Assembly: GCF_000963965.1 (NCBI RefSeq)
Contig: NZ_BAMX01000006.1
Coordinates: 124,001 to 188,000 of the forward strand
Origin: Acetobacter orientalis
Lineage (GTDB): Bacteria > Pseudomonadota > Alphaproteobacteria > Acetobacterales > Acetobacteraceae
Reading direction: 5' to 3'
Length of the DNA stretch: 64,000 nucleotides
Below the pieces are notes generated by a model. That model saw only the letters and a program-made list of their open reading frames with translations, was not told the DNA's origin and did not search any database. Of the stretch, positions 1-64,000 are shown one piece after another (within the stretch, counting starts at the first letter, position 1; every line of letters starts with the position of its first letter). The position numbers and the translations under genes are program-made.

Positions 1-114
1 CGCTCTGCTACAGCCCGCGCTCAATCTGGTTAATGAACCTGTTTGTTTTGTCTACAATATGGCTTTTGCCGCCATTTGTAGTCTTTTAAGATTTGTTTGG
101 AGGGGCTCGGGCCC
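1..114. other. upstream region of rpmF
   Basis: No gene could be assigned here; the short open frames do not resemble a known protein. A TACAAT hexamer at 53-58 could be a -10 element, but no convincing -35 lies 16-18 bases upstream, so I do not call a promoter. GGAG at about 99-102 is the likely ribosome-binding site of rpmF. Confidence 0.3.
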
Positions 115-318
115 ATGGCTGTACCTAAAAGAAAAACCTCGCCTTCACGTCGTGGCATGCGTCGCAGCCATGAAGCACTTCGTGTGGAGGCTCATGCTGA
201 ATGCTCAAACTGTGGCGAACTGAAACGCCCACACAACATCTGCAGCCACTGCGGCCACTACGATGGTCGTGAAGTGATTGCAGCTGGTAAAGCACTGAAA
301 GTCGCCGTTCGCGCCTGA
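115..318 (+). CDS. rpmF: 50S ribosomal protein L32
   Basis: This is a small basic protein of the large ribosomal subunit. The ATG at 115 opens the standard L32 start [20 protein letters not shown] and has GGAG about 12 bases upstream. A TTG 18 bases earlier in the same frame would add a non-conserved leader and is rejected. Residues C30, C33, C43 and C46 form a four-cysteine zinc ribbon, so this is the zinc-binding (C+) form, which often responds to zinc supply in bacteria. The 67-residue length suits the alphaproteobacterial family. It heads the conserved rpmF-plsX-fabH-ihfA-merR block. Confidence 0.97.
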
Positions 319-328
319 TTTCAGGTTT

Positions 329-361
329 GTGCCCTTAACCCAATAAACAGATTAAGGGCAC
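329..361. other. intergenic stem-loop between rpmF and plsX
   Basis: GTGCCCTTAA at 329-338 and TTAAGGGCAC at 352-361 form a perfect 10-base-pair stem with a 13-base loop. No T-run follows, so it is not a standard terminator. It could be a processing or partial-attenuation element separating abundant L32 synthesis from the lipid genes. That role is inference. Confidence 0.55.
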
Positions 362-409
362 AGAACACGTATTAGGAGTGGGTATCTGCGGTATGGCAGA
401 GAAGTAGGC

Positions 410-1516
410 ATGAGCAATAGAGAGATTCCAGAAACATCCGTGTCAGAACAGAGTGAGGTGTACAGCCTTGCTGTAGACGGAATGGGTGGAGATGGTGCTC
501 CCGATGTGGTCGTAGCCGGACTTGCCCTTGCAGCAGATCGTCACCCCGGTATGCGTGTGCTTCTGACGGGCGATGAAGCAAAGCTTCGCCCGCTGCTAGC
601 CAAGCACCCGAAAGCAGAAGCCATTTGCACCATCTGGCATACAGATGAGTCCATTCCCATGGAAATGAAGCCGACCGCAGCCCTTCGGGTACGGAAGTCT
701 TCCATGCGCCTGGGAATGGATGCTGTAGCCAGTGGGCGTGCGCGTGGCGTTGTTTCTGCCGGTAATAGCGGTGCTATGCTCGCGTTAGCTAAAATTGTCG
801 TCAAGACCATGCCCGGTATCTCACGCCCGGCCATGGCAGCTATCAGCCCAACTGTTAAGGGTGATGTTGTCATGCTTGATCTTGGGGCCAATATAGCCTG
901 CGACTGGCGTAATCTTGTAGAATTTGCCGTAATGGGTGAGGCCTTTGCCAAGGCTGTTCTTGGCCTGCCAGCCCCCCGTATTGGCCTGCTTAATATTGGG
1001 TCTGAAGAGCTCAAGGGCGATGAAAAATTGCGCATTGCGGCCGAAGTGCTGCGCGCAAGCCCCTTGGCTGCCCAATTTCATGGCTTTGTAGAAGGCCATG
1101 ACATTACCGCTGGCACGACAGATGTTGTTGTGACCGATGGTTTTACCGGCAATGTGGCGCTTAAAACAGGCGAGGGGGTGCTTAAAATGGCAACCGCCCT
1201 GTTACGTCAGGTCTTTAGCCGTAGCCTTGTTGCCAAGCTTGGCTACCTGCTTGTGCGCCCCGGTTTGGAGCGTATGAAGGAATGGCTTGACCCGCGCCGC
1301 TATAACGGTGCCGTATTTGTTGGCCTAAATGGCGTAGTTGTGAAGTCTCACGGTGGCACCGATGCAGAAGGGTTTGCCGCCGCAGTTGATGTTGCCATGG
1401 ACATGGTAACACATGGCTTCAATGATGGTATGCGTGAACGGCTCTCACTCATGGGGGCACTTTTGTCGCATCAGCAATCCTCGATAGAGCGTGAGCCAGC
1501 AGAAGCGGTCTCTTAA
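410..1516 (+). CDS. plsX: phosphate acyltransferase PlsX
   Basis: PlsX converts acyl-ACP and phosphate to acyl-phosphate, the donor for PlsY in the first step of phospholipid synthesis. It works as a peripheral membrane enzyme. The protein has 368 residues. The family signature DGMGGDGAP lies at residues 23-31, followed by the conserved GNSGA and DLGAN segments and a C-terminal GGTDAEGF-type stretch. The first 20 residues are a non-conserved extension. It sits between rpmF and fabH, the usual bacterial order, which couples ribosome and membrane synthesis. No obvious promoter lies between it and rpmF. Confidence 0.97.
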   Translation: MSNREIPETSVSEQSEVYSLAVDGMGGDGAPDVVVAGLALAADRHPGMRVLLTGDEAKLRPLLAKHPKAEAICTIWHTDESIPMEMKPTAALRVRKSSMRLGMDAVASGRARGVVSAGNSGAMLALAKIVVKTMPGISRPAMAAISPTVKGDVVMLDLGANIACDWRNLVEFAVMGEAFAKAVLGLPAPRIGLLNIGSEELKGDEKLRIAAEVLRASPLAAQFHGFVEGHDITAGTTDVVVTDGFTGNVALKTGEGVLKMATALLRQVFSRSLVAKLGYLLVRPGLERMKEWLDPRRYNGAVFVGLNGVVVKSHGGTDAEGFAAAVDVAMDMVTHGFNDGMRERLSLMGALLSHQQSSIEREPAEAVS

Positions 1517-1588
1517 CGCACAATGAATGAAGAGCGGCGTGCTGCGTGCTGAATGCAGCCCGGCGTGCCGAACAATGAAAGAGCAGAG

Positions 1589-2554
1589 ATGGCGAGACGT
1601 TCGCTTCTGGTAGGGTTTGGCGGCTTTTTGCCAGATCGGGTCGTAACCAACGATGAACTGGCAGCCCGACTTGAGACCTCTGACGAGTGGATAAAAACCC
1701 GTACCGGTATTACCCGCCGCCATATTGCAGGCCCACAAGACACCGCAACAAGCATGGGGGCCGCAGCTGCGCGTAAAGCGCTAGAGTATGCAGGCCTAAC
1801 AGCAGCAGATATTGATGCGGTTATTGTGGGTACCTCCACCCCAGACCAAGCCTTTCCCGCAACGGCTGTGCGTATTCAGGCTGAGTTGGGTATGGCGCAG
1901 GGTTTTGCGTTTGATATTGCGGCTGCCTGCTCTGGCTTTATTTTTGCGCTTGCAACAGCAGACTCGTTCATTCGCTCAGGCCAAGCGCGTAATGTGCTTG
2001 TTATTGGCAGCGAAGTTTATTCTCGCATTGTAGACTGGTCTGACCGTGGCACCTGTGTGCTCTTTGGTGATGGCGCAGGCGCTGTTGTGCTAAGTGGCAC
2101 AGACGAGGCTGGTAAAGCAGGCTTGCTCTCTACCCATTTGCATTCTGATGGCACCGCGGGTGACCTGTTGTATGTTGATGGCGCAGTAGGTCGCCGCGAC
2201 ATGAGCGGCCACCTTAAAATGAGCGGGCGTGACGTGTTCCGTCATGCCGTGGCCAAGCTGTCTTCTTCTGTTGATGAAGCGCTTGAGGCAGAAGGCCTGT
2301 CTTACAGCGATGTATCTTGGCTGGTGCCACATCAAGCCAATATTCGCATTATTGAAGGGGTGGGCAAAAAGCTGGGGCTACCGCCAGAGCGGGTTGTGGT
2401 CACGGTAGACCGGCACGCCAATACGTCAGCCGCTTCGATTCCCTTGGCTTTAGATGAAGCCGTGCGTGATGGGCGCATCAAAAAAGGTGATCTTGTGTTG
2501 ATGGAAGCCTTGGGCGGCGGTCTTACATGGGGTTCTGCGCTGGCTCGCTTGTAG
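1589..2554 (+). CDS. fabH: beta-ketoacyl-ACP synthase III
   Basis: FabH condenses acetyl-CoA with malonyl-ACP to start type II fatty acid synthesis. The catalytic triad is visible as C114 (AAACSGF), H248 (VPHQANIRI) and N278 (RHANTSAAS), close to the spacing of the E. coli enzyme. I chose ATG 1589, giving 321 residues, because MARRSLLVGF matches the family start. An in-frame ATG at 1553 would add 12 non-conserved residues, and neither site has a strong Shine-Dalgarno sequence. It lies about 70 bases downstream of plsX in the same operon. Confidence 0.96.
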   Translation: MARRSLLVGFGGFLPDRVVTNDELAARLETSDEWIKTRTGITRRHIAGPQDTATSMGAAAARKALEYAGLTAADIDAVIVGTSTPDQAFPATAVRIQAELGMAQGFAFDIAAACSGFIFALATADSFIRSGQARNVLVIGSEVYSRIVDWSDRGTCVLFGDGAGAVVLSGTDEAGKAGLLSTHLHSDGTAGDLLYVDGAVGRRDMSGHLKMSGRDVFRHAVAKLSSSVDEALEAEGLSYSDVSWLVPHQANIRIIEGVGKKLGLPPERVVVTVDRHANTSAASIPLALDEAVRDGRIKKGDLVLMEALGGGLTWGSALARL

Positions 2555-2603
2555 TGTAACCCCCTAAAAAACACCTCATTATACAGATTGAATTGACGGC
2601 AAC

Positions 2604-2948
2604 ATGGAAAGTGATACTTTGCTTTCTATGGAAACTGTCACGCGTGCATCTCTGGTGGAAAGCATCTATCAGCAGGTTGGGCTGTCCCGGAAAGATTCAG
2701 CCGTTTTTCTGGAAGATATTCTGGAAACGGTCATGCTTGCGCTTGAAAAAGGCGAGAGCGTGAAAATCAGCGGTTTCGGGACGTTCTCTGTTCGCCAAAA
2801 AGGCCAGCGGAGTGGGCGTAATCCTAAAACGGGGGAGGAGGTGCCAATATTGCCTCGCTCTGTTTTGGTGTTTCGACCGAGTCAGCTCCTTCGAGCGCAG
2901 GTCAATCACGAAGTGATTGATGGCGATATGGAAGATGAGCATGACTGA
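2604..2948 (+). CDS. ihfA: integration host factor subunit alpha
   Basis: IHF alpha is a DNA-bending nucleoid protein that pairs with IHF beta (8234-8521, minus strand). The HU/IHF fold is complete. [16 protein letters not shown] is followed by the [12 protein letters not shown] beta-arm whose proline intercalates into DNA. The first ATG gives 114 residues; an internal ATG at 2628 would give 106, nearer the usual 100, and start choice is uncertain because neither has a clear ribosome-binding site. The stop codon overlaps the merR start at 2941, so the two are probably translationally coupled. Confidence 0.93.
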
Positions 2949-3849
2949 AGGCACCTATCAGGCACGCGCTTCTCTGTATTCGGGCGTGCCTGAAAGTTTG
3001 GACGACATGTTGCGGTCTGATAAAGGGCCGCACGCTTTCCGTACCATTAGCGAAGTAGCCGACGAACTGCATGTGCCGCAGCATGTGTTGCGGTTTTGGG
3101 AAACGCGTTTTGAGCAGGTACGCCCACTAAAGCGTGGGGGTGGGCGGCGTTATTACCGCCCCGCCGATATAGAGCTCCTGCGTACAATTGCAGATTTGCT
3201 TTACGATAAAAATTACACCGTTAAGGGCGTGCAAAAAATTCTGGCGGAAAAAAACCACCAGACCCAAGCGCGTGTGCCGAGTGTGGCTGCCCCCGTTGTG
3301 AGCCTGCCCGAACAGCCTTTGGCCGAGGGTGCGACTATTGTTCTGGAGCCTGAAATTTTACATCAGGCAGAAGAATATACACCAGAAGAAGACCTTGCGC
3401 CTGAGCCACCTGCTTTGCTGGCAACTGAGGAAGAAGAGGCGCCAACAGCCTTTTATGCCCCAGAGCAAGAGGCTGATGTGCCGCCCGAAACGTGGGGGCA
3501 AGATGAGCCAGAAAGCCAGCCGGTGGTATGGCGCTCTTCTGCGCAGGCCAGTGCTGAGCAGCCAACAGGCTACGAGTTTGATTTGGCCCATGTGCCAGAC
3601 CACGGTGCGGCCGTTGTCAGCGCCGAAATGAATGAGTGGCAAAAATTAGCGACAGAAACAGACCATAGTGTACGGGTTGATGAAGTGATTTCTATTTCCG
3701 AAAATATGGTCGTTAAAGCGGCACAGCCACAGCAGAACGTTGCCCAGAGTGTAGATGCCGAGCTGCTGCGCGTTAATTCTCGCTTACGGCATGACCTAAA
3801 AGACATTTTGGTTGAGCTTGAAGCGCTGCGTGCACGTCTTTCTGCATAA
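2941..3849 (+). CDS. MerR family transcriptional regulator
   Basis: The N-terminal third carries a MerR-type winged helix: [20 protein letters not shown], then [12 protein letters not shown] and the VKGVQKIL wing. The middle is acidic and proline-rich and likely disordered, and the last 40 residues look coiled-coil ([20 protein letters not shown]). No metal- or drug-binding domain is visible, so this is the uncharacterised MerR subtype found beside ihfA in alphaproteobacteria. I chose ATG 2941 because GGAAG stands 6 bases upstream. It overlaps ihfA by 8 bases. The target is unknown. Confidence 0.88.
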
Positions 3850-3912
3850 AAACTAGAAAAGGTGGCTTGTGCCTTTCTGGTTAGGCTGCTAAAGACCTCT
3901 TCACCAAGCAAA

Positions 3913-3986
3913 CGGGCAGTAGCGCAGTCTGGTAGCGCATCAGTCTGGGGGACTGGGGGTCGTGGGTTCGAATCCCGCCTGCCCGA
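3913..3986 (+). tRNA. tRNA-Pro (anticodon GGG)
   Basis: A full cloverleaf can be folded. The acceptor CGGGCAG pairs with CTGCCCG, the anticodon stem TCAGT pairs with ACTGG around loop CTGGGGG (anticodon GGG, G37), and the T arm is GTGGG-TTCGAAT-CCCGC. Discriminator A is at 3986, and CCA is not encoded. It reads CCC and CCU proline codons. A terminator follows at 4029. Confidence 0.97.
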
Positions 3987-4028
3987 TATTTGGTTTGCTT
4001 GTTTTTCTGAAAAATCAGAATAGTAAAT

Positions 4029-4055
4029 GGGTGTTCGTTACTGAACACCCTTTTG
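4029..4055 (+). terminator. Rho-independent terminator after tRNA-Pro
   Basis: GGGTGTTC at 4029-4036 pairs perfectly with GAACACCC at 4043-4050 and is followed by TTTTGTT. It also borders the end of the convergent permease gene on the minus strand. Confidence 0.8.
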
Positions 4056-5192
4056 TTATTCCGGCTGTATTAAGTTCTGTTCGCGTGTGTTGCTTACAGT
4101 CCAGCGGCGCCACAGCAGGTCTAGCGCTGCCATAGCCGCAGGGCCAACAAACAGCCCGATAAGCCCCCATGTTTCAGCACCACCTAAAATGCCAAGCAAT
4201 ACCCAAAGAAAGGGGAGTTTGGTGCTGCCGCCAATTAAAACCGGGCGCACAAAATGGTCTGCAATGAAAATAATAACCGCCCCAATGCAAAAAGCTGCAA
4301 TGCCCGCAATAGAAGAACCTTGCGCTAAAATAAGGAGCGACACAAAGCCAATGGCAAACATGGCGCAAAAAGGAATCATGGCGGCAACGCCGGTAATAAC
4401 GCCAAAAAGGGTAGGGTGTGGGGCACCACATAAAAAGTAAATCAGGCCCATTATGGCCCCTTCAGCAATGCCGACCAGCACCAGCCCTTGTACCGTGCCA
4501 TGAATGGACGCAACAATTTGGCGGGCAATAACCTCACCACGTTTGCCAAATGCGCGGCGTGAGGCAATGCGACATTGATGAATAACTGAGCTGCCATCTT
4601 TGTAGAGAAAAAACAGCGTCACGATCGAAAAACAGAACAGCGTGCCACGGTGGGCAATTTGTGCGCCTACGGCTTTGGTAATGGCAACGCCTTTGCTGTC
4701 TAACGCGCCAGTTAGGCCCGAAACATCTTCTGGGTTTGCAAGATGGGCTTGCCACCAGTTGGTAAGTGTTTGGCTCCCAAACGGCAGGCGGGTAATGGCA
4801 TCGGGCACCGGCACGCCAGACTGGCGTGCTTTTTCCAGCCAACCAAGAGCGCTTTGGGCTTCGCCTACGGCTTCAAGCGTAATTAAAAGCAGCGGTATGA
4901 CAAAAATAAGGGTCATGGCTAAAGTAAACAAAAAGGGCAGGAGCGGCCCTTTTGCAGCCTTGGGCCAGGCAACTTGCGCCCGTGTGTAAAGCGGCCATGT
5001 TGCCACGGCAAATACACACCCCCACACCAACGCAGGCATAAAGCCCTGAATAGTGTACAGAGCAATTGCCAGAATAAAGAGAGCCAAAACGTTACGTGCA
5101 ACCTCTTGCCCGCGGCGAGACCTATGGCTGGCTTTTACAAGGGTACAGCGCGGTGGCCCCGCTGGTTTAGTCTGGTTTGTTGTCTCTGACAT
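4056..5192 (-). CDS. AI-2E family transporter (YdiK/PerM-like permease)
   Basis: This is a polytopic inner-membrane protein of about 378 residues with some 7-8 hydrophobic helices, of the family once called UPF0118. Members export small molecules or act as antiporters; the substrate here cannot be inferred. The pattern of an N-terminal helical pair, a large soluble loop (roughly residues 110-200) and a C-terminal helix cluster rich in glycine (LLGILGGAETWGLIGLFVGP) is typical. ATG 5192 is chosen because AAAAGGAG lies about 11 bases upstream; the frame extends 11 codons further without support. It is divergent from murJ. Confidence 0.85.
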   Translation of the reverse strand: MSETTNQTKPAGPPRCTLVKASHRSRRGQEVARNVLALFILAIALYTIQGFMPALVWGCVFAVATWPLYTRAQVAWPKAAKGPLLPFLFTLAMTLIFVIPLLLITLEAVGEAQSALGWLEKARQSGVPVPDAITRLPFGSQTLTNWWQAHLANPEDVSGLTGALDSKGVAITKAVGAQIAHRGTLFCFSIVTLFFLYKDGSSVIHQCRIASRRAFGKRGEVIARQIVASIHGTVQGLVLVGIAEGAIMGLIYFLCGAPHPTLFGVITGVAAMIPFCAMFAIGFVSLLILAQGSSIAGIAAFCIGAVIIFIADHFVRPVLIGGSTKLPFLWVLLGILGGAETWGLIGLFVGPAAMAALDLLWRRWTVSNTREQNLIQPE

Positions 5193-5406
5193 TCGTGGCA
5201 AAACTCCTTTTGCGCAGCCCAACAAATGGTGCGGTGGTCTTGTCGTGCGCGCCTACGGCTATGGGGTCGAGCACGAATAGTGATAGGCACCGTTCATAAG
5301 GTAGCATAATGACTGTTTTATAAAGGCATAAGAGGCTGAAAGGCTTTCTGGTGCTTTATACTGTGCCTTGCGGCTTTGGTCTTGGTTGTTTTTACACGTA
5401 GGTCTC

Positions 5407-6948
5407 ATGTTCAGAAGTTTTCTTACTGTTGGTGGCTGGACAATGCTCAGCCGTATTCTCGGCTTAGTGCGTGACCAACTCTTGGCGGCCTTTATGGGGG
5501 CCGGAGCTTTGCAAGATGCGTACCAAGTAGCTTTTAGGTTGCCTAATATGTTCCGCCGTCTGTTTGGCGAGGGTGCATTTAACGCTGCTTTTGTGCCGCT
5601 TTTTTCTTCTGTCCTGACCAAGGAGGGGGTACCAGAGGCCCGCAATTTTGCCCGGCGTGCGTTAGGTGTCATGCTGGTTTGGCTGGTATTTTTGTGCGTA
5701 CTGGGCGAGGTGTTTATGCCTCAGGTTTTACGCATAATCGCCCCCGGTTTTATGCAGCACGGAGACCGCTACACGCTTGGGGTAAGTTTAAGCCGCATTA
5801 CCTTTCCTTATTTGGTGCTTATTTGTGCTGCGGCTTTGGTTGCGGGTGTCTTAAATGGGCTGCACAAGTTTAGTATGGCTGCGGCGGCGTATCTGGCCTT
5901 TAACGTGGTTGGTATTGCGGCCATTGTATTTGCTGCCCCCTTTATGCCTAATGTGGCCTATGCTGCGGCATGGGGTGTTACTGCATCTGGGGTGGTACAA
6001 TTAGGATTGTTGCTGTGGGCCTGCCACCGGGCAGGGTTTGGGCTTATGCCCTTGCCGCCCCGTTTAACGCCGCGTATTAAATTGCTGGTGCGCCGTATGG
6101 TACCTGGCCTTATTGGCAGCGGTGTTGGCCAAATTAACCTGACAATAGATACAATTATTGCAACGCTTCTGCCCTCTGGCAGCGTGTCGCTTATGTATTT
6201 TGCTGACCGCATTAACCAGTTGCCGTTGGGCGTGTTGGGGGCTGCGGCAGGCACAACCTTGTTGCCAGTGCTCACACGCCATTTAGCAGCAGGAGACCAC
6301 GTAGCCGCGCGTGATGCCCAAAACCGCTCCATTGACTATGTTTTATTACTTACTCTACCGGCTGTTGCGGGGTTAATGGTGCTGGCCGGCCCTATTATGA
6401 TTGTGCTTTTTGGCCACGGCGCTTTTACCGAGCACGATGCGCTCCTTTCTGCGCAAGCCTTGCGCGCTTACGCTTTGGGGTTACCTGCTTTTGTCATGGT
6501 TAAGGTTCTCTCTCCCGCTTTTTTTGCACGGGGTGATACGCGTACACCTGTTTATATCGGTATTGGTATTTTGGTTTTTAATTTTGGCCTCAATTTAGCA
6601 CTCATGAAGCCGTTGCTGCATGTCGGCCCGCCTTTAGCCAGTAGTATTGCCGCATTTTTTAACGTGGCGTGTTTGGCTTTTATTTTACATCGCCGCAAAT
6701 CTCTAGAGCTTGAAGGGCAGACCAAACGCCGCATTGGCTTAACGATTGTGGCCTCTGGCATAATGGGCGGTGTGGTATGGCTTTTGGGGCAAGGGGTTGT
6801 GTTTCCTCATAATTTTTGGGCGCGTAGTGTGTGGTTAGGCGGCATGGTTATGGCGGGAGCCGGGGTGTATGCTGTTCTTTTGTATATGCTGGGGTTGGCT
6901 GACCTTGCGCGTATTGTTGCGCGGTTGCGCAGTAAGCTCAGCCGGTAG
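5407..6948 (+). CDS. murJ: lipid II flippase MurJ (MviN family)
   Basis: MurJ moves the peptidoglycan precursor lipid II across the inner membrane. The 513-residue protein has about 14 hydrophobic helices and opens with the conserved GGWTMLSRILGLVRDQLLA, followed by RLPNMFRRLFGEGAFNAAFVP, both strong MurJ signatures. ATG 5407 is taken as the start because the family begins near MFRSFLTV; the upstream in-frame extension is not conserved. In many alphaproteobacteria murJ follows glnD, but here glnD is 28 kb away. The udgX gene follows after 16 bases and may share the transcript. Confidence 0.95.
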   Translation: MFRSFLTVGGWTMLSRILGLVRDQLLAAFMGAGALQDAYQVAFRLPNMFRRLFGEGAFNAAFVPLFSSVLTKEGVPEARNFARRALGVMLVWLVFLCVLGEVFMPQVLRIIAPGFMQHGDRYTLGVSLSRITFPYLVLICAAALVAGVLNGLHKFSMAAAAYLAFNVVGIAAIVFAAPFMPNVAYAAAWGVTASGVVQLGLLLWACHRAGFGLMPLPPRLTPRIKLLVRRMVPGLIGSGVGQINLTIDTIIATLLPSGSVSLMYFADRINQLPLGVLGAAAGTTLLPVLTRHLAAGDHVAARDAQNRSIDYVLLLTLPAVAGLMVLAGPIMIVLFGHGAFTEHDALLSAQALRAYALGLPAFVMVKVLSPAFFARGDTRTPVYIGIGILVFNFGLNLALMKPLLHVGPPLASSIAAFFNVACLAFILHRRKSLELEGQTKRRIGLTIVASGIMGGVVWLLGQGVVFPHNFWARSVWLGGMVMAGAGVYAVLLYMLGLADLARIVARLRSKLSR

Positions 6949-6964
6949 AAGATAGGGGGCTGCA

Positions 6965-8209
6965 ATGGCGGAGGTTATTCTGGCGCATGAAGTCGATATG
7001 GCAACATGGCGGCAGGCTGCTAGAATGCACATCGCTCAAGCAACCCAACCAGATGCGCTTTCGTGGCATGTTTTGCCTGCTGAGCAGCTCTTTCGCCCAG
7101 ACCTTACGTTAGTCTCGCGGTTTAATATGGAGGGCGTGGCACCACTCGTTTTGCCGCGCCAGTTTGTTGCGTTCCTTGTGCTGGCGTTTCAAGCTAAGGA
7201 TAGTAGCCGCTTTGCTCTGTTTTATCGGCTGGTTTATCGTCTTGTGTACGAAAAACACTCTTTTGCCAGCCTGCAAAACGATACTGATATGCAAACCTTG
7301 GTCGCTCTTGCTGCCGCTGTTAAGCAAGAAACACTACGATTTAGGGCTGCATTTTCTGCCAAACTCAGGCACGGTTTGCCAACTGTATGGCAGTATGAGC
7401 CTGAGCACTATTGTGTAGAAGCAAACGCAAAATTCTGCCGTGCTCTTGCCCCTAGGCCGTGGGAAATTACGACGCCTTACCGTAGTATGAAATGGGATGG
7501 TCAGACACTGCTGTTTGGCGCTCCCTCTACAGAAAACCAATGGCAGCCAGATGGCCAAGGGGCTTGGAGTGGTTACCCCAACACAACCTTAGTACCAACG
7601 TATAAGGAGGTAATTGGGGCGGCAACGCTTGACCAGCTACGCTCAGAAGCCATGGACTGTAGGGCCTGTGCCTTATGGGAGCCAGCCCAACGCACCGTGT
7701 TTGGTGAGGGGCCAGAAACAGCACGCGTGATGTTTGTTGGAGAGCAACCCGGAGACCAAGAAGATAAACTTGGCCGCCCCTTTGTAGGGCCAGCGGGGCA
7801 TGTTTTTGATCGTGCCTTGCAAGAGGTGGGGTTAAAGCGCGAAGAGGTTTATGTAACCAATGCGGTTAAGCATTTTCGCTTTACGTGGCGAGGCACGGAC
7901 CGGCTGCACCAAAAGCCCGAACAAACCCATATGGCAGCCTGCCGCGTATGGCTTGAGGCCGAGCAGCGTATGGTGCGCCCCACTTTAATTGTGATGTTAG
8001 GTGCAACGGCAGCGCAGACAATACTAAAGCGGCCTATAACGATTTCCAGAGAAAGATCACGATTATTTGAACTTGAGCCGGGTGTCTCAGGACTCGTGAC
8101 AGTGCACCCATCTTACCTACTGCGTTTACAAAACGAGGCGGATAAAGAGCGAGCATACGCTCGGTTTACGAGCGACCTAAAAATGGCAGCACAGTTTGTT
8201 GGGGTGTAA
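6965..8209 (+). CDS. DUF4130-UdgX fusion, uracil-DNA binding protein
   Basis: The protein has 414 residues. Residues 1 to about 200 resemble the DUF4130 'probable DNA metabolism' domain, and residues about 220-414 are a family-4-like uracil-DNA glycosylase of the UdgX type. Motif A is GEQPGDQED at 259-267, the HPSYLLR motif lies near the C terminus, and a loop TDRLHQKP carries H315. In characterised UdgX the equivalent histidine attacks the sugar and cross-links the enzyme to DNA. Iron-sulfur ligands visible are C232, C235 and C326; I could not place a fourth cysteine. ATG 6965 has AGGGGG upstream. The radical-SAM partner that often neighbours DUF4130 is not adjacent. Confidence 0.9.
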   Translation: MAEVILAHEVDMATWRQAARMHIAQATQPDALSWHVLPAEQLFRPDLTLVSRFNMEGVAPLVLPRQFVAFLVLAFQAKDSSRFALFYRLVYRLVYEKHSFASLQNDTDMQTLVALAAAVKQETLRFRAAFSAKLRHGLPTVWQYEPEHYCVEANAKFCRALAPRPWEITTPYRSMKWDGQTLLFGAPSTENQWQPDGQGAWSGYPNTTLVPTYKEVIGAATLDQLRSEAMDCRACALWEPAQRTVFGEGPETARVMFVGEQPGDQEDKLGRPFVGPAGHVFDRALQEVGLKREEVYVTNAVKHFRFTWRGTDRLHQKPEQTHMAACRVWLEAEQRMVRPTLIVMLGATAAQTILKRPITISRERSRLFELEPGVSGLVTVHPSYLLRLQNEADKERAYARFTSDLKMAAQFVGV

Positions 8210-8233
8210 GGCCAATACTGTGGCCCTTTAGAG

Positions 8234-8521
8234 CTAACCAGATTTTTTATTAAGGCGGATATGAAGTTCTTTTCCGGTTTTAAAAAACGGAATGAATTTT
8301 TTAGAGACTTCTACCTGCTCGCCCGTTTTTGGGTTGCGGCCAATACGGGGGTCTCTTTCTTTGACGGAAAATGCACCAAAACCGCGCAGTTCTATGCGGT
8401 TATTTTCGGCTAAATTGTCAGAAATAGTGCCAAAGACAGTGTTCACAATGAGTGTGACATCTTTGAGTTGCAGGTTGGGGTGCTTCCTCATTAGGGCGGC
8501 AATGAGTTCAGATTTTGTCAT
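8234..8521 (-). CDS. ihfB: integration host factor subunit beta
   Basis: The 95-residue HU/IHF-fold protein begins MTKSELIAALMRKHPNL and has RIELRGFGAFSV followed by the [15 protein letters not shown]-binding arm. The RGFG and PRIGRNPKTG pattern fits IHF beta better than HU. It would form a heterodimer with ihfA at 2604. The ATG at 8521 has GGAAGG six bases upstream. It is convergent with udgX, 24 bases away, with no clear terminator between them. Confidence 0.94.
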   Translation of the reverse strand: MTKSELIAALMRKHPNLQLKDVTLIVNTVFGTISDNLAENNRIELRGFGAFSVKERDPRIGRNPKTGEQVEVSKKFIPFFKTGKELHIRLNKKSG

Positions 8522-8679
8522 GCTAACCTTCCAGGCTCATACAATCTGATACAACAAGGCAGAGAAAACAGGTGCAGAGCAAAAAACAACCGTGCTCGTG
8601 GCAATAAAATCTGTAACCTGACGCCAGCTTTACAAGCAGCGCTTTTAGACTTTCGCTATAGTTAACCGCTTCGTCAATA

Positions 8680-8723
8680 TATAAATGCCCGATACCCACG
8701 AACCAGAGGAATGGGTACCGGGC
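8680..8723 (-). terminator. probable terminator after mucR
   Basis: On the minus strand GCCCGGTACCCA (8723-8712) pairs with TGGGTATCGGGC (8698-8687) through one G-U pair and is followed by an AT-rich ATTTATATATTG tract. The stem is strong but the T-run is interrupted, so it may be a weak or Rho-assisted terminator. The rest of 8522-8735 shows nothing I can assign. Confidence 0.5.
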
Positions 8724-8735
8724 AAAGTCTAATTT

Positions 8736-9197
8736 TTAGACAGCCTGCTTTTTGCTGCGGCGACCACGGCCGGTGGTTTCTTCACCTTCTGCTGTCGCGT
8801 GAATTTTGCGGCCTAAACCAATTTCGCGTGCCAGCGTAGAGCGGCGTTCAGCATAGTTAGGAGCAACCATGGGGTAGTCTGCTGGCAGGCCCCAACGTTC
8901 ACGGTACTGCTCAGGGGTCATGCCATAAGCGCTCTGCAGGTGGCGTTTCAGCATTTTCAGCTTTTTGCCGTCTTCAAGGCAGACAATATAGTCAGGAAAA
9001 ACCGAACGTTTTACGGGAACAGCAGGCTGGAGCTTTTCTGGCTCACTTTGTGGCTGATCTGCTGTTTTAAGAGCCTGATACACATCTTTTATGAGTGCAG
9101 GAATAGTTGCAGGGTCTGTTTGAGTGCTAGAGACCTGTGCAGAAACAATTTCTGCAACCAAGTCAAGAATGATAGGGTAGCTCTGGTTCTCACTCAT
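8736..9197 (-). CDS. MucR/Ros family transcriptional regulator
   Basis: MucR proteins are alphaproteobacterial nucleoid-like repressors that bind AT-rich promoters and control exopolysaccharide, motility and cell-cycle genes. The 153-residue protein has the N-terminal oligomerisation segment, then CLEDGKKLKMLKRHL and the conserved GMTPEQYRERWGLPADYPMV. In the zinc-finger position C73, D76 and H86 are present, but residue 90 is alanine where many MucR proteins have the last histidine. The C-terminal tail is basic (GRGRRSKKQAV). It faces the ManC gene across an AT-rich region and could regulate it and itself; that is inference. Confidence 0.9.
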   Translation of the reverse strand: MSENQSYPIILDLVAEIVSAQVSSTQTDPATIPALIKDVYQALKTADQPQSEPEKLQPAVPVKRSVFPDYIVCLEDGKKLKMLKRHLQSAYGMTPEQYRERWGLPADYPMVAPNYAERRSTLAREIGLGRKIHATAEGEETTGRGRRSKKQAV

Positions 9198-9564
9198 TTT
9201 CTGGTTCCATTATATTTTGTGTTATGAATGTTTGACTCATATAGGCCCTATTCTTTCTTGTGAATAGAGAATGTTCAAAATTGACTGAACAACTTCTGTT
9301 TTTTTCGTAAACATGCAATGCATTTTTGTCAGAACGAGCTTTTTTGTAAGTAAAAATAAAAATACTGTAATATCCTAATTGGCTCTATCAATTTTTTTGT
9401 ATGCCCTTAACTCATCGGTCTAGCCGCTATTGTGGTGAGTATTCGCTACGCTACCGTAAAAATTTGGGTCATTTCTATGCTGTAAAAATACGCTCAAGCG
9501 TATGCCTGTTACAATTAAGAAAAAACGATATAGTTCGTGCCAAGAGTACTTAGGGAACCGAACT
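9198..9564. promoter_or_regulatory. AT-rich divergent intergenic region, mucR / manC
   Basis: No gene is seen in this 367-base gap. From about 9230 to 9420 it is clearly richer in A/T than its surroundings, with T- and A-runs and T-A steps of the kind MucR proteins favour. Inverted repeats include CTATTC/GAATAG at about 9248-9267 and the 14-base TACGCT-CA-AGCGTA at 9489-9502, 62 bases before the manC start. The likely content is the two divergent promoters and operator sites. Confidence 0.5.
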
Positions 9565-11004
9565 ATGACACAAAGCCAGTCACATAAGGGGCATGTTGTC
9601 CCAGTCATTTTGTCCGGAGGGACAGGGAGTAGATTATGGCCAATGTCGCGTGCCAGTTACCCTAAGCAACTTCTTGCTCTTTTGGGGCAGCAAAGCATGC
9701 TGCAGCAAACTGTTTTGCGTAGTGGGCATGTTGGGTGTGGTGCCCCTCTTATTGTTTGCAACGATGAGCACCGCTTTCTTATTGCTGAGCAAGTGCGTGA
9801 GGTTTTGTCTGAAAAAGCCCAGATTATTTTAGAACCTGTAGGCCGGAACTCTGCACCTGCTATTGCTGTGGCAGCTTTTGCCGCTGCGCAAACAGACCCG
9901 CAGGCTGTTTTGTGGATAATGCCAGCCGATGCCAATATTGCAGATATGGACGCGTTAGGAGCAAGTGTTGAAAAAGCCGTGCAGGCTGCACAGCAAGGCC
10001 GTATTGCAACGTTTGGTATGAAGCCAACACACCCTGAAACGGGTTATGGCTATATAGAGCAAGGTGCACCTTTACCGGGTGTTGAGGGGGCTTTTGAGGT
10101 AAAAGCCTTTCGTGAGAAGCCCAATAAACAGACGGCCGAACTGTTTTTGAAAGAGGGTGGGTATTTCTGGAACTCGGGTATGTTTGTCTTCCGGGTTGAT
10201 GTGCTGCTAGCGGAAATGCAGAAATATGCGCCAGATGTTGTGCGTTATGCGCAAGAAGCATTGGAAAAACGCAAAGTCGATCTTGATTTTATCAGGTTAG
10301 ATAAAGCTGCATTTGAGAATGCTCCTGATATTTCTATCGATTATGCGCTGGCTGAAAAAACAGATTTATCTGTCGTGATTCCCGCAGATTTTACATGGTC
10401 AGATGTTGGGAGTTGGGATGCGCTGTGGGAGCTAAGCGCAAAAGATAGCGCTGAGAATGCTTTGGTTGGAGATGTGTTGGTAGAAGATGCACGTGGCTGT
10501 TACGTGCGCTCAGAAGGTCCCCTTACAGCCGTTGCAGGACTAGATAACGCGGTGGTGGTTGTGACTGCCGATGCGGTTTTGGTGACACATAAAAGCTGCG
10601 CGCAAGATGTTAAGAAAATTGTTGATCGTCTGAAAAAAGAAGGGCGTTTAGAGGCCTCGGCACACCGGAAATGTTATCGGCCATGGGGGTATTATGAATC
10701 TCTCACGAGTGAGACGCGCTTTCAGGTGAAGCGTATTGTTGTGAACCCCGGTGGTAAGTTATCGCTGCAAAAACATTTTCATCGCTCAGAGCACTGGGTT
10801 GTTGTGGGGGGTGTCGCCTTGGTCACCCGAGATCAAGATGAAGTGCTGCTGCGTGAGAATGAAAGTATTTACCTGCCCCAAGGCAGTGTGCACCGTTTGG
10901 AAAACCCCGGTAAAATTCCTTTAACTCTTATTGAGGTGCAGTCTGGCGCTTATTTGGGTGAGGATGATATTATAAGATTAGAAGACAGTTATAATAGAAA
11001 TTGA
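9565..11004 (+). CDS. manC: mannose-1-phosphate guanylyltransferase / mannose-6-phosphate isomerase
   Basis: This bifunctional type II enzyme (ManC/AlgA/XanB family, 479 residues) makes GDP-mannose for exopolysaccharide and lipopolysaccharide. The N-terminal nucleotidyltransferase has GGTGSRLWPMSR at 18-29 and FVEKP-like FREKPN. The C-terminal cupin isomerase shows PWGYYESL, GGKLSLQKHFHRSEHW and a YLPQGSVHRLENPG stretch, with the metal-binding histidines. ATG 9565 is preceded by AGGGA; the upstream 21 in-frame codons are not conserved. It is monocistronic, with a strong terminator at 11029. The MucR gene across the divergent promoter suggests exopolysaccharide control. Confidence 0.95.
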   Translation: MTQSQSHKGHVVPVILSGGTGSRLWPMSRASYPKQLLALLGQQSMLQQTVLRSGHVGCGAPLIVCNDEHRFLIAEQVREVLSEKAQIILEPVGRNSAPAIAVAAFAAAQTDPQAVLWIMPADANIADMDALGASVEKAVQAAQQGRIATFGMKPTHPETGYGYIEQGAPLPGVEGAFEVKAFREKPNKQTAELFLKEGGYFWNSGMFVFRVDVLLAEMQKYAPDVVRYAQEALEKRKVDLDFIRLDKAAFENAPDISIDYALAEKTDLSVVIPADFTWSDVGSWDALWELSAKDSAENALVGDVLVEDARGCYVRSEGPLTAVAGLDNAVVVVTADAVLVTHKSCAQDVKKIVDRLKKEGRLEASAHRKCYRPWGYYESLTSETRFQVKRIVVNPGGKLSLQKHFHRSEHWVVVGGVALVTRDQDEVLLRENESIYLPQGSVHRLENPGKIPLTLIEVQSGAYLGEDDIIRLEDSYNRN

Positions 11005-11028
11005 TAAATAAAGAGCGCTGAATACCAA

Positions 11029-11056
11029 AAAAGCTCCCCGAAAGGGGAGCTTTTTT
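11029..11056. terminator. bidirectional terminator between manC and lysR
   Basis: AAGCTCCCC at 11031-11039 and GGGGAGCTT at 11044-11052 form a perfect stem with a GAAA tetraloop. It is flanked by A-run and T-run, so it can stop both convergent genes. Confidence 0.93.
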
Positions 11057-11082
11057 GCAGAGCGTCGAGTCTGATAATTTGC

Positions 11083-11964
11083 TTACCGAATACCCAGTTC
11101 GCTCATCAGGAAGTCACGGAAGACAGCAACACGTTTGGAGCTACGCAATTCTTCTGGATAGACGAAGTACGCATCCACTGTTGGTGTTGTAATATCTGGT
11201 AGAATTTGCACCAGATTAGGAAATTCCTTGGCGGCATAGGTTGGAATGGAGCCAATGCCCAGCCCAGATGCAATGGCAGAAGCCATGGCGGCCATGCTGT
11301 TTACTTCAAGGCGTGCAACTTGTTTGTTGCCGTTGGAGCGTGCAGCCTCAGCAAGCCAATTGATGTGTGCAACGGGTGGGTGATGTTCCCCAAACAAGAC
11401 CAACTGGTGGCCAGAAATTTCTTCTAATGTTTTAGGAGCACCGTGTTTTTCAATATAGGCGGGGTCTGCAAAAATGGGCAGATGAAAGTCTGCCAAGTGC
11501 CGCTGGATAAGGTCTGGTTGGCGCGGTGCGTGCATACGTACTGCCACATCGGCTTCACGCATACCCAAGTCCAGATCGTTGTCTTCCAGAATAAGGCAGA
11601 TATCAATATCGGGGTTGGCTGCCATAAATTTGTGCAGTCGTGGCATAAGCCAGCAATTACCAAAACCCGTTGTCGTTGTTACGCGTAGCCGTCCTGCGGC
11701 CTTTTCCTTGCTTTCGGTTAAAAGCGTTTGTGTCATTTCAAGTTTTGAAAAGACCTCACGCACCGTCTTGTGCAACGTCTCGCCCTGTTCTGTGAGAATA
11801 AGCCCACGGGCATGACGGTGAAAAAGAGGAACCTGAAGGACGTCCTCAAGAGCTGAAATCTGGCGAGAAACGGCAGATTGGCTCAGGTTAAGGACATCCC
11901 CAGCGTGGGTAAAGGAACCCGCTTCGGCTACAGCATGGAAAACCCGGAGTTTGTCCCAGTCCAC
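11083..11964 (-). CDS. LysR family transcriptional regulator
   Basis: The 293-residue protein has an N-terminal LysR helix-turn-helix (LRVFHAVAEAGSFTHAGDVL, then LSQSAVSRQISALE) and a C-terminal periplasmic-binding-like effector domain. The start is GTG 11964, with AGGAGG five bases upstream; a TTG at 11979 would overlap that site and is rejected. It lies 106 bases downstream of trxB on the same strand, so it could respond to redox state, but no conserved cysteine pair typical of OxyR is evident. The effector is unknown. Confidence 0.9.
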   Translation of the reverse strand: MDWDKLRVFHAVAEAGSFTHAGDVLNLSQSAVSRQISALEDVLQVPLFHRHARGLILTEQGETLHKTVREVFSKLEMTQTLLTESKEKAAGRLRVTTTTGFGNCWLMPRLHKFMAANPDIDICLILEDNDLDLGMREADVAVRMHAPRQPDLIQRHLADFHLPIFADPAYIEKHGAPKTLEEISGHQLVLFGEHHPPVAHINWLAEAARSNGNKQVARLEVNSMAAMASAIASGLGIGSIPTYAAKEFPNLVQILPDITTPTVDAYFVYPEELRSSKRVAVFRDFLMSELGIR

Positions 11965-12070
11965 GCACGCCTCCTGCAATTATTGAATGAAGTGTTTGGA
12001 GTTAAGAAGTGTTAGCTCCAATTTCATTACGTGCAGTAATTGTCCGGCGGGGTCAAGAGATGACATGTTA

Positions 12071-13021
12071 TTAAGAAGTTGTCTCGGCCAGATAACGCTC
12101 GGCATCAAGCGCTGCCATGCACCCGCTGCCTGCGGCCGTTACGGCTTGGCGGTAAATTTTATCTTGCACGTCTCCGGCGGCAAAAACACCTGGTACAGAA
12201 GTGCGGGTGCTGCCCGGTGTTGTGGTAATATAGCCCTCAGTATCAAGAGCCAGTTCGTTTTTGAAGATACCCGTATTAGGGGCGTGGCCAATGGCAACAA
12301 AAACGCCATCGGTTGCTAGGGAGCTTACAGTGCCATCAACTGTGTTGCGTAATTTAACACCGCACACAACAGACGGCTCACCCGCAGCCTCAATTTCTTC
12401 TATAGCTGTATTCCACAAAATAGATGTTTTGGGGTTATTGAAAAAACGGTCTTGCAAGATTTTTTCTGCACGCAGGCTGTCGCGGCGGTGAATAAGGGTA
12501 ACATGTGCCGCGTGGTGGGTAAGGTAAATTGCTTCTTCAACGGCTGTGTTGCCACCGCCAACCACAACAACGTTTTTACCACGATAGAAAAAACCATCGC
12601 ATGTGGCGCAGGCAGAGACCCCAGCCCCTTGCAGTTTTTGCTCGCTAGGTAAGCCAAGCCATTTTGCCTGTGCACCTGTTGCAATAATAACGGAGCGGGC
12701 AACGTAATGCGTGCCGGAATCTCCAACTAAATGGAAAGGGGAGCCTGAGGAAAAATCGACCGAGGTGATAATGTCGTGCTCAATACGTGTGCCCACATGT
12801 TCAGCTTGTGCGGCCATTTGTTCCATCAGCCAAGGGCCTTGCACAGCTTGGGCAAAGCCGGGATAGTTTTCAACGTCTGTTGTAATCATGAGCTGGCCAC
12901 CGGGTTGTAACCCTGCCACCAGAACGGGTTTGAGATTGGCACGTGCAGCATAAATGGCGGCGGTATAGCCAGCCGGTCCTGCGCCAATAACAAGCAGGTC
13001 TGTGGTGATGGTCTGGGTCAT
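12071..13021 (-). CDS. trxB: thioredoxin reductase
   Basis: TrxB passes electrons from NADPH through FAD to thioredoxin in the cytoplasm. The 316-residue protein has the FAD motif GAGPAGYTAAIYAAR near the N terminus, the redox pair C138-A-T-C141, the NADPH motif GGGNTAVEEA and the C-terminal GVFAAGDVQDK FAD motif. ATG 13021 is chosen because MTQTITTDLLVIGAGPAG matches the family; AAAGG is upstream. The opposite-strand Lrp gene is divergent across 185 bases. Confidence 0.96.
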   Translation of the reverse strand: MTQTITTDLLVIGAGPAGYTAAIYAARANLKPVLVAGLQPGGQLMITTDVENYPGFAQAVQGPWLMEQMAAQAEHVGTRIEHDIITSVDFSSGSPFHLVGDSGTHYVARSVIIATGAQAKWLGLPSEQKLQGAGVSACATCDGFFYRGKNVVVVGGGNTAVEEAIYLTHHAAHVTLIHRRDSLRAEKILQDRFFNNPKTSILWNTAIEEIEAAGEPSVVCGVKLRNTVDGTVSSLATDGVFVAIGHAPNTGIFKNELALDTEGYITTTPGSTRTSVPGVFAAGDVQDKIYRQAVTAAGSGCMAALDAERYLAETTS

Positions 13022-13206
13022 GATGGCGGGCCTTTCTGAAATGATGCCACTTTGCATGAGTGCAGTGTCAGAACTGCTGACTTAAACGCGATATGGCGGC
13101 TGATGAGGTTAAGGGCAAGAGCGTTTGCGGCGTTGGCATGTGCGTGGCATATACTGCCCAGACAAAGTGATGACATAAGGCCGCGGCACAGAATGGAACA
13201 AACACG

Positions 13207-13692
13207 GTGACAGAACTTGATGCTGTTGACCTACGCATTGTAGCAGAGTTGCAAGAAGATGGGCGCATGACCAATGTGGAATTGGCGCGCCGGGTTGGTA
13301 TTTCCGCACCTCCCTGTTTGCGGCGTGTACGGCGGTTGGAAGAGTTGGGCGTTGTGCGTGGCTACCATGCCCAACCAGATGCCACCATGCTGGGCTGGCC
13401 TATTACGTTTTTTGCGCTCATTGGGTTGGATAGCCAAAAAGAAGCCGTGCTTTCTGCCTTTGAGCACAACTTGGCCCAGTGGCCAGAAGTGCGTGAGTGC
13501 CACATGATTCGTGGTGGCGGAGACTTTTTGGTGCGCCTTATTGCCCGTGACGCAGCACACGAAAACTTACTGACCCGCCACCTTACAGAAGCACCGCATG
13601 TTATCAGGGTGCAAACCTTGCAAACAATCCGTACGAGCCTAGAGCGTAGCGGTGTGCCCTTGCCTATGGAAGGCGAGGGAAAGGCTAAATGA
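13207..13692 (+). CDS. Lrp/AsnC family transcriptional regulator
   Basis: The 161-residue protein has an AsnC-type winged helix (VDLRIVAELQEDGRM, then ELARRVGISAPPCLRRVRRL) and a C-terminal RAM/ligand domain (IRGGGDFLVRLIARD). Lrp proteins sense amino acids, but the ligand cannot be inferred here. It starts at GTG 13207 with GGAAC upstream. It is divergent from trxB, and the glycosyltransferase gene starts 34 bases downstream, probably on the same transcript. Confidence 0.92.
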   Translation: MTELDAVDLRIVAELQEDGRMTNVELARRVGISAPPCLRRVRRLEELGVVRGYHAQPDATMLGWPITFFALIGLDSQKEAVLSAFEHNLAQWPEVRECHMIRGGGDFLVRLIARDAAHENLLTRHLTEAPHVIRVQTLQTIRTSLERSGVPLPMEGEGKAK

Positions 13693-13726
13693 AACAGCCC
13701 AAATACCCCACAAGGCCGTACATTTA

Positions 13727-15190
13727 ATGTTTGCAGGGCAGGCAAGCAGGCTGTGGTGGCTATGCCTGCTCAGCCTGACTGTTATGCGTATATTGGTATG
13801 CGCATGGCTGCCCCTTACCCCAGATGAGGCCTATTACCGTATTTGGGCTTTGGCCCCGGCGTTGGGGTATTTTGACCACCCGCCCATGGTGGCAGCCTTT
13901 ATTAAAATAGGCCAAATTTTAGCAGGCGACACGCCATTAGGACTGCGCCTTTTAGGCCCCTTAAGTGCAGGGTTAGGCACAGTTTTTTTAGCCTACGCTG
14001 CCCGTGACTGGGCTTTATTGCGCGGTAAGGATGCGGCTCAAGCTATGGGCTCTGCCCTAAAAGCAGCTGTGCTCTTAAATGCTACGCTGGCTTTGGGTGT
14101 TGGTTGTGTGGTGATGACCCCAGACACACCGCTGGTTTTTTTTATAACACTTTTTGTGTGGGCTTTTGTGAGGCTGGTGCGCACGCAAAACGGCGCGTGG
14201 TGGTTGGCGGTAGGGGCCGCCGCAGGTTTGGGTTTTGCCAGCAAATACACAGCGTTACTGCCTGTGGCTGGTTTGGGTGTGTGGGTATTGTTAACACCGC
14301 TCGGGCGCGGGTGGCTTAAAACTAAGTGGCTATGGTTGGGCGGTGTGAGTGCCATTTTGTGTGCGTCTCCCGTTATTTGGTGGAATGCAACACACCATTG
14401 GGCCAGCTTTTTAAAGCAGGGTGGGCGCGTAGGTGACTGGCACCCGGCAAAAATGCTGACTTATTTTAGTGAATTAGTTGGCGGGCAGGTGGGGTTGGCC
14501 ACACCCGGTATTTTCGTTTTCTTTGTGGCTGGCGTTTATTTGCTGTTGAGGCAAAAAGAGGCCGTTTCTCGTGCGTTATTCTGCATGGTTGTGGTGCCAG
14601 TGCTGGTTTTTGTGCAGCATGCAGTTGGGGCACGCGTGCAGGCAAACTGGCCTGTTGTTTTATACCCACTCTTGGCACTGGCAGGCACGCTCCCTGTGTG
14701 GCGCTGGTGGAAAGGTGCAAGCTGTTTAGGGTTTGCGTTAAGCGCCTTTGTTATTGTGCAGGCTCTTTTTGCACCACTGAAAGCGTCAGCCCATATTGAT
14801 ATTACTTTGCGCCAAATGGGGGGCTGGGCTGCATTTGTGCAGAGCTTACCAACAGATTCCCCCTTAATTGCAGATGATTACGGCTTGGCTGGCGAACTTG
14901 CTTTTTACAGTAAGAGCCAGCAGCCGGTTATTGCCGTAGAGCCACGCTGGGCCTTGTTTAACCTACCGCACACCGCCTGTGCTGAGGGGTACCTAGTGCG
15001 TGGCCATAAGCAGGGTGATGACCCTGAGCGTGCAGGCTTTCATGTATTGGCACGTTTGCCTGTTGTTACCAGAATGCGCGCCAGCCAAGTGGCCGATACC
15101 TATAGTGTTTATAAAGTCAGCTTGGCGTGCACAGGGGCAGATGGTGCCCAAAATGCAGTGGTTTTGCCCCTGCGTAAGCGTGCCCAGTAG
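13727..15190 (+). CDS. GT39/ArnT-like membrane glycosyltransferase
   Basis: The 487-residue protein has about 11-12 hydrophobic segments. The N-terminal TPDEAYYRIWALAPALGYFD carries the acidic DE pair of the PMT/ArnT family first periplasmic loop, followed by HPPMVAAFIKIGQ. Such enzymes use polyprenyl-phosphate sugars to modify lipid A or proteins on the periplasmic side. The exact acceptor is unknown. ATG 13727 is chosen, with AAGG about 12 bases upstream; the longer frame overlapping the lrp gene is not hydrophobic and unlikely. gshB starts 91 bases downstream. Confidence 0.87.
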   Translation: MFAGQASRLWWLCLLSLTVMRILVCAWLPLTPDEAYYRIWALAPALGYFDHPPMVAAFIKIGQILAGDTPLGLRLLGPLSAGLGTVFLAYAARDWALLRGKDAAQAMGSALKAAVLLNATLALGVGCVVMTPDTPLVFFITLFVWAFVRLVRTQNGAWWLAVGAAAGLGFASKYTALLPVAGLGVWVLLTPLGRGWLKTKWLWLGGVSAILCASPVIWWNATHHWASFLKQGGRVGDWHPAKMLTYFSELVGGQVGLATPGIFVFFVAGVYLLLRQKEAVSRALFCMVVVPVLVFVQHAVGARVQANWPVVLYPLLALAGTLPVWRWWKGASCLGFALSAFVIVQALFAPLKASAHIDITLRQMGGWAAFVQSLPTDSPLIADDYGLAGELAFYSKSQQPVIAVEPRWALFNLPHTACAEGYLVRGHKQGDDPERAGFHVLARLPVVTRMRASQVADTYSVYKVSLACTGADGAQNAVVLPLRKRAQ

Positions 15191-15280
15191 AGCAGCGTAC
15201 AGGTTGCCTTTGGACAGGCGCGCAGAACAGGGATACGGTAGAAACGACAACGCAGATAAAACAAGGGAAAACACAGCGGT

Positions 15281-16273
15281 ATGGCATCTTCACTGAACGT
15301 GGCTGTCCAGATGGATCCACTGGAGCATATCAATATTGATGGAGATTCCACCTTCGCTCTGATGCTTGAAGCTCAGGCTAGGGGGCATAGTCTGTATGTG
15401 TACGAAGTGCCGTCTTTGGCGTTGGGTGAAGGCGTTGTGGCCCCTAACGCCCCAGCACAAGCCCGGGTAAGTGCAGAGCTACGGCCCGTAACTGTGCAGC
15501 GTGAAAAAGGAAACCACGCAACATTTGGGCAGGCGGCCCGCCGCTCTTTGGGTGAGATGGACGTGGTGTTGATGCGCCAAGACCCCCCTTTTGATATGGC
15601 CTATATTACCGCAACCCACCTGCTAGACCATGTGCACGGCATTGGCCCAGACAAAGCGCTGGTTGTAAACGACCCCCGCTGGGTGCGCGATTCACCCGAA
15701 AAATTGCTGGTTACGCATTTTCCACACCTTATGCCGCCAACGCTTGTTACATGGGATATTGGCCAGATTCGGGCCTTTAGAGCCAAGTGGCGCGATATTA
15801 TTGTTAAGCCTTTGTTTGGTAATGGCGGCAGCGGTATTTTCCGTATTAAGGAAGATGACCAGAACCTGAACGCCCTACTTGAAATGCATTTTGCGCGCTC
15901 GCGCGAACCGTTGATGATCCAGCGTTACGAACCTGCGGTTAAAGCGGGTGATAAACGCATTATCTTGGTGGATGGCGTACCCGTAGGGGCTATTAACCGC
16001 GTACCCTCAGAGGAAGACCACCGCTCTAACATGCATGTGGGTGGGGTGGCACGTAAAGTTGCCCTGACAGAGCGTGATAAAGAAATATGCGCGACAATTG
16101 GCCCGTTCCTTAAAGAACACGGCCTTATTTTTGTGGGTATTGATGTGATTGGGGATTACCTGACCGAAATCAATGTAACCTCTCCCACCGGTTTGCAGGA
16201 ACTTGAACGCTTTGACGGCATTAATGGTGCAGCGGCAATATGGGAGTGTATTGAGGCCAAATTGAAAGCCTAA
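15281..16273 (+). CDS. gshB: glutathione synthase
   Basis: GshB joins gamma-glutamylcysteine and glycine with ATP. The 330-residue ATP-grasp protein shows the family features [44 protein letters not shown], and the C-terminal [17 protein letters not shown] metal-binding segment. Length is close to the usual 315-330. AAGGG lies about 15 bases before ATG 15281. Glutathione would also be relevant to the Atm1-type exporter at 37189. Confidence 0.96.
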
Positions 16274-16297
16274 CGGCATAATATAAGGAGCAGCCCC

Positions 16298-16531
16298 TTA
16301 ACCGGGAGGAGAAGACTCGCTAGGCGCGGGTTTTCCGTCTTGGGGTTGGGGGGCGGTAAACAGAGGGGTATTATGGTCTAAACCCTCTGCTCCTTCTTCA
16401 TCAGGGTCACTGGGTAGAGTGTCTCTGCCAAAGCGGTTGTCTAGCCAACGCAAAATATTCTGGTGCCAGAAATAGGCAAAAATGGAGACCCACACAGCAA
16501 GACTAAGCAGGATAAGAGCCAGTTTCAGCAT
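16298..16531 (-). CDS. hypothetical single-span membrane protein
   Basis: The 77-residue frame has a clear N-terminal transmembrane helix (LKLALILLSLAVWVSIFAYF), a short basic stretch with RWLDNRFGRD, then an acidic and proline-rich tail. The positive charges after the helix predict an N-out or re-entrant orientation. The ribosome-binding site is weak (AGAGAAAC). It converges on gshB 24 bases away. I do not recognise a family. The amphipathic organisation and lack of frame competition support a real gene, but moderately. Confidence 0.5.
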   Translation of the reverse strand: MLKLALILLSLAVWVSIFAYFWHQNILRWLDNRFGRDTLPSDPDEEGAEGLDHNTPLFTAPQPQDGKPAPSESSPPG

Positions 16532-16684
16532 GTTTCTCTACTTACAGTGAGATGTGTTGCAAAGAAGGCAGAAAGTAAATGTGGCTTGAGACAACGGCGC
16601 TTTTGTGGCGTCACTTATTTTAAATTTAGAGGAAGATGCGTAGTGGCCCTTGAAGAAATTAGCACCAGCGGGCAGAGAGAGAGC

Positions 16685-17371
16685 ATGAGCGACGTTTTGC
16701 AAAAATGCGCACCCGGCAGTCAGGGTGATGATCCGGCTCCTTCGCGGTCAGCCTTGGATGCCGAAGCCGTTAAGGTGGCTTATCGCCGTTGGGCCGCTGT
16801 GTATGACACCGTTTTTGGTGGCGTATCAGCGTTTGGGCGCCGCAAAGCGGTAGAGGCCGTTAACAGCCTGTCTGGCACCAAAGTGCTGGAAGTAGGGGTT
16901 GGTACGGGCCTTGCGCTGCCCCATTATACAAAAAACAAACAGATAACAGGTATTGATCTGTCTGGTGACATGCTGGCCCGTGCGCGTGAGCGGGTGCAGC
17001 GTGAGCAGCTCAGCAATGTTGAAGCCCTGCTGGAAATGGACGCAGAAGAAACCTGCTTTGATGATGCGTCTTTCGATATTGCCGTGGCTATGTTTGTTGC
17101 CTCGGTTGTGCCGCACCCGCGCAAGCTTTTTCGTGAGTTAAAGCGTGTGGTTAAGCCCGGTGGGCATATTTTGTTTGTAAACCACTTTCTGGCACCCAGC
17201 GGTGTACGCGGCGTGGTAGAGCGCGGTATGGCGCGGGCTTCTCGCTCTTTGGGCTGGCACCCTGATTTTGCTATGGAATCTTTGCTGCCCCCAGAAGACA
17301 TTGCGCGTGCGCGTATCCAGTCTGTGCCGCCTGTTGGCCTGTTTACGCTGGTAACACTGGATAATATTTAA
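16685..17371 (+). CDS. pmtA: phosphatidylethanolamine N-methyltransferase (Rhodobacter type)
   Basis: PmtA makes phosphatidylcholine from phosphatidylethanolamine using S-adenosylmethionine. The 228-residue protein resembles the Rhodobacter-type enzyme: YRRWAAVYDTVFGGV, the SAM motif EVGVGTG at residues 69-75, GIDLSGDMLARARERV, and a C-terminal VNHFLAPSG and LGWHPDF. ATG 16685 has GAGAGAG upstream. The frame stays open 74 codons further, but that leader is not conserved. Phosphatidylcholine is a known acetic acid bacterial membrane lipid. A general class I methyltransferase is the alternative. Confidence 0.85.
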   Translation: MSDVLQKCAPGSQGDDPAPSRSALDAEAVKVAYRRWAAVYDTVFGGVSAFGRRKAVEAVNSLSGTKVLEVGVGTGLALPHYTKNKQITGIDLSGDMLARARERVQREQLSNVEALLEMDAEETCFDDASFDIAVAMFVASVVPHPRKLFRELKRVVKPGGHILFVNHFLAPSGVRGVVERGMARASRSLGWHPDFAMESLLPPEDIARARIQSVPPVGLFTLVTLDNI

Positions 17372-17383
17372 GTCTTTTTTGAA

Positions 17384-17417
17384 CTGTCGCCCTCTAGGCA
17401 CAACGCTGGGGCGACAG
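17384..17417. other. inverted repeat after pmtA
   Basis: CTGTCGCCC at 17384-17392 and GGGCGACAG at 17409-17417 form a perfect 9-base-pair stem with a 16-base loop. No T-run follows on either strand, so it may be a Rho-dependent pause or RNA-stability hairpin after pmtA. Confidence 0.45.
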
Positions 17418-17528
17418 ACTTGCGCATCTGAAACGCTCGTTCACGGCAAAAAAAATCGGTATAGGGTAACGGCTAGAGGTGCTTTAGGGTTGCCTCACTA
17501 AATCCGGGAATATGCGGGGTTGCACAGC

Positions 17529-18815
17529 ATGATGTCTGCCGGGGCACAACAGAGCCATACTAAAGAGCACAGTCAAATGGTAACACACACAGTATCCGGC
17601 AACGCAGTTGGGTATGGTTACCTTGCGCTGGCCGTTATGGCCTCTGTGCTGGGTGGTGGCGCTACAGCGTTACAGCTTGCTGGCTTGGCGCCGCATACGG
17701 CTTTATGGGTAGGGCTTGAGCAAAGCCATGCCGCTCTTATGCTCCTGTTTGTTGTTGTGCCCGCATTGGTATGCGCCTTTGGTACGCTTTGGCTGCCTGC
17801 TGCATTAGGCCGTACCGGGTTGGTTTTGCCCCGTCTAAACGGCATGGCCTTAGTGGCTATGTGCGCCGCGGCAGTGTTTTTAGTGGCATCCTCTTGGTTA
17901 TATTTGGCAACGGCTCTGTGGTGTGGTGCAACACTACTGGCTGTTATGGCTATTTTGGCCACAGTGTTTGATAGCCGCGCTGATATGCAAGAGCGTGCCG
18001 CGTTCTCTCCTTTCGTGTGGGGAGAAATGCTGGCCTCTGCAGTATTACTTTTTACCGTACCTGTGCTTGCAGCTGTTGCAACACGTGGTGCGTTAAACGG
18101 TACATCTTTTTCGCGCACGCTGCTTGATGGTTTTGCACAACCTGTAGCCCTTGTGACCCTATTGGTCGGGTTTGGTATTGTGTTTGAAACCGCGGCACAG
18201 TCTGTGCGCTTCTCTAAACGGGCGGTGGTAACCCTTATGGGTTTAGCTGCGGCAGTTTGTTCGGTTGTGTGGGTAAAAGGCGTTTTTGCTGCGGGTGTGG
18301 CTGGTATGGTGCAGCCAAGCCTGCTTAGCACGTCTGGCTCTCTGGTTTTAAGCGCTGCCACTTTGGCTTCTGTTTTACTGGCTGTGGTTTGGATGGCAGG
18401 CGCTTGGCGGTCGCATATTGCACTGCGTGTGCCCATGCTTTGGGCTTTGGGCTTTTTGGTGGTTGTGTCTACAGGCTGGGTAAGCCAATTTGTGCAAGCT
18501 GAAGGCCTCCATTCTGCTTTGCAATTTGGTACGCTGTTTGCAGTATTCTGTGGTCTGTACCTATGGCGGGGCGAGGTTTGCGACCGTTGGTACCCTAAAA
18601 GCTTTGCCGTGGCGCAGTTTGTGAGCATGAGTGCCGCCACCGTGCTGGCTGTGCCCGGCCTGCCTATGTTGTGCCAAGTTGCAAGTGGTGCTTTGTTTGT
18701 TCTCTCTGGCGTGTGTTTTTTGGTGGCTATGGGCCTTAGCCTGAGCCGTAATACCTCTATGCAGGCAGCTCAGAGGCAGGGCCACACTGCTCGGGCGCAG
18801 GTGGTGTCTTTATGA
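17529..18815 (+). CDS. degenerate heme-copper oxidase subunit I-like membrane protein
   Basis: This is a 428-residue protein with about 12 hydrophobic helices. Its order and motifs follow cytochrome c oxidase subunit I: SHAALMLLFVVVP matches helix II MHGTIM..., VLPRLNGM matches FPRLN, FAQPVALVTLLVGFGI matches FGHPEVYILILPGFGI, and HSALQFGTLFAVFCGLYLW matches HYVLSMGAVFAIFAGFYYW. H67 and H328 fall on the two low-spin heme ligands. The copper-B ligands are replaced (Q204; K250-G251 for the His-His pair), as are the high-spin heme histidine (Gly) and cross-linked tyrosine (Leu). Oxygen reduction is therefore unlikely. ATG 17529 has GGGG upstream. Its stop overlaps ctaB by four bases. A heme-binding helper or quinone-linked role is only inference. 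Confidence 0.75.
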   Translation: MMSAGAQQSHTKEHSQMVTHTVSGNAVGYGYLALAVMASVLGGGATALQLAGLAPHTALWVGLEQSHAALMLLFVVVPALVCAFGTLWLPAALGRTGLVLPRLNGMALVAMCAAAVFLVASSWLYLATALWCGATLLAVMAILATVFDSRADMQERAAFSPFVWGEMLASAVLLFTVPVLAAVATRGALNGTSFSRTLLDGFAQPVALVTLLVGFGIVFETAAQSVRFSKRAVVTLMGLAAAVCSVVWVKGVFAAGVAGMVQPSLLSTSGSLVLSAATLASVLLAVVWMAGAWRSHIALRVPMLWALGFLVVVSTGWVSQFVQAEGLHSALQFGTLFAVFCGLYLWRGEVCDRWYPKSFAVAQFVSMSAATVLAVPGLPMLCQVASGALFVLSGVCFLVAMGLSLSRNTSMQAAQRQGHTARAQVVSL

Positions 18816-19774
18816 GCGACACACTAGCAAACGCCCCCATTGCGGAGCGGGTACGCTTTAAGGCCGACCGTGTTGGCACAACAGCAAAAGACTGGGTGCA
18901 GCTTTTAAAGCCGCGGGTTATTTCGCTGGTCGTGTTTACGGGGGCAGCGGGTATGTTTATGGCCCCCGGCCATATTTCGCTGTTTCAGGCTGTCGTTGCT
19001 ATTTTTTGTATTTGTTTGGCATCGGGTGCTGCTGGCGCCATTAATATGTGGTTTGACCGCGATATTGATGCCGTGATGCAGCGTACCATTACGCGGCCTA
19101 TTCCCGGTGGGCGTATACCAGAGCAAGAAGCTCTTGCTTATGGTGTAGGCTTATCTTGCCTGTCTGTTTGCTTAATGTGGGTAGCAACAAACGCGTTGGC
19201 AGCGGGTATTCTGGTTTTTTCTATCTTCTTTTATGCCGTTATTTATACAATGTGGCTTAAGCGTTCTACGCCGCAAAACATTGTTATTGGCGGTGCGGCT
19301 GGGGCTTTCCCACCCATGATAGGCTGGGCTGCGGCTACTGGGCATATGGCTATTTTGCCGGTTGTTATGTTCGGTATTGTGTTTTTCTGGACACCCCCGC
19401 ATTTTTGGTCGCTGTCTTTGTATGCCTGTAAAGATTACGGCCGTGCCGGTATTCCTATGTTGCCCGTGGTTAAAGGCGCACGGCATACGCGCTGGCAGAT
19501 TTTTGGCTATACCCTTGTGTTGTTGGCTATTTCTCTGGTGCCATCCTTTCTGCATCTTTGTGGCTGGGTTTATACAACAACAGCACTTGTGTTGGGCCTT
19601 GGGTTTATTGCCTGTGCCGTGCGTGTATTGCGCGAAGAGCAAGATGCAAACGGCGTAAGCCTTAAAGGCGACAAGGCCGCGCGTATTTCTTTCCGTTTTT
19701 CGTTAGCATATTTGTTCCTGCTGTTTTGTGGGTTGTTAGCAGACCACGCATTGCAGATTTGGTTGGGGGCTTAA
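18812..19774 (+). CDS. ctaB: protoheme IX farnesyltransferase (heme O synthase)
   Basis: CtaB/CyoE attaches a farnesyl group to protoheme IX to make heme O, needed by the bo3-type ubiquinol oxidase of acetic acid bacteria. The 320-residue UbiA-family protein has about nine helices, the first aspartate-rich motif NMWFDRDIDAVMQRT (D82, D84, D86) and the second conserved YACKDYGRAGIPMLP. It starts at ATG 18812 in an ATGA overlap with the preceding oxidase-like gene, so their translation is coupled. No ctaC, ctaG or ctaE is present nearby. Confidence 0.96.
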   Translation: MSDTLANAPIAERVRFKADRVGTTAKDWVQLLKPRVISLVVFTGAAGMFMAPGHISLFQAVVAIFCICLASGAAGAINMWFDRDIDAVMQRTITRPIPGGRIPEQEALAYGVGLSCLSVCLMWVATNALAAGILVFSIFFYAVIYTMWLKRSTPQNIVIGGAAGAFPPMIGWAAATGHMAILPVVMFGIVFFWTPPHFWSLSLYACKDYGRAGIPMLPVVKGARHTRWQIFGYTLVLLAISLVPSFLHLCGWVYTTTALVLGLGFIACAVRVLREEQDANGVSLKGDKAARISFRFSLAYLFLLFCGLLADHALQIWLGA

Positions 19775-19776
19775 CT

Positions 19777-19908
19777 ATGAAGACAGACCTGACCCAAGCC
19801 GAATTGCTTGAAAAACAGAAACGCCAAAATGGCCGTGTACGCGCTATGTTGGTGTTTATGGGGCTGTTGGCCGCTATTATGTACGGCCTAACCTTGGGGC
19901 ATGTGTAA
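19777..19908 (+). CDS. CoxF-like small membrane protein
   Basis: This 43-residue micropeptide starts two bases after the ctaB stop. It has a charged N-terminal helix (LTQAELLEKQKRQNGRVRA) and one transmembrane helix (MLVFMGLLAAIMYGLTLG). That plan and its place after ctaB match CoxF of alphaproteobacterial cytochrome oxidase clusters. It is probably too small for similarity statistics to settle. A strong terminator follows at 19941, closing the three-gene unit. Confidence 0.7.
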   Translation: MKTDLTQAELLEKQKRQNGRVRAMLVFMGLLAAIMYGLTLGHV

Positions 19909-19940
19909 GCCTGCCATAGTAAGGTTTAAGACCTTTAATT

Positions 19941-19975
19941 AAAAAAGCCCTGTGCTGAGAGCGCAGGGCTTTTTT
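19941..19975. terminator. Rho-independent terminator after the ctaB unit
   Basis: AAAAAAGCCCTG at 19941-19952 pairs with CAGGGCTTTTTT (about 19964-19975), with the extended loop GCTGAGAGC. A-run and T-run flank the stem, so it works in both directions. Confidence 0.93.
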
Positions 19976-20210
19976 GTTGGGAAGGTGCTGGAACCGAGGG
20001 GCTTGGAAAGCTTGGGCGTTAATGAGGGAGTTCAACCCTCTAAGGGTAAAGGTTGGTACGTGTACACAAATACAAAAAAGCACCTCCAGCCTGTGTGGCT
20101 AAGGCGCTTTTTTAATGGGGCTCTAAGGTATGCTAAACGGCTCTATAGGCGTAGGTGGTTTTGGGTAAGGCTCTTTGTGTGGGGTACAATAAAACCGAAT
20201 GTTGCTTCTT
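19976..20210. other. intergenic region with a second terminator
   Basis: No gene is supported here; the 105-residue plus-strand frame across it has an unlikely composition and overlaps two terminators. A second hairpin lies at 20074-20113: AAAAAAGC then CCT and CAGCC pair, with bulges, to GGCT, AGG and GCTTTTTT. On the minus strand it would end the small gene at 20211-20429, about 100 bases after its stop. GGGTTGAACTCCC-like complementarity near 20025-20045 is weak. Confidence 0.55.
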
Positions 20211-20429
20211 TTAGTGTGTGGCTTTTTCGGCGGCTGTTGTGTGTGGGGGCAGCACTTCTTCCATTTTAACAGGCACGCCGTGTTCTTGAAGTTTGATGAC
20301 TTCTTGTTTGAGGTCAGCGAGTTGGCGCTTGTTCCAGTAATGCATAAAAATGCCAAAAGCCGAGGCTGAAGACGCCAGTACTAAAACTGCAATTTCAAGG
20401 TAAAGCATAAGGTAAGCCTGTGTGAGCAT
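20211..20429 (-). CDS. hypothetical small membrane protein
   Basis: The 72-residue protein has one transmembrane helix (MLYLEIAVLVLASSASAFGI), then a short amphipathic, probably coiled-coil helix (LADLKQEVIKLQEHG) and a polar tail. ATG 20429 has GGAGGG seven bases upstream, but that site is inside the terminator hairpin of the upstream gene. An internal ATG at 20408 is an alternative start directly before the membrane helix. No family recognised. Confidence 0.6.
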   Translation of the reverse strand: MLTQAYLMLYLEIAVLVLASSASAFGIFMHYWNKRQLADLKQEVIKLQEHGVPVKMEEVLPPHTTAAEKATH

Positions 20430-20463
20430 TAAAAAACCCTCCGCCTGGGTAGGGGCGGAGGGT
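20430..20463 (-). terminator. Rho-independent terminator after the Tim44-domain gene
   Basis: On the minus strand ACCCTCCGCC and GGCGGAGGGT form a near-perfect stem around an 8-base loop, followed by six T. The T-run ends one base before the ATG of the next small gene, and the 3' arm contains that gene's Shine-Dalgarno GGAGG. Confidence 0.9.
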
Positions 20464-20475
20464 GGTAGTTAGAAG

Positions 20476-21447
20476 TTAGTTGCCACTGGTTTGCTGAATG
20501 GCTGAGAGCAACCAGCGCCCCCCGCGTGAGGGGCGGGTGAATGTCCAGAGTTCTGTAATCGTCACTGGCTCGGTTGAGCTGCCTTGCAGCACTTGGCCTG
20601 TTGCGTTGGTGGTTAGGTCTATCAGGCTGTAGCGCATGGCAACGCTTGCGTAGTCCATGCCTGCTTCTTGCCAAGCCTCTGCTAGGTCACCTTGAATAAA
20701 GTGTACATCAGACACAACATTGCGTGCACCTTGGGCGGCCAAGGTAGCAAGCTGTTGGTTGAAGTAAGATACCATTTCGGGCGTGGCCATTTGCTGCATG
20801 GCCGGAATATTCTGCTGGTTCCACGCATTTTGAATATCAAGCAGGGTTTGCTGAAAAGCCTGATAGTCAGCTGCATTAATAGCGAGGTCAGAAGATTGTT
20901 GGGCAGCAGGGCGTGGGGTTGAAAGCGGTGGGCCTGCGTTGGCACTGCCGTTTGAAAACCCAAAATTGTTACCACCATTGGTACCACTTGCCCGATTGCC
21001 TGAAAAGCGGCGTACAAGCCACATAACAACCCACACAATAAGAGCAATCTGGAACAGCAGGCCAATAAAGCCAAAGAAGCTATGCACACCGCCCATAATG
21101 CCGTGGCCGCTCAAAAGCCCAAACAGGCCAGCCCCCAACAGGCCACCAGCCAGCCCCGTTAAAAATGGGTGGCGGGGCCGCATGGCTTGTGCGCCCATGC
21201 CTTGGCCGTAAGGGGCTTGTGCCCCATAGCCGCTTGGCCCGCTGCGTGGGGTAATGGAGCGATCCATCGGGGCTGCGCCATAAGGGCTTGTGCGTGTGGG
21301 TGGTGGAGCACTCCATGTGCGGCTACCACGGCTGCCCATAGAACTGCCCTGACCGGGGCGGGCATCTGCGTGGTATGCCAGCGGGCCACCAAGTAGGCTC
21401 ACGGCCAGCAGGGCAGTTAGAACAGAAGAAAGATAGCGCTTTTTCAC
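20476..21447 (-). CDS. Tim44-domain membrane protein
   Basis: The 323-residue protein has an N-terminal signal-like helix (YLSSVLTALLAVSLLGGPLA), a glycine, serine and proline-rich linker, two hydrophobic segments (GLAGGLLGAGLFGLLSG and FGFIGLLFQIALIVWVVMWL), then a C-terminal Tim44-like domain with the FQQTLLDIQNAWNQQN and ATPEMVSYFNQQL helices and LTEAWQEAG-type beta strands. Bacterial Tim44-like proteins (TimA class) have poorly known roles. Start GTG 21447 is chosen because it opens the signal helix and avoids overlapping pmbA; an ATG at 21486 would overlap pmbA. Confidence 0.75.
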   Translation of the reverse strand: MKKRYLSSVLTALLAVSLLGGPLAYHADARPGQGSSMGSRGSRTWSAPPPTRTSPYGAAPMDRSITPRSGPSGYGAQAPYGQGMGAQAMRPRHPFLTGLAGGLLGAGLFGLLSGHGIMGGVHSFFGFIGLLFQIALIVWVVMWLVRRFSGNRASGTNGGNNFGFSNGSANAGPPLSTPRPAAQQSSDLAINAADYQAFQQTLLDIQNAWNQQNIPAMQQMATPEMVSYFNQQLATLAAQGARNVVSDVHFIQGDLAEAWQEAGMDYASVAMRYSLIDLTTNATGQVLQGSSTEPVTITELWTFTRPSRGGRWLLSAIQQTSGN

Positions 21448-21469
21448 GGTTGTTCGTGTCTCCACAGGG

Positions 21470-22810
21470 TTAGGCCCCGGCAACATTGAGGGCATCTGTC
21501 CTTAATGTGGGGGCGTTGGTGCCAAAACGGAACACCAAATCGTTCGCCAAAATAAAAGACGCAAAAATATCGAGCAGGTTGCCTGCTAGCGTAAATTCAG
21601 CCGTGGCTTCGGCTAACTGCCCATCACGGATCATAAAGCCCGAGGCCCCCCGGCTATAGTCGCCCGTTAAACCATTGATGGAAGAGCCCATCATTTCGGT
21701 AATAAACAGCCCCTCCTTGATATCCGCCATAAGCGCGGTGGGGCTGAGTGCGCCGGGTGCTAAGGCCAAGTTAGTGGGGGAAGGTGCCGGTGGGCCAGAG
21801 GTGCCACGCGCAGCACGGCCATTGCTGGTTAGGCCCAACTGCCGTGCGCTACGGCTATCGAGCAACCAAGTTTGCAGCACACCGTTTTGTACCAGTGCCA
21901 AGGGTGTGGCGTGTGTGCCCTCACCATCAAACGGGCGGGAGCGGAGGCCACGGGGGCGCGTGGGGTCATCGGTAATGCTCACACCCTCAGCAAAAATGCG
22001 CTGGTTGAGTTTGTCTTTTAAAAAAGACGTACCACGCGCAATGCTAGCCCCGCTAATGGCCCCAATAAAATGCTGCAAAAAGCTGTTGGCAACACGGGGG
22101 TGAAACACAACCGGGTAGCGCCCAGTACGGGGCCGGGTTGGGTTGAGGCGTGCTACAGCATTGGCCCCGGCCTTGCGGCCCAACTCGGCGGCGTTTTCAA
22201 GGTCTGCTAGGTGTACGGTACTATGGTAGTCATAGTCGCGTTGCATGGTCTCGCCTTGGCCAGCTAGCACGCAAACTGATGTTGAATGGCTAGTACGGGC
22301 ATAGTGGCCTGCAAAGCCTTGGGAGGTAACAAGGCTTACCTCTGTACGGCCCCAAGAGGCATTGCTACCTGCGCTGTTGGTAACGCCCTTTATGGCAAGA
22401 GCAGCCTGTTCACCCTCGGTTGCGCGGGCTAGCAGAGCTTTTGCGTCTGGCTCGGCGGTATCTGCCAAGTCTAGGGTGTTGGTGGTGTGGGTACCGGTTA
22501 GGCTGTGTTCTGCAAGGCCAGCAAAGCGGTCATCTGGCAAAACGCGGGCCATGGCCAGAGCTTGCTCAACCAAGCCCTCAAACCGGGCCGGTGCCAAGGT
22601 TGTGGCAGACACAATGGCAGACTTCTGGCCGGTAAAAACCCGCAGGCCTAGGTCTGTGGTTTCTGAGCGTTCAAGGTCTTCTGTTGTGCCGTTGCGGACA
22701 CCAGCGCCAATGGCCGTGCTTGAAATAAACACGGCATCGGCGGCATCGGCACCCGCAGCGCGGGCGCGGGCTATCAGGTCAGAGAGTTTGGTGAGGGTTT
22801 GCTCTGTCAT
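21470..22810 (-). CDS. pmbA: TldE/PmbA family metalloprotease subunit
   Basis: PmbA (TldE) works with TldD as a zinc protease that unfolds and degrades peptides. The 446-residue protein shows the family pattern: N-terminal ARAAGADAADAVFI, central RTGRYPVVFHP and LAQRIFAEGVSI-like stretches, and C-terminal LFITEMMGSSINGLTGDYSR. The catalytic HExxxH of TldD is absent, as expected for TldE. ATG 22810 overlaps the M16 peptidase stop as ATGA, so translation is coupled. No tldD is in this window. Confidence 0.93.
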   Translation of the reverse strand: MTEQTLTKLSDLIARARAAGADAADAVFISSTAIGAGVRNGTTEDLERSETTDLGLRVFTGQKSAIVSATTLAPARFEGLVEQALAMARVLPDDRFAGLAEHSLTGTHTTNTLDLADTAEPDAKALLARATEGEQAALAIKGVTNSAGSNASWGRTEVSLVTSQGFAGHYARTSHSTSVCVLAGQGETMQRDYDYHSTVHLADLENAAELGRKAGANAVARLNPTRPRTGRYPVVFHPRVANSFLQHFIGAISGASIARGTSFLKDKLNQRIFAEGVSITDDPTRPRGLRSRPFDGEGTHATPLALVQNGVLQTWLLDSRSARQLGLTSNGRAARGTSGPPAPSPTNLALAPGALSPTALMADIKEGLFITEMMGSSINGLTGDYSRGASGFMIRDGQLAEATAEFTLAGNLLDIFASFILANDLVFRFGTNAPTLRTDALNVAGA

Positions 22811-24075
22811 GCGACCAGTTTCTCCGAAATACTGCTCAGCGATGGCACGTGGCTAATGGGGCCAAGGGCCGCCAGTGTTGGTTGCTGGCGGAAAATACGG
22901 GCAGCAACACGGCAAATATCGGCTTGGGTGACGGCTTCAACACGCTGCACGGTTTCTGCAACCGGAATAATGCGGCCAAAAAGCTGGAGCTGGCGTGCTA
23001 TCTGCTCGCACCGGCTGCCGGTGCTTTCTAAAGACATAAGCAGGGAGGCTTTAAGCTGGGCGCGTGCGCGTGCGAGTTCTTCTGGCCCGACAGCAAGCTG
23101 CACTTTACGCAACTCTTCTAGGGTAACAGGAACAAGCTCAGCGCATTGTTTTTCGCCCGTGCCTGCGTAAATGCCAAACAGGCCGCCATCGGCAAAGGGG
23201 GCGTTAAAGGAATAGACCGAATAAACCAGCCCGCGCTTTTCACGAATTTCTTGAAACAGGCGTGAAGACATACCGCCACCAAGCAGCATGGAAAGCAGAA
23301 GGGCTGCGTAATAGTCGGGGTCGTTAAACCCAACAGAGGGGAAGCCTAGCACAACATGGGCTTGGTCAAGGTCTTTTTCCTGCCGGAACTCGCTGCCTGC
23401 ATAGCTGGCAGAGGGGGTAGGAATTTGGGCTGTGGTAGGCAGGTCTGCAAAATGCTGCTGTACGCGTTTTACCACATCTTCGTGGTACAGATTGCCTGCG
23501 GCCGCCACAACCATGTTGCTGGTGGTGTAGTGGCTGGTCATGTAGCGCATAAGCGTTTCACGCGGCATGTGCTCAATAAGCGCTTCTGTACCCAGTGTTG
23601 GGCGGCCCATGGGCTGGTTAGGGAAGGCCGCTGCTTGGAAGTGGTCAAAAACCACATCATCTGGCGTGTCGTTTGCCTGCCCAATTTCTTGTAAAATAAC
23701 GCCGCGCTCACGCTCAACCTCGGTGGGGTCAAAGGTAGAGTGGGTTAAGATATCGCCAATAATATCAACGCCCAGATCAAGGTTTTCTTTCAGCAGTTTG
23801 ACGTAAAATGCTGTCTGTTCCCGCGCGGTGTAGGCGTTGATATGGCCGCCTACATTTTCAATTTCTTCGGCAATTTGCAGGGCAGAGCGGCTGGTGGTGC
23901 CTTTAAAGGCCATATGCTCAAGAAAGTGGGAAACCCCGTTTTCTTCAGCAGTTTCATCACGCGTGCCAGTAGACACGTAGGCCCCGAAAGAAACGGTTTC
24001 AACACGTTCCATACGTTCGGTTACAACGGTCAGGCCGGAGGGAAGGCGGGTCAGATTGATCGGGTCGGTCGTCAT
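22807..24075 (-). CDS. M16 family zinc peptidase (mitochondrial processing peptidase-like)
   Basis: The 422-residue protein has the inverted zinc motif HFLEH (H50, E53, H54) with the downstream glutamate in NAYTAREQTAFY, so this is a catalytically complete M16B member. The second half holds the R/Y pair region KRGLVYSVYSF. Related alphaproteobacterial proteins are the ancestors of mitochondrial processing peptidase beta. It lies between thrC and pmbA, and M16-thrC adjacency is common in alphaproteobacteria. A GGCCGC/GCGGCC hairpin at 24093-24111 separates it from thrC. Confidence 0.94.
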   Translation of the reverse strand: MTTDPINLTRLPSGLTVVTERMERVETVSFGAYVSTGTRDETAEENGVSHFLEHMAFKGTTSRSALQIAEEIENVGGHINAYTAREQTAFYVKLLKENLDLGVDIIGDILTHSTFDPTEVERERGVILQEIGQANDTPDDVVFDHFQAAAFPNQPMGRPTLGTEALIEHMPRETLMRYMTSHYTTSNMVVAAAGNLYHEDVVKRVQQHFADLPTTAQIPTPSASYAGSEFRQEKDLDQAHVVLGFPSVGFNDPDYYAALLLSMLLGGGMSSRLFQEIREKRGLVYSVYSFNAPFADGGLFGIYAGTGEKQCAELVPVTLEELRKVQLAVGPEELARARAQLKASLLMSLESTGSRCEQIARQLQLFGRIIPVAETVQRVEAVTQADICRVAARIFRQQPTLAALGPISHVPSLSSISEKLVA

Positions 24076-24092
24076 TCTTGTCCTGAAAGGAA

Positions 24093-24111
24093 AGGCCGCA
24101 CGAAGCGGCCT
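24093..24111 (-). terminator. weak hairpin between thrC and the M16 peptidase gene
   Basis: On the minus strand AGGCCGC and GCGGCCT form a 7-base-pair stem with a 5-base loop, followed by TTTCCTTTC. The T-run is interrupted, so it probably attenuates rather than stops transcription into the peptidase gene. Confidence 0.5.
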
Positions 24112-24135
24112 GAGAGAGAAGAAAAAAGAGAAAAA

Positions 24136-25536
24136 TTACTCTGCGTTGCTGAGCACCGCAGAGCGTACGGCATCTTTAACCGCATCGGCCGTAGCCGGAA
24201 TGGTGCGGTAGCGCTCTTCACGCGAGAAGAGGTCTTCTAGATGTACGGGCAGTGCTGGGTGAATACCGGTTGCAGCGACCATGGCATCTGGGAATTTTGC
24301 CGGGTGGGCGGTGGCCATAGCGACCATAGGCACGCCTGCTTCACGAAAGCGCCTGCCTGCGGCAATACCAATGGCACTGTGCGGGTCTGCCAGATAGTTA
24401 GACTTTTGGTGCAGGTTTCTGATTTCGGTTTCTGTTGCCGCGTCGTCAAGGGCAAGGCCAGAGAAAAGCGTGCGGGCTTTTTCCCAAACCTGCTCTGGCA
24501 CATCCATATGCCCGCTTTGGCGGAAGGTAGTCATGATACGCGCGCAAGCTGCGGCATCGCGGTCTAGCAATTCAAACAGCAAACGCTCAAAGTTGGACGA
24601 AACCTGAATATCCATAGAGGGAGACAGGCTGGGCACGACCTCTTTCATGGTCATGTCGTTGGCATTCAAGAAGCGGGTCAGAATGTCGTTGCGGTTAGAG
24701 CCAATGCACAGGTGGCGCACAGGCAGGCCCATTTTACGGGCAGCCCAAGCGGCGAGAATATTGCCAAAATTACCTGTTGGTACGGCAAAAGAGACATCAC
24801 GGTCTGGGGCGCCAAAATTAAGCGCTGCGTACACATAGTAAGGAATTTGTGCAGCAATACGCGCCCAGTTAATGGAGTTAACCGCAGACAGGTGCATGTC
24901 TTTACGGAAGGGAAGGTCTGCAAAGCAGGCTTTTACTAAGTCTTGGCAGTCATCAAATGTGCCTTCAACGGCCAGATTGGTCACGTTGGGTTCAAGCACG
25001 GTGGTCATCTGCCGGCGCTGTACCTCAGAGGTACGGCCTTTGGGGTGCAGAATAACAACAGACAGGCGGTTGCGACCGCGGCAGGCTTCAATAGCGGCAG
25101 ACCCGGTATCACCCGATGTTGCGCCAACAATGGTTACGTGGCTGTCGCGCTGGGTAAGCACATGCTCAAAAAGCTGGCCCAGCACCTGCATGGCCATATC
25201 TTTAAAAGCCAGCGTTGGGCCATGAAACAGCTCTTGTACAAACAGGCCGTCTTCTACCTGCGTAAGGGGCACAATGGCGGGGTGGTCAAAACCGGCATAG
25301 GCTTTGGCACAGAGCTGGCGCAGGGTTTGTGTATCTATGTCGTTGCCAACAAAGGGGGCCAGAATGCGGGCTGCCAGCTCTGGGTAGGGCAGGCCACGCA
25401 TGGCGCGCCACTCTTCTTGCGAGAAGGTGGGCCATGTTTCTGGTAGGTACAGGCCGCCATCTTCGGCCAGACCTGTCAGCAGAACGTCAGAAAACGAAAG
25501 AGCGGGAGCCTTCCCCCGGGTCGAAATATAGCGCAT
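24136..25536 (-). CDS. thrC: threonine synthase
   Basis: ThrC converts O-phosphohomoserine to threonine with pyridoxal phosphate. The 466-residue protein begins MRYISTRGKAPALSFSDVLL, the usual start of the longer (class II) enzyme. The cofactor lysine is K112 in GPTLAFKDMAMQ, with the phosphate-binding GATSGDTGSAAIEA after it. ATG 25536 is the only sensible start. It is followed on the same strand by the M16 peptidase and pmbA. Confidence 0.97.
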   Translation of the reverse strand: MRYISTRGKAPALSFSDVLLTGLAEDGGLYLPETWPTFSQEEWRAMRGLPYPELAARILAPFVGNDIDTQTLRQLCAKAYAGFDHPAIVPLTQVEDGLFVQELFHGPTLAFKDMAMQVLGQLFEHVLTQRDSHVTIVGATSGDTGSAAIEACRGRNRLSVVILHPKGRTSEVQRRQMTTVLEPNVTNLAVEGTFDDCQDLVKACFADLPFRKDMHLSAVNSINWARIAAQIPYYVYAALNFGAPDRDVSFAVPTGNFGNILAAWAARKMGLPVRHLCIGSNRNDILTRFLNANDMTMKEVVPSLSPSMDIQVSSNFERLLFELLDRDAAACARIMTTFRQSGHMDVPEQVWEKARTLFSGLALDDAATETEIRNLHQKSNYLADPHSAIGIAAGRRFREAGVPMVAMATAHPAKFPDAMVAATGIHPALPVHLEDLFSREERYRTIPATADAVKDAVRSAVLSNAE

Positions 25537-25641
25537 GCGCAGGTTATACCCTGAATAAGGAGTGGCGCGAAGTAGGCTTGTGCACCCTATATGGGCCTGT
25601 CAGGCGGGCTTCAACATAGGGCAGGGCTACTTTGGCGGTTT

Positions 25642-26790
25642 TTACGTGGGTGGCGGAGTGGTTGGCAGGTCTAGCTTGTAAACCGTAACCGGCCAGACAA
25701 TGCTAGACTGGCCACCCGTAAAGGCGGCGGTGTGGTCTAGCTGGGCTGCGGGCACATAGAGGTGGCCAGAGGTATCCAGCCCCGGTGTGGCAGGCCATTT
25801 TAGCCGGTTATCTGTTATTAAGCGGCGGGGTACGCGGCCTGTTGTGTAGCTTAAAATACTGCCCGTGCTGATGTCTGACCAATATAGCGTGCCATCTGGC
25901 CCAATGGTCATGCCGCCGAGGGCCGGGGTTTTAAACCACTGGGTTACGCTTTCTTCCAGTGCGGCGGCGGTTACGTCTGGGTCTGTAAAGATGCTGGTTT
26001 CAACACGGGAGAGGTAGCCGCCGGGGGGTTGCACCACAATCCATTTCCCATCTGGGCTTACGGCTATCATGCTGGCATCTATGGCAAGCAAATTACCATT
26101 GGTAGAATGCACAGGCCCTTGTGGGGTAGTTATGGGGCGCGTGGCCACCAAACTTGGGTGCCGGTCTAAAAAGCGGCGGGTAGACCCTGTTTTAAGGTCT
26201 ATGACCAAAATACCGCCAATGCCAGAATCTGCCACGTAAGCGGTGTCTGCATGGACGGCTACGCCAGACACAATACTTTCAGGGTGTAGGGCTTTTTGCT
26301 CTAGCGTGAGTGTGCGCACAACCTTGTTTTGGTGGGTATCAATCTGCACCAGTTTTGGGGGGGCTATGGGGGCCGCTTTATGGTTGGGTACGCCGCTATC
26401 CAGCACCCACAACGTACCATCAGCCATAAGGGTTAAGCCTGCGGCACTCACAATACGTTGGCTAGGCTCACCTTCTGTGGCGTTCCATGCTGTATCGGGG
26501 TAGGGGGCAAAGGTGCCATCTGTGGCCCGGATAGAAAGCTGGGGGCCAGTATTGCCAACCCAGATAGGGGCTTGCAGCACAAACCGGCCGTCGGGCAGCG
26601 GCACCACTGCGTCCCACACTTGTTTGTCTGACTGTATGGCGGGGGTTAGGGCCGAGCCTGAGAGTTCGGCCACTTTGGGCATATGCAACGCCAGCGCGGG
26701 TGTTGTGGGCAATGCAATGGCTAACGTGGCAGCCGCTACCCCCGCTATAGCCATGCGGGACAAAAGGGAGGGAGAAAGCAGAAAGGGCAT
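25642..26790 (-). CDS. major royal jelly/yellow-family beta-propeller, secreted
   Basis: The 382-residue protein has a signal peptide (LLSRMAIAGVAAATLAIALP, cut near ALA) and a sequence resembling the MRJP/yellow family: LMADGTLWVLDSG, VAVHADTAYVADSGIGGI, LLAIDASMIAVSPDGKWIV and GGMTIGPDGTLYWSDIST repeats that should form beta-propeller blades. Bacterial members have no settled function; insect ones include dopachrome conversion enzymes. ATG 26790 is chosen at the signal peptide; the frame stays open 42 codons further without a leader-like sequence. An SMP-30-like lactonase is a possible alternative. Confidence 0.75.
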   Translation of the reverse strand: MPFLLSPSLLSRMAIAGVAAATLAIALPTTPALALHMPKVAELSGSALTPAIQSDKQVWDAVVPLPDGRFVLQAPIWVGNTGPQLSIRATDGTFAPYPDTAWNATEGEPSQRIVSAAGLTLMADGTLWVLDSGVPNHKAAPIAPPKLVQIDTHQNKVVRTLTLEQKALHPESIVSGVAVHADTAYVADSGIGGILVIDLKTGSTRRFLDRHPSLVATRPITTPQGPVHSTNGNLLAIDASMIAVSPDGKWIVVQPPGGYLSRVETSIFTDPDVTAAALEESVTQWFKTPALGGMTIGPDGTLYWSDISTGSILSYTTGRVPRRLITDNRLKWPATPGLDTSGHLYVPAAQLDHTAAFTGGQSSIVWPVTVYKLDLPTTPPPT

Positions 26791-26922
26791 TGGCAAAAAA
26801 GCCTTACGGCATGACAGCAGAAACATGGTGGCTAGTTTCTGCCCGTTTGGAGCAAGAGGCAACCGCATTATGTGCATGGCGCACGGCTGCCCAAGGTGGG
26901 GGCCGTATGCCCCCAAGCTGTT

Positions 26923-28437
26923 TTATGCGTCTGGCGCACGATCCAGATAACGGCGGCGGATATGGGTAAGATAGGCCTCTGCCGTTAACGGTGAGCCTGT
27001 GGCATCGTTTAAAATTTGCGGCATGGAGGCACTGCTGGCTCGGCTATGCACGTTGGTGCGTAGCCAGTGCATAAGTGGTCCAAAGTCTCCGTTTGCAACA
27101 GCCGTGGCGCAGTCTGGTGCCTGCTTATACGCCGCGGCCCGGAACTGCGCTGCCGCCATAGCCCCCAACGCATAGCACGGGAAGTAGCCAAACAGCCCCT
27201 CCGGCCAATGAATGTCTTGCAGGCAGCCGTGTTGGTCGTTGGGCACTTTTAGGCCAAGCAGGGTGTGTATGCCGTCATTAAAGGCGGCTGGTAGGTCTGC
27301 TAAGGGCAGGTCACCGCTTATCATGGCTTTTTCAAGCTGGTAGCGCACTAAAATATGGGCGGGGTAGGTCACTTCATCTGCATCAACACGAATAAAGCCG
27401 GGCTGCACGTGGGTAAGGTGGCGGTGCAGGTTTTCTGGCTGCCACGTGGTGGTGTTGGGGGCAGAAAAAGCCTCACGCAGGTGCGGGGCTACCCATTCAA
27501 CAAATGCGCGGGAGCGGCAAACCTGCATTTCAATGAGCAGAGACTGGCTTTCATGCAGGGTCATGCCGCCAGCTTGTCCAACAGGTTGGGAGACCCAGTC
27601 TGCTGGCAAGCCTTGCTCGTACATGGCGTGGCCAGTTTCGTGTAAAACCCCCATCATGGCGGGTATAAAGTCTGCCTCTTGGTAGCGGGTGGTCAGGCGC
27701 ACATCGTAAGTGGCACCGCCACAAAACGGGTGGGTGCTTACGTCTAGGCGGCCACGGGTCATGTCAAAGCCAAGGCGCTGCATAAGCCTGCGGCCCAAGG
27801 CTTCTTGCTGGGGTATGGCAAACGGCCCCTGCAACGGCTGCATAGCGGGCAGAGACGCCTGTTTTTCCAGAACGGTGGCAATAAGGCCGGGCAGGTCTTT
27901 TTGCAGTTGGGTAAAAATAGGGTCGATATGGGCTTGCCGCGTGCCGGGATCAAACGAATCGAGCAGGGCATCATAGTGGCTAAGGCCCAGCGCCTGTGCT
28001 TTTGCGGCTGCGGTTTGGCGGGTTAGGTTGAGCACCTCTGTTAAGTGCGGCAGAAAGCTTGCGTAGTCGCTGTTTTCGCGGGCTTCACGCCATGCCATTT
28101 CGCTGCGTGTGGTGGCTTGGGTAAGGGCTTCTACCAAGTCACCGGGTAGGGCGGTGGCATGGGTATGGTTACGCCGCATTTCGGCAAGGTTGGCTTTTTG
28201 CCAAGCACTTAGGGCTGTACCGGCTTGTGCTTCTGCCGTGGCTAGCAGGTCTGCCATGGCGGGGGCTGTCAAAATCTCATGGCGCAGGCCGGCAAGCGTT
28301 GCCAGCGTATCGGCACGGCGGCCAGCGGCCCCATGCGGCATAATCACTTCTTTGTCCCACGACAAAATGCCAAGGGCATCACTGAGGGAGGACAGGCGGG
28401 CAAAGTGGCGCTCAAGCGTCTGATAGGCAGTAGTCAT
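26923..28437 (-). CDS. M32 family metallocarboxypeptidase (carboxypeptidase Taq type)
   Basis: The 504-residue alpha-helical zinc enzyme removes C-terminal amino acids from peptides in the cytoplasm. The zinc motif is HETGHAMYEQG, flanked by the family motifs DVRLTTRYQ, HESQSLL and RVDADEVTYPAHI. Length is normal for the family. The start ATG 28437 gives the usual TAYQTLERHFARLSSLSDA opening. It lies 132 bases upstream of the royal-jelly-like gene on the same strand and is divergent from the TPR gene. Confidence 0.95.
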   Translation of the reverse strand: MTTAYQTLERHFARLSSLSDALGILSWDKEVIMPHGAAGRRADTLATLAGLRHEILTAPAMADLLATAEAQAGTALSAWQKANLAEMRRNHTHATALPGDLVEALTQATTRSEMAWREARENSDYASFLPHLTEVLNLTRQTAAAKAQALGLSHYDALLDSFDPGTRQAHIDPIFTQLQKDLPGLIATVLEKQASLPAMQPLQGPFAIPQQEALGRRLMQRLGFDMTRGRLDVSTHPFCGGATYDVRLTTRYQEADFIPAMMGVLHETGHAMYEQGLPADWVSQPVGQAGGMTLHESQSLLIEMQVCRSRAFVEWVAPHLREAFSAPNTTTWQPENLHRHLTHVQPGFIRVDADEVTYPAHILVRYQLEKAMISGDLPLADLPAAFNDGIHTLLGLKVPNDQHGCLQDIHWPEGLFGYFPCYALGAMAAAQFRAAAYKQAPDCATAVANGDFGPLMHWLRTNVHSRASSASMPQILNDATGSPLTAEAYLTHIRRRYLDRAPDA

Positions 28438-28545
28438 GGTGCTACCATAATGCAGGTGTACGCTTTGCGGAATGTGTTGCTGTGCCTATAGGTGCCATAA
28501 TGTGCAACACGCTTGTATTTTGGTGCCACAAAGGCAGGGTTCGTT

Positions 28546-30429
28546 ATGCACACAGCCAGCCCCCATACCCCCCTAACGCTAGCTGAGACAGCCTTAGGCC
28601 TTCTAGCGCAAGGCAAGGCCGAGCAAGCGGCCACGCTGTTACGCCCACACCTTGCCCAAAACCCACAAGATGGCGCGGCATGGCACGCTTTTGGGTGTGT
28701 GGCTCTGGCTAATGGCAGCGCGCAAGCTGCAGTGCAGTGCGTGGCCAAAGCACTGGAGTTAGAAAGCCAGCCACATTTTTATAGTACGCAGGGGCAGGCA
28801 CTCTTGGCCCTTGGTCATGCTGAAGCAGCCCGCGCAGCCCTGCATGTTGCCATTATGCAAAGCCCACGAGACCCAAGGCCGCACCAACTTATGGCAGAAG
28901 CACTAGAGGCGTTAGGTCGTTTTGATAATGCGGCCCAAGCCCTGCGCAACGCTGTGCGTTTGCGCCCCCTTGAGAGTGAACGGCATGTCGCACTTGCCGC
29001 ATTTTTGGCCCGCCATGGGCAAATGGCAGAGGCACTTGTTGTTTCTCGCCACGCGGTAGCCATAGCACCGCACAGTATTTTGGCACAAAACCAGCACGCT
29101 TTATTGCTAGAGCGGGCCGATAAACTGCCAGAGGCTACACCGTTTTTTGGCGCTGTAGCGCAAGCGCTGCCAGATAATGCGGCAGCATTAGCGAATTATG
29201 GGGCGGCCCTTTACGCCAAAGGAGACTTTGCAGAGGCACGCTCAATAGGGCAGCGCTCTGCCAACTTACAGCCAGAGGCCGCAGAAACCCAAAATAATGT
29301 GGGGTTGAGCAACCTGGCCCTTGGCGCCTTGCCAGAGGCTATGCAGGCCTTAGAGCAAGCCAGAAAACTTGCCCCGCATGATGCCCGTATCGCGACAAAT
29401 TACGGCACAGCTTTGAGCGATATGGGCTATTATACGCAAGCCGAGGCCCTTTTTAGGCAGGTGGAGGCAACCCCCAACATCACAGCACTTGAGCGGGCGC
29501 GGGCAAGGTTTAACCTAGCGACAGTGCTGTTGACAGAAGGGCGTTTTAAAGAAGGCTGGGCCTGTTTTGAGGCCCGGAAAAACTTACAAATCGGAGGGGC
29601 CTTTACAACGTTGCCTGCATGGCAAGGGCAGGCCCAAACACAGCCGGTGCTGCTCTATGCCGAGCAAGGCTTGGGCGATTGCCTGCATTTTTTACGGTAT
29701 GTGAATGCCGCAGCATGCCGCACGCCTGTGGTGTTGGTGGTGCCCCAAGTGCTGTGCTCTTTGGTGGCGCATATTGTCTTTGAAGGCACATATACTGTGC
29801 AGGTTGTGGCGCGGGGCGAGACGGCCCATACGCACGGTGCTGTATCAGCATGTTCTGTGCTGAGTTTGCCGCATATAATGGGGATGAGTGCGCCGTTTGC
29901 GTGGCTGCCACGTTTTAAGCAGCCCCTACTGGCGCCTGAAAAAAAGCAGCAGGGCTTGCGTATAGGGCTATGCTGGTCTGGTAACCCTACGTACCGTTTT
30001 GATAAACGGCGTTCTATAGAGCTTACAGTCTTAGAGCCATTATGTACGCTACCCGGTATAACGGTGCAGGCTTTACAGCCAGAGGCACATAAGAGCCCGT
30101 TTACGTTAACGCCTTTGCCGCAGGGCGATATGCTGCAAACAGCCCGCCTTATTGCCACACTTGACTGTGTGGTGAGTGTTGATACTGCCGTGGTGCATCT
30201 GGCGGGCTTACTGGGCAAGCCAACATGGCTACTTAACCGCTTTGGTGGAGACTGGCGGTGGGCAAAGGCTTCCACCAAAGTTGGGGGGCAGGGGCAGGTT
30301 ATGAGCCTGTGGTACCCCCATACGCATGTCATCACGCAGCCAAAACCGGGTGAGGGGAACGCCCCGTGGCATGAGCCTGTGCAGCAGGTGACAGCCGCAT
30401 TGTGCAAACTTGTAAAAAAGGGTGCGTGA
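28546..30429 (+). CDS. TPR protein with glycosyltransferase-like C-terminal domain
   Basis: The 627-residue protein has some eight or more tetratricopeptide repeats over residues 10 to about 330 (for example AAWHAFGCVALANGSAQAAV and AAALANYGAALYAKGDFAEA). The C-terminal half resembles the GT9/GT41-like domain often fused to TPRs: LLYAEQGLGDCLHFLRYV, LCWSGNPTYRFDKRRSIEL, VDTAVVHLAGLLGKPTWLL and DWRW. Such proteins are usually cytoplasmic and may glycosylate proteins or surface sugars; the acceptor is unknown. ATG 28546 has AGGG upstream. A short GTGA overlap with a possible mutS start suggests shared transcription. Confidence 0.85.
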   Translation: MHTASPHTPLTLAETALGLLAQGKAEQAATLLRPHLAQNPQDGAAWHAFGCVALANGSAQAAVQCVAKALELESQPHFYSTQGQALLALGHAEAARAALHVAIMQSPRDPRPHQLMAEALEALGRFDNAAQALRNAVRLRPLESERHVALAAFLARHGQMAEALVVSRHAVAIAPHSILAQNQHALLLERADKLPEATPFFGAVAQALPDNAAALANYGAALYAKGDFAEARSIGQRSANLQPEAAETQNNVGLSNLALGALPEAMQALEQARKLAPHDARIATNYGTALSDMGYYTQAEALFRQVEATPNITALERARARFNLATVLLTEGRFKEGWACFEARKNLQIGGAFTTLPAWQGQAQTQPVLLYAEQGLGDCLHFLRYVNAAACRTPVVLVVPQVLCSLVAHIVFEGTYTVQVVARGETAHTHGAVSACSVLSLPHIMGMSAPFAWLPRFKQPLLAPEKKQQGLRIGLCWSGNPTYRFDKRRSIELTVLEPLCTLPGITVQALQPEAHKSPFTLTPLPQGDMLQTARLIATLDCVVSVDTAVVHLAGLLGKPTWLLNRFGGDWRWAKASTKVGGQGQVMSLWYPHTHVITQPKPGEGNAPWHEPVQQVTAALCKLVKKGA

Positions 30430-30458
30430 AGGCTGTTGCTCCTGCCACCCACACCCGT

Positions 30459-33134
30459 ATGATACGCGCCATGACGCGTTATTCTCCTGAGGGTGCCACC
30501 CCCGCCATGGCGCAATGGTTTGCGCTAAAAGCGGAAAATCCAGAAGCTCTGCTCTTTTTTCGCATGGGCGATTTTTACGAGCTGTTTTTTGATGATGCTA
30601 CTGCGGCAGCCGCAGCGCTTGATATTGCGCTTACTGCCCGTGGTAGCCACGGGGGTGAGCCTATCTCCATGTGTGGGGTGCCTGTTGGTGCGGCGTCTGC
30701 TTACCTAGCCCGCCTTATAAGGCGCGGGTTTAGGGTGGCGGTGGCAGAGCAAACCGAAGCCCCCCGTAAAGGCAAAGGGGCTGCCAAAGGCCCGCTGGCA
30801 CGGGCCGTTGTGCGCGTGGTGACACCGGGCACTTTAACAGAAGATGAACTGCTTGAGCCCGGCCGCTCCAACCTGTTGCTGGCCTTGGTTGGCGGGGCTG
30901 CTGGCACAGGTAAGGGGCGCAAAGGCAAAGCGGCCAGTGCTGCTGCGCAAGCAGAAGACACGCTGGGTGCGGCATGGATTGATGTCTCTACCGGGCTTTT
31001 TGAAACAGCTCAACTGAGTGCGCGCAACCTTGCGGGCCTTCTGGGGCGGTTAGACCCGGCAGAAATTTTGGCCCTCCCCACATTGGCGTTGGGGGACTTT
31101 GAGGGCTGCCGTGCACCAGATGTGCTGGTGCCGGGTATAGAAGCTGCCCGCCAGCGCCTTGCATCAGCCTTTAGTGTGGCAAGCCTAGATGCGTTTGGTA
31201 CTTTTACAGATGAAGAGGCTGTAGCCGCAGCTTTGGCGGTAGAATATGTGCAACGTAGCCAAGCGGGTAAACTGCCGCGCCTTGCCCACCCAAGCCCACA
31301 AACAGATGGCGGCATACTGGGTATAGACCCCGCGACTCGGGCCAGCTTAGATATTTTGCGCGCCCGAGATGGTGGTATGGAGCACACGCTGTTTTCAGCC
31401 GTAAACCATACCGTAACGGCTGCCGGTGCGCGTTTGCTGGCAGAGTGGCTGGCTGCCCCCTTAACCGACATAGGCCGCATTGCTGCCCGCCAAGAGGGGT
31501 GGGTTTGGTTAAGTGAGGGCACAACAAGCCGGGATGGCCTGCGTGAGTGTTTGAAAAAAGCGCCCGATATTGCACGCGCCCTTGGGCGGCTGTCTTTAGG
31601 GCGTGGCCAACCCCGAGACCTTGCCGCCGTGCGCGATGGTTTGGCGGCAGCCCGTGCCTGTGCCGCTGTGCTGGGTGGCCTGCACGCTAACCTGCCCCCT
31701 TATTTGGCCCGCGCCGTGAGCAGCCTTGGTGTGGCAACCGGCCTGCAAGCTGAATTAACCCGCGCTTTAGCCGAGGACCTACCCGCACGCTTAGAAGATG
31801 GCGGTGTTATAGCCGCAGGGTACGATGGTGAGTTAGACGGCTACCGTGGCCTGCGCGATAACTCACGGCGTATTGTGGCCGGGTTGCAGGCAGATTACGC
31901 AACCCGATTCGGGGTTAATACGCTTAAAATCAAGCATCATGCGCAGCTTGGTTACGTTATTGAGGTGCCCGTAGCTGCCAGTGCCCGCATGAAAGACCGT
32001 GATGACCTGATGTTCCGGCAGGGCACGGCCAGCAATGCGCGTTTTTCAACCGAAGAATTATCAGGGCTAGATGCCCGCATTGCCGAAGCGGCAGAGCGTG
32101 CCGCAGTGCGTGAAAAAGCGCTGTTTAATGCACTGGCCGATACTGTGTTGGCAGAGCAGGACGTGCCGGTTTTAGCCAAGGCTTTGGCGGTTTTAGACGT
32201 GTTGCAGTCTTGCGCAACGCTGGCTACGGGCGGGAGCTGGTGCCGCCCAGTGGTGAGCGATGATGGCGCGTTTGACCTGCACGCCTGTCGGCACCCGGTG
32301 GTAGAGGCCGCTTTGCCAAAAGGCACGCGCTTTACTCCTAACGGCTGCGACCTTTCACCCAAGCGCCGGGTTATGTTGCTTACCGGGCCAAACATGGCCG
32401 GTAAGTCTACTTTTTTACGGCAAACGGCTTTGTCGGTTATTTTGGCGCAGGGTGGTTTTCCCGTTGCGGCAGAAAAAGCCCATATTGGCGTGGTAGACCA
32501 GTTGTTCTCACGCGTTGGGGCATCAGATGACCTCGCACGCGGGCGTTCTACCTTTATGGTTGAAATGACCGAGACCGCCGCCATTCTTAACCAAGCAGGC
32601 CCACGCTCTTTGGTGGTGGTAGATGAAATTGGGCGTGGTACCGCAACGCTAGATGGTTTGGCCATTGCCTGGGCCGTGCTGGAGGCTTTGCATTCTACGG
32701 TGCGCTGCCGTGCAATTTTTGCAACGCATTTTCATGAACTCTCAGACCTTGTTGATACTCTGCCAAGGCTTTCGCCGCACACTATGGCTGTGCGGGAATG
32801 GCGGGGCCAGATTGTGTTTTTACATGAGGTTTTGGCGGGTTCAGCCAAAAAAAGCTGGGGTGTGCATGTTGCTAAACTGGCTGGTGTACCCACATCTGTT
32901 GTAGAGCGGGCGGGCCGCTTATTGCGTGAGCTTGAGCACAATAATGCAACCGGGCCTAAGCCCTTGCCGCTGTTCGACACGCAGAAGATATTACCGCAAG
33001 ACGAAGAAAATACGCTAAGAAAGCGCTTGGTAGACCTTAACCCAGATAGCCTGACCCCACGTGCCGCACTGGACATGTTGTACGAACTTCATAAAGAAGC
33101 AGTGCAACATGAAACACCAGCTACGCATAGTTAA
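30459..33134 (+). CDS. mutS: DNA mismatch repair protein MutS
   Basis: MutS recognises mismatches. The 891-residue protein has the mismatch-binding LLFFRMGDFYELFFDDA segment near the N terminus, the Walker A GPNMAGKST at 643-651, Walker B LVVVDEIGRGTATLDG, and the C-terminal helix-turn-helix. An alanine, glycine and lysine-rich insert (GTGKGRKGKAASAAAQ) sits in the connector region. The start is uncertain: GTG 30426 overlaps the previous stop, while ATG 30459 or 30471 gives a family-like N terminus; none has a good ribosome-binding site except possibly the GTG. glnD follows within 50 bases. Confidence 0.95.
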   Translation: MIRAMTRYSPEGATPAMAQWFALKAENPEALLFFRMGDFYELFFDDATAAAAALDIALTARGSHGGEPISMCGVPVGAASAYLARLIRRGFRVAVAEQTEAPRKGKGAAKGPLARAVVRVVTPGTLTEDELLEPGRSNLLLALVGGAAGTGKGRKGKAASAAAQAEDTLGAAWIDVSTGLFETAQLSARNLAGLLGRLDPAEILALPTLALGDFEGCRAPDVLVPGIEAARQRLASAFSVASLDAFGTFTDEEAVAAALAVEYVQRSQAGKLPRLAHPSPQTDGGILGIDPATRASLDILRARDGGMEHTLFSAVNHTVTAAGARLLAEWLAAPLTDIGRIAARQEGWVWLSEGTTSRDGLRECLKKAPDIARALGRLSLGRGQPRDLAAVRDGLAAARACAAVLGGLHANLPPYLARAVSSLGVATGLQAELTRALAEDLPARLEDGGVIAAGYDGELDGYRGLRDNSRRIVAGLQADYATRFGVNTLKIKHHAQLGYVIEVPVAASARMKDRDDLMFRQGTASNARFSTEELSGLDARIAEAAERAAVREKALFNALADTVLAEQDVPVLAKALAVLDVLQSCATLATGGSWCRPVVSDDGAFDLHACRHPVVEAALPKGTRFTPNGCDLSPKRRVMLLTGPNMAGKSTFLRQTALSVILAQGGFPVAAEKAHIGVVDQLFSRVGASDDLARGRSTFMVEMTETAAILNQAGPRSLVVVDEIGRGTATLDGLAIAWAVLEALHSTVRCRAIFATHFHELSDLVDTLPRLSPHTMAVREWRGQIVFLHEVLAGSAKKSWGVHVAKLAGVPTSVVERAGRLLRELEHNNATGPKPLPLFDTQKILPQDEENTLRKRLVDLNPDSLTPRAALDMLYELHKEAVQHETPATHS

Positions 33135-33183
33135 GTTAGCTTAGACCGAACAGCCCTGTCCCTTGGAGCAGAACTCGCCCGCA

Positions 33184-36135
33184 ATGCCCAACGCCCCCGT
33201 AAATACAGCCTCCGGGCAACCCGACGTCGCTGCATTGGCCCGCCTTACGCCAGAAGGGTTGGCAGCCTGCCTTGCCCGTGAGCTAAGGGACGCAACGCCG
33301 CATGACAGTGCCACCCCCCAACGGGACGAGGCCGTGGCAATTTTTAGGCGCTATTTGGCCCGCTACCAGGCAGATATTCGTGCGCGTTTTGAAAAGCACG
33401 AGCTTAAAGGTGCGGCCTCTGCCAAGCAGATAGCGGCTTTTACCGACGTGCTGGTACGCGGCATTGTAGACCTAGCCCTGCGGGCTACTGCCACACCGGG
33501 TATAGTGGGTGAGGGCACACAGGAAAACCGTAGTGGCAGCAACTTGGTTGTGGCGGCTACCGGCGGCTACGGGCGCGGCCTGCTTGCCCCCTTTAGCGAC
33601 ATAGACCTGCTTTTTCTTACCGATGAGGGCAACGCACATGATGCCCACCGTCTGGTTGAATATGTTCTTTATTTTCTGTGGGACTTGGGCCTTAAAGTTG
33701 GGCATGCCACCCGCACGATTACAGAGTGCATAGAAGAAGCCCGCAAAGACACAACCGTACGCACAGCCCTGCTTGATGCCCGCCTGCTGGCTGGCGATGG
33801 TGCCCTTTTTGCCATGTTTGAGGCCCGCTACATTGTGGCGTGCGTTGAGGCAGGTGCCGCTGGCTTTATTCATGACAAGCGGCGTGAAAGGCTAGAACGC
33901 CACCGCCGCTTTGGGGACAGCCCCTATCTGGTAGAGCCAAACATAAAAGAAGGCCGTGGTGGCCTGCGAGATTTGCAAACACTCTATTGGATGTGCCGCA
34001 ACACGTTTGGTACCCGCCACGTAACAGACCTGCTTGCCCCAGACTTTATTTGGATGGGTATTTTAACCGAGCAGGAAGCAGCCCGTGCCCGCCGCTCGTG
34101 GGACTTTTTATGGACTGTACGCCTGCACCTGCATTACGTGGCTGGGCGGGCAGAAGAACGCCTTACGTTTGATATGCAGCCCGTTATTGGCGCACGTATG
34201 GGCTACACCCGGCATGGTCGCCAAAATGGGGTAGAGCGTTTTATGCGCCACTACTTCCTGACCGCGCGTGAGGTTATGCGCCTAACCCATGTGCTTGAGC
34301 CAGCCGTACTAAGGCAGGCACAAGGGCCAGTAGCCATTGCCGTTAAACCAGATGAGGCCATGCGTGAGGCAGGCTTTACCCTGATAGACGGCCAGATTTT
34401 GCCAGAACGCGGTATCTCGTTTGATAAAGAGCCGCTTAAAATGATGCAGTTGCTAGACTGGGCGCGTATGCGCCGCAGGCCGCTGCACCCCTTGGCCCGC
34501 CACCAGCTTATTCGGTGGGAGCGCCGCGCGGTAGAACTGCGTGAAGACCCTGAAGCAGCCCGTATTTTTCTTGACCTGCTCTGTGGTGAAGCACCGCAGA
34601 TAGAAACAACAGGCCGCCGCCGCCGTGAAGTGGCCATGCCGTCTGATTCTGAAGCGCAGGTTATGACCAGTTATGAGCAGCACGCCCCACCGGGCCATGC
34701 GCACTGGCTGCATATTTTAAACGAAACCGGCATTTTTGGCCGTCTTATTCCCGACTGGGCGCGCATTGTCGGGCAAATGCAGTTTGACACCTACCATGTG
34801 TTTACGGTCGATGAGCACACAATAGAAGCCATACGCATTATGGACGAGGTGGCCTCTGGCCGCATGGCAGATGAAATACCGGTTGCGTATGAGCTGGTTA
34901 AAGGGCTGCATTCTCGCCGTGCCTTATATATGGCCGTATTATTGCACGATGTGGCCAAAGGGCGGGGCGGAGACCACTCTGAAATTGGTTCAGAAATTGC
35001 AGCCGAGTTGTGCCCAAAACTGGGTATGTCGGGCGAAGAAACCGAAACCGTTTCTTGGCTGGTATTACACCACTTGCTGCTAAGCCACACGGCCTTCCAA
35101 CGTGATATTGACGACCCCAAAACCATTCTGGACGTTGCAGATATTGTGCAGTCTCCTGAGCGGTTGCGTTTGCTGCTGTTGCTGACCATTGTGGATATGC
35201 GGGCTGTAAGCTCGCGCGTGTGGAACGCATGGAAAGCCACTTTGCTGCGCGAGCTTTATGTGCGCGTGGCTGAAGTGCTGGCAGGCGGCCTTGCCACGAC
35301 CGAGCGTGACGTGCGTGTACGCCACGCTAAAGAAATTACAGCAGAAATTTTGGCCGAAGACGGCATACCTCAGCCCGATATCGAACGCTTTTTGGAACTG
35401 GGTTACGCCGGTTACTGGTTGTCTTTCGACCACGAAACCCACAAACGCCATGCCCGCCTTATAAGAGATGCTGATGCGCGTGAAGCCCCGCTTACTGTTG
35501 AGGTGTTGCCGCTACCAGCGCGTGGCGTGACGGAGGTAACCGTTTACTCCATAGACGTGCCGGGGCTGTTCTCAAAAATTGCGGGGGCTTTGGCGCTGGC
35601 TGGTGCGTCTATTGTCGATGCTCGGATTCATACCATGATGCACGGCATGGCGCTTGATACGTTCTGGATTCAGGACACGGTAGGGAGTGCCTATGAAGAA
35701 ACCCACCGTCTAACACGCCTGTCTTCCCTTATTGAGCAGGCACTGAGCGGCCAGATTGATATTAAGGCAGAAATTGCACAGGCTGGTTTTGGGCATATGC
35801 CCCTGCGTATGCGTGCCATTCATGTGCCGCCACGTGTGGTGATAGATAACGGGGCTTCTAACACCTTTACAGTTATTGAAATTAACGGCCGTGACCGCCC
35901 CGGTTTGCTGCACGATGTAACGGCAGCTATGAGCCGGGAAAACCTCCAGATTGCCTCTGCCCATATTACCACCTACGGCGTGCGCGCAGTGGACGTGTTT
36001 TATGTGAAAGATTTGTTTGGTTTGAAAATAACCGACAAAAAACGGCTTGAAGAAATACGCGAAAGCTTGCTGGCCTGCATGAAAGCAGCCGAGGCCCAAG
36101 CCAAAGCACTGCTTGATGCCAAAATGTCTGCCTAA
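33184..36135 (+). CDS. glnD: [protein-PII] uridylyltransferase/uridylyl-removing enzyme
   Basis: GlnD senses glutamine and sets the uridylylation of PII, controlling nitrogen metabolism. The 983-residue protein has the nucleotidyltransferase motif GGYGRGLL (from residue 127) with catalytic D139 and D141 (SDIDLL), an HD hydrolase domain (LLHDVAKG, H588-D589), and two C-terminal ACT domains (VTVYSIDVPGLFSKIAG and VIEINGRDRPGLLHDV). I chose ATG 33184; an upstream TTG at 33163 is an alternative. It is the last gene of the TPR-mutS-glnD run, closed by a terminator at 36165. Confidence 0.96.
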   Translation: MPNAPVNTASGQPDVAALARLTPEGLAACLARELRDATPHDSATPQRDEAVAIFRRYLARYQADIRARFEKHELKGAASAKQIAAFTDVLVRGIVDLALRATATPGIVGEGTQENRSGSNLVVAATGGYGRGLLAPFSDIDLLFLTDEGNAHDAHRLVEYVLYFLWDLGLKVGHATRTITECIEEARKDTTVRTALLDARLLAGDGALFAMFEARYIVACVEAGAAGFIHDKRRERLERHRRFGDSPYLVEPNIKEGRGGLRDLQTLYWMCRNTFGTRHVTDLLAPDFIWMGILTEQEAARARRSWDFLWTVRLHLHYVAGRAEERLTFDMQPVIGARMGYTRHGRQNGVERFMRHYFLTAREVMRLTHVLEPAVLRQAQGPVAIAVKPDEAMREAGFTLIDGQILPERGISFDKEPLKMMQLLDWARMRRRPLHPLARHQLIRWERRAVELREDPEAARIFLDLLCGEAPQIETTGRRRREVAMPSDSEAQVMTSYEQHAPPGHAHWLHILNETGIFGRLIPDWARIVGQMQFDTYHVFTVDEHTIEAIRIMDEVASGRMADEIPVAYELVKGLHSRRALYMAVLLHDVAKGRGGDHSEIGSEIAAELCPKLGMSGEETETVSWLVLHHLLLSHTAFQRDIDDPKTILDVADIVQSPERLRLLLLLTIVDMRAVSSRVWNAWKATLLRELYVRVAEVLAGGLATTERDVRVRHAKEITAEILAEDGIPQPDIERFLELGYAGYWLSFDHETHKRHARLIRDADAREAPLTVEVLPLPARGVTEVTVYSIDVPGLFSKIAGALALAGASIVDARIHTMMHGMALDTFWIQDTVGSAYEETHRLTRLSSLIEQALSGQIDIKAEIAQAGFGHMPLRMRAIHVPPRVVIDNGASNTFTVIEINGRDRPGLLHDVTAAMSRENLQIASAHITTYGVRAVDVFYVKDLFGLKITDKKRLEEIRESLLACMKAAEAQAKALLDAKMSA

Positions 36136-36155
36136 GCCGTAAAACGTTACGGCTT
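36134..36155. other. perfect hairpin overlapping the glnD stop
   Basis: AAGCCGTAA at 36134-36142 and TTACGGCTT at 36147-36155 form a perfect 9-base-pair stem with an AACG loop. It begins within the glnD stop codon and precedes the true terminator by 10 bases, so it may protect the 3' end or slow polymerase. Confidence 0.55.
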
Positions 36156-36164
36156 AAAAGAATA

Positions 36165-36200
36165 AAAAGGGCGGCTCTTTAAAAAGAGGCCGCCTTTTTT
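36165..36200. terminator. bidirectional terminator between glnD and the Nudix gene
   Basis: AAAAAGGGCGGC-TCTTT pairs with AAAGA-GGCCGCCTTTTTT, leaving one bulge. Flanking A- and T-runs let it serve glnD on the plus strand and the convergent Nudix gene on the minus strand. Confidence 0.88.
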
Positions 36201-36205
36201 GTGGT

Positions 36206-37069
36206 TTACGCCGTTTTGCCGGGGCTGGCGGGTGAAAGCCCTTCGGTTAGGCCTGCACGTAACAGCCTGCCGGTTTCAGAGGTCGGGTCTATTAAGCCCT
36301 GCCGCAAAAACAGGTCTATAAGCACTAGGTTGACGTTAAATTTAAACTCGTCCGTGTCGCGCACAAGGGCATAGGCTTGTGAGAGCGGCATAAGGCTGAA
36401 AGAGTCTACTTCTCCATCGGCGGCAATGGGCTCAAAACTTTCAGGTAAAAACAGGTCGTAGCAGTATAAAATGTCCCGGCGCAGCCCTTCTGGGCGGTTA
36501 AGGGCGTACACAATGCGCCCAACGTCTTGCGCGGTTCTGGCAAGTTCTGCTGCAATACTGGCTTCTTCAGCGGCTTCTTTTACCAATGCTTCTTGCGGGC
36601 TATGGCCTGCCGGTACACCGCCTGCCACTAAATGGTCTAGCTTGCCGGGGTCTAGGCGTTTGTTTTGTGCACGGCGGCCTGTCCATAGGTATAGGCCATC
36701 AGGTTTACGCACCAAGCCGTTCATATGTACGCCAATGGCTACCAATCCAAAAAGCGGGAGTGCGCCGCGGTCTATACGGGCAACGGCTGGCTGGCCTAAG
36801 TCTGGCATTACGTCAAACAGCTCATGGTGCGAGCGGTAAAAGCCTTCTTGGGCCAGCTTTTCGCCCAAGCTTTCCAGCTTGCTGGGGTCGTTTAACGTAA
36901 AGCCTGCTGTGCGGCTGCCCAGGCCTTCTTGCTCCAACCGGTCTGCAATGGTGGGGTCTATCCAGCCCGCTTGTTTGCCCCCCAACGTAAAGGCAAAGCG
37001 TGGCCCCGGCACAACAGCGGTGTTGCACTGCCTAAGATGACGAAGAAAAGCGGTATCGTCTGACGGCAT
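36206..37069 (-). CDS. DUF4743 Nudix hydrolase
   Basis: The 287-residue protein has an N-terminal DUF4743 region and a C-terminal Nudix domain with GGVPAGHSPQEALVKEAAEE, a Nudix box in which the usual arginine is lysine. Relatives in plants and yeast (Nudix 20/24, YJR142W) hydrolyse damaged thiamine diphosphate derivatives, so a metabolite-repair role is plausible but not shown. ATG 37069 is chosen with AGGACA upstream; 15 further in-frame codons are unsupported. It is divergent from the Atm1-type exporter. Confidence 0.88.
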   Translation of the reverse strand: MPSDDTAFLRHLRQCNTAVVPGPRFAFTLGGKQAGWIDPTIADRLEQEGLGSRTAGFTLNDPSKLESLGEKLAQEGFYRSHHELFDVMPDLGQPAVARIDRGALPLFGLVAIGVHMNGLVRKPDGLYLWTGRRAQNKRLDPGKLDHLVAGGVPAGHSPQEALVKEAAEEASIAAELARTAQDVGRIVYALNRPEGLRRDILYCYDLFLPESFEPIAADGEVDSFSLMPLSQAYALVRDTDEFKFNVNLVLIDLFLRQGLIDPTSETGRLLRAGLTEGLSPASPGKTA

Positions 37070-37188
37070 AAAATGTCCTGTCGTGCTTATGCTCAAAAAA
37101 GGGTTCTTGCCCATTTATCCGGCTTGTGCAGCACGGAAGCAAGGTGTGGCGGGGTTGCAAAATACAAAAGGCATGGCACATCGGGTAT

Positions 37189-39009
37189 ATGTCCCCACGT
37201 CAACGTCGCGTTTCCGGTTCGCCCCAACAACCGGCCTCTGTTACGCTCTCGCGCTTGCTGCCCTACCTTTGGCCCCAAGGTAATGCCAGCTTGCGGTGGC
37301 GCGTTGTGCTTGTGCTGTGCGTTATGGTGGGGGGCGAGCTTGCCACTCTGGCCGTGCCACTGGTGTATAGCCGCGTGGTTGACCGCTTGTCTCACCCCGT
37401 TAGCTTGGCGTGGGCACCGGCGGCTATTATTGTGGGTTATGGGCTGGTCAGGCTTGTATCTGCGGCCCTTACTAACCTGCGAGATGCGTTATTTGCCCCT
37501 GTGCGCTTTAGGGTGGCAAGGCAGGCTGCGTTTCGTAGCTTTGAGCATATGCACAAGCTGTCGCTGCGCTTTCATTTAGACCGGCATACAGGCGGCGTTA
37601 CGCGCGCCATTGAACGGGGTACAGAAGGGGTGGAAACCCTGCTGCGTATGGGTATGTCGCTCTCGCCTACCATATTGCAGGCCGTGCTGGTTGGCGCCGT
37701 TATTTGGCGATTATTTGACTGGCAGTATGTGGCCCTTATTGTGCTGATGATTGCGGCCTACATTGTTTTCACCATGAAGTTTACAGCGTGGCGGTTGGGT
37801 ATTCGGCGGCGTATGAACGACACGAATACAGAAGCAACCGGCAAGGCGTTGGATAGCCTGCTGAATTACGAAACCGTCAAATATTTTGGGAACGAGGCCC
37901 ATGAGGCCCGCCGGTACGATGAGGCGCAGGCCCGGTATGAGGTAGCTGCACGGACAACGCAATACTCGCTCGGTGCGCTTAACTTTGGGCAGGCCGCCAT
38001 TATAGCCATAGCCCTTACGCTTATTATGCTGCTGGCTGGGCGAGATGTAGAGGCCGGGCGTATTACCGTTGGCCAGTTTGTTATGGTGAATACCTACTTG
38101 CTGCAACTCTATGGGCCGCTTAATTTTCTTGGCTCGGTTTACTCGGCTATTCGCACAGCCATGGTCGATCTTGAGCACATGTTTGGCCTGATAGAAGAAG
38201 ATATAGAGGTGGCCGACCCTAAAAACCCGCGCCCCATAGCCGCTCATTTACAAGGGGCCGCGCCCGCAGAGGTTGCTTTTAAAGACGTACATTTTGGCTA
38301 CGGGCCAGAGCGTGAAATTTTGCACGGGGTTAGCTTTACAGCCAAGCCGGGCATGAAGTTGGCCATTGTTGGCTCTACTGGTGCGGGTAAATCAACCATC
38401 AGCCGGTTGCTCTTTAGGTTTTACGATGTGTGGTCGGGTGCGGTCATGGTTGATGGTCACGATATAAGAGAATACCGCCAAGCAGACCTACGCGCTGCCA
38501 TAGGGGTGGTGCCGCAAGATACCGTGCTGTTTAACGACAGCATAGGCTACAACATTGCCTATGGTCGGCTTGGGGCTACCCCAGCCGAGGTAGAGCACGC
38601 AGCCCGTCTGGCGCAAATACACGACTTTATTGTGTCTTTGCCAGATGGCTACCAAACGCAGGTGGGAGAGCGCGGGCTTAAATTGTCTGGGGGGGAGAAG
38701 CAGCGCGTTGCCATTGCCCGCACAATTTTAAAAGACCCACGTATTCTTGTGCTTGACGAGGCCACCAGCGCACTGGACACACATACCGAGCAAGAAATTC
38801 AGGCCGCCCTTAAAACCGTTTCAGCGCGGCGCACAACATTGGTTATAGCGCACAGGCTCTCCACCATTGTTGATGCAGACGAGATTTTGGTGATGGGGCA
38901 GGGGCAAGTGCTGGAACGTGGCACCCACGACGCCCTGCTGGCCCAGAATGGGCATTACGCAGCCATGTGGGCTGCACAGGGTGGGGTAGACCATACAGCC
39001 ACCCCCTAG
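37189..39009 (+). CDS. Atm1/ABCB7-type ABC exporter
   Basis: This half-transporter (606 residues) has six N-terminal membrane helices and a C-terminal ATPase. The coupling segment RFHLDRHTGGVTRAIERG and YEAVKYFGNE-like YETVKYFGNE identify the Atm1/HMT1 subfamily. Walker A is GSTGAGKST at 395-403, the signature LSGGEKQ starts at 499, and Walker B is ILVLDEATSAL. Bacterial Atm1 exports glutathione derivatives or metal-glutathione complexes and supports iron-sulfur and metal homeostasis, which fits gshB and the SUF operon in this window. The start ATG 37189 lacks a strong ribosome-binding site. Confidence 0.93.
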   Translation: MSPRQRRVSGSPQQPASVTLSRLLPYLWPQGNASLRWRVVLVLCVMVGGELATLAVPLVYSRVVDRLSHPVSLAWAPAAIIVGYGLVRLVSAALTNLRDALFAPVRFRVARQAAFRSFEHMHKLSLRFHLDRHTGGVTRAIERGTEGVETLLRMGMSLSPTILQAVLVGAVIWRLFDWQYVALIVLMIAAYIVFTMKFTAWRLGIRRRMNDTNTEATGKALDSLLNYETVKYFGNEAHEARRYDEAQARYEVAARTTQYSLGALNFGQAAIIAIALTLIMLLAGRDVEAGRITVGQFVMVNTYLLQLYGPLNFLGSVYSAIRTAMVDLEHMFGLIEEDIEVADPKNPRPIAAHLQGAAPAEVAFKDVHFGYGPEREILHGVSFTAKPGMKLAIVGSTGAGKSTISRLLFRFYDVWSGAVMVDGHDIREYRQADLRAAIGVVPQDTVLFNDSIGYNIAYGRLGATPAEVEHAARLAQIHDFIVSLPDGYQTQVGERGLKLSGGEKQRVAIARTILKDPRILVLDEATSALDTHTEQEIQAALKTVSARRTTLVIAHRLSTIVDADEILVMGQGQVLERGTHDALLAQNGHYAAMWAAQGGVDHTATP

Positions 39010-39113
39010 GTGGCTGGAAAAGACACAGCACAGAGCTAAGCTGCTTTCTGTGCGAATCGTAAGGGCCGGGCGTGAGTAAACGCCTGTGCCAAAACAAAAA
39101 GGATGAAGAGTTC

Positions 39114-39392
39114 ATGACAGACACCGCAGCACACGCACAGGCCCCAGAGCAGCACCCAGAAGTACCAGAAGATCTGGCACGCTGCGCCATGGTGATTGAA
39201 AGTGCGGTTGAGCATTTAATAAAAGAAAAGCAGCCCCCCTTGGCTATTGCTTCTGCTTTGCTGGGTGGTTCTTTGGGTTTGCTGGCGCGCAGCATGGACA
39301 AAGAAACCATTCTCAGTATTCTCGACTCAGCCGCAAATAGCGTGCGCTCAGGCGAAGTTCATGCGTCTACGGGTGCAGAAAACGGCGAATAA
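39114..39392 (+). CDS. conserved-looking hypothetical protein
   Basis: The 92-residue protein has a polar, proline-containing N terminus, then two predicted helices (LARCAMVIESAVEHLIKEK and LAIASALLGGSLGLLARSM) and a short tail. The second helix is hydrophobic enough to be membrane-associated but lacks a full span. AAGGA lies about 10 bases before ATG 39114; an in-frame GTG start at 39072 is also possible. It stands between the exporter and rpmB. No family recognised. Confidence 0.6.
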   Translation: MTDTAAHAQAPEQHPEVPEDLARCAMVIESAVEHLIKEKQPPLAIASALLGGSLGLLARSMDKETILSILDSAANSVRSGEVHASTGAENGE

Positions 39393-39520
39393 ATCGAGAA
39401 AGCAAGAGGTCAACCCTTGACGGAAGCCGGTTGCTAAGCCATAAGCCGCGCCAATCCTGAATGTGGTCGCCGGGCAAATGTCTCGGCCCTCTGTTTTTTA
39501 TACTAGACAAGGATGAGACA

Positions 39521-39826
39521 ATGTCCCGTCGCTGCCAGATCACCGGCAAAGGCGTGCTGACCGGCAATAACGTCAGCCATGCCAACAACAAGTCCCGCCG
39601 TCGTTTCCTGCCTAACCTGCAGGAAGCGTCACTTATTTCTGAAACGCTGAACGCACCTGTGCGTATGCGCGTTACAACCCGCGGCCTGCGCACCATTGAG
39701 CACAATGGTGGTCTTGACGCCTTCCTGACCAGCACGCCTAACCGCAAGCTGCCAGTAGAAGCTCAGGTCATTAAGCGCCGCGTTCTGCGCGCTCAGGCCA
39801 AAAAACAGGCAGTCGCTGGCGCCTGA
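39521..39826 (+). CDS. rpmB: 50S ribosomal protein L28
   Basis: The 101-residue basic protein begins [20 protein letters not shown] and continues with [13 protein letters not shown], standard for alphaproteobacterial L28. AAGGATGAGACA precedes ATG 39521. Codon use is biased towards the pattern also seen in fusA and tig, as expected of a highly expressed gene. rpmG is not adjacent. A 217-base leader separates it from fusA; I see no clear terminator in it. Confidence 0.97.
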
Positions 39827-40043
39827 TTCAGGGGTTCTGCCTTTCTCTACGGGCTCCGAGTCTGCTTTAAGTAGGCTCGGTTTCTGTGGTTCAGGTGCTT
39901 GGTAAGGTATTAAGCATCTTTACGTCTATCGGCCGGTTTCCGGCAGCCGGGTTGTCTGACATAATCAGGCGCCAATACGGTGTTCGGCGGCCACAGGCGC
40001 GAAGGAAATTCCATCGCGCCTGACCTGTTTTCTGGAGGTTTTC

Positions 40044-42131
40044 GTGTCCGCCAAATCCGAACTCTCAAAGATCCGTAATATCGGGATCACCGCGCATATC
40101 GACGCGGGCAAGACAACCACGACCGAACGTATTCTGTACTACACCGGTGTGTCTCACAAAATTGGTGAAGTGCACGAAGGTAACACCACCACCGACTACA
40201 TGGCGCAGGAACGTGAACGCGGTATCACGATTACCTCTGCTGCTGTGACCTCCGTGTGGAATGATCACCGCATCAACATCATCGACACCCCCGGACACAT
40301 CGACTTCAACATCGAAGTGAACCGCTCTTTGCGCGTGCTCGACGGTGCTGTGTTCATTATTGAAGGTGTGGCCGGTGTTCAGCCTCAGTCTGAAACCAAC
40401 TGGCGTCTGGCAGACCGTTACAAGGTGCCACGCATCATCTTCATCAACAAACTCGACCGTACGGGTGCAAACTTCTACTACGCATTCGACACGCTGAAAG
40501 AAAAGCTGGATATCGTTGCTATCCCGCTGCAGCTGCCGATTGGTACAGAAGACCAGTTTATTGGCGTTGTTGACCTGGTTGAAATGCGCGCAATCGTGTG
40601 GGAAGGCGGCGAACTCGGCGCTAAATTCCACTACGAAGAAATTCCGGCTGACCTGAAGGAAAAAGCTGAAGAAGCTCGCCAGAACCTGCTCGATACGGCT
40701 CTGTCCGTTGATGAAAAGGCAATGGAAGAGTACTTCGAAAAAGGCGAAGTTTCCGTTGAAACGCTGAAAAAATGCATCAAGAAGGGCACCATCTCTGGTG
40801 AGTTCCGCCCTGTTCTGTGCGGTACGGCGTTCAAAAACAAAGGTGTTCAGCCTCTGCTCGACGCCATTATTGACTACCTGCCAGCTCCTGATGACGTTGA
40901 AGGCATTCGTTGCGCTCCACCCGAAGGTGAAGAAGAAGACGAAAAAGCACAGCCTATCATTCCGGTTGACCCAGATGGTAAGTTTGCTGGTCTTGCGTTC
41001 AAAATCATTAACGATAAATACGGCACGCTTACCTTTGTGCGCGTCTATCGTGGCGTTCTGAAAACGGGTGACACCATCCTGAACACCACAAAAGGCCACA
41101 AAGAGCGTATTGGCCGTATTTACCAGATGCACGCTGACAAGCGCGAAGAACTGACCGAAGTTCATGCTGGTGATATTGCTGCTTTCGTTGGTCTGAAAGA
41201 CACCCAGACCGGTGACACGCTGGCAGACCCATCTGACCCAGTTGTTCTGGAACGTATGAGCTTCCCGATTCCGGTTATCGACATTTCTGTTGAGCCGAAA
41301 ACGAAAGACGCTGTTGAAAAGATGACACTGGCCCTGCAGAAGCTGGCTGGTGAAGATCCTTCTCTGCAGTTGAAAACCGACCAAGAAACAGGCCAGACCA
41401 TTCTGTCTGGTATGGGTGAGCTTCACCTCGACATCATCATCGACCGTCTGCGTCGTGAATATGGCGTGGAAGCAAACGTTGGTGCACCGCAGGTTGCCTA
41501 CCGTGAAACCATCACCAAGCCACACACTGAAACCTATACCCACAAGAAACAGTCTGGTGGTTCAGGTCAGTTCGCTGAAGTGAAAATCGAGTTCGCTCCT
41601 CTGGAACGTAACGAAGATATCCACTTCGAAAACAAAGTGGTTGGCGGTACTGTTCCTAAAGAATACATTCCAGCAGTGGAAAAAGGTATTCGTGTTCAGT
41701 CTTCTACCGGTGTTCTGGCAGGCTTCCCGACTGTGGACTTCAAGTTCACGCTGCTTGACGGTAAATACCATGACGTTGACTCGTCTGCTCTGGCGTTCGA
41801 AATTGCAGCTAAGGCTTGCTTCCGCGAAGGCATGAAGCACGCTGGCCCTGTTATTCTTGAACCAATCATGGACGTGGAAGTAACCACCCCGAACGATCAC
41901 GTTGGTGACGTGGTGGGTGACCTTAACCGCCGCCGTGGTATGATCCAGAATCAGGAAACCTCTGGGTCTACTGTTATGGTTCGCGCTCATGTGCCGCTGA
42001 AAGAAATGTTTGGTTACATTTCTCACCTGCGCTCCATGACCAAGGGCCGTGCGTCCTTCACCATGCAGTTCCACCACTACGACCCGGTACCACGCAACGT
42101 GGCCGACGAAATTATGGCTGCGTCCAAATAA
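40044..42131 (+). CDS. fusA: elongation factor G
   Basis: EF-G is the translocation GTPase of the ribosome. The 695-residue protein has G1 AHIDAGKTT at 17-25, the switch region ERERGITI, G3 DTPGHID, G4 NKLD, and domains II-V complete to [15 protein letters not shown]. It starts at GTG 40044 with TGGAGG six bases upstream. The gene stands alone after rpmB instead of in the rpsL-rpsG-fusA-tuf operon, so a second fusA may exist elsewhere. Codon use suggests high expression. A terminator follows at 42161. Confidence 0.96.
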
Positions 42132-42160
42132 TTTCGTTTTTCCGAGTTTTAGGAATACAG

Positions 42161-42192
42161 AAAGGCCGCTCCAATTTGGGGCGGCTTTTTTG
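42161..42192 (+). terminator. Rho-independent terminator after fusA
   Basis: GGCCGCTCC and GGGGCGGC pair through one G-U around an AATTT loop, followed by six T. Confidence 0.88.
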
Positions 42193-42749
42193 TTTGTGCG
42201 TTACGGTATTGTGCGGCCTAACTATTAAAAAGACCGCGCTTATTTTTGCGTAGCTATTCTGGAATTTTGGCGCACAAATGCTGGGTGCGGTGGTGTTTGC
42301 GCAAGTCTATGAGTGGCTTGGGGGCTCTAATGCACGCTGCTGTAGATGTGCAGCACCGTATGAGGTTGGGCCTGTTGCGGCAAAACCGGTAAAAAGCCTT
42401 GAAGCCGTTTCAAAGCAGCAGAGATGAGCGCAGTTAGAGTGCTGTGCTGCGTAATAAGTTTTTGTAGGTACGCTGCTGCTGTAGGGCGGCACACAGCACT
42501 GCTTAGGTGTAAATGGTGTAGTTGGGTTGCGTGGGAAGTTTTATGAAGGCGCCACTAAGGCACTGTTTCAGAAAATAAGAGTTGTGAGCTTGCTGTATCG
42601 TTTATGGCAAAATGAACAGTAGTACTGTCCTGCCGCTGCTTTATAGGGGCCAAAAGTAAGGCATACAGATTGGAAACGGCATTTTTAGGCTGGCCTTAGC
42701 ACTCTTTAAAAATCTCTGCGGTATGTCAGCTTAAAGAGTAAGGGCACTA
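42193..42749. other. long intergenic region without a recognised gene
   Basis: About 560 bases between two terminators hold no frame I can support. A 48-codon frame from ATG 42278 has no ribosome-binding site and an odd composition. The sequence has many short purine-pyrimidine repeats (GCTGCTG, GTGCAGCAC) and short palindromes such as CAGTAGTACTG near 42619. It could be a decayed gene or hold a small RNA. I see no tRNA or transposase remnant. Confidence 0.4.
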
Positions 42750-42786
42750 AAAAACCCCACCTCATTATTTTGAGGTGGGGTTTTGT
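42750..42786. terminator. Rho-independent terminator after the AsmA gene
   Basis: AAAACCCCACCTCA and TGAGGTGGGGTTTT form a perfect 14-base-pair stem around TTATTT. On the minus strand it lies 20 bases after the AsmA stop. The A/T flanks make it bidirectional. Confidence 0.93.
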
Positions 42787-42806
42787 TTGGGCCAATGCGT
42801 TACGGT

Positions 42807-44966
42807 TTATTTGTTTTTCAATTTTGCATCCCATGCGGCGCGTATTTCTGCCGGGGTCATGTGGTGGGGTTTGGCTGCAGGTTTGGGCGTTGCCTGTTTT
42901 TTGGTTTTAGGCTGTGTGGCTTTGGCTTTTTGGCTGCCCTTAGCAACTGTGCCGCCTTTTGTGCCAGGTGCGTGAGAGAGTGCGCCGGGGGCTATGCCAG
43001 CGGCGGGGTTATTATTAACCTCTTGCACAGCGCGGCTGCATAAAGACTTATCACCCACGCCAAACTGGATGGTGGGCAAGAGGGCGAGAGGAGGGAACAC
43101 AAACCCAAGCCCTGCTGCGGCTGCGGCTCTTCCTAAAATTTCTGCCCCCGGCAAAACAGTGGGTGATTTAAGGTGCCCATTGATATGAAACGCACCGGGG
43201 AGCGAGGCAATGGTTAGGCCTTGTGAGCGTGTTGTAAGCGCATAATCGAGTGTGTTGTTGCGAAAATTGATTGTGCCTTGGCCTAAAGTGCGCGCCTCAC
43301 CTGTTTCGAGCAGTAAGGTGTTGGTTGAGGCAATGCCATTTTTAAGCGGCATATCGGCAATAAAGCATTTTATGTCTGTATGCGCAGGCAGGCCCAAAGC
43401 ACTTAAAATGGCGTTACCCAGTTGTAGGCCCAGAATATTGGGTAGAATAGCAGTAATATCGCCCCCTTGGTCGAGCACCAACGTAAGGCCACCATTACCC
43501 GCAGCCATAAGGCTGGCAATGGAGTTACCTTTTGCTTTCAACGTCATATGGCCGCCAATAATACCGCGGGCTTTTGAATCTGCTGTGGCCTGCATAATGC
43601 GGGCAAGGTCTATACGGGCAAAGTCTATTTTGGCGTCTGTATTAAAGAGTTTGCCGTCGGGTTTGAGTGTGGCTGCACTGGCCAGAGTACCGTTACCCAC
43701 AGCAAAATTGAGCCGTTTTAGGGTAATGGCACCGTCAGTTATAAAAAACTCTGCGTCTATATTATCGAGTGGTAGTTTTTTGTTTTCAATGTGTGCACCT
43801 TTATAGGTGACGTGCGCATTAATAGCGTTGAGCTTGGGAATATTAATGGGGGTATCGGGCAGAACCGTGTTGCTTTTGGCTTCTGCTTTTTCTTCAGCTT
43901 TTGTTTTGCTGGGTTTGGCACCAATAAAGCCACCAAGGTCAACCAGATCAACCTGTTTTGAAAACAGGTTGGCGTCTACAGAGAGTGGTTTGTTGTGCGG
44001 GTCTACGGTAATGGTGCCGCCAATATCGCTTTGACCCATTTTGCCCTGAAACTCTTTAAACGTAATATGTGTAGGCGTGTAATCGAGCATGCCGGTTACG
44101 TTGTAAGCGGGAGTGCGCGGAATAGGCACACCTGTAAGCGGGTACAGCAAAGACATGTCTGGCCCTGCAAAATGTAATTTTAACTGTGCACCACCCAAAA
44201 CAAGAGGGTGCTCAATCTGGCCTTGTAGGCGTGCTGTGGTGGGGCCGTTCTGAACGTGTAAATCAACTGGGTAGGGGTTTGTGTCTGCCACAAAAGACAG
44301 AAGCGCACCGCCAATAAACTGGGCTGTAATAGGCTGCTGCGCGTAGCGGCCTTTGGCGTTTACGGTAATGGTGCCACGGCTTCTGCCTTCGGGGGGCGTT
44401 GTCTGCACAGCCATGGTCATATCTGCCTGAAGGGGGGCATGCTGTAGGTGCAGGGTGCCAGAGGTTATGCGTAGCTCACCAATTTCTGGCAGGGTTATTT
44501 TAGTGTTTGGTTCAGCGTTTGCGCTTTTGGGGGCCTCTTTGCCATCTTCTGTAAACGTGTAGTTATTCACACCATCTTTGCGGGCCAGAATATCAAGCTG
44601 TGGGGTATCAAGCGCAATAAGGGGCAGCCGCAGCGTGTGGTGCCATAGGTAAGACCAGACATCGAGTGAGACACTTAAGCTCTTGGCCTCTGCAAACGGG
44701 GCTTTTTCTTGTGCAAAAGTTTGGGGCTGCTCACTGTGTAGCCCTTCTACACGCACCGTGGTGACCCGGCCTAGCGCAACATGCAGGTGGGTTATGGTCG
44801 TTTTACGGTGCAGAAATGCTGTAGCGCGGCTATTAACCAAAGGCACAAACCAGTCCCAAGACCAAAAGACAATAAGCAGCACCAAGGCCAGAGCAAAACA
44901 GGCCAAGCCAGTTAAAACGGGGTGCTTTTTGGCGGGGCTAAGAAGTTGGGGTGTTTGTGTGGTCAT
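42807..44966 (-). CDS. AsmA family envelope protein
   Basis: The 719-residue protein is anchored by one N-terminal helix (VLTGLACFALALVLLIVFWS) and has a long periplasmic domain of the AsmA type, now seen as a lipid-transport bridge family (with TamB and YhdP) that carries phospholipid between the membranes. The C-terminal region GLTIASLPGAFHINGHLKSP and LGFVFPPLALLPTIQFG are typical. A lysine, alanine and proline-rich tail (TKKQATPKPAAKP) ends in HHMTPAEIRAAWDAKLKNK, which looks like an added motif. ATG 44966 has GGAGGG upstream. Confidence 0.9.
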   Translation of the reverse strand: MTTQTPQLLSPAKKHPVLTGLACFALALVLLIVFWSWDWFVPLVNSRATAFLHRKTTITHLHVALGRVTTVRVEGLHSEQPQTFAQEKAPFAEAKSLSVSLDVWSYLWHHTLRLPLIALDTPQLDILARKDGVNNYTFTEDGKEAPKSANAEPNTKITLPEIGELRITSGTLHLQHAPLQADMTMAVQTTPPEGRSRGTITVNAKGRYAQQPITAQFIGGALLSFVADTNPYPVDLHVQNGPTTARLQGQIEHPLVLGGAQLKLHFAGPDMSLLYPLTGVPIPRTPAYNVTGMLDYTPTHITFKEFQGKMGQSDIGGTITVDPHNKPLSVDANLFSKQVDLVDLGGFIGAKPSKTKAEEKAEAKSNTVLPDTPINIPKLNAINAHVTYKGAHIENKKLPLDNIDAEFFITDGAITLKRLNFAVGNGTLASAATLKPDGKLFNTDAKIDFARIDLARIMQATADSKARGIIGGHMTLKAKGNSIASLMAAGNGGLTLVLDQGGDITAILPNILGLQLGNAILSALGLPAHTDIKCFIADMPLKNGIASTNTLLLETGEARTLGQGTINFRNNTLDYALTTRSQGLTIASLPGAFHINGHLKSPTVLPGAEILGRAAAAAGLGFVFPPLALLPTIQFGVGDKSLCSRAVQEVNNNPAAGIAPGALSHAPGTKGGTVAKGSQKAKATQPKTKKQATPKPAAKPHHMTPAEIRAAWDAKLKNK

Positions 44967-45026
44967 GACAGCCCTCCGATACCATGGAACGTAAAGAGAG
45001 GGCTGTTGAAATGCTGTCTGTATGCC

Positions 45027-45067
45027 ATGACCTGACCGTTTGAAAAATAAGGACTCTATCAGGTCAT
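45027..45067. promoter_or_regulatory. inverted repeat upstream of the AsmA gene
   Basis: ATGACCTGA at 45027-45035 and TCAGGTCAT at 45059-45067 are perfect 9-base arms 23 bases apart, 60-100 bases upstream of the AsmA start. No T-run follows the repeat, so a regulator binding site is more likely than a terminator. Confidence 0.35.
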
Positions 45068-45116
45068 AAAAACGTATGGCGTGGAAAGTTGGTTCCGGTG
45101 AAACGGAGGAACTTTC

Positions 45117-47918
45117 TTAGCCGAAGGCGCCTATTTCATGCATAATGGCAACACTAATCTCGTGCATAAGCTCGTAAAGCTGACGCATCGGAATAAAGAT
45201 TGTCTGATGCTCGCGGTTATACAGGCTTTCTTCACGCAGGCCTGTGGGTTCATGAAAATCGAGAGTGGAGACGGTCGTTCCTGCAGAGAAAATGGTGTCC
45301 ATTTCTTGCAAGACCCCCGGTATGTCTAGGCACAGAATTTGCTGCATCATAACATCGTGGTTAAAGCCGCTGCGGGGCATAAAGTAAGGTATATTGCAGG
45401 CCAGCAACCAAATGCGCTCAATCAGGGCAATACGTATGGCATGCAGCGCGCGCAGCCTGTCTGAGCCATGGGGGGCATCTTCCCATGCTTCGCGCACGGC
45501 AAGGTGGTCTGCCTGAATACGGCGGAACATGGCGTGCAGGTCTGAGGAGAACCCGAGTTTTTCAAGGTCTTTCATAATAGCAAGAAAGGCCGTGCGCTGG
45601 TGCCGCTGTGGGGCATGCGTTGCGCGGTCTAGCCAGAAATCTGGGTCGAGCAGGTGAATAACGGATTTTAACACCCGGTCATCTGATACGGTGAGCGCAT
45701 GGCGTGCGAAGTCGAGCGCTCTGTGAAAGCGCGGGCTTGAGGTATTGAACGTTTCAAACGTTTCGGGGTGGCGCAGTATGGCAGCGCCAAGGCCCTGTAG
45801 CGTGTTAGCGCACCAGCCAAGCTGTTGCAGAATGGCGTTATTAGGTATGGCGCGTAGCTGGCTGGGGTGGCTGATACGGCTACGGTTTGCGCTTTCTGCA
45901 CTCTGGCGTGCAGGGGGGCGGGAGCCTGTGCGGTCTATAAGGGCAGGGCCAAAGGCCCCCAGCAAGGCGGCATAGCCGGGGTCTTCAACAAGGCGTGTCA
46001 TGCCTTCGGCAATGCTTGAGAAAAAGTCTGATGAAAAATCAGGCTGCTCATATACCGGGTCTGCTTCGGCCTGAAGCGGCGTGAACAGGTACTCGGCAAT
46101 GGTTGCCACCGTGGCCCCGGCTAGGTCTGGGGTGCCAAAGAGCAGGTAGCCGTCGCCTCCCTGAAAAGCGGTTTCTTCTCGGCAGACCATGCCGGAGGCT
46201 GCAAATTTGGCGCGGGTATAGTGGGGTGAGAGGTAGCTTAACCGGTCAGAAAGCCTAAAGGGGTGCGCCCCACGGCCAATACTTTCACCATGCGTGTCAA
46301 AAAACACGACGGTAATGTCTTTTAAGCCCCATTGTGCCAACAGGTCATGAATGCGCAGGCGCAGGCGCTCAATAAGGTTAGTGGCGGCAAGCTGGCCAAT
46401 ATAACGCCCCGAGTCTGAATACCCGAACTGGAAGCAGATACGCCCCATGCGCTGCACATAAGCGCGCCATGCGGGGGAGCGTAGGGCTTCTTCTACAATG
46501 CGGTCGCCATTTTTCATGGCGTCTTCTGTTTCAAAGAGGGGGGAAATTTCTAGCTTGTCGGCAATGCCAAAATAGTGAGCCGCCCATAGAGCAGACAGTA
46601 ACGTGTAACCGCTTTCTGTTTCGGCAATTAGAAACCGGACTGGTGTGTCAGAATCGATATGTTTGAGAATCTGCGCCACTGTCATCATTAAGCGGCCAGC
46701 GGTTGAGGGGTCACCTAACAAAGACCCAAAGTCGACCGGTACGGGTTTTACCTGTTCCAGCGCCTCGTTTACGCGGGCGAGTAGGGCGCGGCGGTGGGCT
46801 GGGTTATCTGGGGTGTCCAGAATGTCCAGCTTTTGGCGTACAAAATTATGCACCTGTGTGGCGTTAAGGCGCACATGGGTGTGCGCTAGTGCCAAGCCGT
46901 GCGCTAAAAAGCCTGCGCGTGCTACAGCAAGCGGCAGTTGTGCCGCTTGGGGGGCAGCGTCAATAAGGGCTTGCAGATCTGTTGCTAGGTCAGACGCGGC
47001 GGTGAGTGCTGTGCCGTGGCTATTCACCAGTTTATCTGCAAACTCGGCTACCGCTTGGGGGCATGGGCTGTCTGGCGTGGCGTCAATTTGGCCACACACG
47101 CAGGTAATGGCTTGGTTAAGCCGTGTATGTAGGGCGGTGGCAGCAGGGGCATGCTGGGTAAGGTGGTGTTTAAGGCGCTCTAGTTGAAACAATTTCATAC
47201 GCAGGCGCAGGCGTAGCGTGTCCCACCAGCCAATATCTGTGCGGCCGTCTGTGTCGTAGCCAACCCAGCTTGTGGCAATAATGGGGGTAGGGGCAAGAGT
47301 TTGCCACTCGGTTGGCCATTCTTGCCGGGCGGTGCTGAGCAGCACAGCGTTAAGCTGGTCCATAGCATCACGCGCGCGGGTGATGGCTTGTGTGGCCAGC
47401 GTGAATTCTTCGTTCAGGGTTGGTGGGGCTACCCTGCGGTGGGTTTCAAAAAAAGGTGCTGTTTCGGGCAAAAGCGGTTGAGAAGCGCACTCAGCCAGTG
47501 CGCTGTAAACCGTGTTATCCAGTGCAAAGGTGGGGTGTGCGGTAAAGACCGCAGCAAAGCGCGTGGGGGTAAGGGCCGCATTAAAGGCTTGGGCTGTATG
47601 CTCAGGCAGGCTGGCAATAAGCTGGGCGGTACTCTCATGCAGCCTTTGCTGGGTGCTTTGGGGTGTTGTGCCACCAACATAGCGGTGCAGGCGGCCTGCG
47701 CGGCGCAGAAACGCGGTATCACGTATGCGCTGTATCTGTTTGGTAATGTCTTGCGTATGCAAAGTGCCGGTTGCAAGGGCATGGGCAACGCTTTGTGCCG
47801 CAGCGGTTACGGGGTTTGAGGTCTCAATACAGACCGCATCTTCTGGGGTGTTAAGGAGCGGTCTAAGGAATGCTTGAAACGCTTCAGGGAAAACCGAGAG
47901 GTCAAAACGAGGAGCCAT
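45117..47918 (-). CDS. divergent phosphoenolpyruvate carboxylase-like protein
   Basis: The 933-residue protein spans the whole PEP carboxylase fold. Kept features are the catalytic-histidine motif TAHPTF (H128), ISPLFET and FGYSDS with the two metal-ligand acids, IGRG (R549) and the GSRP and LRAIP motifs. Unlike the E. coli enzyme, YSDSAKDAG reads YSDSGRYIG, the FHGRGGTIGRG loop reads FDTHGESIGRG at 540-550, and the C-terminal RNTG is replaced by EIGAFG. Start ATG 47918 is chosen over an upstream TTG. It may be an unusual carboxylase or a paralogue with another role. Confidence 0.82.
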   Translation of the reverse strand: MAPRFDLSVFPEAFQAFLRPLLNTPEDAVCIETSNPVTAAAQSVAHALATGTLHTQDITKQIQRIRDTAFLRRAGRLHRYVGGTTPQSTQQRLHESTAQLIASLPEHTAQAFNAALTPTRFAAVFTAHPTFALDNTVYSALAECASQPLLPETAPFFETHRRVAPPTLNEEFTLATQAITRARDAMDQLNAVLLSTARQEWPTEWQTLAPTPIIATSWVGYDTDGRTDIGWWDTLRLRLRMKLFQLERLKHHLTQHAPAATALHTRLNQAITCVCGQIDATPDSPCPQAVAEFADKLVNSHGTALTAASDLATDLQALIDAAPQAAQLPLAVARAGFLAHGLALAHTHVRLNATQVHNFVRQKLDILDTPDNPAHRRALLARVNEALEQVKPVPVDFGSLLGDPSTAGRLMMTVAQILKHIDSDTPVRFLIAETESGYTLLSALWAAHYFGIADKLEISPLFETEDAMKNGDRIVEEALRSPAWRAYVQRMGRICFQFGYSDSGRYIGQLAATNLIERLRLRIHDLLAQWGLKDITVVFFDTHGESIGRGAHPFRLSDRLSYLSPHYTRAKFAASGMVCREETAFQGGDGYLLFGTPDLAGATVATIAEYLFTPLQAEADPVYEQPDFSSDFFSSIAEGMTRLVEDPGYAALLGAFGPALIDRTGSRPPARQSAESANRSRISHPSQLRAIPNNAILQQLGWCANTLQGLGAAILRHPETFETFNTSSPRFHRALDFARHALTVSDDRVLKSVIHLLDPDFWLDRATHAPQRHQRTAFLAIMKDLEKLGFSSDLHAMFRRIQADHLAVREAWEDAPHGSDRLRALHAIRIALIERIWLLACNIPYFMPRSGFNHDVMMQQILCLDIPGVLQEMDTIFSAGTTVSTLDFHEPTGLREESLYNREHQTIFIPMRQLYELMHEISVAIMHEIGAFG

Positions 47919-48040
47919 CTGCAATTACACTTATTGTTGTTAGGCAAAGGTTAGAAAGAACAGTTTCATGTCTGGGCCTACTCAGCAACAGGCTTCACGC
48001 ACTCTTGGGGTGAAAGGCTGAGAGTGCTATCGAGTTAAGC

Positions 48041-49339
48041 ATGACATCGTATCCTGAAAGTGACGCAGATAAAGCCGCCCGCCAAACCCTAAAACGCTAC
48101 CAGCGCGGGGCAACCGGACTGCTGGTTTTTATGGGTGGGCTTACCGTTGCAGGCTATGCAGCCCCTGCTGCGGGCTGGGTGAAAGATGGCTTTTGGCTTG
48201 AAATGCTGCGTGCGGGTGCGCGTGCAGGTGTGGTTGGCGGGCTGGCAGACTGGTTTGCTGTGGTGGCCCTATTTAGGCACCCTTTAGGCATACCTATTCC
48301 GCACACTGCGATTCTCCCTGCCCAAAAAGAGCGTTTGGGCCGCGCCTTGGGGCGGTTTGTTTCTGGGCAGGTTTTTACAGAAAAAGAAGTGTCGCGCGTG
48401 TTGGCGCAGGTCGATCTGCCAACTTTCTTGGCGAATATGATGGACGACCCCGCAACGCGCGAGACCATTACCCGCTCTCTTTTGTCGTCCATGCCGCAAA
48501 TGCTCGACAGGTTGGAAGATGGGCGGGCCAGCACGGCCATAAGCAAAGCCTTGCCGCGCTTGTTGGGCGGTAACAATTTGGCCCCTATTGTGGCCAAAGC
48601 CCTACGGAGCCTTGTAGATGATGACCGCCACCAAGAAGTGCTGTCTTACTTTTTAAGCCAGATAAAAGATGGTTTGCAGGCCAAAGAAGGGGCCTTGCGC
48701 AGCATGATTGAAGACCGCGTGCGAGAGCAGGGCGGGCGGATTTTAGGCTGGGCGATTGGTGGGTCTATTGCTACCCGGGTTTTGATGGCGGCCAGTAAAG
48801 AGCTGGAGCGCGTTGACCCCCAAAATTCAAGCCTGCGTGAAGGTTTTACCACATGGGTACGCGGCCAGATTGACCGCATTGAAACAGACCCCGAGCGCGG
48901 GGCCGAAATTTCACAGACCGTTATGGGCGTGCTCTCACATGAGAGTGTGACCGTATGGTGGGGGGACATATGGCAGCGTTTCCGGCGCATGGTAGAGGCC
49001 GACGTTGAAGACCCAGATGGCCGCATTGCCTCGGTTATTCAGGAGGCCTTGGCTGGTATGGCGCAACAGGCCCGGCACGATGCCGTTTTGCGGCACAAGA
49101 TTATGGAAAGCGTGAACAAAGCGGTCTTTAAGGCGTTACCTTTTGTACGGGAACAAATGGCAGACTTTATTGCCAAGGTCGTTGCCGGGTGGGACGCCGT
49201 GCAAATTGCTGAAAAGCTGGAACTGCGTGTTGGTAAAGACCTCCAGTTTGTCAGGTTTAACGGCACGTTAGTCGGATTCGGGGTGGGGGCATTACTGTTT
49301 GCCATCTTGAGAGGGTTGTTTGGCATTAACGCCCAGTAA
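48041..49339 (+). CDS. DUF445 membrane protein (YjiN/YheB-like)
   Basis: The 432-residue protein has an N-terminal membrane segment (GATGLLVFMGGLTVAGYAA), the conserved GGLADWFAVVALFRHPLGIPIPHTAI, a long helical middle and a C-terminal membrane helix (LVGFGVGALLFAILRGLFG). This is the DUF445 pattern; the function is unknown. ATG 48041 has only a weak ribosome-binding site. It is divergent from the PEP carboxylase-like gene and upstream of the SUF operon by 140 bases. Confidence 0.9.
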   Translation: MTSYPESDADKAARQTLKRYQRGATGLLVFMGGLTVAGYAAPAAGWVKDGFWLEMLRAGARAGVVGGLADWFAVVALFRHPLGIPIPHTAILPAQKERLGRALGRFVSGQVFTEKEVSRVLAQVDLPTFLANMMDDPATRETITRSLLSSMPQMLDRLEDGRASTAISKALPRLLGGNNLAPIVAKALRSLVDDDRHQEVLSYFLSQIKDGLQAKEGALRSMIEDRVREQGGRILGWAIGGSIATRVLMAASKELERVDPQNSSLREGFTTWVRGQIDRIETDPERGAEISQTVMGVLSHESVTVWWGDIWQRFRRMVEADVEDPDGRIASVIQEALAGMAQQARHDAVLRHKIMESVNKAVFKALPFVREQMADFIAKVVAGWDAVQIAEKLELRVGKDLQFVRFNGTLVGFGVGALLFAILRGLFGINAQ

Positions 49340-49407
49340 GGGGTGATGGCCCTGAGTTGCAGCACACATCACGTTTGCGCGGTATGCCAGATTGGTGTGG
49401 TTTTGGG

Positions 49408-49481
49408 TTGACGTTTACAGGACTTCGTCCCATGTGTCTCAAACAGGACCTAACAGGTCTCCAATCAGGTGATGCAGGATA
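49408..49481 (+). promoter_or_regulatory. candidate promoter/operator of the SUF operon
   Basis: TTGACG at 49408-49413 could be a -35 element, but the matching -10 is poor. Downstream, ACAGGAC occurs at 49417-49423 and 49443-49449, ACAGGTC at 49453-49459, and GACCT-AAC-AGGTC at 49447-49459 is a 13-base palindrome 22 bases before the regulator ATG. The arrangement suggests an autoregulatory site for the Rrf2 protein. Confidence 0.4.
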
Positions 49482-49946
49482 ATGCTGAAACTTTCCCGGC
49501 TGGCTGACTACGCGGTCGTTATACTTGTTAATCTTGGCGACCAAGATGGTGTCGTGACTTCTCCGTTTCTGGCATCAGAAACGGGCGTGCCCGAGCCAAC
49601 GGTTGCAAAAATTCTCAAAGTGCTTTCGGCCAACAAGTTTGTGCTGTCCCAGCGGGGGGCAAAAGGCGGCTACCGCTTAGCACGCCCCTTGGCTGAAATT
49701 TCGGTAGCAAGCGTTATTTCTGCTGTTGATGGCCGCATTGCCCTGACCGCCTGTGTTGAAGGTGGGGAGTGTGATGCCGGAGTATCCTGCGGGCTATGCG
49801 GCAGTTGGGATACGATCAATAAAGCCATCAGAGATACACTTGAAGCCATCTCTCTGGAGACCATGCGGCAGAACAGCACATGTGGCTCTGCCCTGATGGC
49901 AAAAAACCAGTTTGGTGGTGTTAGCACACGATGTGGAGGGGCTTGA
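49482..49946 (+). CDS. SUF operon transcriptional regulator (Rrf2 family)
   Basis: The 154-residue winged-helix protein (MLKLSRLADYAVVIL, then GVPEPTVAKILKVLSANKFV and QRGAKGGYRLARP) carries C91, C97 and C103, the spacing of the IscR iron-sulfur ligands. It therefore probably senses Fe-S status and controls the operon it heads. A further cysteine, C106, lies beside them. sufB starts 3 bases after its stop. Repeats upstream at 49417-49459 are candidate operators. Confidence 0.93.
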   Translation: MLKLSRLADYAVVILVNLGDQDGVVTSPFLASETGVPEPTVAKILKVLSANKFVLSQRGAKGGYRLARPLAEISVASVISAVDGRIALTACVEGGECDAGVSCGLCGSWDTINKAIRDTLEAISLETMRQNSTCGSALMAKNQFGGVSTRCGGA

Positions 49947-49949
49947 TCT

Positions 49950-51440
49950 ATGCCAGCAGTGACAGAAACCCGCGAAGCGGTCGAAAAACTGGGGCAATCC
50001 TCCTACAAATGGGGGTTTGAGACCGATATTGATATGGATCTCGCCCCTAAAGGCTTGAATGAAGACACCATTCGTCTGATTTCTGCCCGTAAGGAAGAGC
50101 CAGAGTGGCTGCTTGAATGGCGCTTGGCCGCCTACCATGCGTGGCTGCAAATGGAAGAGCCCAAATGGGCCAAGGTGGCGTACCCACCCATCGATTATCA
50201 AGATGCCCATTATTACGCGGCCCCCAAGAAAAAGCCCGGCCCCAAATCTTTGGACGAAGTCGACCCTGAACTGCTGCGTACCTATGAAAAATTGGGTATT
50301 CCGTTGCATGAGCAGGCTATGCTGGCTGGCGTAGAAGTGCCAGAGGGTGAAGAAGCCCGTATGCCTGTAGCGGTTGATGCCGTGTTTGACAGTGTGTCTG
50401 TGGTCACAACCTTCCGCAAAACGTTGGAAGAAGCAGGCGTTATTTTTTGTCCTATTTCAGAAGCGGTAAAAGACCACCCAGACTTGGTACGTAAATATCT
50501 GGGCAGTGTTGTACCCACGGGCGATAATTTTTACGCCGCACTCAATTCTGCGGTGTTTACGGATGGCTCCTTTGTCTATGTGCCCAAAGGGGTGCGTTGC
50601 CCCATGGAGCTTTCAACCTACTTCCGTATTAATGCGCGTAACACAGGGCAGTTTGAACGCACCCTGATTGTGGTGGAAGACGGTGCCTCGGTTTCTTACC
50701 TTGAAGGCTGCACCGCCCCTATGCGCGATGAAAACCAGCTACACGCGGCTGTGGTTGAGTTGGTGGCTATGGAAGATGCCTCCATCAAATATTCCACCGT
50801 GCAGAACTGGTACCCCGGCGATGAAAATGGTCGTGGCGGTATTTATAACTTTGTGACCAAGCGTGGCGCATGCCGTGGTGCTCGCTCCAAAATATCTTGG
50901 ACACAAGTTGAAACTGGCTCTGCTATTACATGGAAGTATCCGTCCTGCATTTTGCAGGGTGAAGGTTCTGTGGGTGAGTTTTACTCGGTTGCGGTGACAA
51001 ACAACCACCAGCAGGCAGATACCGGCACAAAAATGATTCATATTGGGCGCAATACGCGCTCAACCATCATTGCTAAAACCATTAGTGCCGGTAAGTCAGA
51101 CAGTACTTACCGTGGGTTGGTGCGTGTGCTGCCTAAAGCTTCTGGCGCACGTAACTTTACGCAGTGCGATAGCTTGTTGATTGGCGACCAGTGCGGGGCG
51201 CATACCGTGCCCTACATTGAAAACCGGAACATGAAGGCCCGTATTGAACACGAGGCCACGACGTCCAAAATTTCAGAAGACCAACTGTTCTATTGCCGCC
51301 AGCGTGGCCTGTCTGAAGAAGACGCCGTGGGGCTTATTGTGAACGGCTTCTGCCGAGACGTCTTAAAAGAGCTACCCATGGAATTTGCGGTAGAAGCTCA
51401 GAAATTGTTGCAGATTAGCCTTGAAGGCAGCGTAGGGTAA
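49950..51440 (+). CDS. sufB: Fe-S cluster assembly protein SufB
   Basis: SufB is the core scaffold of the SufBCD complex where the cluster is built. The 496-residue protein shows the SufB signatures [41 protein letters not shown] and [27 protein letters not shown] stands nine bases before ATG 49950. It is the second gene of an eight-gene unit transcribed with sufC, sufD and sufS, and its product binds SufC and SufD. Confidence 0.97.
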
Positions 51441-51453
51441 GGGAGTGCAAGAC

Positions 51454-52224
51454 ATGACCCAATTTTTGGATATTTCCGGTCTGTGCGCCCGGATTGATGC
51501 TGACGGGCAGGAAAAAGAAATTCTGCGCGGTGTAGACCTCAGCATTCCACCGGGTGAAGTGCACGCCATTATGGGGCCAAATGGCTGTGGTAAGTCTACC
51601 CTGTCTTACGTTCTGGCTGGGCGTGAAGACTATGAAGTAACCGCGGGCAGCGTGACCTTTCATGGTAAAGACCTGCTTGAAATGGAGCCAGAAGAGCGTG
51701 CTGCGGCTGGCCTGTTTTTGGCTTTTCAGGCACCTATTGAACTACCCGGCGTTAATAATGCCAACTTCTTGCGTACAGCCGTCAATGCCGTGCGCCGTGC
51801 CCGTGGGCAGGAAGAGCTGGATGCCGTAGCCTTTCTGAAAACCGCGCGTGAGGCCGCCAAGGCGCTTTCTATGGCGCCAGACATGCTGAAACGTAACGTC
51901 AATGTTGGCTTTTCAGGCGGTGAGAAAAAGCGCAACGAAGTGCTGCAAATGACCCTGCTGCAACCGTCTTTTGCTATTCTGGATGAAACAGATAGTGGGT
52001 TAGACGTTGATGCCCTGCGCATTGTGGCCGAAGGCGTTAACCGTATGCGCTCACCGCAGTTTTCTGCGCTGGTTATTACCCACCATAAGCGCCTGCTTGA
52101 TTACCTGAAGCCAGACCGTATTCACGTTATGGCAAAAGGCCGCATTATTCATTCTGGTGGCCCAGAACTGGCCGAGCAGATTGATACCGAAGGGTACACC
52201 CGCTTTCTTGCGGAGGCCGCGTGA
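51454..52224 (+). CDS. sufC: Fe-S cluster assembly ATPase SufC
   Basis: SufC is the soluble ABC-type ATPase that drives conformational change in SufBCD. The 256-residue protein has Walker A GPNGCGKST at 41-49, signature FSGGEKKRNE, Walker B FAILDETDSGLD and the SufC-typical FLAFQAPIELPGV. ATG 51454 has GGGAG eight bases upstream; a GTG three codons earlier is not used. The stop overlaps the sufD start as GTGA. Confidence 0.97.
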   Translation: MTQFLDISGLCARIDADGQEKEILRGVDLSIPPGEVHAIMGPNGCGKSTLSYVLAGREDYEVTAGSVTFHGKDLLEMEPEERAAAGLFLAFQAPIELPGVNNANFLRTAVNAVRRARGQEELDAVAFLKTAREAAKALSMAPDMLKRNVNVGFSGGEKKRNEVLQMTLLQPSFAILDETDSGLDVDALRIVAEGVNRMRSPQFSALVITHHKRLLDYLKPDRIHVMAKGRIIHSGGPELAEQIDTEGYTRFLAEAA

Positions 52225-53504
52225 ACGCTGTGACCAAAGACACTAAAGCCACGTTGCAGCCTTTTCAGCCCCGGCTAGACGCCGTTAAGGGGCTGGAGCG
52301 CACGGCGGCTTTGGGCGCTTTACACCGGGTAGGTCTGCCAGACCGCCGGGTGGAAGAGTGGAAATATACGGGCCTGCGCTTTTTAGCCGAAACCCCGTTT
52401 GCAGGCCCTGTGCGTGCGTATGATGCAACATGGGCGCAGGCAGAGTTACAGCGCCTTGGCGTAACAGCAGGTGTTGGGGCTGCTCTTGCCCGTTTGGTGT
52501 TTGTAAATGGGTATTACGCACCAGACCTGTCTGTGTTGCCTGAAGGAGTGTCTGTTGCGTTTTTTAGCAAAACAGGCAGCTTTGGCCCGTTGGCTTGCCC
52601 AGACAGAGAAGCCCTAACAGCCCTGAACACAGCTTTGGCAGAAGATGGGGCGCAAATTAGCGTGCCAGCCGGAGTAGATGGTGGGCATGTGCTGCTGGTA
52701 TCGCTTGGGCAAGCTCAGGCGGGAGCGCCGATTTCTTTCCATCCACGGCACAGCGTGCATGTGGCTGAAGGCGGTAAGCTGCGCTTAACCTGCATACAGG
52801 GCGGGCAGGGGCGTTACCTGCATAACCCCGTGCTAGAAGTAAGTGTTGCTGCCCGCGCAGAGCTCAACCACCTAACCATTCAGTCTGAGAGTGATGAGGC
52901 CGCCAGTCTGGCTACTCTGTATGCCCAGATTGATGAGCGCGGTGCGTATAATAGCTTTGTGCTGGGTGTTGGGGCAGCTTTGGCCCGGCACGAAGTGCAT
53001 GCCCGTTTGAGTGCGGCCCATGCGCAGGTGCATGTAAATGGTGCCCAGCGCCTGCGTGCTAAACAGCATGGCGATATTTCAAGCGTTATTACCCATGCGG
53101 CCCCAGACTGCATTTCGCGCCAGACGGTGCGTAATGTGCTTGATGGGCAGTCGCGCGGGGTGTTTCAGGGTAAAGTTCTGGTTGAGCGCATTGCGCAAAA
53201 AACCGATGGCTACCAAATGAACCAAGCTCTGCTGCTATCTGAGCACGCAGAGATTGACGCCAAGCCAGAGCTGGAAATTTACGCTGATGACGTGAAATGC
53301 AGCCATGGCGCCACAGTTGGTGCGCTGGACGACGACCAGATGTTTTACCTACGCAGCCGTGGCGTGCCAGAAGCAGAAGCCCGGCAAATTCTGATCCATG
53401 CGTTTTTGGAAGAAGCACTGGATCTGATAGCCGACGAAACAGCCCACGCTCTGAGCGCACATATTATGGCCACACGTTACCCGCTCAGCGGGGAGGAGGC
53501 ATAA
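52221..53504 (+). CDS. sufD: Fe-S cluster assembly protein SufD
   Basis: SufD is the SufB paralogue in the SufBCD complex. The 427-residue protein has the N-terminal VEEWKYTGLRFL and the C-terminal DVKCSHGATVGALDDDQMFYLRSR with the conserved histidine needed for cluster formation at the SufB-SufD interface. It starts at GTG 52221 with CGGAGG upstream and overlaps the sufC stop by four bases. Confidence 0.95.
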   Translation: MNAVTKDTKATLQPFQPRLDAVKGLERTAALGALHRVGLPDRRVEEWKYTGLRFLAETPFAGPVRAYDATWAQAELQRLGVTAGVGAALARLVFVNGYYAPDLSVLPEGVSVAFFSKTGSFGPLACPDREALTALNTALAEDGAQISVPAGVDGGHVLLVSLGQAQAGAPISFHPRHSVHVAEGGKLRLTCIQGGQGRYLHNPVLEVSVAARAELNHLTIQSESDEAASLATLYAQIDERGAYNSFVLGVGAALARHEVHARLSAAHAQVHVNGAQRLRAKQHGDISSVITHAAPDCISRQTVRNVLDGQSRGVFQGKVLVERIAQKTDGYQMNQALLLSEHAEIDAKPELEIYADDVKCSHGATVGALDDDQMFYLRSRGVPEAEARQILIHAFLEEALDLIADETAHALSAHIMATRYPLSGEEA

Positions 53505-53506
53505 GC

Positions 53507-54760
53507 ATGTCTGTAGGGCACCATACCACGCAGCCGCAGCAGGCTTTAGAGAGTTCTGCCATTCGTGCGCAGTTTCCCATTTTAGGTGAAAAAGTGCACG
53601 ATAGGCCGCTGGTTTTTTTAGACAGCGCGGCCTCTGCTCAAAAACCTAATGCAGTTATTGATGCCATGGCCGATACCATGCGCACGCAATATGCCAATAT
53701 TCACCGTGGCCTGCATTGGATGAGCGAGCGCACAACCGAAGCGTATGAAGGTGTGCGCGACCTAGTTGCGGGTTTTCTTAACGCTCCCTCGCGCGAGGAA
53801 ATAGTTTTTACCCGTAACAGTACGGAAGCCATTAACTTGGTGGCGTATTCTTATGGTGCGCTGCTTAAGCCGGGCCAAGCCGTGGTGATCTCTGAAATGG
53901 AGCACCACGCCAACCTTGTGCCGTGGCAAATGCTGCGTGACAGAGCAGGTATAGAGCTGCGTATTGCCCCCATTACCGATGCGGGTGATCTGGATATGGA
54001 CGCCTTTAAGGCCTTGTTGTCTGATGGCAACGTGGCTTTGGTGGCCATAACCCATATGTCTAACGTGTTAGGTGGCGTTACACCGGCAAAACAGATTGCC
54101 GACCTGGCGCATGCTGCCGGGGCTTTGGTTTTGTTTGATGGCAGCCAGTTTGTGGTGCACCGCAAAACGGATGTGCAGGCTCTGGGCGCAGATTTCTACA
54201 CCTTTACGGGCCACAAGCTCTATGGCCCCACTGGCATTGGTGTGTTGTGGGCACGCAAAGAACTGCTAGAGGCCATGCCACCTTTTATGGGTGGCGGAGA
54301 CATGATCTCTACCGTTACATTCGAGCGCTCTACGTGGGCCAATGTGCCACACAAGTTTGAAGCAGGCACCCCCGCCATTATTGAAACAATTGGCTTGGGT
54401 GCTGCCATTTCTTGGGTGGAAAGCATTGGTATGGACGCCATTGCCGCACACGAGGCAGGACTGACAGCCTATGCGCTTAAGCGGTTGCAAGATGTGCCGG
54501 GCCTGTCTGTTGTGGGTAACCCACAGGACAGAGGGGGCGTGGTATCTTTTACCATGCAAGACGTGCACCCGCACGATCTTGCAACCTTGTTAGACCGCAA
54601 CGGTATTGCCATACGGGCAGGCCACCACTGTGCCGAACCCCTTATGCGCCGCCTTGGCCTAACCGCAACAGCGCGTGCCAGCTTTGGTATTTATACCCTT
54701 AAGCAAGAAATTGATGTGCTGGCTGACACACTGATACGCATAAGGGACTTCTTTGTGTGA
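53507..54760 (+). CDS. sufS: cysteine desulfurase SufS
   Basis: SufS is a pyridoxal-phosphate enzyme that takes sulfur from cysteine and loads it on SufU. The 417-residue protein is a group II desulfurase: cofactor lysine K237 in FTGHKLYGPTG and active cysteine C375 in RAGHHCAEPLM. GGGAGGAGG is eight bases before ATG 53507; the longer frame that overlaps sufD is rejected. The next gene starts in a GTGA overlap. Confidence 0.96.
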   Translation: MSVGHHTTQPQQALESSAIRAQFPILGEKVHDRPLVFLDSAASAQKPNAVIDAMADTMRTQYANIHRGLHWMSERTTEAYEGVRDLVAGFLNAPSREEIVFTRNSTEAINLVAYSYGALLKPGQAVVISEMEHHANLVPWQMLRDRAGIELRIAPITDAGDLDMDAFKALLSDGNVALVAITHMSNVLGGVTPAKQIADLAHAAGALVLFDGSQFVVHRKTDVQALGADFYTFTGHKLYGPTGIGVLWARKELLEAMPPFMGGGDMISTVTFERSTWANVPHKFEAGTPAIIETIGLGAAISWVESIGMDAIAAHEAGLTAYALKRLQDVPGLSVVGNPQDRGGVVSFTMQDVHPHDLATLLDRNGIAIRAGHHCAEPLMRRLGLTATARASFGIYTLKQEIDVLADTLIRIRDFFV

Positions 54761-55227
54761 GTGACGTAATAGAGGGGGCAGCACTCTATGACCGGCTTAT
54801 TGTGGAGCGCTCACGCACACCACATTTTGCTGGCCGGATAGAGCAGCCCGATAGGGTTGGCGAAGGTAAAAACCCCCTCTGTGGTGATAAAACACGGGTG
54901 GAACTTGCCCTGACCGATAACCATATTAGTCAGGTACGCCACCAGACCCGTGGCTGCGCTATTTGTCTGGCTGCAGCAGACCTGATGGCAGAACGTATTA
55001 CCGGCCTAAGCGTACCGCAGGCACGAGAGGTAGGGCAGCGTTTTTCAGCCATGTTGGTGCAAGAGACAACTACACCGCCCGGCCACATAAGTGGTGGGCA
55101 ACAAGAAACAGCCGCATTGGGGCAGCTAGAAGCATTTGCCCCTTTGCGTGCGCATCGGTCTCGGATCCGGTGTGCGGAACTGCCGTGGGTCGCTTTGAAG
55201 GAGGCGCTTGTTCATGTCGATATCTGA
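54757..55227 (+). CDS. sufU: SufU-type zinc-dependent sulfur acceptor
   Basis: The 156-residue protein has an IscU-like fold with the SufU features C42-x-D44, C67 and C139 (the fourth position in RIRCAELPW), and the longer loop between C67 and C139 that separates SufU from IscU. In Bacillus SufU, such residues bind zinc and accept sulfur from SufS. No sufE is in this operon, so SufU probably replaces it. It starts at GTG 54757, overlapping sufS. Confidence 0.9.
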   Translation: MSDVIEGAALYDRLIVERSRTPHFAGRIEQPDRVGEGKNPLCGDKTRVELALTDNHISQVRHQTRGCAICLAAADLMAERITGLSVPQAREVGQRFSAMLVQETTTPPGHISGGQQETAALGQLEAFAPLRAHRSRIRCAELPWVALKEALVHVDI

Positions 55228-55738
55228 AAAGGTGCACACTCCTGATACGGTGGAAGCGCAAACAACGCCTACACCACAGAGCGGTGAAACCGTACTGCAT
55301 GCTGACCAACCCCAGAGCAGCGCAGAGCAGGCCAAAGTAGAAAGCTGGACACCAGAGGATGACAGCGCATTACAGGCAACGCAGCCTGCTGGTGCTGGTG
55401 CTGGTGCTGGTGCTGGTGCTGGTGCTGGTGCTGGTGCGGTGGATGAAGACGCTGTAATTGCCGCCATTGCCACCGTGCATGACCCCGAAATACCCGTAAA
55501 CATTTACGAGTTGGGGCTTATTTACGCCATAGAACTCTTTGATGATGGCCGGGTTAAGGTGGAAATGACCCTGACGGCCCCGAACTGCCCCAGCGCGCAG
55601 GAACTGCCGTTGCAGGTCAAAGACGCAGTTGAAAAAGTGCCGGGTGTTGCCTCTGCATCGGTTGATGTGGTGTGGGACCCACCGTGGGATATGTCGCGCA
55701 TGAGCGATGAAGCCCGCCTTGCACTGAATATGTTTTAA
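55214..55738 (+). CDS. sufT: SUF system MIP18/DUF59 protein (SufT-like)
   Basis: The 174-residue protein has a C-terminal DUF59/MIP18 domain (IATVHDPEIPVNIYELGLIY, MTLTAPNCPSAQELP, VVWDPPWDMSRMSDEARL), a family that helps mature Fe-S proteins. The first 57 residues are threonine, glutamine and glutamate-rich and probably disordered. Residues 59-74 are eight Ala-Gly pairs encoded by a perfect hexanucleotide repeat. ATG 55214 has AAGGAGG nine bases upstream and overlaps sufU by 14 bases. Confidence 0.9.
   Translation: MSISEKVHTPDTVEAQTTPTPQSGETVLHADQPQSSAEQAKVESWTPEDDSALQATQPAGAGAGAGAGAGAGAGAVDEDAVIAAIATVHDPEIPVNIYELGLIYAIELFDDGRVKVEMTLTAPNCPSAQELPLQVKDAVEKVPGVASASVDVVWDPPWDMSRMSDEARLALNMF
55388..55435 (+). 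repeat. (GCTGGT)8 microsatellite in sufT
   Basis: Eight perfect tandem copies of GCTGGT encode an (Ala-Gly)8 linker. The unit is six bases, so copy-number changes keep the reading frame and would only alter linker length between the disordered N-terminal segment and the DUF59 domain. Confidence 0.97.
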
Positions 55739-55755
55739 CAGGAAAGGACGGAACC

Positions 55756-56127
55756 ATGTCTCAGGCAACTGTTGCGTCATCACCTGCCAAAAGGGAATTG
55801 CCGCCGCTCATGCGTTTGTCAGACGCAGCGGCTAGGCAGCTTGAGCATCTTTATAAAACGGCACATGCAGGCCAAACCCTGCGTATTTCTGTCACCACAA
55901 AAGGGTGCTCGGGCAAAGCATACGACATGCAATTTGTTGATGCGCCGGAACCCGGTGATGATGTGGTGAAAGATAAAGGCCTTACCCTGCTGGTTGACCA
56001 CAAGGCTGTGCTGTTTCTGATTGGTTCAGAAATGGACTTTCAGCAAACAGACCTTGAGGAAGGGTTTGTGTTTAGCAACCCAAACGAGAAGGGCCGCTGC
56101 GGATGCGGCGAGAGCTTCCATGTGTAA
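55756..56127 (+). CDS. sufA: A-type Fe-S carrier SufA (HesB/IscA family)
   Basis: SufA takes clusters from SufBCD to target proteins. The 123-residue protein has the three family cysteines: C51 (TTKGCSGKAYDM) and C115, C117 (RCGCGESF). AAAGGACGG precedes ATG 55756. It closes the SUF operon. Its last 56 bases are overlapped on the opposite strand by the RNA methyltransferase gene, and there is no visible terminator. Confidence 0.95.
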   Translation: MSQATVASSPAKRELPPLMRLSDAAARQLEHLYKTAHAGQTLRISVTTKGCSGKAYDMQFVDAPEPGDDVVKDKGLTLLVDHKAVLFLIGSEMDFQQTDLEEGFVFSNPNEKGRCGCGESFHV

Positions 56128-57406
56128 AGCCGCATACGGCTTCTACTTCGGCTGACCACAAAAACTGGTCAACAACCTGCACGCTGGTTAGGCTGTAGCC
56201 TGCGGCGTGCAGCACGGCGGCATCTGCCACCAATGCGGCCGGGTTACAGCTTACATAAATAACGTGCTTGGGTTTACCGTTGGCAAGCTGCTTCATTTGC
56301 AGTTTGGCGCCGGCATGTGGGGGGTCTAGTACCACCACTGCCGCGTCGCTTAGGTCTTTACCCATTATGGGTTGGCGGTTTAGGTCGCGGCAGAACACCT
56401 CAAGCCGCATACCGCCAGAAGCCGCTTTTAGGGTGGCGGCTGCGGGTGGGTAACCCTCATAAGCCAAAACGCGCTGGCGTGTTGCTAATGGAAAGCTGAG
56501 CGTGCCACAGCCTGCATACAGCTCCATAATAACATCACGCTTGGCCATTTTGGCGGGTAGGGCAGCTAAAACGGCTTGCTGTATCCATGCCTCGCTCTGC
56601 TGGGTGGCTTGTAAAAAAGCACCAGCCGGAGGGGCAACAGAAACCTCACCAAATTTATGGAAAACAGAGCCGCGCTGCGCCACGGTCTCGTAGGCCTCAG
56701 ACCCGCGTTGGTACCAGTTAATACGCGGTGCCATGAGTGTACTGGCTAAAGCTGCTAGCCGCGTGCGGTCGGCACTGGTGAGGGCACCATCGGTTGAAAA
56801 CAAAATATCCAAACCCGAATCGAGCAGGTTTATTTTGATTTCACCAGCTTGGCGGAGCCCTTCAAGGCTACGGAGTGCTTGGCGGAGCACTGGCAGGGCC
56901 TCAAGAATTTTGGGGTGCATAATAGTGCAGGTGGTCAGGTCAACCACATCTCCACTATTGCGGGCATGCAGGCCAATAATCAGCTCTTTGCCGTTGCGCC
57001 TAATTGCCAGATCAACACGGCGGCGCGAATGGGGAGGCACCTGATGCTGCTGGATAGCAGGTAGTTGCGTAAAACCGGCCTTGGTTAGAGCATGCTGCAC
57101 GCGCTCTGTTTTCCAGCGCAGCAAGGCCGAGGGAGCCATATACTGTAAAGTGCAGCCGCCACACCGTTCAAACAACGGGCAAGGGGGTGTGACACGCTCA
57201 TCAGAGGGCGTAGTAACGGCCTCTACGCGCCATTTTTTTGCGTCTGTGCTGGCAATGCGCAGCGTTTCGCCGGGTAGGGTGCCAGGCAGGTGCACAACGG
57301 TGCCATCTGCCAGTTTTGCACAGCCATCGCCTTGGGCAGCAAGATAAGCAACAGTAACGACCTGCTCTTGGGGAGCAGGCCGTGTATTATTTTCAGGTTT
57401 TGTCAC
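56072..57406 (-). CDS. 23S rRNA (uracil-5-)-methyltransferase, RlmD/RumA family
   Basis: The 444-residue protein has an N-terminal TRAM-like domain, iron-sulfur ligands C76, C82 and C85 (PCPLFERCGGC) with a fourth cysteine near 158, a SAM domain (MELYAGCGTLSFPL), and the catalytic VSCNPA motif. It probably makes m5U in 23S rRNA; the exact position is not shown. It starts at GTG 57406, two bases after the helicase stop, so the two are co-transcribed. Its last 18 codons are antisense to sufA and look non-conserved. Confidence 0.9.
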   Translation of the reverse strand: MTKPENNTRPAPQEQVVTVAYLAAQGDGCAKLADGTVVHLPGTLPGETLRIASTDAKKWRVEAVTTPSDERVTPPCPLFERCGGCTLQYMAPSALLRWKTERVQHALTKAGFTQLPAIQQHQVPPHSRRRVDLAIRRNGKELIIGLHARNSGDVVDLTTCTIMHPKILEALPVLRQALRSLEGLRQAGEIKINLLDSGLDILFSTDGALTSADRTRLAALASTLMAPRINWYQRGSEAYETVAQRGSVFHKFGEVSVAPPAGAFLQATQQSEAWIQQAVLAALPAKMAKRDVIMELYAGCGTLSFPLATRQRVLAYEGYPPAAATLKAASGGMRLEVFCRDLNRQPIMGKDLSDAAVVVLDPPHAGAKLQMKQLANGKPKHVIYVSCNPAALVADAAVLHAAGYSLTSVQVVDQFLWSAEVEAVCGFTHGSSRRIRSGPSRLGC

Positions 57407-57408
57407 TA

Positions 57409-59427
57409 TCAGGCGTGCTTTATCGAGCCATCGTCTGAGACAGACATATCAGCCGTAGGGGTAGGGAGGTCAGCCAATATGGTTGTGCGGCGCGGTAGTT
57501 GCATAAAAGCGGGTATATCGCGCCCAAAGCCAAGCACATCTCCCGCAGGCATGGGCGGGGCTTCATCACGCATACGCTCACGGTAGGGCTTTTGCTGCGT
57601 GGCGTTGCTGTTACGCTGCGGTGCTGGGCGGCGGGTATTCTGGCGCTCTTCTGCCACAGGGGCTGGTGCAGCATCTTGTGCTGGGGCCTCTTTGGCGGGT
57701 GTACGCTCTTTGTGCTGTGCATCGCGGCGGGGGCGTTCTGGGCGGCCACGCTGGTTGGTGTTGTTACGTGGTGGGCGTTTTTCGTCCGTCCAGTCTAGCT
57801 GTTCCAACCCGTCTAGTTCTAAGCGCGGAATTGGCTTGCCGGTCAGGGTTTCAATGGCTTCAGCCAAGGCTTTATCGTAGGGCGTTGCCAAACTGTATGC
57901 GTGGCCCTTACGCCCTGCACGGCCTGTACGGCCAATGCGGTGCACATAGTCTTCTGCATGGAAAGGCAGGTCGAAGTTAAAAACGTGCGACAGGCCGCCA
58001 ATATCAATACCGCGTGCGGCAACGTCAGAGCAGACTAGTACCTTTAACGCGCCATTTTTAAATTTTTCTAGCGTGGCAAAGCGGGCAGACTGCGGCAGGT
58101 CACCATGTAATGCGCCCACGGCAAAACCGTGTTTGGTGAGCGAGCGCGTCAACACGTCTACATCGCGCTTGCGGTTACAGAACACAATGGCATTTTGCAG
58201 CGATGGGTCGCGTAGCAGGCGGCGCAGAGTGTCGCGCTTGTTGTATTCATCAACCACCACAAGGCCGGTCTCAATGGTCGTCGCAACGGACGATTCGCGG
58301 TTGACCGTTATTTCCTTGGGGGCATGCAAAAAGGCATCTGCCAGTTTACGAATGGCCGGGGCCATTGTGGCAGAGAAAAACAGGGTTTGCCGGTTAAGTG
58401 GCAGCAGGCTGACAATTTTTTCGATATCGGGAATAAACCCCATATCCAGCATACGGTCTGCTTCATCAATAACCAGAATACGGGTTTGGGTTAAGAGCAG
58501 CCCACCCCGCTCAAACAGGTCTAGCAGGCGGCCGGGGGTGGCAATAAGCACATCAACCCCACGGTTTAGCACCTCTTTTTGGTCTGCCATGCTCTCACCG
58601 CCAATCAGCAGGGCATGGGTTAGCTTAAGGTGCTTGCCGTAATTAACAAAGTTTTCTGCAACCTGTAGAGCCAGTTCACGGGTTGGTTCCAGAATAAGGG
58701 AGCGGGGCATGCGTGCTCTGGCCCGCGAGTCGGAAAGAATTTCCAGCATAGGCAGCGTGAAAGACGCGGTTTTACCTGTGCCTGTCTGGGCTACACCAAG
58801 CACGTCTTTGGCCATTAAAATAGCCGGAATAGCTTGTGCCTGAATGGGGGTGGGGTGGGTGTAGCCCATTTCCGCAATGGCACGCAGAATCGGTTCTGAC
58901 AGCTCAAGACTTTTAAAGGTCGGCTTATCAGTTTCAGGTATTTTGGGGGCTGGAGCGGCTTCCACTTCCTCTGGTGCTACAGCAGCAGGGGCTTCCTGTG
59001 GGGCCTCAGCAATAACCACGGTTTCTTCCGGGGTCTCTGGCACGGCTGCCTCTGCTGGAGCAGGGGCTGCTTTTTTACGTGTGGTTGTTTTACGCACAGG
59101 TGTTTTGCGTGCGCGGGGCGCTGCTTTGGCAGTTTTGGGGGCTGCTTCTGGTGCTGCCTCTTCTGCCGCAACTTCGGCCTCGGCAATGGCGTCTACCGGC
59201 GCAACGGTTTCTGCTTTTTTTGCAGCAGCCGTTTTGCTTTTGGCAGGGGCGCGCCGGGTACGTGTCGTTTTTTTGACAGGTTTAGCCTTTACGGACTCGT
59301 CTTGTAGCCCCTCGGCTTCAACAACATCGGGTACGGCTTCCACCTGCGTGTCAGAGGATGCCACGGTCGTTTTTGTACGACTGCGAGCTGTTGTTTTGCG
59401 GGGGCGTGCGGGCGTTTTGGCTGTCAA
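57409..59427 (-). CDS. DEAD-box RNA helicase, RhlE-like, with long N-terminal tail
   Basis: The core (residues about 175-560) has the Q motif, AQTGTGKTASF, PTRELA, DEAD (VIDEADRMLDMG), SAT and HRIGRTGRAGR. A 170-residue N-terminal tail rich in Lys, Ala, Thr and Glu and an arginine-rich C terminus are likely disordered and RNA-binding. The only start is TTG 59427, because a stop lies in frame seven codons upstream. It precedes the RNA methyltransferase gene, which suggests a common role in ribosome assembly. Confidence 0.9.
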   Translation of the reverse strand: MTAKTPARPRKTTARSRTKTTVASSDTQVEAVPDVVEAEGLQDESVKAKPVKKTTRTRRAPAKSKTAAAKKAETVAPVDAIAEAEVAAEEAAPEAAPKTAKAAPRARKTPVRKTTTRKKAAPAPAEAAVPETPEETVVIAEAPQEAPAAVAPEEVEAAPAPKIPETDKPTFKSLELSEPILRAIAEMGYTHPTPIQAQAIPAILMAKDVLGVAQTGTGKTASFTLPMLEILSDSRARARMPRSLILEPTRELALQVAENFVNYGKHLKLTHALLIGGESMADQKEVLNRGVDVLIATPGRLLDLFERGGLLLTQTRILVIDEADRMLDMGFIPDIEKIVSLLPLNRQTLFFSATMAPAIRKLADAFLHAPKEITVNRESSVATTIETGLVVVDEYNKRDTLRRLLRDPSLQNAIVFCNRKRDVDVLTRSLTKHGFAVGALHGDLPQSARFATLEKFKNGALKVLVCSDVAARGIDIGGLSHVFNFDLPFHAEDYVHRIGRTGRAGRKGHAYSLATPYDKALAEAIETLTGKPIPRLELDGLEQLDWTDEKRPPRNNTNQRGRPERPRRDAQHKERTPAKEAPAQDAAPAPVAEERQNTRRPAPQRNSNATQQKPYRERMRDEAPPMPAGDVLGFGRDIPAFMQLPRRTTILADLPTPTADMSVSDDGSIKHA

Positions 59428-59596
59428 TATGCTCTCGGGAGTACATCAGTCATTATGAAGCATGAACCGACTGGCCCTGCTTTAGCCCCGCGCCAGAAAA
59501 CTGGCGCAAGGTCATAAACTGAAGCCGGTCAGGCGAATGCTCCGATAAAGGGAATTCCCGGCAGAATCAAGTTTTCGCGCACAGCATTATGCTGTT
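59428..59596. other. short intergenic region
   Basis: No gene is seen in 169 bases between the helicase start and the CopD-like stop. It should hold the helicase promoter; I could not pick clear -35 and -10 elements. Confidence 0.3.
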
Positions 59597-60052
59597 TTAC
59601 GCAAAAGGGTGCCCCATAGACGCAGCCAGAATGGTCAGAACGCCTAATGCTACAATAACCAGAACCTGCTTGCGAATGGAGTCGAAAGTGGCCGGTTGGG
59701 GGCGGATCGCACGCCGCACTTTCTGATAAGGCCCCATCATAACCCGTACAAATAAAAGCGCCATAATAAGGCCTAAGCCTTGCATGACGTTGGTTGTCCA
59801 TGGTGCTGCGGCAAACCCGCCTTCATGAATAATCATGAGCCAGCCAGTAATCAGGGCTGTAGGCACAACATGGGTGAGCATTTTGAAAAAGCGGTTGAGT
59901 GTCTGCAAATGCACAGAGTTGCGTTGCGTTGTGTCCAGCAGGTTTAGGCTGGGGCGCAAAATAATGGCTGCGTAAGCACCACCGCCTATCCAGACAACAA
60001 TGCAGATCAGGTGAAGCGCCAGAACAAGGCTCCACAAAATAGAATGAGACAT
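59597..60052 (-). CDS. CopD-like integral membrane protein
   Basis: The 151-residue protein has four helices: LHLICIVVWIGGGAYAAII, a second with VVPTALITGWLMI, then MQGLGLIMALLFVRVMM and VLVIVALGVLTILAASM. The LHLICIVVWIGGG start resembles the CopD/DUF2269-type family, members of which bind copper or heme. H19 and other histidines are candidate ligands, but the function is not known. ATG 60052 has CGGAG six bases upstream. It is divergent from the NAD(P)HX repair gene. Confidence 0.75.
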   Translation of the reverse strand: MSHSILWSLVLALHLICIVVWIGGGAYAAIILRPSLNLLDTTQRNSVHLQTLNRFFKMLTHVVPTALITGWLMIIHEGGFAAAPWTTNVMQGLGLIMALLFVRVMMGPYQKVRRAIRPQPATFDSIRKQVLVIVALGVLTILAASMGHPFA

Positions 60053-60229
60053 GCAGACTCCGCTTTAACGAAAAAACCAAAACTGGTTTTGAGGGCTTTT
60101 TAAAGTACCGCACCACGGGGGCTGCAAGGGCAGGTGTGGCGCAGGGTCATGCTGCTTGATTGCCAAGCTGTGCTCTGGGGTGCAAGCCCTGAGTGTGTGC
60201 CTGTGTTTTACACATAAAAGAGGTGAGCC

Positions 60230-61696
60230 ATGCCTGCTGCATTTTCTCTTGCTGTCTATACCCCCGCTGAAATGGACGAAATTGACAGGCAGGCAGCAAA
60301 AATAACGCCTGTGGCCACGTTGATGGAGGCCGCAGGGTGGGCTGTGGCGCGGGCTATTAAGCAGCGTTTTAAGCCTTGCCGTGTTTTGGTGCTGTGTGGC
60401 CCCGGTAACAATGGTGGAGATGGCTATGTGGCTGCCCGCTATTTACAGCAGGCGGGCTGGCCTGTGGGTGTGGCGGCGCTTGCTGCACCCACAGGCCCTG
60501 CGGCACAGGCAGCGGCCCGCTTTGCGGGGGTACATGTGCCTTTTAGTGTGGCTGAAGTGCAAAGGGCCGATCTGGTTATAGATGCCGTATTTGGGGCAGG
60601 GTTAAGCCGCCCAGTGGGCGGACCGGTTGCAGATGTACTTGCCGCTGCCCGGCGTGTGGTGGCGGTTGATGTGCCCTCGGGCATTGATGGCGCAACAGGG
60701 CAGGTAAGGGGTATGGCCCCTAAAGCCGAACTGACTGTTACGTTTGTGCGCTTTAAGCCTGCGCACCTGCTTTACCCAGCGCGCGAGTCTATGGGGGCTT
60801 TGGTGTTGGCTGATATTGGCATGCCTCAAAGCGTTTTGCGGCAGTGCTCAGCGCAGATGTGGCATAATGTGCCCGGCCTTTGGTGCCTGCCTGTGCTTAC
60901 CCCCGAAAGCCATAAATATACGCGCGGTGTTGTGAGTATTTGTGCCGGTGGCGTTATGCCGGGGGCGGCACGGCTTTGCGGTGGGGGGGCGCGCGGTGCT
61001 GGCGCCGGGCTTGTAAGACTGGCTGCAGGGCAGGCCGCACCCGCGTACCGCTTGGGGGCGCCCGGTTTGGTGGTTGATGATGCCCCCCTTGAGCGCTTGC
61101 TTGAAGATAGCCGCCGCAAAGTATGGGTGTGCGGCCCCGGCCTGACAGAAGAGGAAGTGGAGGCGGCCCTGCCTGCTCTGGTGGCCGCAAAACGCACGAT
61201 TCTTGCTGATGCTGGAGCACTGAGCGCTTACGCTGGGCGGCCAGAAGGGTTGCGTGGCGTTTCTGTTATTACGCCGCATGTGGGGGAGTTTGCCAAGCTC
61301 TTTGGTGCGCCCACGCCAGACCCGGTTGCGGCTGTAAGAGCCGCTGCCCGGTTGTTGGGGGCGGTTGTGGTGCTTAAGGGGGCTACAACACTCATTGCCG
61401 CGCCAGATAGCAGGGTGGCACTTAATACCCATGCGACTCCCGCTTTGGGTACAGCAGGCTCCGGCGATACGCTTGCGGGCATTATTGCTGCACTGCTGGC
61501 CGCCGGTATGCCGCAGTGGGATGCCGCCGCCGCTGGTGTCTGGCTGCATGGAGAGGCCGGATTACAAGCCGGAGCTTGGCCTTTAGCCGAAGATCTTGAG
61601 GCATTTTTGGGGGCTGCGCGGGTTAAGGCAACGCAGGCTCAGAATATTTTTATGAAAGATAATGCAATCAGCATCTTGCCGGGAGGCTCGCACTAG
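60230..61696 (+). CDS. nnr: bifunctional NAD(P)H-hydrate epimerase / ADP-dependent dehydratase
   Basis: The enzyme repairs hydrated NADH and NADPH. The 488-residue protein has an N-terminal epimerase (GPGNNGGDGY at 57-66, VDVPSGIDGATG) and a C-terminal ribokinase-like dehydratase (GVSVITPHVGEFAKLFG and GSGDT at 410-414). AGAGGTG precedes ATG 60230. It sits alone, with tRNA-Leu 38 bases after its stop. Confidence 0.95.
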   Translation: MPAAFSLAVYTPAEMDEIDRQAAKITPVATLMEAAGWAVARAIKQRFKPCRVLVLCGPGNNGGDGYVAARYLQQAGWPVGVAALAAPTGPAAQAAARFAGVHVPFSVAEVQRADLVIDAVFGAGLSRPVGGPVADVLAAARRVVAVDVPSGIDGATGQVRGMAPKAELTVTFVRFKPAHLLYPARESMGALVLADIGMPQSVLRQCSAQMWHNVPGLWCLPVLTPESHKYTRGVVSICAGGVMPGAARLCGGGARGAGAGLVRLAAGQAAPAYRLGAPGLVVDDAPLERLLEDSRRKVWVCGPGLTEEEVEAALPALVAAKRTILADAGALSAYAGRPEGLRGVSVITPHVGEFAKLFGAPTPDPVAAVRAAARLLGAVVVLKGATTLIAAPDSRVALNTHATPALGTAGSGDTLAGIIAALLAAGMPQWDAAAAGVWLHGEAGLQAGAWPLAEDLEAFLGAARVKATQAQNIFMKDNAISILPGGSH

Positions 61697-61733
61697 GTTA
61701 ATTGCAGCCAACTTGCGACGGGGCATTTGCCGT

Positions 61734-61818
<85 letters not shown>

Positions 61819-61911
61819 ATTTTCAAAAAATTGGTGGCCCCGTCCTGTCCGCAGCAGCCTTTCGGCACGATGCGGGATTTTTAAGTTTGTACCGAAAGGA
61901 AGGCCTGGCCG

Positions 61912-63243
61912 ATGCAGGTTACCGAGACCCTTTCCGAAGGGCTGAAGCGTGGTTTTACCATTACCATTCCGGCAGCTGATCTTGATGCGAAGCAGGAAGC
62001 TCGCCTTAAGGAAGTTGCCGCGGGCCTGAAACTCCCCGGTTTCCGTCCGGGTAAAGTGCCTGTGTCTATTGCACGCCAGCGTTATGCTGATGCCGTGCGC
62101 GCAGAAGTGCTTGAGCAGGCTGTTTCTGAAGCGCTTAGCTCCACATTGGATGAACGCGGTCTCCGTCCTGCTGGTCAGCCTAAGGTTGATCTGGTTTCTG
62201 GGCAAGAGCAGGGTAAAGACCTTGAGTTCAAGGTTGAAACCGAAATTCTGCCAGAAATTACAGTGCCAGACCTGTCTGACCTGTTTCTGACACGCCTTAA
62301 AGCCGTTGCTGGCGACGAAGCCATTGATAAAGTTGTGGCCGACATTGCTAAGCGCCAGCGTAACTTTGAAGTGGTTGAAGAAGTCCGTCCGTCCGTTAAG
62401 GGTGACGTACTCACAATCGACTTCGTTGGTAAGCGCGATGGTGTTGCTTTTGATGGTGGCACCGCTGAAGACGTGAACGTTGAACTGGGCGGCGAAGGGT
62501 TTATTCCCGGTTTTGCTGAACAGATCGAAGGTATGCAGCCGGGTGAAGAAAAAGTTATCACGGTAACTTTCCCTGAAAACTACGGTGCAGAAGAGCTTGC
62601 TGGTAAAGAAGCAACGTTCGACATTAAGGTGAAGGCTCTGAAAAAAGCCGTTGATGCACCGATTGATGACGAACTGGCTAAAAAGCTCGGTTTTGAAACC
62701 CTTGAACAACTGCGTGACCTTGTGCGCAAGCAGGTTGAAGGGGAATACGAACAGCTGACACGCCTGCGTATTAAGCGTGACCTGCTGGATGCTCTGGCTG
62801 CCAAAACCAACTTCGAAGCACCAGAAGGCATGGTTGACGCTGAGTTCAACCAGATCTGGCAGCGCGTTGAAGCTGACCGCAAAGCGGGTGAGCTGGACGA
62901 AGAAGATCAGGGCAAAGACGAAGAAACCCTGCGTGCTGACTACCGCAAAATTGCAGAACGCCGCGTAAAGCTGGGTCTGCTGCTTGCTGAAATTGGCCGT
63001 AAAAACGCTATTACCGTTACCAACGACGAACTTGGCCGTGCCATGCGCGCAGAAGCAATGCGCTATCAGGGCCAAGAACAGCAGGTGTTTGAGTTCTTCC
63101 AGAAGAACCCGCAGGCCGTTGAATCGCTCAGAGGCCCAATCTTTGAAAACAAGGTTGTGGACTACCTGATCGAACTTGCGAAGGTGGAGGACAAAGAAGT
63201 CACTCCAGAAGAGTTGTCGGATATACCGCCAGCTAACATCTGA
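61912..63243 (+). CDS. tig: trigger factor
   Basis: Trigger factor is the ribosome-bound chaperone and prolyl isomerase. The 443-residue protein has the N-terminal ribosome-binding GFRPGKVPVS signature (residues about 44-53), the FKBP-type PPIase core (DVLTIDFVGKRDGVAFDGG) and the C-terminal helical arms. AAGGAAGG precedes ATG 61912. Codon use is that of a highly expressed gene. A terminator at 63251 separates it from clpP, but they are probably linked functionally as tig-clpP-clpX. Confidence 0.96.
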   Translation: MQVTETLSEGLKRGFTITIPAADLDAKQEARLKEVAAGLKLPGFRPGKVPVSIARQRYADAVRAEVLEQAVSEALSSTLDERGLRPAGQPKVDLVSGQEQGKDLEFKVETEILPEITVPDLSDLFLTRLKAVAGDEAIDKVVADIAKRQRNFEVVEEVRPSVKGDVLTIDFVGKRDGVAFDGGTAEDVNVELGGEGFIPGFAEQIEGMQPGEEKVITVTFPENYGAEELAGKEATFDIKVKALKKAVDAPIDDELAKKLGFETLEQLRDLVRKQVEGEYEQLTRLRIKRDLLDALAAKTNFEAPEGMVDAEFNQIWQRVEADRKAGELDEEDQGKDEETLRADYRKIAERRVKLGLLLAEIGRKNAITVTNDELGRAMRAEAMRYQGQEQQVFEFFQKNPQAVESLRGPIFENKVVDYLIELAKVEDKEVTPEELSDIPPANI

Positions 63244-63250
63244 GCCTTTT

Positions 63251-63287
63251 GTGTCCCGCCAGTGTGAACTGGCGGGACACTCTTTTT
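63251..63287 (+). terminator. Rho-independent terminator after tig
   Basis: GTGTCCCGCCAGT and ACTGGCGGGACAC form a perfect 13-base-pair stem with a GTGA loop, followed by TCTTTTT. Confidence 0.95.
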
Positions 63288-63420
63288 CAGACTGTTTTTC
63301 TTTTCCGGGGTGGCATATTGCCACATTATCTCTATCTTGAATAAAGAGTGCCCAAACAACCATCCGGTTTTGGCCGGGTGGGTTTTGGGTTTGTGCAGGT
63401 TTTTTACGGGAATGACTAAC

Positions 63421-64000
63421 ATGAGGGATCGTGATCCCGTTGAGATTTTCAGCAACGCTATGGTGCCAATGGTGGTCGAGCAGACCTCTCGTGGCGAGCG
63501 GGCATTCGATATCTTTTCCCGCCTGCTGCAGGAGCGCATCATTTTTCTGACAGGCCCGGTCTATGATCAGGTGGCCTCTCTTATCTCAGCGCAGCTTCTT
63601 TACCTTGAAAGCGTAAACCCCACGAAGGAAATTTCCTTCTACATCAACAGCCCCGGTGGCGTTGTGTCTGCGGGTTTGGCTATCTATGACACCATGCAGT
63701 ATATTCGCAGCCCCGTAAGCACGGTGTGCATTGGGCAGGCCGCCTCTATGGGGTCTTTGCTGCTGGCTGGTGGTGAAAAAGGGCGGCGGTTTGCGCTGCC
63801 AAATGCGCGTGTCATGGTGCACCAGCCTTCTGGTGGGGCGCAGGGGCAGGCGAGCGATATCGAAATTCAGGCCAAGGAAATTCTGATTATCCGCCAGCGC
63901 CTGAACGAGATTTATCGTGAGCATACAGGCCAAACGCTGGAAGATATTGAGCAGAAGTTGGAGCGTGATAGCTACATGTCTGCCGATGAAGCAAAAGCTT
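63421..64000 (+). CDS. clpP: ATP-dependent Clp protease proteolytic subunit (truncated by window end)
   Basis: This partial frame gives 193 codons with no stop before the window ends. The catalytic triad is visible: S109 in [12 protein letters not shown]134 in MVHQPSGG and D183 in [14 protein letters not shown]. The start [20 protein letters not shown] suits alphaproteobacterial ClpP; ATG 63421 is preceded by ACGGGA, and an ATG 9 bases upstream is an alternative. clpX should follow beyond the window. Confidence 0.95.

Follow-up and report, generated by a model that had tools for sequence, protein, structure and literature searches.

A phosphoenolpyruvate carboxylase homologue with an altered catalytic loop in Acetobacter orientalis belongs to a separate, mainly alphaproteobacterial clade of putative carboxylases

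The window, a stretch of 64,000 nucleotides from Acetobacter orientalis, carries on its reverse strand a divergent gene for phosphoenolpyruvate carboxylase (PEPC). Translation from TTG gives a protein of 935 aa, and an alternative ATG start at 47918 gives 933 aa. Residue numbers of the window protein refer to the 935-aa TTG form and counterpart numbers to E. coli PEPC. The features are as follows.

45117..47924, minus strand: divergent PEP carboxylase ORF, 935 aa from TTG at 47924
47526..47549, minus strand: VFTAHPTF, residues 126-133; H130 corresponds to H138, kept
47241..47270, minus strand: SWVGYDTDGR, residues 219-228; W220 corresponds to W248, kept; N256 is replaced by R228
46863..46883, minus strand: strand around R352, which corresponds to R396, kept; D394 is replaced by H350
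46527..46541, minus strand: PLFET, residues 462-466; E465 corresponds to metal ligand E506
46395..46421, minus strand: YSDSGRYIG, residues 502-510; D504 corresponds to metal ligand D543; K546 is replaced by R507 and D547 by Y508
46269..46301, minus strand: altered catalytic loop FDTHGESIGRG, residues 542-552; R551 corresponds to R587, kept
45906..45926, minus strand: GSRPPAR, residues 667-673; R669 corresponds to R699, kept
45843..45857, minus strand: LRAIP, residues 690-694; R691 corresponds to R713, kept
45120..45137, minus strand: C-terminus EIGAFG in place of the canonical RNTG; inhibitor-site N881 lost

The protein belongs to the PEPC superfamily (PF00311, 56.5 bits against a Pfam gathering threshold of 22.4) and falls far below the cut-off of the NCBI PEPC equivalog (NF000584, PRK00009; 61.2 bits against 815). 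It is the single PF00311 protein in the window's own genome; the second, canonical ppc that the preliminary description proposed to look for was not found by a PF00311 search of that genome, and archaeal-type PEPC (PF14010) gave no match there at E 0.001. The genome does have PEP carboxykinase (PEPCK), so that the ORF need not be the sole route from C3 to C4 compounds. One match to the isocitrate lyase family, the sole one in the genome, scored above its cut-off (44 bits). The match extends over 86 of the 526 positions, within a frame of 318 aa, and is read as another member of that superfamily rather than as a glyoxylate shunt.

Canonical bacterial PEPC (EC 4.1.1.31, PF00311; E. coli Ppc, 1jqn/1fiy) and the divergent clade share about 18% identity, the predicted full-length fold, the metal ligands and the residues H138, W248, R396, R587, R699, R713 and Q613. 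R587 and H138 act in the carboxyphosphate and carboxylation steps, and R396, R699 and R713 are phosphate-binding arginines. The clade differs from the canonical type by K546 to R, R581 to H, H579 to D, N or S, G583 to E or D, D394 to H, M538 to Q and N256 to R, and by the loss of K773 and N881. K546, H579 and R581 are needed for handling PEP and HCO3-, and models of PEPC catalysis, to our knowledge, treat the FHGRGG loop and the lysine of YSDSxKDxG as universal. The window protein has neither, reading FDTHG in the loop and Arg at the lysine. Profile-profile alignment runs without a gap from F578..G588 to F542..G552 and places D543 at H579, T544 at G580, H545 at R581 and E547 at G583. FTAHPTF, YSDSGRYIG and FDTHGESIGRG are all present as first described and RNTG is absent from the C-terminus. 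Of the two readings offered at that time, a catalytic histidine turned into aspartate agrees with the alignment; a loop two residues shorter does not, and the histidine then numbered H543 and taken as a stand-in is H545 here, in the place of R581. The replacements of R581 by H545 and of K546 by R507 were not named in the preliminary description. After LRAIP the window protein continues with NNAILQQLG, against WIFAWTQNR in E. coli.

An AlphaFold2 model of the ORF protein (pLDDT 87.4, pTM 0.90) matched full-length E. coli PEPC with bound Mn2+ and a substrate analogue (1jqn) with Z 28.8 and rmsd 4.8 over 748 residues, in line with the early view that fold and metal ligands (E465, D504) are intact. 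The next matches were archaeal-type PEPC (3odm, Z 16.0) and other barrels (at most 10.8). The model is least certain at the active-site loops, with pLDDT of about 67-76 near 221-230, 501-510 and 541-560, and falls to about 40 at residues 671-680. Profile comparison with canonical PEPC (hhalign, local mode) gave a probability of 99.6 and E 1e-23.

The aspartate-inhibitor site (K773/R832/N881) is changed as well. The protein ends in HEIGAFG, and K773 and N881 are replaced, as far as a weak C-terminal alignment with R832 in an unaligned stretch can be read; the loss of the C-terminal RNTG remarked on at first stands. With this site gone, control must differ, and the sequence suggests an allostery other than that of canonical PEPC. 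A purified PEPC, a commercial "Acetobacter" enzyme that is not tied to this gene, was inhibited by aspartate and malate (PMC5259782). Such inhibition fits the loss of K773 and N881 badly, unless it acts at the active site or the enzyme is the product of another gene.

The oddity belongs to a whole clade and not to one protein. All 80 loci fetched by similarity, not by motif, have the altered loop FDTHG[ED]SxGRG with YSDSGR or FSDSGR, and all 80 have Arg at K546 and N256; the altered loop is neither chance nor local decay. The loop and both replacements recur in 41 of 46 weak-scoring loci of the class, the other five being a different kind of protein, and the altered loop was read in 23/23 fetched loci of the genus. 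The position of H579 holds Asp, with Asn or Ser in more distant relatives. In a 61-sequence set the metal ligands E465 and D504 and the counterparts of H138, R396, R587, R699 and R713 are each present in 61/61. That set was chosen by the pattern THG[ED]SxGRG, so that the invariance of T544, H545, G546, E/D547, S548, G550, R551 and G552 within it is wholly or partly built in. Unselected checks are the 80, 46 and 23 loci above and a 53-sequence alignment of similarity-fetched relatives, made without motif choice, in which both metal ligands and H130, R352, R551, R669 and R691 are invariant. Between the divergent and canonical clades, 41 positions are near-invariant and alike (including H138, W248, R396, E506, D543, R587, R699 and R713) and 17 are fixed differently, R581 among them. 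In a rough tree the divergent PEPC forms a separate clade on a stem of 2.0 substitutions per site with support 0.90. A search of a collection of open-access papers turned up no published description of the loop or the clade.

Within the genus, 37/37 genomes have one weak PF00311 match and none a canonical one (loop read in 23), and the same pattern holds in 18/18 genomes chosen from relatives plus the window's own. Among 150 Acetobacteraceae genomes, 104 have the divergent PEPC (by score), 3 canonical PEPC, 8 pyruvate carboxylase and 91 ATP-PEPCK. Archaeal-type PEPC was considered as the real anaplerotic enzyme and rejected, as PF14010 had no match above cut-off in these 150 genomes. PEPCK, pyruvate carboxylase and canonical PEPC are all missing from 55 of the sampled Acetobacteraceae genomes. 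The divergent enzyme occurs in 50 of these; the other five lack all four enzymes searched, malic enzyme being outside the search. Divergent PEPC and PEPCK are negatively associated in the family (Fisher P 1e-6, with "divergent" assigned by score and no correction for kinship). In the class sample 101 of 385 genomes have a PF00311 match: 37 score as canonical, 56 were assigned to the divergent type (40 motif-checked, the window's own, one with THGEAVGRG and 14 by score only) and 9 are other odd or fragmentary ones, one genome being in both classes. Strong matches in the phylum sample are limited to 29 of 398 genomes, all in the window's class, and a Burkholderia plasmid copy indicates transfer outside it. 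Some genomes, such as the M. bullatum record with one copy of each, have both canonical and divergent PEPC, and the two therefore need not share one job.

In a minority of distant loci the neighbouring genes are linked to C3/C4 metabolism. In Phyllobacterium zundukense and in 4/4 sampled genomes of one further genus, CoA-ligase beta and alpha genes (succinate/malate type) immediately precede the divergent gene. In Sphingobium it follows genes for a 2-hydroxyacid dehydrogenase, a kinase, enolase (the second gene upstream) and an FAH-family protein, and in Burkholderia pyrrocinia it precedes D-glycerate dehydrogenase, with an RraA-family gene in the locus. The neighbour searches used queries from the named loci and so return self-matches there; the independent find is the further genus. 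Such neighbours occur in only 4/24 distant loci and, among the 80 similarity-fetched loci, in L034 only, and unguided clustering gave no neighbour common to more than three distant loci. Within Acetobacteraceae the conserved neighbours (DUF445, SUF genes) seem to reflect simple synteny; the clustering was run on mechanically called ORFs, among which the PEPC gene was detected in only 32 of the 38 loci.

The adjoining CoA-ligase or D-glycerate dehydrogenase of some divergent loci recalls the serine-cycle PEPC of the Methylobacterium / Methylosinus Ppc1 type, in which two inhibitor-site residues are described as changed as well (PMC3615186). A like cluster in Paracoccus aminovorans (aminotransferase, malate-CoA ligase, D-glycerate dehydrogenase, ppc, glyA; L209) contains a canonical PEPC that, unlike the divergent clade, retains FHGRGG. 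Archaeal-type PEPC (PF14010; 3odm) shares part of the fold (466 residues) and, in section 9 of PMC8100219, is reported without the inhibitor-site residues, but the 3odm chain has 529 residues against 935 in the window protein.

Homology, predicted fold, residue pattern, selection, distribution and gene context together lead us to regard the protein, with a probability of roughly 80%, as a working PEP carboxylase of a separate, mainly alphaproteobacterial clade with a rebuilt bicarbonate/phosphate pocket and different allostery. It would catalyse the Mg-dependent reaction of PEP and HCO3- to oxaloacetate and Pi. The canonical jobs of holding Mg-PEP, passing phosphate to bicarbonate and releasing CO2 beside the enolate would fall to the barrel, to E465 and D504 at the metal site, and to H130, R352, R551, R669 and R691. 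The second shell for bicarbonate and phosphate (K546, H579 and R581 in E. coli) would be rebuilt as R507, D/N543 and H545, perhaps helped by the new invariant R228. In acetic acid bacteria the enzyme would be the PEPC supplying the TCA cycle, and in some other genera its gene may serve in the C1/C2-assimilation clusters where it lies. A more specific proposal, which we hold as tentative and rather doubtful, is that R228 (of the SWVGYDxDGR loop) and an H545/E547 pair replace R581, K546 and H579 in the carboxyphosphate step. The clade would then have a second way of binding bicarbonate, tuned independently and with its own allostery, and its enzymes might accept CO2 or function at the low pH inside acetic acid bacteria.

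The replacement of three residues regarded as needed is a counterweight to a working carboxylase. Some loop mutants of E. coli PEPC are bicarbonate-dependent PEP phosphatases or form pyruvate, and this mutant work ties the loop to the coupling of phosphate transfer and carboxylation. With K546, H579 and R581 all replaced, the divergent protein could likewise have kept PEP binding, lost efficient carboxylation and become mainly a phosphatase or pyruvate-forming enzyme. We consider this improbable: R587 and H138 are kept, the CoA-ligase and enolase neighbours suggest oxaloacetate as product, and PEPC activity is reported in G. xylinus (PMC4047042). About equally improbable is a different enol substrate, or the reverse sense such as oxaloacetate decarboxylation, at the Mg-enolate site. 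The 17 differently fixed positions (R581 included), the RraA- and FAH-family neighbours in Burkholderia and Sphingobium, the co-occurrence of canonical PEPC in some genomes and an A. xylinum oxaloacetate decarboxylase cited in PMC8100219 and PMC4047042 would agree with it. The retained R396, R699 and R713, however, argue for a phosphorylated substrate, and the enolase encoded second upstream in Sphingobium makes PEP. Context in other genera and published activity (PMC4047042 and PMC5259782) thus disfavour the early suggestion that the enzyme does something else.

A decayed or non-enzymatic remnant, which low similarity to canonical PEPC and a frameshift annotated for ppc in one release of A. 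pasteurianus 386B (PMC6915089) might suggest, is very improbable. Purifying selection is strong in two close pairs (dN/dS about 0.046 for L004/L005 and about 0.042 for L007/L009), the rebuilt site is kept in 80/80 similarity-fetched loci, and frames are long and open in nearly all members read, with few shorter (such as L081, L154, G483 and G525). Reduction to a pseudogene is likewise disfavoured by selection and the open frame, and the notion of a singular or degenerate enzyme finds no support either, given the loop common to its relatives, the selection in close pairs and the failure to find a second ppc in the window's own genome.

The preliminary description had named, as grounds for abandoning its case, a loop common to the acetic acid bacterial ppc clade together with normal measured activity. 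The loop was present in every acetic acid bacterium read; activity is reported for a Gluconacetobacter xylinus strain pair (PMC4047042; strain level) and the commercial enzyme, neither tied to this gene. The nearest named relatives of K. xylinus in our sample are Novacetimonas. Carboxylation of PEP in A. xylinum was reportedly described by Benziman in 1969.

A large natural clade without the FHGRGG loop and the lysine, in a group with measured PEPC activity, allows residue roles to be tested against evolution and not against crippled mutants, and could be a source of differently inhibited PEPCs for engineering. The clade is also relevant to metabolic models of acetic acid bacteria, in which a gene annotated ppc is given EC 4.1.1.31 (PMC6915089, PMC9729256). 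In G. oxydans, expression of ppc is described in PMC6191907 as rather low and perhaps unimportant.

The divergent PEP carboxylase (PEPC) clade, which scores weakly against PF00311 and carries an FDTHG-type loop where canonical PEPC has FHGRGG, probably works as a PEP carboxylase and forms a subfamily of its own (we put this reading at about 0.8). This is argued from a frame of metal ligands and arginines that stays in place, a bicarbonate/phosphate shell that is rebuilt but just as constant, strong selection, a complementary distribution and the gene context in some genera. The novelty of the clade would lie in its active-site solution, not in the reaction. The gene studied and its downstream neighbour are:

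45117-47924, minus strand, divergent PEPC ORF, 935 aa from TTG (933 aa if the ATG at 47918 is used)
42807-44966, minus strand, AsmA-family gene (PF05170), co-oriented with the PEPC gene and about 150 bases downstream of it

Every motif quoted in the preliminary description is present in this ORF. The protein scores 56.5 bits against Pfam PEPcase (PF00311; cut-off 22.4) and 61.2 bits against the NCBI canonical PEPC equivalog, below the cut-off of 815. It is the sole PF00311 protein found in the 2.9-Mb assembly, and the search for a second, canonical ppc suggested in that description found none there. The nearest named relative among the matches listed is A. cibinongensis, with 80% identity in the divergent PEPC.

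A scan of named genomes, picking relatives by similarity and not by loop, gave a best 80 of 121 loci that span Acetobacter, Gluconacetobacter, Novacetimonas, Commensalibacter, Acidisoma, Rhodopila and other Acetobacteraceae, together with two loci labelled Rhizobiaceae or Hyphomicrobiales and several MAGs with wider labels, one called Nitrosovibrio. FDTHG[ED]S[IVM]GRG, [YF]SDSGR and WVG[YF]DTDGR each occur in all 80, so the altered loop is not an oddity of one protein. It is also found in 41/46 weak-scoring PF00311 loci fetched from the class-wide sample, with Asp, Asn or Ser at the H579 position and Ala for Ser once; the other five are another kind of protein. In a profile-to-profile alignment of 61 non-redundant clade sequences, chosen by loop pattern, with 26 canonical PEPCs including that of E. 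coli, the clade loop is not shortened, which does not support the alternative in the preliminary description of a loop two residues shorter. The H579 position is Asp, Asn or Ser in 49, 11 and 1 sequences. Outside the picking pattern, K546 and N256 are both replaced by Arg in 61/61, and H138, W248, R396, E506, D543, R699 and R713 are unchanged in 61/61. Across the alignment, canonical and divergent sequences share the fixed residue in 41 columns and have different fixed residues in 17, including D394 to H350 and M538 to Q499. The roles given here to H138, K546, H579, R581, R587, R699 and R713 are those described for E. coli PEPC; read in this way, the metal and arginine frame is kept, and the bicarbonate/phosphate shell is rebuilt and just as constant. 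The catalytic residues listed above as unchanged are likewise invariant in 53 clade sequences aligned without regard to motif. Counts from unselected loci equal those from the motif-selected set, so the odds of the functional reading are unchanged. Of the aspartate site, K773 and N881 are not retained and R832 is not alignable. In a rough 62-sequence tree, whose core alignment spans very distant sequences, 30 divergent members form one clade (support 0.90) on a stem of 2.0 substitutions per site.

The AlphaFold2 model of the window protein has pLDDT 87.4 and pTM 0.90, with less certain active-site loops (residues 221-230, 501-510 and 541-560, pLDDT 67-76; 671-680, pLDDT 40). Structural comparison gives Z 29.1 for maize PEPC (5vyj) and Z 28.8 for E. 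coli PEPC (1jqn, rmsd 4.8 over 748 residues), then 16.0 for archaeal-type PEPC and 10.8 or lower for other barrels. The Foldseek TM of 0.58 to 1jqn suggests that the domain arrangement may differ somewhat from that of E. coli PEPC. Nei-Gojobori dN/dS was about 0.046 and 0.042 in two close gene pairs, silent sites being saturated or nearly so in pairs that include the window gene.

All 37 genomes of the genus have one weak PF00311 match and none canonical, and the altered loop is present in 23/23 genus loci fetched and read. Among 150 Acetobacteraceae genomes, 105 have PF00311 matches (by score 102 divergent only, two both, one canonical only), 91 have ATP-PEPCK and eight pyruvate carboxylase, and no archaeal-type PEPC exceeded its cut-off. 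The divergent gene occurs in 50 of the 55 genomes without PEPCK, pyruvate carboxylase and canonical PEPC; the remaining five (G476, G515, G520, G549, G554) have no match to PF00311, ATP-PEPCK or PYC_OADA. The window's own genome has PEPCK and, as we read it, appears to lack a proper isocitrate lyase. Of 385 genomes sampled across the class, 37 have canonical and about 56 divergent PEPC, with both in one (Fisher P 0.03). In the phylum sample of 398 genomes, strong matches occur in 29, all Alphaproteobacteria, the class of the window. Plasmid or large-replicon copies are found in Methylobacterium bullatum, Sphingobium, Phyllobacterium and Burkholderia pyrrocinia, and canonical PEPC shares a record with the divergent copy in M. 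bullatum and Sphingobium. The records and genomes with both types are L205 (NZ_LR743510.1), L208 (AP027342.1), G319, G517 and G468. The Burkholderia copy is a case of transfer out of Alphaproteobacteria:

L204 (NZ_CP150851.1) 7893-10685, 848-kb plasmid, Burkholderia pyrrocinia clade copy, 51% identity to the window protein

The genes around the PEPC gene in the window (AsmA family, DUF445, SUF genes) give no clue to its function. In Phyllobacterium zundukense the divergent PEPC gene and a sucC-sucD pair share one base, within an oxalate-use region (formyl-CoA transferase, TPP enzyme, oxalate/formate antiporter) and near glyoxylate carboligase. In one further genus, CoA-ligase beta and alpha genes lie directly upstream in 4/4 sampled genomes; in one of them the beta subunit scores nearly equally as succinate-CoA ligase (558.6, cut-off 370) and malate-CoA ligase (550.8, cut-off 604), so its substrate may be either succinate or malate. 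In Sphingobium the gene follows a 2-hydroxyacid dehydrogenase, an APH-type kinase, enolase and a FAH-family protein after a gap of ~440 bases, and in Burkholderia it precedes D-glycerate dehydrogenase. A comparable Paracoccus cluster (aminotransferase, malate-CoA ligase beta, sucD, D-glycerate dehydrogenase, ppc, glyA) contains a canonical PEPC with FHGRGG. All of these are settings of a PEP-to-oxaloacetate step. Such C3/C4-linked settings are in the minority: they were seen at 4/24 distant loci, three further genomes of the CoA-ligase genus being left out of the count, and among the 80 similarity-found loci only L034 gave any such match, a dehydrogenase. Parts of a 2-aminoethylphosphonate ABC transporter (phnS2, phnU2; L186 575-4754) score above cut-off near CoA-ligase/PEPC genes. 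Proteins of the FAH family, a family with some members that act on oxaloacetate, adjoin the divergent PEPC in Sphingobium (L208 13549-14514) and lie ~12 kb away in Phyllobacterium (L207 6906-7679).

An NADH-coupled kit was used to assay PEPC activity in a parent strain of G. xylinus and its mutant (PMC4047042), and aspartate and malate inhibit a purified commercial Acetobacter PEPC whose strain or gene of origin is not stated in the part consulted (PMC5259782). ppc is annotated in Acetobacter and Gluconobacter (PMC3751514, PMC6915089, PMC9729256, PMC6191907), once as frameshifted and with rather low expression in G. oxydans (PMC6915089/PMC6191907). The name itself is not new, as two plasmid copies of the divergent clade already bear the annotation PEP carboxylase; no description of the altered loop was found in the searchable literature. 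Four PEPC types are named in PMC8100219, section 9 of which does not mention such a clade. PMC10176493 describes a mechanism in which a flexible loop carries a conserved histidine, and covers this histidine and the metal ligands in general terms. Serine-cycle PEPC is treated in PMC3615186, PMC2680597 and PMC11665112.

Five very distant PEPC-like loci, L140 (G340), L141 (G146), L143 (G046), L157 (G420) and L179 (G344), come from alphaproteobacterial genomes of 1.8-2.6 Mb; their proteins are about 1000-1160 aa long and match both canonical PEPC and the divergent clade poorly. L140 carries FHGRGRGDSRGG, and the patterns used gave no GRG loop in the other four. The HPT motif starts as TMHPT, TAHPT, TQHPT or TSHPT in these proteins, and L157 has two PEPC-like proteins in tandem.
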